Assembly: GCF_000003605.2 (NCBI RefSeq)
Contig: NW_003155258.1
Coordinates: forward strand, 115,463-153,562
Direction of reading: 5' to 3'
Length of the DNA stretch: 38,100 bases
DNA from: Saccoglossus kowalevskii
Lineage: Eukaryota; Hemichordata; Enteropneusta; Harrimaniidae
A program made the position numbers and the translations under genes. The notes beneath the pieces were generated by a model. That model ran no database searches. It had not been told where the DNA came from and worked only from the letters and a program-made list of their open reading frames with translations. Below, piece after piece: positions 1 to 38,100 of the stretch; position 1 is the stretch's first letter; every line of letters starts with the position of its first letter.

Positions 1-914
1 GAACACAAAAAGTTGGTTGCTCCAACATCATCAATGTTGGTGTTGAAAACCCAAGTTTGTTGCTTCAACATCATCAATCTTGGTGTAGAACACAAAAAGT
101 TGGTTTCTTCAACATCATTAATGTTGGTGTAGAACACCACAAGTTGGCTGCTTCAACATCATCAATGTTGTTTAGAACACTAGAAGTTGGTTGCTTCAAC
201 ATCATCAATGTGGGTGTAGAGCACCACAAGTTGGTTGCATCAATATCATCACTGTTGGTGTAGAGCACTACAAGTTGGTTGCTTCAGCATCATCAATGTT
301 GGTGTAGAACACCACATTTTGGTTGCTTCAACATCATTAATGTTGTTAAGAACACCAAAAGTTGGTTGCTTCAACATCATCAATGTTGGTGTAGAACACA
401 ACAAGTTGGTTACTTCAACATCATCAATGTTGGTGTAGAGCACTACAAGTTGGTTGCTTCAACATCATCAATCTGGGTGTGAAGCACCACAAGTTGGTTG
501 CTTCAACATCATCAATGTTGGTGTAGTACACCATAAGTTGGTTGCTTCAACATCATCAATGTGGGTGTAGAGCACCACAAGTTGGTTGCTTCAACATCAT
601 CACTGTTTTTTAGAACACTAGAAGTTGGTTGCTTCATCATCATCAATGTTGGTGTAGAGCACCACAAGTTGGTTGCTTCAACATCATCAATGTTGGTGTA
701 GAACACCACAAGTTAGTTGCTTCAACATCATCATTGTTGTTAAGAGCACCTCAAGTTGGTTGCTTCAACATCATCAATGTTGGTGTAGAAAACCCAAGTT
801 GGTTGTTCCAACATCATCAGTATTGGTGTAAAAATCCAAATTGGTTGCTTCAACATCATCAATGTTGTTAAGAACACCACGAGTTGGTTGCTTCAACATC
901 ATCAATGTTGGTTA
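1..914. repeat. 44-bp minisatellite array (about 20 units)
   Basis: The motif GTTGGTTGCTTCAACATCATC recurs with a spacing of 43-44 bp; its first seven starts are at about 12, 55, 99, 143, 186, 230 and 274. The array ends near 914 and runs off the left edge. Units differ by a few substitutions and by 1-nt indels, for example where the GGTGTAGAACACC segment becomes GTTTAGAACACT. Each unit contains two perfect short inverted repeats, CAACAT/ATGTTG with a 5-nt loop and GGTGT/ACACC with a 3-nt loop. The period is not a multiple of three, so the open frames on both strands here are a by-product of a stop-poor repeat and not genes. Confidence 0.95.
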
Positions 915-1379
<465 letters not shown>

Positions 1380-1439
1380 TGCGAGATCACGCGTGACCAT
1401 GATTCATGCACCTTAGTCACGTGACACAGGTCAAGCTTT
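1380..1439 (+). repeat. Left inverted end of the THAP element
   Basis: Contains TGCGAGATCACGCG (1380-1393) and TAGTCACGTG...GGTCAAGCTTT (1414-1439). Both recur inverted at 2641-2711. Confidence 0.6.
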
Positions 1440-1525
1440 CAATTCCATATGGTGGCAACCCTGACTGTTGTAGACCTCATCACGGAACAATATCTGTGAT
1501 ATTTGAATTAATGGGAGTTAAACTG

Positions 1526-1776
1526 TGTGCTTATGGCGAATGTAAGAGTGTTTCTTGCATTCAGCACAAATATTATATGAATGGTGTTTTTTTTTACGAT
1601 TTCCTAAACCAAGATCACAGTCTGAAAAGTGTGATAGATGGATCAGTGCCTGCTTTTGGACTTACAATTTCGTTCGACACCAAATCACCCAGGACACGTA
1701 CATTTGTTCACTGCACTTTGTGGAAAGAAAAGGTTCTACAGAGTTGCATCCACCCCCGGGCGCCTGCAAGAGGTGT
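1526..1776 (+). pseudogene. THAP zinc-finger domain remnant, frameshifted
   Basis: Two overlapping frames together give the C2CH pattern of a THAP DNA-binding domain. The first frame supplies CAYGEC with the two N-terminal zinc cysteines (codons at 1526 and 1541). The second supplies the conserved RFPKP (1597 on), the invariant Trp of CDRW, and the C-terminal pair in YICSLHF (Cys codon at 1705, His at 1714), followed by ERKGSTELHPPP. The switch between frames falls around a run of nine T at 1587-1595, so a 1-nt indel in the homopolymer is the likely break. It could be a real mutation or an assembly error. No downstream catalytic domain is visible and the second frame stops at 1779. In intact proteins this domain binds element ends or host promoters. 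It sits inside an inverted-repeat-bounded segment, which favours a transposase relic over a host gene. Confidence 0.65.
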
Positions 1777-2640
1777 TGAATGCCGTATATTCGAATCACA
1801 GAACATAAGGTCGTCACTGAACCAAGTGAACTTGTTTCGGAAATCGTCGTGTATGTACTGCAGGTCAACCACATGCCTGTCGCAAGATAATTTAAAATCT
1901 TCGAACAATGTTATACCCTGAGCACTGTCCCTCTATCAACTGAGCTTCTTCCGGTCATAGTCGGATTGATGACACATTAAATAACACTGTTAGCACTAAG
2001 GTCATGGCAATCATTATCCAACGTGTGATGACTAGTATGTTATGTTATTTGCCATATTGAGATATCATTTGTGACATACATGTTATTGTATAAGTTGTAA
2101 TACTTGGATTTATTACGCACTAATAATACCTCATTATATAGGTATTCTGCTTTATAGTTGATATTATATCTTTACATCATGCATTGTGCTATATAATTAC
2201 GTGATATTGTAATTTCAGAATTTAAGTAGTTGCATTGCACGGATCTATATAGCTATATAGGTATATGCTAATGTGGCTAATGGAGAGTGCTAATGCATAA
2301 TAGTTGACAACGTTGGACAAGTCGAATTCTAGATCATTAATCTAGAATAAACAGGTAATTTCAAAGGATCGATGAAATTACAACCAAGTTTGCTAAGTCT
2401 TGCAGCGACATCGTTTTTTTTTCCTTGAGTTCCAAATCATGCACAGCAAGATGGCAAGAAGAATATTCTTTTTTAATTAGATGATAAACCCCTACTTCAC
2501 AAAGAAAGCTTTTGTGCTGTGGCACCGTCATTCTATCGAAGTCAGCCATTCGATCGAAAACTGGAAACAGATATAAGAAATCACTTGAAAATTTGATGCA
2601 CAGCACTAGACACACTCGCGATTAAGTGCCATTTTGAATC

Positions 2641-2711
2641 AAAGCTTGACCTGTACCACGTGACTAGCAACCAGTTCCTTGGCAAATTTAACAGTCCCGC
2701 GAGATCTCGCA
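2641..2711 (-). repeat. Right inverted end of the THAP element
   Basis: The reverse complement carries TGCGAGATCTCGCG and TAGTCACGTGGTACAGGTCAAGCTTT, matching the left end. The core CGCGAGATCTCGC is itself nearly palindromic. Confidence 0.6.
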
Positions 2712-3984
2712 TGAAGCGGAAAATAGCTTATTGGGCTGGTAGTTTAAGAAGAAGTTGAAAATAGAATTGATGATGGAAAAGCTAAAAATTTAAATCTGAG
2801 ATTTATCATAAAAACTATTTTTATGAGCAATTTGCTAGTAAGAGTAGTATTATTAGCAAATCTTAGTGGAGAGTTCTTTCAATTTTGAGTAATTTGTCTG
2901 AAAATCAAATCTGAGAGTTATGGAGTTCAATGATTGAAACTTGATGCATTGTGTTGTTTATTGTCTAAGTAATTTACTGTTTCACTACAATAAAATCAAG
3001 TGTTTTGCAGACTGCACACTCTAAAGCAGAAAATTATAAAACTCACCCTTTGACATAGATATCACTCATTTTTCCCCAGTAATAGAAGTCTCATCAAATA
3101 CGACGTCAGAAGTGTTCCGAATAACACATCGTAAAATAAGTCTGCAGACCAGAACGTACATCATGAATTCATGATTCACTAATTTAGCACAAATTTTGAC
3201 TGCACACAGATGTAGTTGATTGTTTGTTCAGAAAGATAACCATGAGAACTTACCTTTTAGGCTTTCTGGGTGTGATGTAAAATGGAGGTCCAGGTCTCTC
3301 TATGCCCATTGATATATATTCAATCCACATATGTAGCTTTCTTTGTTCTGTTCCTGGAAGCAATGGTCTTGTTGCTGGGAAAGAATTGACCAGCTTTGTT
3401 GTTAGTCCAAGAAAATTGTTCAGCTTGGAATGTGTCTGAATCCCTCATTAGTATGCAAGAATGTAGGAATGTACCAAGAAAATTGTTTTTCTGGAGTAAA
3501 TTGTAGTGTATTTTACTTATGAAAGGTCAAAAAGTGCATGAAGATTTTATGAAAATGTGTGGATGTTAACAGAATGATGTCATGTGGTCACAGTTACCAA
3601 ATAAATGATGGACTTTTTTGGACGTAGCTATAAAATGTGTCACCGAAGTACTCACACGTGTGCATGATTCCAATAATTTGTGCTGTGAAGAAACTCCATT
3701 AGAAAATAAGTATTGTGTAATTTGTAGTGAGAATGTATTTAAATAGATTTATGTTTATAAATCTTGTTTCTTTTCAAAGTGTATTTATATAATTAAAAAA
3801 TGTTTATAAAAATGTTCTTTATACTTTTTCGATGGACTGAATTTACAAATGATGAGTTGTTTTGTTATACCATCGCTCGAATTATGTGTTACAAATTTCT
3901 GATAGTTTAGCCATCGATAAAAGCAAACGCATTTCGAAAGTTGTGAAATCATGGTACTGTTTTGGCATTATACGACTTGCAGCT
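2712..3984. other. AT-rich intergenic stretch, nothing recognised
   Basis: No frame with family resemblance, no RNA gene and no clear repeat was seen. It is probably intergenic or intronic DNA of a gene not otherwise visible. Confidence 0.5.
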
Positions 3985-4270
3985 CCCTTTTGATGGATTT
4001 TATGTGACTGGCCATGTTATCGAACTGTAGTATGTAAATCTGCCCCGGAAAGTTTAAATTGCCATTTTCACGATGCTTTTCGCGTGGAGTCGACATCTAA
4101 GTATGCACAATTGTTCGTCTCGTGTTCCCCGGTGCATTTAAAAATCCCTTTTGAATTTGGGGCACTTTAATTTTGTGTGACTGACCGTGGTGTTTGTAAA
4201 CTTTAGTCAAACTGTAGTAGTGTGTATTAAATCTGCCACAACGTGGAGTTGCCATCGCCTCTCATTTAAA
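3985..4270 (+). repeat. Diverged tandem duplication, period about 161 bp
   Basis: CCCTTTTGATGGATTTTATG (3985) followed by TGTGACTGGCC, CGAACTGTAGTA and AAATCTGCC is echoed from 4146 by CCCTTTTGAATTTGG, TGTGACTGACC, CAAACTGTAGTAG and AAATCTGCC in the same order. The copies are well diverged and contain indels. No coding potential is evident. Confidence 0.5.
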
Positions 4271-5212
4271 TACGTTTGTGCCTCAACGAGGACTGAGTGA
4301 TTTCCATTTACATGTACTTCGTCTGTTACAAATCAACTGTGTTAGCTTCCTTCGAACTTTCTATTGCCATCGGAATTATGTCTACTACACTCGGCGGTGT
4401 AGTTCGTATCGATCTTCTTGTATGAAACGCACCCGAACCAGGAAATCGGGATGGTCTCGTCACGTAATTTCTTACCTTGTTCTTGACCGCAGTACGCTTG
4501 GCTATGAACTTCCACATACCCACGCTTATGGGAATAGTGCATTATGGGTAATACTGTATTGATTGAGGTGAAACATTTTTCTCGAATTGGTTGATTGTCA
4601 TAGCAACACACGCTAAGTACAATTAAACGACTAGTCCAGAGTTGAACAGTAGTAATTTCTAACATGATTATTTAATTTAGTTTAATTCCTTCAGTTAAAA
4701 ATTGAGTTTCCAAAATAAATAAATAATACGTACCATCATGTATACTTCAAGTTGTCAAAGTCTTTGAAATTGCTTTTCTGTCTGTTCGCCAATCCATTGC
4801 TCCAAAACACACCTTTAAATCTCTTATTTTCCTAGCATCGAGATGGCTCTGCCAACTCTTGTTTCTATATGTTTTCGCACTAGTGGATATTGGTGTAATG
4901 CATACATTGTGAATGTGATTCGTTTCTAGTGTAGAAAACAATTAAAAGAAGCAGTGTTTTAAATTTTATTAGCCATGATCAGCAAATGTAGCATGCAGGG
5001 TGTTAGCCGGCCACCAGTCCACCCACCAAAACGGTCTGGCATCTTTGATTTTGGACTGGCAACTTTTTCCCATTTTTCTGTTTGTTCCTATTGTTTGATG
5101 ATTTTACCAAAATATATCCAAAACCATCTACATTTTCCTAAAGTTGAAGGACTGACTAGCAAATCCCTGGCTAATAGCCTTGTAGCATGCCACACATCTG
5201 CACTCAGAAAAA
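4271..5212. other. Unassigned stretch with short open frames only
   Basis: Short open frames occur on both strands, the longest about 107 codons on the minus strand at 4342-4665. None resembles a known family or shows a credible splice context. Confidence 0.45.
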
Positions 5213-5660
5213 TAAAATGACGTGCATAATCTCTAATGTATGTACCAAGTTTGAACAAAATTCATCAAAGAATGCCAAGATCCAGTTCTGGAAAGCCAGA
5301 AATGCTTGATTTTTGATGATACTTTAAAACAAAAACAGCTGCCATTTGACCATTTTGAATCAGATAGTCACACCAATATATCTATGTCATGATGTATAAT
5401 GGATAAATAAATTTGAACATAATCAGTCAAAGCATGGCAGAGATATGGCACTAGAAATGCAGTCATTAAAACAAAATGGCTGCTTGTCGGCCATTATAAA
5501 TATATATAAAAAATAAAATGATGTGCATCAAGGGCCCATAATGTCCAACGTATGTACCAAGTTTGAACAAAATGCCAAAAATGCTTGATTTTTTATGGGT
5601 TTTTTCAGCACAAAAACAGCTGCCATTTGGCAATCTTGGTGATCGTTTTTATATGATACA
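5213..5660 (+). repeat. Dispersed repeat, two adjoining diverged copies
   Basis: Two partial copies share GTACCAAGTTTGAACAAAAT, AATGCTTGATTTTT and ACAAAAACAGCTGCCATTTG (about 5240-5350 and about 5550-5630). A third related block is AGTCAAAGCATGGCAGA-ATATGGCACTAGAA at 5425-5457. A further copy lies at 6331-6660. The wording, including a 'forward' GGCCATCTTGAATCA-like element and CCAAGTTTGAAC, is typical of a class of abundant non-coding dispersed repeats in marine invertebrate genomes. I cannot name the family. Confidence 0.6.
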
Positions 5661-6263
5661 GCGTGGATATCGACAGCTGTAAATATGTTGTGAATGTGTA
5701 GACCACGGTAACCGTGCGACAATGACCTGTTAATACAAGTAAAATGTAGTAAATATTTCATGCAATATTCAGTTTCTCAAATATCTAGTTACCAGTTTTT
5801 TGGAAAAACCATATCGTTTATTCGCTGAAATTAATTCCAAAAAATCATACTTCCACATCGATAATTCACTTCCGCATTGCGTTACCAGAAAGTCTTTGGG
5901 AATTTTTGAAGAATTGGGTCGGAACAACACAGCATTCTGATTGGTTAATAACAGACTTGACCCATTCGGTCTAAGGACGCTGTTGCAGTTCAAAGTTGGA
6001 GTGGAAAGTGATTTTCATCGATAGTTTGCATACTATCCAACACATTCGTCAGTGGAGATAATGATGAGAATTTCGTAGATACTGGTGGTACGTAAAATAT
6101 GCATATTTTTTGTGATCATTTCTGTTTCTTCATGTGAAAGTCAATGACAACGCAACTAATTTCATAATTTGATTTTCCCTCAAAGACGTAATATCCCCCT
6201 CAATCTGTCACATGATGAATCAATTTTTTTATTTGCACTCTTTTCCAAGGGGGTGCTAGGGTA

Positions 6264-6301
6264 AGCGCCCACACCTAAAAAATCATGATTTTCTGGGCGC
6301 T
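6264..6301. other. Nested hairpin
   Basis: AGCGCCCA (6264-6271) pairs perfectly with TGGGCGCT (6294-6301). Inside the loop is a 14-bp perfect palindrome, AAAATCATGATTTT (6279-6292). It could extrude as a cruciform or be the relic of a small inverted element. No function can be read from it. Confidence 0.5.
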
Positions 6302-6330
6302 ATCACGGTATAATACGGTATAAAATTAAT

Positions 6331-6675
6331 AATCAGTCAAAGCATGGCAGATATATGGCACTAGAACTGCATTCATTAAAACAAAATGGTCGCCAGTCGG
6401 CCATTTTTAATTGGATATGAAAAATAAAATGATGTGCCATAAGGTCCACAATACCAAGTTTAAACAAAATCTATCCATAAATGCTTGATTTTGATGATTT
6501 TTTAGCACAAGAATGACCACAATTCGGCCATCTTGAATCAAATCGTGAAACAAATTGATGTGCATATGTATGATATTATGTATGATGTATGTGTGAAGTT
6601 CGATTGTGATTTGTCCAGGCATGTCTAAGATACAGGTCCGGACCACGAACGGACACACGGACGAACAAAGGTCAA
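6331..6675 (+). repeat. Dispersed repeat copy ending in GGACACACGGACG
   Basis: The block AGTCAAAGCATGGCAGATAT, TCATTAAAACAAAATGG, GTCGGCCATTTTTAAT, AAAATAAAATGATGTGC, ACCAAGTTTAAACAAAAT and AATGCTTGATTTT follows the same order as 5425-5600. It continues into CGGCCATCTTGAATCAAATC and ends with the tail CGGACACACGGACGAACAAAG, which is typical of the 3' end of such elements. It is non-coding. Confidence 0.6.
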
Positions 6676-7325
6676 AACATAAGTCCCGTGTCCGGACTGT
6701 GTCCGAACTTGGACTAAAAAAACAGCCCCAGTGGGCGATATGTTAAGCACACTTATTACATGATATTTGATGTAGTTGAGTCAAGCACAGAAAGTAGAAT
6801 GATCCACTTCATATAAAATTAATGATTAATAAATGCAATGACTGAAATGCAAGACGTCTGTATCTCCAAGGAAAGAAGGCCATAGTCTCTGTACTTCTAA
6901 TAAAACATACTGCAAATATTGCTCATCTCGACATCTTTTTCACGATGCGTAATCTATAAAATAATGTGATAATGGCACATACTCTATTATTGGTGCAGGT
7001 GCTGAATTAGATGTAAATACATCTTCCATTGCCTCACCACTATAACTTGGCAGGTCTGTACGATCAATGTATATTAAAATGCACCCTCTTTGACAATTTG
7101 ATATTCCACCATTTGTTTTATGTTCATTGCCATATTCACCAACACTGACAAGATTCATTGTTTACAAGCACGTCCAATCAGACTTATGATTTTACCAAAT
7201 ATACATACAATCTCTCAGTAGAATCTTGTATGGGTTTTTGAGAAAATATGTTTACATCAAGCTCGTCAAAACACAAATTCCGACAATGATGCAAAACGCA
7301 AATGCGTGTTCATATAGTACTGGTT
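6676..7325. other. Intergenic stretch, nothing recognised
   Basis: A minus-strand open frame at 6940-7158 (72 codons) has no family resemblance. No other structure was seen. Confidence 0.4.
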
Positions 7326-7415
7326 GGTCTGCTAAAACACTTCTCACTGTGCTGGGTGGTTTGCTAAAACATTTCTCACTGTGCTGGGTAGCCTGCTAAA
7401 CCACTACTCACGCTA
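7326..7415 (+). repeat. 32-bp tandem repeat, about 2.8 copies
   Basis: Copies start at 7326, 7358 and 7390, each with the pattern TGCTAAAACA/ACTTCTCACTG. The first two differ by two substitutions (GGTCTGC versus GGTTTGC, CACTTC versus CATTTC). The third is more diverged and truncated. Confidence 0.85.
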
Positions 7416-9244
7416 CCATAGAAATGTACCAGAGTCTGCGCCGTTATATTTGATTTCGTTGACAGTGAATACAAGTCAAAAGTTGAAACTCTGCACAGGT
7501 ATATTGGTGAGGCGATGGCCAAATAAATGAGGATGCTGACTGGAGGGGGGGCTGCCAAAAGAGCTGCACATTGCAAACTGAGCTAAGGGGTCGCTACCAT
7601 ACTACGTATCTGCCCTCACTCAACAATAATGAGTGGTAATGAATTAGAATGAGTGGTTGGTCAAAAGTTTGATGAGTCAGGTGCATCTATTGGCTAAGCT
7701 TATTGTACATAGATGCAAATGAGTATAGGAACCATTAATGCTGTAGGGTGTATTGGGAAGGGTGGAGAATTTCATGTTTGTAATGACTGGTTGTAATGTG
7801 CTATCTCGTTGTTTTCAGGATGCAGCCTGATATTTGTTGCTTTCTTGGTTGTTCAAATATGGCTACAATTTCTAGACGACCACAACCCGATCCATTCGTC
7901 TTAATAGTCTCGCAAACATCTGTGAAGGAAATGTATGTCTGATAAAGCAGTAGAACAAGTAATGTCGTCTTTTAAGTAATTACGTGATTAATTATTCACC
8001 CTCTAGGAAAGAATACAAAATCAAGTTGGACATTGATTAACCATGACCTTGGATTGAATGTGAAAACGTAAAATCCAGACAGCGTTTTTTTAACTCAACA
8101 AGGAACAAGGACTTCTGTCATAATCGAATTTCTAAAGTATTTTTAATAGGCGAATATCAGTTGCTATTTCACACACATGATTTTATGTTTGTAGCATTTA
8201 ATACATATAATACAGCCGGTATTATTGATTTTTTCTAAGAACATGCGATTATCAACAATTTCTTGATTTTACATACTATGTTATTGTGCATGGGAAACTA
8301 TTTAATATGCCCGACTTTATTCAATCTCAATTGATTGCTTTCAGTTTTATATGACATACTATCTGATTATACTGTTCTACATGAATTCTAGAAGAGTATT
8401 ATTCACAGTTGGGGACTGGACCTTTGCATACTAACGTGTGCCTAACCATATAGTTTTATACATCTCACCGTGGGCTCGGCACATTGTGTCCCGGGGTTGG
8501 CCCACTCCTTCAACAGGTAAGAACAGGTTCTGGAACACACGCCTTCGAACAGCCAACACCTACAATGTGATTATTAACATGCATATATTATCGTATAAGG
8601 CAGATAAGCTAGGCTTCAGAAAACAGAACCATCAAACCTAAGTAAACCTGCCACTATCCAAGGAACTTTATTAAAATCGTCCTTACAGACAGGTGGTTTT
8701 CATATGAAGGTTGAATTATTTTGTTATGGATCAACTATAACATCAACATTTTACATAATATGTGTCCAAACATTTTCTGTCCGAATATGAGAAGGTTCAA
8801 CTAGAAAATGTAACTGCCAAACGTCTGTGTTTGAGAAAAAATAATAGAAGGGAGCTGAAATTCCTATGTTAGTGCCAGTGCGCCAAGTCGACGAAAACCT
8901 TTATAATTATACAACATAATTCGATCAAGCTATCTCATCGACTAACCTCGATCGGTATCTTATCCAATTGCAACAATGCTCCCTAGCTACACAGAGCGCT
9001 TTAAATGCTGTTAAATTAGATACAAATGAACAACAGAATTAGTTGCTCTACAGTGGAGTCTGTGGCTTGACAAACACACACTGCAGTCTGTTGCAAATCC
9101 GGTGGAAAATTCTTGACAAATAAATAAAAATTGTCTAAACGAGGGGATGAACGCGAAAGTCCCGTGAATGTAATATAAAGAATAACTCGCTATTATATAT
9201 AGATGTTTCGCAACTAGTTTTAACGAAGTTTAGACTTCAGTTTA
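7416..9244. other. AT-rich stretch, no gene seen
   Basis: Only short open frames are present and none is recognisable. No RNA gene was found. Confidence 0.45.
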
Positions 9245-9554
9245 CTAGTATCCAGTGGATGGCACTGGTGGCAACTGGGGTGCAACACTCGGTGTAATTT
9301 GTTTTGTCACCCGGCTGGATTTCAGTTGCAAGTTATGGTGATGGAGATGTGTGGGCAACATTGGGCATTGGTGAACCCATCGGGTATGATGTGCCAGGCA
9401 ACAATGGAAACGGCACTTGTGGATAAGTGAATTGTGATGCATCAACAATATGTCCGGATCCTGGTGAATATTGAAACTAGTCAGTGCCAGGTTGATAATA
9501 AGGAGCAGTGAGATAGCTGTATGGAAAGTTTATATGTGAAGGCGCAATGTCTGT
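9245..9554 (-). pseudogene. Proline-rich coding-like debris, unrecognised
   Basis: Reading leftwards on the minus strand, one frame gives a Pro-rich stretch (NFPYSYLTAPYYQPGT, then after a stop FQYSPGSGHIVDASQFTYPQ, VPFPLLPGTSYPMG, and a second stop). A neighbouring frame ends in ITPSVAPQLPPVPSTGY followed by a stop at about 9245. Codon-like composition with interrupting stops suggests a decayed C-terminal exon or mobile-element gene. I do not recognise the family. It could also be chance open reading in GC-richer DNA. Confidence 0.3.
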
Positions 9555-9823
9555 CATACACGTGTTTGGGAAGTCATGGCTCTAAGATACCGCAGGTATT
9601 GGTAATTTACTGCATTCACCCACCGTCCCTCAACACCGGTGTTGAGGGACGGTGATTCACCGATGGTCACTGTGGCAGTTGGATGTCGAGCAGCTGTTAT
9701 TGATGGCATCACACCGACATGTTCGAGTGGGCGAGCGTCTCGGCGTGCGGTTTCAGGAAATACCACTTTACGTTGTTTTAAGGTAGCGAGACTATTATTT
9801 GTGTTGAAAATTCCGATTTTCAC
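9554..9823 (-). CDS. Hypothetical minus-strand frame spanning a palindrome
   Basis: An 89-codon open frame with no recognisable domain. It reads through the 34-bp palindrome at 9621-9654, which encodes SPSLNTGVEGRW. It shares orientation with the Pro-rich debris at 9245-9554, and both may come from one decayed gene. The plus strand is also open here, so coding status is doubtful. Confidence 0.2.
   Translation of the reverse strand: MKIGIFNTNNSLATLKQRKVVFPETARRDARPLEHVGVMPSITAARHPTATVTIGESPSLNTGVEGRWVNAVNYQYLRYLRAMTSQTRV
9621..9654. repeat. Perfect 34-bp palindrome with flanking 7-bp direct repeats
   Basis: CACCGTCCCTCAACACC (9621-9637) is followed immediately, with no spacer, by its exact reverse complement GGTGTTGAGGGACGGTG (9638-9654). 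The same heptamer, ATTCACC, lies directly on each side (9614-9620 and 9655-9661), like a target-site duplication. This could be a tiny foldback insertion or excision product, or a cruciform-forming site. A sequencing or assembly artefact (hairpin read-through) is an alternative. Confidence 0.85.
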
Positions 9824-10414
9824 ATTTATTTATTAATTGATGAAATGCACTGTAAACTTTCATATGACAAAGTCAACGTAACCTAGAATGTCATGTAAGT
9901 TGGTTAAAATGTAGATTTTCTGAAGGGAAGCAAGGCAGCTTCAGTAGTGTTTTCTAAAATCAACAACACAGGTTTAATTTGTGTGCTATAAGTTTCAAAG
10001 ATTAACTCAATACAAAGCAATGAATGTTAGGATGTGTTATCAGTAGCTATCTGACACACAATGAGTGTTTCCAAACATTTGAGTGGTTTGTCTCCGCCCC
10101 TGTTTATTTCACAGATTAGTCATTTGCATATGAATGTGTCAGACACAAGGTCACACAGCCACTGAAAAAAATCATTGATTTTAGTGATTTCATCTGCCGT
10201 TTTATCGAACTATAGCTATCCCATTCCTTTAATTTTTTGGGGTTTCCAATAGCCTTACACATTTGGATGCCCCTACACATGTTAAAACAGACCTTGATGG
10301 GAAAACAAATCGCTTGTGCAGATAAACAAGTAGAAAATCTTTGTGTGACTTCATCGACGTTTTCTAGGAGTTTATGTTTTTCAAAATACAGGTCTTTACA
10401 AAAATAACGTATAC

Positions 10415-10879
10415 NNNNNNNNNNNNNNNNNNNNNNNNNNNNNNNNNNNNNNNNNNNNNNNNNNNNNNNNNNNNNNNNNNNNNNNNNNNNNNNNNNNNNN
10501 NNNNNNNNNNNNNNNNNNNNNNNNNNNNNNNNNNNNNNNNNNNNNNNNNNNNNNNNNNNNNNNNNNNNNNNNNNNNNNNNNNNNNNNNNNNNNNNNNNNN
10601 NNNNNNNNNNNNNNNNNNNNNNNNNNNNNNNNNNNNNNNNNNNNNNNNNNNNNNNNNNNNNNNNNNNNNNNNNNNNNNNNNNNNNNNNNNNNNNNNNNNN
10701 NNNNNNNNNNNNNNNNNNNNNNNNNNNNNNNNNNNNNNNNNNNNNNNNNNNNNNNNNNNNNNNNNNNNNNNNNNNNNNNNNNNNNNNNNNNNNNNNNNNN
10801 NNNNNNNNNNNNNNNNNNNNNNNNNNNNNNNNNNNNNNNNNNNNNNNNNNNNNNNNNNNNNNNNNNNNNNNNNNNNNNN
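10415..10879. other. Assembly gap (run of N, 465 nt)
   Basis: Undetermined bases. Frames that read across it are meaningless. Confidence 0.99.
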
Positions 10880-12929
10880 GGTTTGAGTTGGGGTCAATGC
10901 GACTAAAACAGAAATTAAAATTCAGGACACTATTTTTCAAAACGCGTTGCTTGAATAAAACTGATCAGACACATTCAATTTACCAGACTATTGAACAACT
11001 AGGAAAAGTGAAAACAAAACTTATTATCACCAGCATAAATGCGTAATTATTTTTTTTACAAAAAAGTAATTTTTTTACTTTTGATTAAGTAACGCACCGT
11101 AGAATGCAGATACGGGCATGACAAACACACCTTTGAAAAGCTTGAAGTCTGGCGAATCCAAAAATATATACTTTCCTGGGTCTATTTGTAGTCGTTTGGT
11201 CCCAATTAGAAGATGAAAAAAGTAGGCAAATAATAGTCCCGCTACCTTAACATCTCTATGACTGCGTTGGGAACTTTCGCACCAGGGCGGTATTTGTCAG
11301 CTCTGTTGTGTTTACGATTAAAATTACGAATAATATTCACAAATGCCTTGCTCATGACATGACACTCTATTATTTTACCGTTCGTATTAAGTATTTACTC
11401 CGGTTTGCATTCAGCAGCACTGTGCATATCCATGAGTAGAATGATGTACTAGTGGTTCCATAAGCAGTTTTTTCACATCCAAACTGAGGTTCTTTTTTTA
11501 TTTCAATAGTAAGTTTACCTACTTGTTCACTAGCCGATTGAACTTCTTTTCGTTGCTCCGCGTTTTCAAAAACTACACTTCGCTGTTCTGTCGGAACGCA
11601 CGCTGCATAGAAATGGACAGTTGCGCTTGTCACGTTCAGGACTTCCGTACGTATGACATCGAGCGCATTTTTTCTCACAAACCTCCCTCCCGGGTTCGTT
11701 GTCTTAACGCTCCGCGAGATCACCGTGCTTTTGTTTGTCAACATTTAATTCCTTCTCTAAAATTTCGATTTTGCTTTTTATACATTCAATCGAATGGCGA
11801 CTGGAAATGATACTGACCCCATTCGACGTTTTCCTCATGCTCCCCTGTAAACCCATTCGTTTTCAGTGCAGCGTTTCTGTGTAGCTTTCGCCATGATCGT
11901 AAGCTGATTGTTGGGAACGGAAATGTATTTTCGCGATTTCGTTGTTTGTTGGCACTATGATCATCACTAGCGGGTGGACTAAGTTTTGCAGTCCAAGTTT
12001 TGACTGCGGTGTTTCTAATTTGGCGACTGCGTTGATAACCATTTGTCTGTGCACTGAGCTTGTTCTGGTTTCAAATTTGTCGAAATCGTGTGGTTTGAAG
12101 AATTTGAGTGACGTCTCTCATGTAAAATCAAGCCTTTCAAATTCTGCATACTATTTCATGAGAGATGCATCTATTGGTTCCAAAAAAAAAAACACTCCAG
12201 TGAATTTCATTGAGGTGTCCCAAAAACGTCAATTTTGATTGAACTGGGGAAACACGCGGGAAAACGCCGAGGGGTCTGCAAACTTGTGCGTCACGTCACG
12301 CGTTGGGGGACGTTCACATAACTTACAACGCACCTTGGAGACCGACCTCATAAAGAGTACACGTAAGTCTAAGCAGTCTCCAATAGAAAAAATGGTTATA
12401 TTCTGTTGCAATGCATTATAATCGTTATGAACAATGATATTTCTGGGAAAAGACAAAAACAAAAAGGCACGAATGCGTTTCACATGATAGGATTCGTCGT
12501 TTGGAAATCATTTGGACACGGAGCTAAATGGGTGAATGTGTGTTCTCTATATATTATTGTATCGACTTCGATGGCCACTAAGCTTCAATGTAACCAATCC
12601 AAAATTGCCACAACTTGATAACGTAATGTCGCAGCTACTTGGGCGAGGCAGCTTGATCGAATTCTGTTGTATTCAGGCAGTTGGACCTCGATGGTTTGAC
12701 GGGTATCTCCAGAAAAATGAATCGTTGCGTTGTCATGATGTTATGAATTAACATCCCATTATATGATCCTATTGTTACTATAAGTATAGCTGTGAATATT
12801 TGTAGAATGCGCCGATTCAGCGTTTTATCAAAGTTGTGTAATTACGATGTTATGCATAATAAAGACTGTTAATCTACATGTTATTATTCCGGTTAATGTT
12901 TGATAGTCTGTATTGTAAATGGTGAGTTT
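10880..12929. other. Unassigned stretch with minor open frames
   Basis: The longest open frames are on the minus strand at 11370-11744 (124 codons, containing FENAEQRKEVQSASEQVGKL, which could form a short helix) and several of 60-98 codons on both strands at 11.86-12.75 kb. None is recognised. CpG dinucleotides are somewhat more frequent at 11.5-12.4 kb than in flanking DNA by eye. Confidence 0.35.
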
Positions 12930-13290
12930 AATATCAGGGGGGAAATCTTCCTCCTCTAGGGGTCTCCACACTTGCCAGGGGGGAATCTCGTCTCGTCTCT
13001 ATGTCTCGTCCCCTTGAGGTGCGGGATCGGGGAAGTCACTTAAACTTTACAGTCAAATAAGACACACACAACGAAATACGTTTCAGCTCTCGTCTTAGTC
13101 GGTCTGTGGAGCACTCTATAAGACACAGCGCCCTGGGGAAAAGTCCCCAAGACTATCGCAAGGCTGACCCAAGACTCGCCCAAGACTGGACGGCCTCAAG
13201 GCTCGCTCCAGGACTGGACTCTCCACTGCGTCTATCGTGCTGTCCTCGCCAAGACCAAATCAAACTCTCTTTATTCATTTTCAAAACATT
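12930..13290. repeat. GC-richer repeat-like block with CAAGACT motifs
   Basis: A compositionally distinct stretch with G/C runs (AGGGGGGAAAT, CCAGGGGGGAAT), TCTCGTCTCGTCTC, and repeated CAAGACT or CAAGGCT words at 13150-13260. The reverse strand carries an AATAAAGAG polyadenylation-like word (13270-13278). This resembles the end of an LTR or a short retro-element in reverse orientation, but no matching second copy was found in the window. Confidence 0.3.
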
Positions 13291-13628
13291 AACCAATTAC
13301 AAAACAGCCAATCACAATAAGTACTGAATACGTCATATCTTTTGATTAATCGTTCACTACATTAATAACTACGGATACCAACTATCAGGAATCGTAGTCA
13401 GAATAGCGACGGTTATCTCGTAATTACTAGTAGTTCCAAATCACTGAGCCAAGTTCCGTCCAAAACTTCAAATAGGCCTAAACGATGACAGACATAACAC
13501 AGCAATTCGCTTGTAATGAGCTAATTAAGTCGATCAACAGATACGCGTAAACTAATTCATGACATTAATGTGAACGAAATTTCAGTAAATACTGAGAATT
13601 ATTTAACTCGCTATCAGTGAAGCATTAC

Positions 13629-13665
13629 TGATATCACAGTCCCTCTATCCCCGGTCTGGAAACGG
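13629..13665 (+). repeat. Left inverted repeat of the retro-element block
   Basis: Inverted match to 15268-15306, including CACAGTCCCTCTATCCC and GGAAACG. Confidence 0.6.
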
Positions 13666-13689
13666 CTATTGTCAAACTTTTAAGGTGTG

Positions 13690-14341
13690 AATTACCACCT
13701 GGGCTCGGACAGCCCGGGGTGTGGCTTTCCGCGAAGCATAATCTCTTGATAGCAGAGCTTTCCATTGAAACGATCATATTCTAGTTTTTACAACCGAAAA
13801 AGACCATATATTTTGATATTTTACAAAAATTTAGAAGCTCAACACAATTCTTTAGCCGTCAAGTCTTTCTATAGTAGCATGTTGGCATTATTATTCGTGA
13901 ATATCGCACCTAAATTTGAGGTACTATGTCAGGAATCGCAACTTCGAACACTTCTAACAACCTTGATCGATTGGCCCGTTCTATTCGTCATGTGTTTTAG
14001 AATGATCGATGTTTTTTTTTCATTTATTGAATATCTTAAACCTAGTTGTAGTTTGTGGATCTGTTTATCGTGCTTGTTTTATTATATTATATACAGTATA
14101 CGTATCATATTTAGGCATTCACTTTTTCCGTTCATAGTGTTTTCAAGCATATATTTTTAATGTATTTTACAATGCCGGTGACATCATGTCTCTAAGAATA
14201 ACATCCTGCAGTATCAATTCTTTAGCACTGCCAGGAATTGAGTAGGGAGACCTTTTATTGCCCCGATGAGAATTTATTTACTGGCGACATTTGTTTTTGA
14301 TTTACTGAACTTACTCAAAGCGTTGTCAGCGGGTTTACCCG
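13690..14341. other. Interior between left repeat and protease, no gag seen
   Basis: It starts with a short GGGCT/AGCCC hairpin near 13710. An AT-rich hydrophobic open frame at 13765-14160 has no similarity to gag or any family I know and looks like chance. Confidence 0.4.
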
Positions 14342-14344
14342 TTG

Positions 14345-15173
14345 TCACAGTGTAAGATCACAGATGCAAGTAGGCATCCATGTTTACAGGGACGAGATAG
14401 AGTTGAGTTGAAATGTGGCCATGAGCTGCCAATTATTAGTGTTGCTAGTGTCACACCAGCTAATAGGATGGTGAGTGGTATGCCTGTTGTTCAAGGCTTT
14501 ATTTGCAGTACTGAGGTAGAGGTCCTGCGTGATAGTGGGTGTAGTTCGGTTGTAGTACGTAGAGAAGGAGAGTCGTACCTGTGTGATGATGGATGGTACA
14601 TGTCGGAAAGCCCCAGTAGCTAGACTATATATAGATACACCCTACTATGTTGGTGAGGTCGGGGCATTGTGTATGAGGACCCCAGTTATTGTTGGTAATA
14701 TTAGTGGAGTTAGGAAGCCCAAGGATCCTGATATTGATTGGAAGCTAGGTGTAGCTCATGATGTAGGGCATGGTGTGGTTAGTTCGCCCTCGGGTGGTAA
14801 ACATAGTAGTCCTTCGAGTGATGGGACTAGTCTGCCCTCTGGTGGTGAAGGTTGTTGTCCTTCGGGTATTGTGACTAGTGTTCCCTCAGGTAATGAAGGT
14901 TAAACATCTACTAGTAGTCAGGCTAGTGTGCCCTATATGGATGACGGTTGTTCTCCAGGTGTTGAGATAAGAGAGCCTTCAGTTAGTGGTTGTGAACCCT
15001 CCATTGATTTCAGTCAGGATGTTGTACAGATGGAACAGACTAGGGCTCAGCAGTTAGCTGAAAAAAGCCATGTGAATAGATATGTACATTTACTTTTCGG
15101 TCTTGTGGATATATTTTTCGCTCGGATGGCGGTAATATTTTCTTTTCTGTTTGCACTTTGTGATTGCTGTGCT
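14345..15173 (+). pseudogene. Ty3/gypsy aspartic-protease (pol N-terminal) fragment
   Basis: The first frame gives MPVVQGFICS then VLRDSGCSSVVVRRE. DSG (Asp codon at 14531) is the catalytic triad motif of retropepsins, and the surrounding VLRD-G-VVVRR is typical of Ty3/gypsy proteases. Around 14580 the homology shifts frame and continues as DGTCRKAPVARLYIDTPYY, then ALCMRTPV and VGNISGVRKPKDPD, the expected C-terminal half of that protease. A stop at 14901-14903 interrupts the second frame, which then continues to MEQTRAQQLAEK, resembling the TRAQ motif that follows the protease in such polyproteins. The reverse transcriptase that should come next is missing. A Ser/Pro/Gly-rich degenerate repeat (about 14783-14900) occupies the linker. 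With a frameshift and a stop, the copy is inactive. The enzyme would normally cleave the Gag-Pol polyprotein. Confidence 0.75.
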
Positions 15174-15267
15174 TAAGTTAGTGTACGCTCAGCTTCGTGG
15201 CTAATTGTCAAAGGTGTGAACAGTTAATTTACCCACAACAAGCCCTGAGACAATAGACTGCCAAGCG

Positions 15268-15306
15268 TTTCCAGGCCAGGGATAGAGGGACTGTGGTGAT
15301 ATCAAT
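15268..15306 (-). repeat. Right inverted repeat of the retro-element block
   Basis: The reverse complement reads TGATATCACCACAGTCCCTC and on to GGAAACG, matching 13629-13665. Confidence 0.6.
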
Positions 15307-15849
15307 GTTTTGAAATCGACAAATGTTCTCGTTTTTACGTGACTTTGAGAAAGTCGTTGACGGGTATTTGAACTTCTGACCTAGATTTACCAGGGACGCA
15401 TAGTTCAGTTTAGTCGTCAAAGTGTGAGTTTTTATTTCAGTGCGACCCACTAAAGTTCGTTTTTATTTGGAAATAATTGATTTTATTCAAATCAGAGCAA
15501 AATAGTATAATAAAAGTCTTCCGATGCTTTACGTTTTACGTGACATAGCAAATATTTACAGCTAGCAATTTTATGAAATCGACGCTTTGAAATAGGTCAG
15601 TAGAAACCTTTATACTAAGATATCCTTAAAATGCACAAACGTACGAGCGTTCATATTTTTTTTAATTTTTTTATATCAAGTTTTTTGTACAGCAATTAAT
15701 CTTGTTTTAGAGTTAAACAATGGGTTTTCGATTTGTTCCAGTCCACTCGAGAAAAGGGGGCTCCGTACTCAACTGTCAGCTCATGAATATTCTTGCATAA
15801 ATTTACATATTTCGGGCCGGAAAACGCTGGTTTGATTTTGATCACCTAC

Positions 15850-16316
15850 CTTAGTAACTTATTGACAATGACTGTTTTTAAGACGTGTTATCTCTGTTGC
15901 CACTTCAATACGTTTGATATACACAATTTCCTTTTAACAGAGAAGTATTCTCGTATTCGGGTAAAAGAAGATGATGAAGAGAAAAAAGAACATTTGACTA
16001 GTGACTTTACATCGACAATATGTGTATTATAAGTTACACCCTTTAGTTATGTTAGTAACTTAACATGCCTAGTAACTTGACAATGACTGTTAAATTTGTA
16101 ACAAGTTTTACATCTGTTTACATTACTTCAATATGATTGATATGTACAATTTTCTTTTAATAGAGAAGTATTTTTGCTATGAACAATTTCGTAAACAAGT
16201 AAAAAAGATTATGATACAAGCAACAACGATCAATGGATTCGTGCCACCTCTCTACGTGAGTTTACATAACATTTGATTTCTCGATAATATGTGTATTATA
16301 AGTTACATCCTTTAGC
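15850..16316 (+). repeat. Diverged tandem duplication of about 220-245 bp
   Basis: Two blocks (about 15850-16043 and 16070-16316) share, in the same order, TAGTAACTT, GACAATGACTGTT, CTTCAATA-GTTTGATAT-ACAATTT, CTTTTAA-AGAGAAGTATT, and AATATGTGTATTATAAGTTACA-CCTTTAG. Indels separate the shared blocks. It is non-coding. Confidence 0.7.
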
Positions 16317-19300
16317 GAAATAATAAAATTCAAGGAGTCTATATTATTGTATGAACTTGGCTCGTCTCTCAACAACTTTAGCAATAACAATAGCTTTGTA
16401 TATATCTTTTTTAAAGCAATCCATTCCACTGGTGAAAGGTGATGTCACTCTTTTGATATATGTATAATGCAGTTGTATGATGTGTTAAACTAACACCTAT
16501 TGGACACAGTACGAGTATAGGTTATGCTTACCATGGCCATTGTTTTCTAAGCCTTATGCAATGATTCATGTGTTTGGTACGATAACTAAAACATGATTAT
16601 TGTACATTGGAGCATATGGATATACCAATATACAATGTTACTATATTTTGTATTGCTTCAAGTGTTTCTTAAATTATGATTATTAACAACAATTGATTGG
16701 TTAGTTATGTACACATTTTGATGTGATTATTATACTATCAATATGTGATTAGATTTATTTATTTAATTCTTCTATTGGTTGATTGTACATACACCGACTT
16801 ATGTGAAATGATTTTAATAGTCGCCCCTTCTTTTCCAACGTTGTTTTCATGACGTCGTATTTAAAAATGTACGGAATGAGTACTCCTTATACTCACGGTA
16901 GATCATAAATATCGCCGACTCTGGCATAAAATGCCGAATATAATTGACGATTACTGTTTGATTAATAACGATGTCTAGAATTTAGCGAAATCTTTCAGAT
17001 ACGCATTATTCATTGAAGGACGATTCTAACGGCATTCCTGTCACCTAATTACATCGTAGAAAGGCCTTGTCACTGGAGAGCGATATTTATAAAAAAAAAG
17101 GTTTATTGTTTAAGGGAACATTATAGCTTAGTAATGAAACAAGCAAAAAAATGTATTGTTGTTATTGTTTTTATTTCTTGGGCTATCAGTATGGTTAGGG
17201 ACAATGTAACATTCTTTGAATTGTATTGTTTAAAAAACGTGTTCTTCCTTAATTCGTTAATTACTATTTATTCAGATTGAACAATATTGTTTGTATGGTG
17301 CGTCATATGGTCGAAAATATGTAAGAAATTAGCGAAAATGTCAATGACCTCAAGGTGAATCGTATTCCCCAGCGCAAAATAATGTACTCTGTGGCGAATG
17401 GTACAAGAATTGTTTTACTAAGAAATGCTAAGGAATGTATTTAAAATATATTATAATAACATTATAGTAATGTAGTTATTGTATTGTGATAATCCACTGG
17501 AGTAGCCCATGTTGTAGGGCTTCACCAATAATGTATTTTCTTGAGATCTGCATGTAATGTGTGTTTGTTTCTCAAATTATTTTTGGGGTGCTGACTATTA
17601 CTGACTTATAAATAATTAACGGAAAAAGCAATATTTGTAAATATGTTTATACTCAAACATAATTTCAGATTGATGACGACTATATAAGTTTATTATCTGG
17701 CAACTGTGATTTAAATATCCTTTAAACAAACACAACTAATTATAAAAGTAAATCAATGATATTCATCATTTAGCTTGTTATTCCTATTGTTAAAAAATAA
17801 TATCGCTACTTTCTTTGATAGCCAAGTGAACTGTTTTGACTCGTTTTATATTCAGTATTTGTTTGCTGTTTTACTTGATTATACTAACTCAGATTTTTTG
17901 TATCATTATATTCTAAACCGTTTTGAACAACCATTTAAAGAGGTGTTTTATCATTACTTTAGTTCAACTAAAACTGAAGTCAATATATAATGAAACCTTA
18001 ATGTTGACCTATATTGTAGTTGCTACACATTGTTTATAGTTGACTATTTGTACGCGTTGTGAAAGTGCCGAAACTATTGGTAATTAAACAAACAACCAGT
18101 TTATGGGTTTAGTGGTAGAAGTTAAATGAGATGTTGCTGTTTACATTCAACCTGATATTTCACTTTTAGCATACTCCATTAGCCCGAACCCTGATGTATA
18201 TTGAATTTCCATATATAATGGAAGAATTTCATTTTCAGTGTATTGACATGAATTATTTTCCCCTAACTTTCTGTCATGGTTGACTTGTTGCTATGGCATT
18301 ACTCTTTGTGTGTATTATTTCTTCAGGCTCCATGTCTAACAGTCCACAGACATGAAGAAGTTGTGACAACGACAGGCGTGTCTAAACCACTTAACAGATT
18401 TTAGAGAGAACAACTTTTTTAAATGAATAATATACTTGAATTTATCGACAACAAAGAGAAAACGACTTTGCCAGGACCGCTGACTAACAATGGACTGTGT
18501 ATCGCTTTGACCAACAACCTCAACAAAAGTGATATATTAACAATAACTGTTCATAAAATAACACAGGGATAATATACAATTATAGGGCATATCTAGTACA
18601 ATCGTATCCTTGGAAGGTAAACCGATCGGCAATGAATCATAGTAATATTGGCAATTCCGAAATGGCGGTTTAAAAAAAATACCCCTCCCCCCAATACGAG
18701 ATGGTAGAGTACGATGATGTGAATTGCTTGATATTTTAACTAACATTAGACTGTAGGTCAAAGTTTGAGGGGACACACCAAATGCGTTTGTCTGTTTTAC
18801 ACGTCAAAGGTCAAAGTATTTCTTTCGGACTATTTGGCACAACTACTCAAACAACAGTGACTGAACCGATACTATAGACATCACTGAAGGGTTTAGCGTT
18901 GCCAGTGTCCCTTTATTGATGGTCACTAAACTACAAAGAATAGTAGCATTAAAAACGTGAGCATCCGTAAAGCAGCTTCCTGTAACGCCATTTTGACATA
19001 CAGTAAACTTCAGTATATGCGCTGTTGTTAGGGGGTTAAACATTAACCGTGTGTAGCATACATAAGTGATTATCTAGATTAAACGGTGCAATATAACACC
19101 TGCTTTGAATATTATAAAGAGTTAGATGAAACTTGAGTAAAATGTGTTTCATGGTTTTGTATCAAATGAAGACAGTGGCAGAATATAGCTTGGAACCTGA
19201 TTCTACACTTCAGTAAAATAACTTAGGATTTTGATTCTCGATCGTCTGTAATTTATTTACACTTATTGTACTGGTATTTTGATCTTGTATTCTATGGTAA

Positions 19301-19896
19301 AGATCGACGTACACATGCAGAACGACCTATTTCATCTGTTTGGAAACACATCAAGATGTTATAAATTTAGAAAACACATCTTTCATCGCAGTAAGTGTTA
19401 ATACATATTTATTTCTTCAATAAGAGTATTTTGTAATTTATTTTCTATATTTACGTTTCTAGAAATGCATCTCCAATACAAGCGTAATGATATTTGATAT
19501 AGTTGAACTACTCTGTGGCCGAACTTTATGGCTCCAAAATATTATGAATGAAAGGCCACCTCAACTAGTATCACTATCCAGATGACGATGATGGACCAGA
19601 GACAATAACATAAAACATCGGTAATTGAACCGAGTGGCAACAGGCACGCCATTGCTGAAAATCATGCCCTTTATTTACGAAATCTCTTTTTTGACGTCAA
19701 TATTGGGAATATGCCATTTTAGGCGAAGGCAATGTCGTTCAAACCGACCACTATGCTCAGTTGACTCTGCAGTCGTTTGTAATATGAAATGTAGTACAGT
19801 CTTTCAAAGACCATGCTTTGAACGACCTTCTTGTCACTAATTTACTAATACTTTTCGTCACTAGCGGACGTGGTTCATAGGAGACGATGTATATTT
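16317..19896. other. Long AT-rich stretch, no gene seen
   Basis: Only short open frames without family resemblance occur (for example 17775-17990 plus, 18537-18776 minus, 18843-19043 minus, 19625-19840 plus). No RNA gene, no clear mobile element. Confidence 0.45.
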
Positions 19897-20143
19897 TCCG
19901 TAATTCGAAGTCCGGCTAACTGTTATTGAAAGTTCGAGTTACTAAATGTAGACGTTTAACAAAAGCAACAATTTATTTTGCCCGTAACTCGTTGCCCGTA
20001 AATTATGTTAATTATTAATTTGAGTTCCATTGTTGGCGTGGTTGTGCAAAATTGGGCATGGTTTATTAAATTTGAGCGTGTTTTGTTTTGTAACTTGATG
20101 TTTTCGTAACTCGACGTTCGTAACCCGAGGTCGGTAACTAGAA
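19897..20143 (+). repeat. Left arm of the foldback-like element
   Basis: Rich in GTAACTCG/GTAATTCG words. The inverted counterpart is 21464-21738. Confidence 0.7.
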
Positions 20144-20501
20144 CATGCTACAACTGCGTCCGAGCAAACTTCCTAAGTTAGGTTTAGCGTGCTCCTGAAG
20201 CAGAATTGTAACAGCAATGCATGGCTGGGTTTATTCCACTGAAGACAAATACAAGCAACTCATGGGCATATAATATATGTGATGGTGTCTGTGTATGATA
20301 TAATTGCGACAAGAAGTCATGTCGATTTTTCAGGTAGCTAGTCCTGTCGCCACAGTTAGTTGTCTCGTGTAAGCATTGTTGTAAGTTGTTCCTTGCGTTG
20401 ATCGGCGCATTGCTCATGAATTGCTTGAGTAACGCAACCTTTTAGTACGTAAACGGCGCAATGTGTCGATCTAAACAACTCGCTAGTGTGGTGTCTTCCA
20501 G

Positions 20502-20809
20502 AAAATGGATTTTCGGCCAAGTTACTAACAAATAAAAAAAGTGTTCAACTAAGATTTGCTGACACTATAACTTTATTAGACATAATATTCGCTTATGTAT
20601 ATAATAAAGACATAGAACAAGATGTTAAACAACAACAACAACAACACCATTTTGTATATGCACATAATAATTTGCTTATTAAAAGTAGCAAAATTCCTGA
20701 AATTACCATTCCAAAAGTAGTTACCATTGTGTTAAAACATCTTGAAAAACACAAAACAGAGTGGGCGTTTCATGAACGTGATGATCGACAACAGCACTAC
20801 GCCATCCAT
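20502..20809 (+). CDS. Candidate exon of unknown function inside the foldback element
   Basis: The frame runs through this block without stops and is flanked by splice-like signals: TGTCTTCCAG just before 20502 and GTAAGTAC just after 20809. The predicted product is about 102 residues (phase 2 on entry, phase 0 at exit). It has a hydrophobic helix-like segment ITLLDIIFAYVY, a glutamine tract QQQQQHH encoded by CAA repeats, and a charged C-terminal part VLKHLEKHKTEWAFHERDDR. I do not recognise a family. It could be an exon captured by the element, part of an unknown element protein, or chance. No partner exons were identified. Confidence 0.3.
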
Positions 20810-21463
20810 GTAAGTACTGACTGGGAATCTGTATCATGTACTCAGTGATACATTGTGTGTTGTGTCTTCGCGTACAATTTGTTGAAAGTGGTAAATAAAT
20901 AAACATTAAGACAGTATTAATAACTTGTGTCTTTCACGCGTTTTCTGTAACGATTGACCGTAAACACATTTGTACTCAACCAGGGTGGCAGTATATATGC
21001 CCATGTCAACATGTCCTTCATTCGCTGTTCCGCACTGGTCGCCGACATTTGCAGCAATTCCTTTTTATGTTTTTTTTCTCAATGGTCGCGCGGAAGCGTT
21101 TGCTCCAGTTCATGACTAGATCTGGGAACAATGCCACAAAGTTGTCATATAAAGAGTCAACGGATCTATATATCTATTAGTCGTACCGCCAACATCATAT
21201 TCACTCCTATCTCAGTGACGATGCTAACAATTGTGTGTCCGTGTTTTCGAACGCACTTGTTCAGATTAGTTTGTGTTGCACCTGGTATGTTCTCTGGAAT
21301 CTATAAAATACGAATATGAGGCATGAAAAATAAGTTTTCATTGAGGTGCGATTCATAGTTTGTGTCACAGTAACAAAATAGCTTTTTGGGAAAAATAGTA
21401 TTGTCGTTCACTACATAATATGCAATTTCCGTTCTTTTGTGTTTTTGTCATCAATCTTATTCT

Positions 21464-21738
21464 TGTTCGAGTTACGGACATCGAGTTACGAATATCGAAT
21501 TCCGAAAACATCAAGTTACAGATATGACCACAGCCACATTGTTGAAACCACGCCCACTTTTGTGAAAACACGCCCAAATTATAACTAAGTTAACCAAACT
21601 TCGAGTTACGGGCAACATATATGTTTTATTTTGTTTACCCTTCACATTTTCTATTTCGAACTTTTATTAACAGTTATTCAAACTTCGAGTTAGTAACTCC
21701 AAATTTGACTAACAGTTAACCGAAATTCGAATTACGGA
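21464..21738 (-). repeat. Right arm of the foldback-like element
   Basis: Inverted copy of the left arm. Contains GAAAACATCAAGTTACA, the complement of the left-arm TGTAACTTGATGTTTTC. Confidence 0.7.
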
Positions 21739-21800
21739 CAACATAGATTTTGTTGTTGTTTAGTGTCCACATTCAGTAACTCGAATTGTAATTACGAGTA

Positions 21801-22190
21801 GAGAGAAAAACAACTTGCAAACAAATTGGCGATGTGAACTACCAATATATTTATGCATCTCATCAAAGTCAGCAAATCTGTAACTTTCCCCTACCCAGTC
21901 TGCATCGTTACACCAGTAAAGTTATTCAATTTTTTTCCGTCTGCAATAAGCAATAAGTTGGTTGCCAGTCATCAAACTCTATATATAAGTGACACATCAT
22001 CGAATAACGCAACGATAAAAAACGTAATTTATATAAGTTGACATGATATATGGATACATTGTACAATTCCAAAATTAAGATTTATGTATATTCTGGTAGA
22101 AAATGTGACAGTTTAGTATGTGAACGTTAGGCTACACCGATTAAATTGTATGGATGACATCCGCGCGCGCATTAGTTTTCGCCTGTTCTC
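21801..22190. other. Short intergenic stretch, nothing recognised
   Basis: AT-rich, with one 62-codon open frame at 21853-22041 without resemblance to any family. Confidence 0.4.
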
Positions 22191-22216
22191 AAAAAAAAAA
22201 AAAAAAAAAAAAAAAA
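22191..22216 (+). repeat. Homopolymer A tract (26 nt)
   Basis: An uninterrupted run of 26 A. It could be the poly(A) tail of an old retroposed copy ending at 22190, but no matching element body was recognised. Confidence 0.9.
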
Positions 22217-22219
22217 TCT

Positions 22220-22760
22220 CCGTTGACGAGTCTCCACAGATCGGTTTTCTGTTCGGAACTTGCCGACTCATATTGTCGCAAAGCGCCGACTTGTCGTAAA
22301 ACTCGTTTTGGACTACCTCAAAACCACAGTTAGATGCGCGTTACGTGAAGCGCAAAGACCTATGGGAAAGAGATTGCCTCAAAACATGCACATTTTGCCA
22401 TAAATGATCCAACATGGCGACCACACCACCAAAATACGTGAGCATAAAAGTTCAGAGGTGAAACGGAGGGATTGTTGTAGACTGGTACGCAATTGACGTT
22501 GGCCAGGGAGACGTTTACACAGCTATACGAGAGATCGGTAGGGGCAAGCGAGTTTCGCCCAGACAACTTTGAGAACATATTGTCCAGAGTGGCTGTCCCG
22601 CGTTTCTTCTGCAATGATGGGAGAGGAGTGCAGGTGTATGGTGGCCTAAAAGTCGGTCAGGCGACAAATCAGTTCGGTTGCTTTGTCCGCATTGAAGTCG
22701 ACAAAACTGCAACGAAAGCAGCAGAAGCTTCTTGGCCGAAGTCCCCTTATTATTTTTTTT
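22220..22760. promoter_or_regulatory. CpG-richer block, possible promoter or first-exon region
   Basis: This stretch is visibly richer in G+C and CpG than its surroundings (GTCGCAAAGCGCCGACTTGT, CGCGTTACGTGAAGCGC). It carries long open frames on both strands: plus 22493-22819 and minus 22360-22614. The plus frame includes RPDNFENILSRVAVPRFFC and VQVYGGLKVGQATNQFGCFV; the minus frame includes KKRGTATLDNMFSKLSGRN. Neither belongs to a family I can name. A CpG-rich first exon or promoter is one explanation, and a decayed mobile-element gene is another. Confidence 0.25.
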
Positions 22761-22819
22761 CATTTTCTGATTCAGATAATTTGCTTGCACACACATTCAG
22801 TAATATTTTGATCATATGA

Positions 22820-23937
22820 GCCATTTTCATCAAGATACATGTACATAATTTTCTGCATCCCAATTGTTGTTGACTCTCTGTTGGTGTTTTTTTTTCAATA
22901 TCGAGCCTCTTATAATTTATTACATAGTTGAAGTAGTTCTAGAGCATTTGTGTCTACACTTAGCCTATCTGAAGTGTCACTTTAAAAGCTGTAGTTTGAA
23001 TGTCAAAGAAGTTAATTTCCAGGTTGCTGTTGACAAACTTATTGTTCATTTTTAATTATTTTTTTTTCAATACAACACAGTAAGTTTTTCTTTATTATTG
23101 AGTTGATGTGTATGCCTTTGGCAAAGCTAACATCTGCCTTATCCTCTTGCCTTTTCAAAATCAAAAGTGATGATACCTGTGACAGTAATACAGTACGAGA
23201 TGTGTACATCAGCATGTTCCTCCTACAAATTAAGACTTGTTGTTTTTTTGATACACTGTGGTTAAATTCGTAATAATAGCTCCGAAGTCGTGTTGTTTTA
23301 GCAGATTTTTTTTTCGCCCTCTCGCATTAGTTTTGGGGTCTTCAGAGGATGTCATCCATAAAATTAAATCAGTGTAGCCTTAGTGAAATTAAAGCCAGTC
23401 GTCTTCCTTATGTTGTTTCACTGGTCATTAATCGAAAGCCAAAACATTCATTTATGGAAAGACGAAACGCAATTAGAACGGAAAACAGTGTCTATACAAC
23501 AGTGCACATTGCCAGCAAGCAATGCTATTTATTCTAAATGAGAAAACATTTGAATACGGAATAAGGAATTTCTTTCTACATAGATCAATATTTCATCTAT
23601 CCCTGTCGCCCCTCCTGAAAGGCAGTGAAAGCAAAGTCATTCCGATCCGCAGTTGTGGGTCTGTGCGTTGAGAGATTTGCAATTGCTTCTAACTCCATTT
23701 TGATGTCCAAGATCCGATTTAAAACTTAAAGAGAGGGTGTGTGAGTCATTGAAGCTGGACAGTTTCGTCAGATCTTCAGTCCACTCCAGTCATAGTTGCA
23801 AATTCATGCGTACATTTGTTTATTTAAAATCATTATAACGTAAGTAAAGTAAACAACATATCTTTGAAGAGGTATCGAGTTCACCACAGAGGATTGTGTG
23901 TTAATATTCAATTTTGTGTCTATATACGCGGACATAA
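22820..23937. other. AT-rich stretch, nothing recognised
   Basis: Short unrecognised open frames only (22864-23055 and 23349-23537 on plus). Confidence 0.4.
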
Positions 23938-24385
23938 CATACGTCGGCGTTAAAGAAAAATAGGTGTGAGTACGTTACGCCGACATGAAGAGGTTTAAAA
24001 TGACAGAGTTTAATCACCCCTTGTACTTCAGCACCGATGTAAATAGTACTTTATATTTACGTGGACGTTAAAAAACACTTGGTGGGAGCATTTTACGCCG
24101 GTATAAAGTGGCTTAAATATGGCGGGGGCAACACCAGTGACCATTCATGAAGGGTTTATAAGTGTATTGGCTTTCAAAACTAAGTTTAATTACTTGGTCA
24201 TCTGTATTTAAGTTTCATATGTTATCTTATATTATTTCAAAGTAGGTATAGTCACAATGTTTGTGTAATTTTCTGTCATTTCAGTCAGGCTGTTACATGC
24301 CTGTATACGTTGTTGAACTTGGAATATGGCGGGGTAACTTACAGCAGCGATGTGAAAGTGAATTGGTGCCCTAAACAAAAAAACA
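23938..24385 (+). repeat. Diverged SINE-like repeat cluster
   Basis: Three related pieces occur. 23941-24000 has GTCGGCGTTAAAG, GGTGTGAGTACGTTACGCCG. 24061-24140 has GTGGACGTTAAAA, GGTGGGAGCATTTTACGCCG, then AATATGGCGGGGGCAACACC. 24321-24360 has GGAATATGGCGGGGTAACTT. The order GTGAG-TTTTACGCCG-ATATGGCGGGG-ACACCAG resembles a short dispersed element I know to be widespread in gastropod mollusc genomes. The match is from memory and only approximate. Confidence 0.4.
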
Positions 24386-25360
24386 ACTGAATTTTAATGG
24401 ACGGCCAACTGTATTTAAGTTTTTCAAAGAAGGTGGACTCGCAATGTGTGTCTTAATTTCAGTTATCCTGTTATATTATTTCAATAATTGTTATTATTAA
24501 ATAGATGCTATACCTATAACTTCACAAACCTATAATATACCAATAGCTATAAATCACCCGATCGTCTCACAAACACAAACATAAAAAGCAGATTTTTAAT
24601 TCATTACGCTTCTATCACTGTATATCGCAGTTAATATAAAAATACTGTTACCGTAACGACATAAGTTACAGCGTGCCGTAATTTTGCGGTATTTTATGGG
24701 ATATTTTCATCTTACCATATTCCAAATATAGAATGATTACATGCGTAAGTGTTCTCTAATAATAAAAACAAACATGGCTGCCACCATAGTTTGACCGGAC
24801 TAAATACAAAGAAGTTCGCTGACTCTGTTCGGCATTCCCATGTTGTATACATGGCTGGATACGTCCCGACAGGAACAGCGGTCATCGTCGACTGAAGTCT
24901 GCAAAAGAAATCGTGGATTTTATCGAATTTTATCTCAGATCTGAATAATATTTGAAACTTGTATATGGTGACGGTCTGGAGGTGAAACTAAAAGTACAAT
25001 ATTTCAAGGAATGACTTACTGGACTACGAGTGTTCTTGCAAGCTGACAATGGGGCATGCCATTACACGAGAAATGTAGAACGCGACACCCACTACACTGA
25101 TATTAATAATATACGTCGAATGACATTTCAACAAACTACCAATCAACGGAATTTACATTTATCATGTTTTCAATATTCATTACAAGTTTTATGTTCGTGT
25201 TATATTTCTTCCAAGTGTTACACAACAATTGTCGTTGTACCTACAAAGCAATGGAATAGTCCAAATACGCCGCCCCTCAAAGTTATACCGCGTCCTATGT
25301 TTTGACTAGCAGTCACGTAGGCGGGTATGTAAATTTGTTGTGTCTAAAACGGTCACTGTT

Positions 25361-25403
25361 ATGTCTGGGGAGGTTGCAAAGTCCCGCGGTAATTGCCTAC
25401 CAG
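25361..25403 (+). CDS. TRPM-like gene exon 1 (candidate start)
   Basis: ATG at 25361 is the first after an in-frame stop at 25307-25309. It encodes MSGEVAKSRGNCLP and ends in phase 1 at CCAG|GTGAGTGAG, a strong donor. Joined to exon 2 it completes an Asp codon and enters the open frame. An alternative is that translation starts at the ATG inside exon 2 and this block is not used, or that further upstream exons exist. Confidence 0.45.
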
Positions 25404-28400
25404 GTGAGTGAGTTAGATGTATGTACATACCTTGCACCGCTTTAACACTGATCTATTTATTATGTATATTGTTTTGTTTTCTGATTATGTGGATGAGGTG
25501 ACTTGTAATGAGACCAGACTCCATTTAAACTGGCTTTACGAGTAATGATGACCCTTCATTTCTGATCAAAATGACGTTGTTGTAAATTACAATTGTAAAA
25601 AATAGGAACTAATTTGACTTTTCAGATGTTTTAGATTACAATCCTAATAACTTTTTATCCTAGGAAAATATATTTTCAAGCCAAAGTAATCTTTGAACAT
25701 CAAGATTCATAATTGATTGATGCTATGCTAATGTTTTTGGTAGTCTAAACAAACACATACTGTTACAACTTAGACTTTGGTCCGCCATATGTTTGTCTTA
25801 CGACTACCAGGTAATCTATGGGAACGATCTTGTTCTAGGCCGTCGTCTGTCGGTCGTTTTGGTTGGTCGCGTCCAAACACATGTAATTCCAGGCGCAGCT
25901 GTGAGGCTTTCATGTAGCTAAAACGTTTAAAAATTTAAATTTACCAATGGTTGTGAGATGTGCTATTTCTGTTAATTCACTATATTCGTAGTTGGAATGA
26001 ATAAACCATTAAATCACATCATTAATCACATCAAAAATTGTATACTGTTTTGATTTGTGAATTTGGTCAAAACAAATTAACGGTCGGACATACAACATCG
26101 GTATTAGAGATGATATAATAGAGAGAGATGAGTGTGCAATAGTTGATTGAAAACTTGTCAATGAATAAAAAACATATAAATAAACATAGATATTAAATGA
26201 GTTTATCACAATTCTGAGAATTGGAACTTTTGACAAGCATATTCAAAACTAGCATTGGGACGTTCTAAACATGTACTCGTACTGTTTTGTCAATGTATCT
26301 CCTCACATATGACTTGAGTAAATAACATTCTTGACTTACTTAAATGAAATAGTTCATGACTAACTTTCGCCTACTTGTCTGGACACGCTTAGCATACACA
26401 AGTAATTGATACTGTGCTTGCGTTTTGTTTAGCGTCTTGTCTAATTTCGGGGATATCGCTTCCAAACTCTATATCTATCATCTTGTACCTTGTTCAAAAT
26501 TAGGATGTATTTGAGCCTGTTGAAATAGATAAGACAACGAATGCATAACTTTTGGCAGGCGTTCGAGAACAGTTCACGCAGCACCTTTGGCACACATGAC
26601 AATCATTCTTCACGCAGTATGTTTATCTTATTTTGTGTTTCAATATAGTGTTTTTTTTTATATTTCACCGTATTACATATGGAACATTTCAATGGCGATT
26701 AAAAGTGTATAGAAATGTAAATTAAAACCTTTCTTTATGACACACACTATAGACGCATTATATATGCTCCAAATTATTTTTCCTATTTTAAAGCGTAGGA
26801 TGACATTGTGCATACTGATTTACTTTGCCTGTGTGCCCGTATAAGTATACATTTATCCAAACATGTTTGTTGATGAGTTTTAACATTAACGTTATCTCGT
26901 ATTAATTTCCAAGTTTGTAAGTTATAAATTTGTTTTTCATATTACAGATATGGAACTATCAACCCGAACTGAATCAGACTCCAAAGATGTAAGTACTTAA
27001 TGTTGTATAATTGAGCGTATCTGCAATTACGATGCGATGCCCATGGTATATTTATATATGTTTAATTATTATGACACCTTCGACAAATGGTAACCCATGT
27101 TTCATAGAAAAATACAAATAATGAAAATGTTAAATAAGGAGAAGCAGCATACAAATGGACAATGGATATTCACAAAATTGAATAACAACAATACAATGGT
27201 GTTCGAATAGCAAACATTGACAAATAAAATTTACTATTCACTTATTTTGTGTAGGTGATAACTACTCAATTTTAGAAAAAAACAATTGAATCATAATTAT
27301 TTTGAATTTGCCAAACACTTTTTAATGATACTCTCAGATAAATAGGGACTCGGATGACATGAGTGAAGTGACAGACAACAATAATGGTTCCGAGTCGTCC
27401 ACTGACCTGCATGTACAAGAATGTTCTCAAAAAGTATGTACAGATAATGTACTTTCATACTACAACCAAATTATATATTCAGTATATTATGTACTTAAGT
27501 CTGTGTATAGCACAATATTATCAATGGTAACAAATTAATTGTATTCCCTTTTATTTTTCTTAGTTTAGCAGACAAACCGTTTTCGGGGAATAGTGATATT
27601 GCCCGTATGTAGCTGAAAAATATCAGGAAATAATGTATAATTATTTTATTCAATTTAATGGTACCTGTTGCCGTAATGTTTTATTCACAGTCATATTCAG
27701 ATTTGGACACAGATGATGTACCCACCTTCGAGGAACTGTACAAAAATGTGTTTGGCTCTGAAACAATCCATCAGAAAGTAAGTGTTCGTGTTCAATCACC
27801 GTAAATACACTGCAGCTAGGTACAGTTACGAAAATTATTTGCTTGCTCTATCTCACCCATGACCTTTTCTAAATTACTTCTTACCAATTAGACCAAGATC
27901 GTTCTCAATTTACCTCGAATAGTTGGTAAAATCCCTCCTAAAACATAAATATTCACCCAAAACAAGACCTACATGTGAATAACAGGGTTTGAGCAGTCAA
28001 TCGATGTGACTGTTAAGTTTATATATTACATCAATCAATCTCTCAAAACTAGGAAACATGCACAGAAACGTGCACATTACTGAAGGGAGGAAGTTGCTGG
28101 ACATGAAATTGTCTGTGACCAATGTTTTGACGTCCAGTAAATGTACATGACTAGTAAGCATCTAAAGTTGAATTTATTTCATACCTGACTGTGTGCTTAA
28201 CTGATTATTTTAAATACATGCAAATATAGTTATCACAGCAATGCAATTTTATAATAGAGCCCTGACATTTTCATTTTCATCATGTAAGTGAAAGTATTAC
28301 ATTGCAGTGTTGTTACAATAAATGTCTTCATTTGAGAATTAGATATTTGTCAAATGAGAAATAAGATTCAAGCATTTACTTTGTTTCTTTGGTTCTAACT

Positions 28401-31400
28401 CTAATAAACACTTTTCATGATAATCATAGACAAAAGCTGATTCGAATGACATAATTAAACGGACAGAAAATACTAACGCTCCTGCACAGTCCACTGACCT
28501 GCCAGAAGGATATATCCAAACGGTATGTACAAATGATATAATAAAACAAATGAAATTGTATTTTCAAATTAATATGTTGTCCCCGCCCCAATTGTGTGTT
28601 AGAAAAAAGATATACAACAACTTTGGAGTTAATTTCTCACTCAGAAAATATTAGTTTTAATGGCAAATGAAAATGTGTATGATCAAAGTGTATAAATTAG
28701 TCTAATAATGAAATATATATAACAAAATGCCACAAACTGTCAAACTATGCTCGGTTATCATCTCTTGCCGAATATTTAAATTTTACTCATAGAAGTCCAT
28801 TATCAAATATTTGATAGTTTAGCCCCCACTCGGTCTCAAGCACATTTAGCTCGCTCACTCTTTAAAGCTAACCTTATAAGTAACTTCACGAGATGCCCTC
28901 TTCGCAATACAGTGCAGTACCGTCTGCAAGTATAGAATAGACATGTTCAAAAATTTATATAAATGGTGTAGATCAGACACTACTCGCGTTACATCCGATT
29001 CAAGGCTACCATTTCTCTCTCAGCAGAGCGGCATTTATGCAGAAATATAAAAAACTAAAAATAAGTCAAAAAATAAAGTTCTAACACTTGCAAGTGGGGA
29101 AATGCTAAATACATAGTAAACTTTTGTCCAGAACACATGCCCCAACTAGGAACTCAATGCAATAGTGAAAAGCATTATAAAGGAGTCCTCACTAAAGACC
29201 ATTGGCACTGTAACTGCAACAAGACTGTGACTGTAACAATACTGTGCCCCTGTAACATGACTAAATTTTTCTCTGTCTTTCTGTTGTCTCTCATGCATAG
29301 ATCGACCACACACTTGCTGACCATGTATCCGAGGTGGTTCACACATTTAGCCTTCTGTAGTATGTCTGTTTGATAATGACTTATTCACCAGAATCTTGTA
29401 ATAAGCACGACATCTGCACACATACCAGACGGAAATGTATATAATTAGCCACGCTCTTGCATGATGCATATGCATGTCATTGGTGTTCTAAAGTAACAAT
29501 ATGTGTTTCCAAATGCTAATAGAAACAGGTATTGCAGCTCTGTTTACCATGACATGACACACCATCATCTGATCTCTTCGTGCAAAACCATTATTTCCTC
29601 CTGATCCTCCTTGTTGACAAATTCGATATTGTAGTCTTGCCTGACTGTCATAAAAAGAACATTCAACCATAATCAAACGTGGTGTTGCACGTAACATGTC
29701 GCCCATGCCCACCAAAGTCAATTTACCAATGCTTAGCTGATGCACCTGCACCTGGTGATCGGCTTTGCCCTTGTTCACAACCACTACAGCGAACTCATCC
29801 GCACCATGAAATCCTTTAAATTACCCACTGTCACTCTGCCTGCTTGAGATATATATATATTGCTGAAGAGATTGATTCATGTATGATTTGTTTGTTTCAC
29901 AGCTTCATATATACTTGGTCACAAATAATATAGAGGCTGCTAAACTCTTGTTATCAGACCAGTTTGATTTAAACAAGTTTAAGGAGCTGCGCCAAAAAAC
30001 ATTGTATCATAAAGTAAGTTCATAATGTGAAACGGCACACATTTACATGAATTCTTGTCGTTTCGAAGAGAGAGTGGGATATTGCTATAAAGGTGTGATG
30101 GCAAAATTACAATCATCATTTTGTGTGATAGAGAACTAGCAAAATGCAGAAGCAGACAAAGTAGGTCGTGTATTATCTTTATTCATCATTGAAATATATA
30201 ATCACATAAATAGCATGACTTGAGTAGAGTTTATTTTATAAGCACAAGGGCTCTTTATTCAAGTTACCTCGTCATGGGGTCGACTCACATCATCATTATA
30301 TATCTATGATTCAAATACCAGGTTGTCAAACAAGTATAATAGTCTCTGTTGTATGATTTTTGTGTAAATAAAAAGGGCAAAATTTTATTTTTTTAGCTCT
30401 GCTGTTTTCGACTACTTCTTAAAAACTACAAGCCTGATTTAATACTTTGTGTATATGTACCTTGGGTGTTTGTTCATTTAATTGTGATATCTTCAATTAT
30501 ACAGAAAGGTACTACTACAGGTGATGATATGCTTGTTTTATACCTCGTGTATTTTATCCTTCCCTATAAAAAATAAAAACTGTCTCGTAATTTCATAGCA
30601 TGTAGAAGTATTTTGGGTAAATCATTTCTCCTTCTGACAGCTAGTTATAACATAGGTTTACCCTGTTGATTTAACAGATCATGATTTCAAATTAATAATT
30701 TTGTAAAATATCCGGATTGTGACAGGTAAAAATTACCAAAGTAATGACGCTAATGATGTTAAAAGGGAGAAACTCTCCCAGTGTTGTAAATGAAACAAAA
30801 CCACACTTGTATCTGAAACTGAAATAGCTGTTGGTGCTATGTACAGTTTCATTACAGTTCCAGGAATATTGTAGATTGGGTAGGTGTTACTGTTTCTCTC
30901 CGTAAAAGTCCACGCCCTTGGTTAAAAAGAGTAATGTGAACTAAATTTATCTGTTTTTTTTTATTCCGTTGTATCGATTGCCGTGATACCTTTCATCATA
31001 GCTGTATTCAATTGTGTTATCGGATGACGTTAACTGTTTAAAACAGCTGTTAATTAAAGGGTTCGGTATAGACAAATTGGAAGAATTTGAAGATGACGTA
31101 AGTACACACACTTTCAAGAGTCAGGCAAATCAAAACTGCATATTCAGATTTTTACAAAAAGATATATCATTCTAAAAGCTTATTTTTGAACGACGTATTG
31201 CTGTTTATCATCCAGAAAAACTAATATTGAGCATTTCCAAGATTTTCAGTTAATGAACATATTCATTCGAAATAATTGTGTAATTGTTAGTTATAGTGTT
31301 TTGAGGTATCAACCATAATATGTTCGTTTCTGTTAGTTATCAGAGTGCCATTGAATAAGCTATGTTGATGTGTTGTGTTGGATTACTCCTTTTGTTGTAG

Positions 31401-34400
31401 ATATGCGCAAACCTGAAGACCTCTCTCCTCACAAATGATGTGAAAAATGTAGAACAGTGCTTAACAGACCAATTTGATTTGAATGAGTTTAAAAAGTCAT
31501 GCTTGTATTACAAAGTAAGTAAATATACAGCGGCATCATAAAATACCAAACAGGACTATTATCTAAACTACATGTTATATTCTAGATCTGCAAAACAAAT
31601 GATTTCAGAAAATTGTTAAATGCCTGAATTTTAGATGTGTAAATAAGTTCAACTTAAGTTAATGAATGTTCATTAAACACCAACATATTAACCCATCAGA
31701 GAAGACAATCGTCTCCAAATTGCAGGCAATGATATTTTTTTCAACATCTTACCAATCCCTACACAACGATAAGAGATCTTTTTTGCACTGAAAAACGACT
31801 GACCAGAATAGCCAAGCAAAACATAATGATGTAAATAATAGTTTATAATGCATGACAATTACTAATGTAGCAAAGTAAAAATTAAAGAATATATACCAAC
31901 CCATTTTGCGCTAATTAGTGTTGTTTTTGTTTCTTAATCACAGATACATTCGGCTTTTGTTTCAAATCATGTAGAAATTGTGAAACAGCTATTGAACGAT
32001 AATAAGTTTGACTTGAACAAGTTTTTATCAGAGCGACAATTAGTAGCATTATATGTGAAAGTAAGTACATGTGGTGCAATATGTTTGCATTGACTTCTAC
32101 AACATATTGCATATATTTCATATATTAAAAAGAAATATGTGAATAGACTGGTCACTTTTAATCTGTTTTCGTGAATGTAATTTATTCTAACTGATATTGA
32201 CAATAACATATTTATTTCCACCATCTCTGCTGTTGTTACGAATGAAATCGTTCAGTGATAGGTTGCCATCCTCAACAAATATTTTCAGAGGCCCTTTTGT
32301 ATCTATATTGTACTTAACTACACTCTTGCTGATATCAGATCGGTGGGTTTTTGTGAATTAACATAAGATACGCACCTCATATATATTGTATGAAATCAGA
32401 GTTTACATTTCATTTTGATTTTAGTAACAGTTATAATTTAATTAATTATACTTGCCAAACAAGGTGAGTGTTATACAGCTGGATATTGTATTGGAAGATA
32501 ATCGCTAAATTTATGATTGTTCATTGAAAGTACATCATCATATCTGAATGTGAAATTAAATGATTTGACTAACTAACATTTGCTAGTAACGCTAATTAAT
32601 GTTTCGCCGTTTATTAATTGTGCTATTTTTTTCACTAATGACTACCGGCATGCAATGCTGGTTATGATCAAATTACGTTTTGGGTGCACGCTAAAGACAG
32701 CTAACAGTTCGTGTTGACGCAAAGGCAACATTAAATTAGTCGCTCTATACATTTTAAAGAAAGTGTTCTGATTATACAGGAAACAACACAAGTGTAATAT
32801 GCAATGTGTTTTGTACTGATTTAATTATATGGTCTAACTTCGATCTATAAATTAAAGACATGTTTCATTAATCTGCAACACTACTTAATGCTTAAAAATC
32901 AATCATTGAATGAGAACCTAATCATTTGGCTTTTTAATTGATTTTCAGTTTTTGATCTAATATCAATCCAGGCATATAGTGTGTATTGAAGAGGGAGACT
33001 AATTTTATGTTGTCACGTGTACAGTTTTACAGCTAGCAATCAAGCACACACACACAAGAACACAAGTTATAAAACTAATTACGTAATCACCATATTCAAA
33101 CAATGTTTATAAAATTTGAAGGGATTTATTATGATTTTGGAATATTATGATAACCATTCAGATAATGAAACACTTCAATGATTTATAATTTCGATTTCCT
33201 GGCAAACTTGTCAAGTTATATATATATCCACTTGTCAATGCTTTACACTTGCAGTTACCTCTGTGAAAATAATGATCTTTAATTATTTCTTAAAGATGCC
33301 GTCTTCATCCCTTCACCGTTTTGACACTAATAATATATTCCATGCTATGTACAAGGTGAGAATTGTAGCAGCGTTGAAACTGTAGTGACTTCTACTAATG
33401 TATGTGTTGCATGTACTTTACGAGTCTAGTCTAAAGACACGTATTTCTTATTTACATGCATATATCATTACTTTACAAAGCACCTGTTCATGGTAACCAA
33501 TCCTACAATTGGCATATGCAATAAACTATTCAGTAACCTGTTGTATTTCAATTTAGAAGCTATTAACATATCTTTTATGTTTGTTAGGCTCTGGTTTTCA
33601 ATACTGATGATATTAATAAACATGTAAAATTTAAATACGTTCGGCGTATTATAAAAAACATGATGCTGGGTGGAAACCAAGTTCTGTATCAGAACAAGAA
33701 ATATGGCAAGTATACAGTAGAAATGCACTTATTTACCTGGGCTGTGTTAATGAATAGACAAGACATGGCAAATTTGATTTGGGAACAAATAAAGAACGGG
33801 AACATAGGTGAGTTGCATTTTGTGGTTGCGAAGAGCAAGTGTAATAATAATGCAAAACGTTGAGCGTCATTTCCTAGTTTGAAGGTATTTTAATAATAAC
33901 CTGTCACCTGAGCGTAAATTTATCGCAATTATGAATAGCCCTTGATTGCTTTAATTACTACTATTGTAAATATCAAATGAAACATACAACTGTCTAGCTG
34001 GTTTATGTATTAGTTTGACGAAGAAGTTTCTTAATACTTGGGTCCAGGCATTCAGAAGCAGAAACTGAACGATTAGAAAAACACCCGGCACTCAAAAAGC
34101 TATATATTGATTAAAATGGACAGTTTGTCATTTTAAATATTATACTTGAACGTGTATGTATTGTAGCACGGTAACATGGAATTTATCTTAGATAATGGAT
34201 ATATTTATTGGCAAATACTAATTTCACGATGTACTTGCGGTTGAGCACAGTGAAAAACATGATATTATGCAGTGATGATGAGTCTCATTCACCATACATG
34301 AGCCTTGATTAAACACTAATGGGAATATAAATTAAATTCGCATTATATATCTATATATATATATTATAGATGACCAAGGAGGGTACATAATTATGTAATT

Positions 34401-36972
34401 TTACACATTTTTCCTTTTTCTAGGTGCAGCATTATATGGTGGCAGTATCCTGAAAGGACTGGCAAAATATGCTGGGGACAAATATATGCTGGATTTGGAA
34501 GAGAATTTAGTTCGAAATGCGCGGTGAGCTGGATATTAATTATATTCATGTGTTTTCTCTCTTTAGACGTAAATAAATAGAAAAACAATCGAGTACATCT
34601 TTCCGATGCAATCACCTTAATGTATAAAGTGAACCAATCAGAGCAGGATAATGAATATTTGCATCCATTTGGGCTATGAAGTTTGCTTTCAAACATCTAT
34701 GCCATCTTTCAAGAGTCATTCCATATTGTGTGTGAATGTGCAATACCGCACGGTTATGTCGCTCGCTCGTCATATCATTTCGGGCTGACGCATGTGGCAT
34801 AATGGACGTTATTTTAGGAATTATTACGTTATTTTACGTATACCCGGTAATTGTAATTTCAAGAGCACCAAGGAAATGCACGGTTTATGGTGTGGGACTA
34901 TCTATTGTTGTATTGTTCAGAATTGAACATAGTTGAAATAAAACCGTCTTAATGCAGTGGCACAAGAACGGTTGAAGGAGCTGTTGTGATATGTGAATAT
35001 TTCAAAACATTCCCATACGAAAATGTTGATTTCACTGCTATTGGTTACCCTGGGTTCAATGCAGAATGACCACCTTAAAATAACATAGAATTATTGCACT
35101 AAGCAGCAGAAATTTTCCAAAACAAAAACAATAACGTTTTTTTTACCTTGATGAGACAACATATTCATTATAACACAAAAAATGCAACGACATGTGAGAG
35201 CTTTAATGAAAGCTAATTCAGTGAAAATTCATTTTGGTGGACAACATTTTTGAGGGTTGTTTTTTACAGAATGTTTGAAAAAATGGCACGTAGTGTGTTA
35301 GATATATATTACATAAAAGACCCAGAAGAAGCAGGATTGACAATTGCTCGTAAACTACCAGACTGGAATGATACAACCTGTTTATCTATTGCAAATGCTG
35401 GATGGCACATGAAATTCATGGAGCACGAATGTTGTCAAATGAGATTACAGAAAGCGTGGAATGGACACCTCCACATTGAAACTACATGGCAGTGGGTTCA
35501 AGTAAGTGCATTGTCTGAGTATCTATGGAAATTTAAAAATGATAATATTTTACGAGCGTGGGTGTGTTTGTAATCGACGTATAATTTAAAAGTAAAAGTG
35601 AAGCCAAAAATAAATGTTAAAAATAGTAGTTTTAGTTGCTTTACGAAGTCATATTTCTATTTAATTTGAAATATAAATTTAGCTTTCGAGTTTCAAAGAT
35701 GGCATGAGCGAACATTGTTCGAACCACGTAAGTAGTTAAGCATTAATTAAAAAAGAGCCAAAGGGGCAAATGACCCCCATCCGCTTCTAAGTGGGAATAT
35801 TCCAATAACACGAGTGCATAGCTGGCGGCCTTGAAGAGTGTCACCCGTAAATCCACATATATCATCCACGGTGTCAAAGATCAATGCAGGTTTATGACCT
35901 ACTGCATAAGTTCCATCACATTTACAGCTAATTTATGTTGTACTGATGCGTGCCTGATTTAAGTAAACGGTGCTAGTAGGGCTCTGATTTTACAACAAAA
36001 TTCAACGGTGTTGATATCAAAAAGACACGATTGATCAAATGAACGTACTGATTAGTAAGATAGGAAGAGTCATTATGTTTCAATAGGGCTTTGATGTTTC
36101 TAGCATTTATCCATCTTCTAATGGCTTCTGCCAGAATATCGTCATGCTGACATTATACCCCCACTCCTAAAACTACTTAGGTGTGATTGTACTAGGTATT
36201 ACAGAAGGGCAACATAACATGCATTGTGATACGATGACCAAACTGCTACGCGGTAGCCTCTGACTGGACTTTTTTGGATTATGTATGTCGATATCTGAAA
36301 CACGCGTTTAATTAAATTTAAGAATCACAAAATAATACCATTTAAATACTCAGTGATTGAATAAAAATCCTATACAGATTTGCATTTTAATTGTGTTTAA
36401 TGTAAAATCATTAAATTGCATTTTAGACACGTTACATTTCATCACCATAATGTAATAACAACTTGAGTTCTTCAAAAAGGTCGTAATATTATCATATGAT
36501 ATTTATATTTTATTTCATTGTAGTTTTGTATTGCATTATTCATACCTTTCATATGTGCTGGAATGACGTTTTTATTCGAGATGGAAGACGGGGAGACATA
36601 TATTAGAAGTGAGGGAAAATTATGGTTAATATGTGTTTTCCCATTTAAAATGATCGGTTTTTTTATGTCGCCAGTAACAAAGTTTGGATACAATTGTGTA
36701 AGTACTCTCTCTCTCTCTCTTCTCTCTCTCTTCTCTCTCTCTTTCTCTCTTCTCTCTCTCTCTCTCTCTCTCTCCCCTAGAAGTTTAGCAGAAAATTAAC
36801 CAATATTGACAACTTAATTTAATTGTAGGTATCCTACATTATTCTGTTGGGATTGTTTACCTGGTTCGTTTTGACTGACTTAAGACCAGCAACTGAGCCT
36901 AATTCTCCCAGTACTATAGAGTATGTCGTTATCTTCTGGGTTGGAACATTAATTGTGGAAGAACTCAGACAA
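25361..36972 (+). CDS. TRPM-like (melastatin) cation channel, N-terminal 15 exons, incomplete at 3' end
   Basis: Fifteen exons join in one open frame of 576 codons, all with GT-AG introns: 25361-25403, 26948-26988, 27338-27433, 27691-27777, 28430-28522, 29903-30013, 31002-31097, 31401-31514, 31944-32060, 33296-33355, 33588-33807, 34424-34523, 35270-35501, 36524-36697 and 36829-36972. Residues 1-120 are an acidic Ser/Asn/Asp-rich leader. Residues 121-266 are four one-exon melastatin-homology (MHR) helical modules. Residues 287-470 are the last MHR region (LFTWAVLMNRQDMA, then DTTCLSIANAG and KFMEHECCQ). Residues 471-490 are the pre-S1 helix, about 518-547 are S1, and 560-576 are S2 ending in the family motif EELRQ. 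S3-S6, the pore and the TRP helix lie beyond the window. TRPM proteins are tetrameric plasma-membrane or organellar cation channels. This one lacks the MHR1/2 region in the assembled part, so it is shorter before S1 than usual. It cannot be assigned to a named TRPM subtype. Confidence 0.88.
25404..26947 (+). other. Intron 1 (1544 nt)
   Basis: It begins GTGAGT and ends ATATTACAG. No coding block was seen inside. Confidence 0.45.
26948..26988 (+). CDS. TRPM-like gene exon 2
   Basis: Acceptor TATTACAG, donor GAT|GTAAGT. Encodes (D)MELSTRTESDSKD and contains an ATG at 26950 that is an alternative start. Exit phase 0. Confidence 0.7.
27338..27433 (+). CDS. TRPM-like gene exon 3, acidic leader (duplicate of exon 5)
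   Basis: 96 nt, phase 0 to 0, acceptor ACTCTCAG, donor AAA|GTATGT. 32 residues rich in Asp, Asn and Ser, including DSDDMSEVTDNNN and SSTDL. It resembles exon 5 in protein and DNA: both share GTCCACTGACCTGC near the end and GTATGTACA at the donor. Confidence 0.75.
27691..27777 (+). CDS. TRPM-like gene exon 4
   Basis: 87 nt, phase 0 to 0, acceptor TTATTCACAG, donor AAA|GTAAGT. Encodes 29 residues including SYSDLDTDDVPTFEELYKN. It is acidic, without a recognised domain. Confidence 0.75.
28430..28522 (+). CDS. TRPM-like gene exon 5, acidic leader (duplicate of exon 3)
   Basis: 93 nt, phase 0 to 0, acceptor TAATCATAG, donor ACG|GTATGT. 31 residues including KADSNDIIKRTENTN and QSTDLPEG, aligning with exon 3. 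Confidence 0.72.
28523..29902 (+). other. Intron 5 (1380 nt)
   Basis: No additional module exon was found. An antisense 98-codon open frame lies at 29488-29784 (listed separately). Confidence 0.6.
29488..29784 (-). CDS. Hypothetical antisense frame in intron 5
   Basis: 98 codons, with coding-like segments such as HQLSIGKLTLVGMGDMLRAT and QQGGSGGNNGFARRDQMM; the frame stays open upstream of the first ATG (HGADEFAVVVNKG). I do not recognise a family. It may be a decayed mobile-element or retroposed fragment. No splice partners were seen and chance is possible. Confidence 0.2.
   Translation of the reverse strand: MVVNKGKADHQVQVHQLSIGKLTLVGMGDMLRATPRLIMVECSFYDSQARLQYRICQQGGSGGNNGFARRDQMMVCHVMVNRAAIPVSISIWKHILLL
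29903..30013 (+). CDS. TRPM-like gene exon 6, MHR module copy 1
   Basis: 111 nt, phase 0 to 0, acceptor TGTTTCACAG, donor AAA|GTAAGT. The 37 residues follow the helical MHR pattern LVTNNIEAAKLLL-DQFDLNKF-LYHK. In TRPM channels the equivalent is a segment of the type aLv.nr.efVklLle.G.nl..Flt...L.eLY. Confidence 0.85.
30014..31001 (+). other. Intron 6 (988 nt)
   Basis: No extra exon was recognised inside. Confidence 0.6.
31002..31097 (+). CDS. TRPM-like gene exon 7, diverged MHR module copy 2
   Basis: 96 nt, phase 0 to 0, acceptor TTCATCATAG, donor GAC|GTAAGT. 32 residues with LSDDVNCLKQLLIKGFGIDK, then EEFEDD. It lacks the LY-K ending of the other copies and is the most diverged. Confidence 0.75.
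31401..31514 (+). CDS. TRPM-like gene exon 8, MHR module copy 3
   Basis: 114 nt, phase 0 to 0, acceptor TTTTGTTGTAG, donor AAA|GTAAGT. LLTNDVKNVEQCLTDQFDLN followed by EFKKSCLYYK is close to copy 1; at DNA level GACCA-TTTGATTT-AA--AGTTTAA is shared. Confidence 0.85.
31944..32060 (+). CDS. TRPM-like gene exon 9, MHR module copy 4 (most canonical)
   Basis: 117 nt, phase 0 to 0, acceptor TTAATCACAG, donor AAA|GTAAGT. FVSNHVEIVKQLLNDNKFDL then NKFLSERQLVALYVK matches the TRPM consensus best, including the KFL...L..LY part. Confidence 0.88.
32061..33295 (+). other. Intron 9 (1235 nt)
   Basis: AT-rich. A splice-like block at 32425-32463 begins with a stop in the required frame and was rejected. 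A short CACACACACA tract occurs near 33045. Confidence 0.6.
33296..33355 (+). CDS. TRPM-like gene exon 10
   Basis: 60 nt, phase 0 to 0, acceptor TTTCTTAAAG, donor AAG|GTGAGA. Encodes 20 residues (MPSSSLHRFD..., ending IFHAMYK). It corresponds to the linker after the MHR module in TRPM channels. Confidence 0.65.
33588..33807 (+). CDS. TRPM-like gene exon 11, distal MHR region
   Basis: 220 nt, phase 0 to 1, acceptor TGTTTGTTAG, donor ATAG|GTGAGT. Contains FTWAVLMNRQDMANLIWEQ, which matches the TRPM motif of the type LfLWAvLlnRqemA..fWe. Confidence 0.92.
34424..34523 (+). CDS. TRPM-like gene exon 12
   Basis: 100 nt, phase 1 to 2, acceptor CTTTTTCTAG, donor CGCG|GTGAGC. Encodes AALYGGSILKGLAKYAGDKY and then EENLVRNAR, the TRPM segment of the type aALaaskiLk.la. 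Confidence 0.9.
35270..35501 (+). CDS. TRPM-like gene exon 13
   Basis: 232 nt, phase 2 to 0, acceptor TTTTTTACAG, donor CAA|GTAAGT. Contains ARKLPDWNDTTCLSIANAG, KFMEHECCQ and AWNGHL. These match the conserved TRPM sequence W..tTcL.lA......F..h...Q..l...W.G.l just before the pre-S1 helix. Confidence 0.93.
36524..36697 (+). CDS. TRPM-like gene exon 14, pre-S1 helix and start of S1
   Basis: 174 nt, phase 0 to 0, acceptor TTTCATTGTAG, donor TGT|GTAAGT. FCIALFIPFICAGMTFLFEM is the pre-S1 hydrophobic helix. GFFMSPVTKFGYNC is the entry into S1, compare FF.aPvv.F in TRPM2-type channels. Confidence 0.92.
36705..36777 (+). repeat. CT-rich microsatellite in intron 14
   Basis: 73 nt of nearly pure (CT)n with TTCT interruptions. 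It starts 7 nt into a 131-nt intron (36698-36828) and fills over half of it. Confidence 0.97.
36829..36972 (+). CDS. TRPM-like gene exon 15, S1 and S2
   Basis: 144 nt, phase 0 to 0, acceptor TTAATTGTAG, donor CAA|GTGAGT. SYIILLGLFTWFVLTDL is S1. EYVVIFWVGTLIVEELRQ is S2 with the near-invariant TRPM ending EE-RQ. The extracellular loop between them (RPATEPNSPSTI) is short, as usual. Confidence 0.95.
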
Positions 36973-38100
36973 GTGAGTAAAAGTTTCATTATTGATATAA
37001 GTTTCAATTTTGCTCTTCACTTTATTTGTAATCTTTATTCGCTTACTCTAATTCGCAAACAAAATAAATTATTAAGTGAAAATAACTGGAAACTGGTAAG
37101 TGAATAATATGGTATATAAGCCATTGTACTAACTGGACAATCGTAGAAGGTGACGTAATTAACCTCCAGGAAATATTTTTTTTTATGATGTTGCGACTTT
37201 ATTAAAATTCAAATAATTCAAAAAATTTCAAACTTTGAAACACCTCAGACAGCAAAATCAACAACGATGTTTCAACCCAATACAACAGACTATATATGTT
37301 TTACAAAATTCTAACGTATGAGACACATATATATTTTTTCCAAATTGTTTTACCTGGAAGCACTTCTTTAAAACATCCACATATGCAATGTTTACGGTAC
37401 TATCATAGCCACAATGATTATTATCAACTGTTTACAGCATATTTATTGGAAAAAAACAATGCTCACACAGGTCGCCACTGTCAGTGGACATACTGTGCAT
37501 ATATGTAGCGATACATTTATTGATTTTACTCTTTTCAGTATTAAATACTAATAGTTATATAAAATCGAGTATTGCGCGTACGTGCCTTCCATGTATCTGT
37601 CGTATGTTTAGTAACCGAAGAAATTAAACATGCACTGTTTTTAACAATACTCGGCTTAGTAAGCTAGATGACGCAGCAGTAGACATGCGCTAATTCCATG
37701 TGATCTAATCAATAGATTCATTTTCTTCACTATTATTGTATTGGCGGAACCTCAACATTGATTTTATATGGTGATTACCACACACCTGTGCATATTTGAG
37801 TGTATACTAAACGAGCTCCCCTGGGTCTCTAAAATACATAACTATTTTACTGTTATTTAGAAATGTCATAGATACAATGCAACATGAAAGCTAATATTGA
37901 ACAATAATTGCTAGTTTATTTTGAGATACGTTTTGTAAACGACAGTGTTCACGATGAAAACTATTATGTTGCGTGTTCAAGTAATTGGCGCCGTGCGCAC
38001 GCTCATTCAACGATTATATACTAGTATAATGTAGTATATTGACAGGTCCCATATTCGAACCGGAAATGTATCCTAAATATACTGATAATAGCCCAGTACA
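36973..38100 (+). other. Intron 15 or unresolved next exon, to window edge
   Basis: The frame remains open past exon 15 to 37107 and meets a good donor (GTAAGT) after AACTGGAAACTG at 37097. The peptide LLSENNWKL there resembles the 'S..W' region that precedes S3 in TRPM channels. No proper acceptor was found, so the exon is unproven. The rest shows no TRPM S3-S6 exon; the open frame at 37296-37508 is unrelated. Confidence 0.4.

What the first reader, a model, noticed from the sequence alone, without database searches (positions are those of the whole stretch)
29903..32060. Four tandem one-exon copies of a melastatin-homology module
Exons 6, 7, 8 and 9 encode the same 32-39-residue pattern (LV-N-VE-VKQLL-D-FDLNKF---LY-K), each in a single phase 0-0 exon ending in Lys before GTAAGT. 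DNA similarity (GACCA-TTTGATTT-AA--AGTTTAA) shows recent exon duplication for copies 1 and 3. Ordinary TRPM channels have one such segment at this position. An expanded array would lengthen the helical arm and may change assembly or ligand gating, somewhat like ankyrin expansions in other TRP channels.
Basis: partly seen in the sequence, partly recalled or inferred. Interest (0 to 1): 0.75.

Follow-up and report, generated by a model that had tools for sequence, protein, structure and literature searches.

The report
Channel gene with multiplied helical exons
An animal TRPM-type ion channel gene carries three or four copies of a small helix-pair exon that its ordinary relatives carry once, and it seems to have lost the ligand-binding front domain that most of those relatives keep, so its sensing end may have been rebuilt by exon duplication.

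Summary
The observation largely holds. The gene (window 26950 to beyond 36972, +) is a TRPM-lineage channel. Exons 29903-30013 (m1), 31401-31514 (m3) and 31944-32060 (m4) are securely the same module; 31002-31097 (m2) is a diverged, probable fourth copy. All are phase 0-0 before GTAAGT, but m2 ends in Asp, not Lys. In the five other TRPM genes of this genome where I could read the module, it occurs once, in one phase 0-0 exon. m4 is that ordinary segment; m1-m3 are extra copies, not other TRPM segments. The duplication is not recent: a paralogue on contig C4170 has all four, under purifying selection (dN/dS 0.44). 'A longer arm' is probably half the story: no exon of the nucleotide-binding MHR1/2 (SLOG) domain was found in the 27 kb upstream, although a 2026 survey reports it in all TRPM/TRPS members. 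Most likely the modules are spliced together into an ankyrin-like helical stalk that replaces MHR1/2. Joint splicing, true loss of MHR1/2, and function are untested. New variant of a known kind.

The parts
26950..26988 (+). exon e1, probable start codon two bases after a splice acceptor (MELSTRTESDSKD); acidic leader
   Evidence: same layout in paralogue C4170
27338..27433 (+). exon e2, acidic, resembles e4; not found in C4170
27691..27777 (+). exon e3, leader (27 aligned codons to C4170, 56% aa identity)
28430..28522 (+). exon e4, acidic leader
29903..30013 (+). module copy m1, 37 aa, phase 0-0
31002..31097 (+). module copy m2, 32 aa, phase 0-0, diverged, lacks the LY-K tail, ends in Asp
   Evidence: not found by the non-circular profile
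31401..31514 (+). module copy m3, 38 aa, phase 0-0
31944..32060 (+). module copy m4, 39 aa, phase 0-0; corresponds to the single module of the other TRPM genes
   Evidence: 25.2 bits to the profile of five ordinary module exons, tree; alone only 18.2 bits to PF25508 positions 20-54, below its cut-off of 27, and a 3.7-bit alignment to TRPM2 476-532
33296..33355 (+). exon e10, linker, 20 aa, phase 0-0
33588..33807 (+). exon e11, start of MHR4 (HLFTWAVLMNRQDMANLIW)
34424..34523 (+). exon e12, MHR4
35270..35501 (+). exon e13, MHR4 (TTCLSIA..FMEHECCQ)
36524..36697 (+). exon e14, pre-S1 region
36829..36972 (+). exon e15, aligned up to TRPM2 residue 846 (S1 region); the gene must run on beyond what could be read

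Best explanation
The gene encodes a TRPM-lineage cation channel in which the exon for one helix-pair (ankyrin-like) unit of MHR3 was duplicated in tandem. The ordinary copy (m4) kept its place before MHR4; m1-m3 are extra copies (m2 strongly diverged). Because every copy is a phase 0-0 exon, each duplication adds a unit without a frameshift. The mature protein most likely contains all of them in a row: a short acidic leader, a stalk of three or four helix pairs, then MHR4 and the channel. In this gene group the stalk most likely replaces the lost MHR1/2 (SLOG) domain and the early part of MHR3, so the channel should not be gated by a nucleotide in MHR1/2 and may be gated or assembled through the stalk. 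Shown: duplicated exons, conserved splice borders, retention in a paralogue, purifying selection, TRPM membership of the C-terminal part. Inferred: joint splicing, loss (rather than distant placement) of MHR1/2, gating.
For: Borders and phases. One module per gene, in one phase 0-0 exon, in the 5 other TRPM genes in which the module was found. Profile of those five exons: m4 25.2, m1 10.1, m3 9.3, m2 0.1 bits; profile of the preceding 'WNRVDIA' exon (4 genes): at most 0.6 bits, m4 no match. Tree of 13 modules: {m1,m2,m3} split from {m4 + ordinary} with 99/98 support, on 45 columns only. Non-circular scan of the window. All four in paralogue C4170 with splice sites; dN/dS over 146 module codons 0.44 (95% bootstrap 0.25-0.78), against 0.31 (0.19-0.49) for 276 channel codons. 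The paralogue also has S2-S6 and pore exons (TRPM3, E 2.4e-40; Ion_trans 47.4 bits). Whole-genome protein search: close copies only in C4462 and C4170. No SLOG match. Two helices predicted for m4 (mean pLDDT 66). MHR1/2 is the orthosteric ligand site of TRPM2 (PMC6759353, passages).
Against: No transcript was seen. m2 is barely recognisable. P_m1 against the C1095 module gives p 0.10, and P_m3 matches the C1095 module (p 0.013) hardly better than the candidate preceding exon of C1095 (p 0.026). In the paralogue the non-circular profile finds m1 at E 0.031 and m3 at only 0.98. Absence of SLOG is by profile only: the same Pfam search also gave no hit on contig C1217, an otherwise ordinary TRPM gene, so a diverged SLOG can be missed; sequence upstream of the window and of the paralogue reads N, and the window itself has one N run of about 0.5 kb near 10.4-10.9 kb.
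Confidence: 0.7

Rival explanations
1. Alternative-exon cluster: m1-m4 are mutually exclusive or optional exons, so each channel carries one or two modules and the repertoire is made by splicing.
For: All are phase 0-0 exons of similar length, so any choice keeps the frame. Purifying selection would act on alternative exons too.
Against: Copies differ in length and in the tail (m2 lacks LY-K) and are only 22-51% identical in amino acids. Introns of 988, 303 and 429 bases (from the coordinates) give no steric reason for exclusive use. Only m4 clearly resembles the ordinary unit that precedes MHR4.
Confidence: 0.15
2. Extended arm (can hold together with joint splicing): an intact SLOG/MHR1/2 domain lies further upstream than the window, so the array is added to a complete melastatin region.
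For: e1 starts two bases after a splice acceptor, so an upstream exon exists and could be coding. The 8 kb of contig just upstream of the window read N. PF18139 also gives no hit on contig C1217.
Against: 27 kb upstream in the window without a SLOG match by Pfam or by profiles of this genome's own SLOG exons (best E 0.1, not upstream but at 35225-35275). The 'WNRVDIA' exon that precedes the module in four other genes was not found either. e1 offers an ATG at the same place in C4170.
Confidence: 0.2
3. No duplication: the four exons are four different ordinary MHR3/MHR4 helix pairs of TRPM that look alike because all are ankyrin-like.
For: TRPM MHR3 is reported to hold two divergent ankyrin repeats and MHR4 one (PMC13143021, passage); Pfam Ank hits below cut-off here.
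Against: m1 and m3 carry the motif of the ordinary module including the DLNKF/DLNEF..LY-K tail; none of 16 comparisons of window m1-m4 with the preceding exon of four ordinary genes reaches p 0.05; one of 8 comparisons with the unconfirmed preceding exon of C1095 does (P_m3, p 0.026). MHR4 is present in addition.
Confidence: 0.06
4. Decaying gene: the array is the relic of a pseudogene.
For: SLOG seems lost; N-terminal exons evolve fast (dN/dS 0.59, interval 0.29-1.41).
Against: No stop or frameshift in the window's exons as read; splice borders conserved; dN/dS of modules and channel exons below 1 in a pair with dS about 0.3; paralogue with S2-S6 and pore.
Confidence: 0.04

Closest known systems
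TRPM channels, closest solved TRPM2 (PDB 8e6t/6mix) for the window part, TRPM3 for the paralogue's S2-S6
   Same: MHR4 and pre-S1/S1 in the window; S2-S6 and pore in the paralogue; m4 sits where the MHR3 module of TRPM2 (around residues 476-532) sits, though that alignment scores only 3.7 bits
   Different: three further module copies (one of them weak); no MHR1/2 (SLOG) and no early MHR3 exon found
TRPM gene on contig C1095 of the same genome
   Same: its module is the ordinary one closest to m1/m3/m4 (26 bits), and with C2729 it is nearest in MHR4; module in one phase 0-0 exon ending LYKK|GTAAGT
   Different: one module only in the stretch read; SLOG matches present (2, at 28.6 and 26.3 bits)
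Paralogues C4170 and C4611
   Same: sister genes (100/99 and 94/95 support; C1731 was left out of that tree); C4170 has all four modules
   Different: e2 not found in C4170; C4611 shows only the end of m4 because the sequence before it reads N
TRPS (soromelastatin) and TRPM alpha/beta/beta-like/gamma (PMC13143021)
   Same: superfamily with a melastatin region and TRP channel core
   Different: the paper states MHR1/2, MHR3 and MHR4 in all members; the clade of the window gene was not assigned here
TRPA/TRPN ankyrin-repeat channels (recalled)
   Same: works like them in having a stalk of repeated helix pairs on the channel (inference)
   Different: units come from a TRPM exon, are few, and do not reach Pfam's Ank cut-offs

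Membership tests
TRPM/TRPS superfamily | MHR4 and transmembrane channel core of TRPM type | tested here: met
   window e11-e15: TRPM2 E 3e-24, PF25508 99.5 bits; paralogue S2-S6: TRPM3 E 2.4e-40, Ion_trans 47.4 bits; S2-S6 of the window gene itself not readable
TRPM/TRPS superfamily | MHR3 helix-pair module before MHR4 | tested here: met
   m4: 25.2 bits to the profile of five ordinary module exons; PF25508 alone 18.2 bits, below its cut-off
TRPM/TRPS superfamily | MHR1/2 (SLOG, PF18139) | tested here: inconclusive
   no match in the window or on C4462 or C4170, but sequence further upstream reads N and the profile also gives no hit on C1217
TRPM/TRPS superfamily | usual, not defining: a single copy of the MHR3 module | tested here: not met
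   three secure and one probable copy; one in each of 5 other genes; hence a variant within the superfamily
Ankyrin-repeat TRP channels (TRPA, TRPN) | recognisable ankyrin repeats | tested here: not met
   Ank models all below cut-off, best 16.6 bits
NUDT9-H containing TRPM2/TRPS | C-terminal NUDT9-H domain | not tested
   the C-terminus of the window gene lies beyond the readable sequence; the paralogue was not searched for it

The most novel reading that the evidence does not exclude
A small group of TRPM-lineage channels (C4462, C4170, perhaps C4611) lost the nucleotide-binding SLOG domain that a 2026 survey reports in every TRPM/TRPS member and rebuilt the N-terminus by tandem duplication of a single MHR3 helix-pair exon, giving a repeat-stalk channel that is convergent with ankyrin-repeat TRP channels and independent of MHR1/2 ligands.
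Probability: 0.5. Interest if true: 0.65.

Novelty: new variant of a known kind. Interest (0 to 1): 0.5.

Why it matters
MHR1/2 is described as the orthosteric ligand site of TRPM2 across species (PMC6759353) and as present in all TRPM/TRPS members (PMC13143021). A natural TRPM channel without it, with an exon-duplicated helical stalk in its place, would test how much of TRPM gating and assembly depends on that domain, and would show a frame-preserving route by which a non-ankyrin channel can acquire a repeat stalk.

Tried and rejected
Rejected: recent m1/m3 duplication. Rejected: the copies as different ordinary segments. Considered: leader exon e3 as a fifth, decayed module; its scores against the profile of m1, m3 and m4 are weak (W_e3 0.1, P_e3 3.7 bits), not claimed. 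Considered: a third full member, C4611; only the end of m4 and later exons can be read. Dropped rows: contigs C507 and C3161 have SLOG matches but no PF25508 match, so their modules were not read; C1731 was left out of the MHR4 tree because its MHR4 piece was incomplete; e2 and e12 were left out of dN/dS.

Papers. 'TRPM + mollusc + exon duplication' and 'TRPM + melastatin homology + exon duplication' returned no paper. 'TRPM + lack + SLOG domain' listed 5 of 5; 'TRPM + ankyrin repeat + MHR3 + tandem repeat + expansion + bivalve' listed 10 of 24; 'TRPM + lacks the N-terminal + invertebrate + MHR' listed 10 of 26; 'soromelastatin + TRPM' listed 20 of 28; 'TRPM + oyster + TRP channel + ankyrin' listed 13 of 13. 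No listed title or shown start of abstract reports such a gene; this covers open-access papers only, and most were not opened. Seen: PMC13143021 outline, abstract, 12 of 35 passages and section 26 part 1 of 2; PMC8539334 12 of 21 passages; PMC8004665 12 of 16; PMC6759353 12 of 31; PMC7555694 opened, none of the terms found.

Not done: the taxon of the genome was not established; I take it for an animal. A whole-array structure was not attempted, because the structure tool takes proteins that the DNA gives letter for letter and the array is split over exons. The single-module fold has modest confidence and was not used for a fold search. A search for PF00520 did not complete.
Full report
What is there. 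The window is G000:C4462:115463-153562 of an unnamed 572-Mb genome, which I take for an animal's; its taxon was not established. On the + strand a multi-exon gene runs from about 26950 past 36972. Exons e11-e15 match TRPM2 residues 624-846 (E 3e-24) and Pfam PF25508 'TRPM2-like domain' (99.5 bits). Before them lie a 20-residue exon (e10), the four exons of the finding (m1-m4) and four short acidic leader exons (e1-e4). All borders from e1 to e10 are phase 0.

Is the repeat real. m1 (29903-30013, 37 aa), m2 (31002-31097, 32 aa), m3 (31401-31514, 38 aa) and m4 (31944-32060, 39 aa) each follow AG and precede GTAAGT. Three end in Lys, m2 in Asp. Residue-shuffle tests of local alignments: window m1, m3 and m4 resemble each other at p 0.0005, the floor of 2000 shuffles; m2 resembles m1 at p 0.0015-0.0045, m4 at 0.0035-0.0105 and m3 at 0.016-0.021, uncorrected, and does not resemble the paralogue's m3 (p 0.28). 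A profile that contains neither m1, m2 nor m3 finds m1 (E 1.7e-4) and m3 (4e-4) right after m4 among all 2090 six-frame segments of the window; the next is 0.25, and m2 is at 8.7. Pair profiles of m1, m3 and m4 each find the other two; the m2 pair profile finds none of them. So three copies are secure and the fourth is probable.

What the module is. In five other TRPM genes of this genome (contigs C994, C1731, C2729, C1095, C1217) I read the same region: each has the module once, in one phase 0-0 exon of 44-45 residues ending just after LY. Scans of the fetched stretches, about 3 to 6 kb around each, gave no second copy at E below 0.1 (best 0.16, near the C2729 module). These five are the genes in which a PF25508 match led to the module; two more contigs with SLOG matches, C507 and C3161, gave no PF25508 match and were not read. 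In four of the five the preceding exon encodes another helix pair ('WNRVDIA'); C1095 has a candidate that I could not confirm. The window copies match the module profile (m4 25.2, m1 10.1, m3 9.3, m2 0.1 bits) and not the WNRVDIA profile (at most 0.6 bits). In a tree of 13 modules m4 goes with the ordinary ones and m1-m3 form the other side (99/98, on 45 columns). Hence m4 is the ancestral unit and m1-m3 are extra copies. Against curated references m4 is weak: alone it scores 18.2 bits to PF25508 (cut-off 27; the C1095 module itself 25.7, the C2729 module 43.4) and 3.7 bits to TRPM2 476-532. Results that fit less well: P_m1 against the C1095 module gives p 0.10, P_m3 matches the C1095 candidate preceding exon at p 0.026 and the C1095 module at 0.013, and in the paralogue the non-circular profile finds m1 at E 0.031 and m3 only at 0.98.

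Age and constraint. A paralogue on C4170 has e1, e3, e4, m1-m4 and e10-e15, with m1-m4 at 68-82% amino acid identity. Nei-Gojobori dN/dS is 0.44 (bootstrap 0.25-0.78) over 146 module codons, 0.31 (0.19-0.49) over 276 channel codons and 0.59 (0.29-1.41) over 68 leader codons; e2 and e12 were left out of these counts. Between m1 and m3 third codon positions agree at 50% and second positions at 76%, with 62% overall. A third relative, C4611, shows the end of m4 and later exons; what precedes reads N. A genome-wide protein search with m1-m4 found close matches only at C4462 and C4170 (8 of 10 rows; the other two have E 0.5 and 2.6); stretches that read N are a limit of that search.

Is it a whole channel. 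The window ends after e15, and the next 19.4 kb of the contig that I fetched read N. In the paralogue, open frames downstream of e15 give S2-S4, S5-pore and S6, which together match TRPM3 over 182 residues at E 2.4e-40 and Pfam Ion_trans at 47.4 bits. Two cysteines nine residues apart lie in the pore loop there; PMC13143021 describes two such cysteines for TRPM and TRPS (section 26, part 1 of 2).

What is missing. A whole-genome search with PF18139 (SLOG/LSDAT, i.e. MHR1/2) gave 21 matches at E up to 1, on C994, C507, C2729, C1731, C3161 and C1095, and none on C4462 or C4170. Four profiles from this genome's own SLOG exons gave nothing better than E 0.1 in the window and 0.21 in the readable part of the paralogue. 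The WNRVDIA profile gave nothing better than 0.79 in the window and nothing at E up to 1 in the paralogue. Limits: C1217, otherwise ordinary, also has no SLOG match, so the search can miss a diverged domain; upstream stretches read N; the window has an N run near 10.4-10.9 kb; e1 follows a splice acceptor. I therefore call loss of MHR1/2 likely, not shown. A 2026 survey states that all TRPM and TRPS members have MHR1/2, MHR3 and MHR4 (PMC13143021, section 26 part 1), so this group would be an exception.

How it most likely works. Each phase 0-0 exon adds one helix pair (two helices predicted for m4, mean pLDDT 66). Joined, m1-m4 would form a stalk continuous with MHR4, in the place where MHR1/2 and early MHR3 sit in other TRPM channels. 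MHR1/2 is the orthosteric ADP-ribose site of TRPM2 (PMC6759353, passages); without it the channel should not respond through that site, and the stalk may serve assembly, partner binding or mechanical coupling (inference). Surveys of scallop and oyster TRP genes, of which I saw passages (PMC8539334, PMC8004665), report TRPM gene expansion in oyster; the passages shown mention no such module array.

Verdict. New variant of a known kind, interest 0.5.

Noticed in passing
window 30405-30500: A dispersed repeat in the m1-m2 intron; the DNA search of 29903-32060 listed 38 other places matching this part at 75-84% identity, a lower bound.
   Followed up: no
window 27338-27433 and 28430-28522: Leader exons e2 and e4 resemble each other (10 of 21 residues, tblastn E 0.004), a possible further exon duplication; e2 was not found in the C4170 paralogue.
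   Followed up: partly
window 14309-15176: ORFs with a DSG motif (LRDSGCSSVVV) that look by eye like part of a retroelement protease.
   Followed up: no
window 1-912: 44-bp tandem array of about 21 copies.
   Followed up: no
window 36705-36774: A (CT)n run just after the donor of exon e14.
   Followed up: no
L054 (C4611): A third close paralogue; the end of an m4-like module directly follows a stretch that reads N.
   Followed up: partly
G000 contig C1217, L048: A divergent TRPM-like gene with the module once but no SLOG match on its contig; it may be another SLOG-poor member or simply diverged.
   Followed up: no
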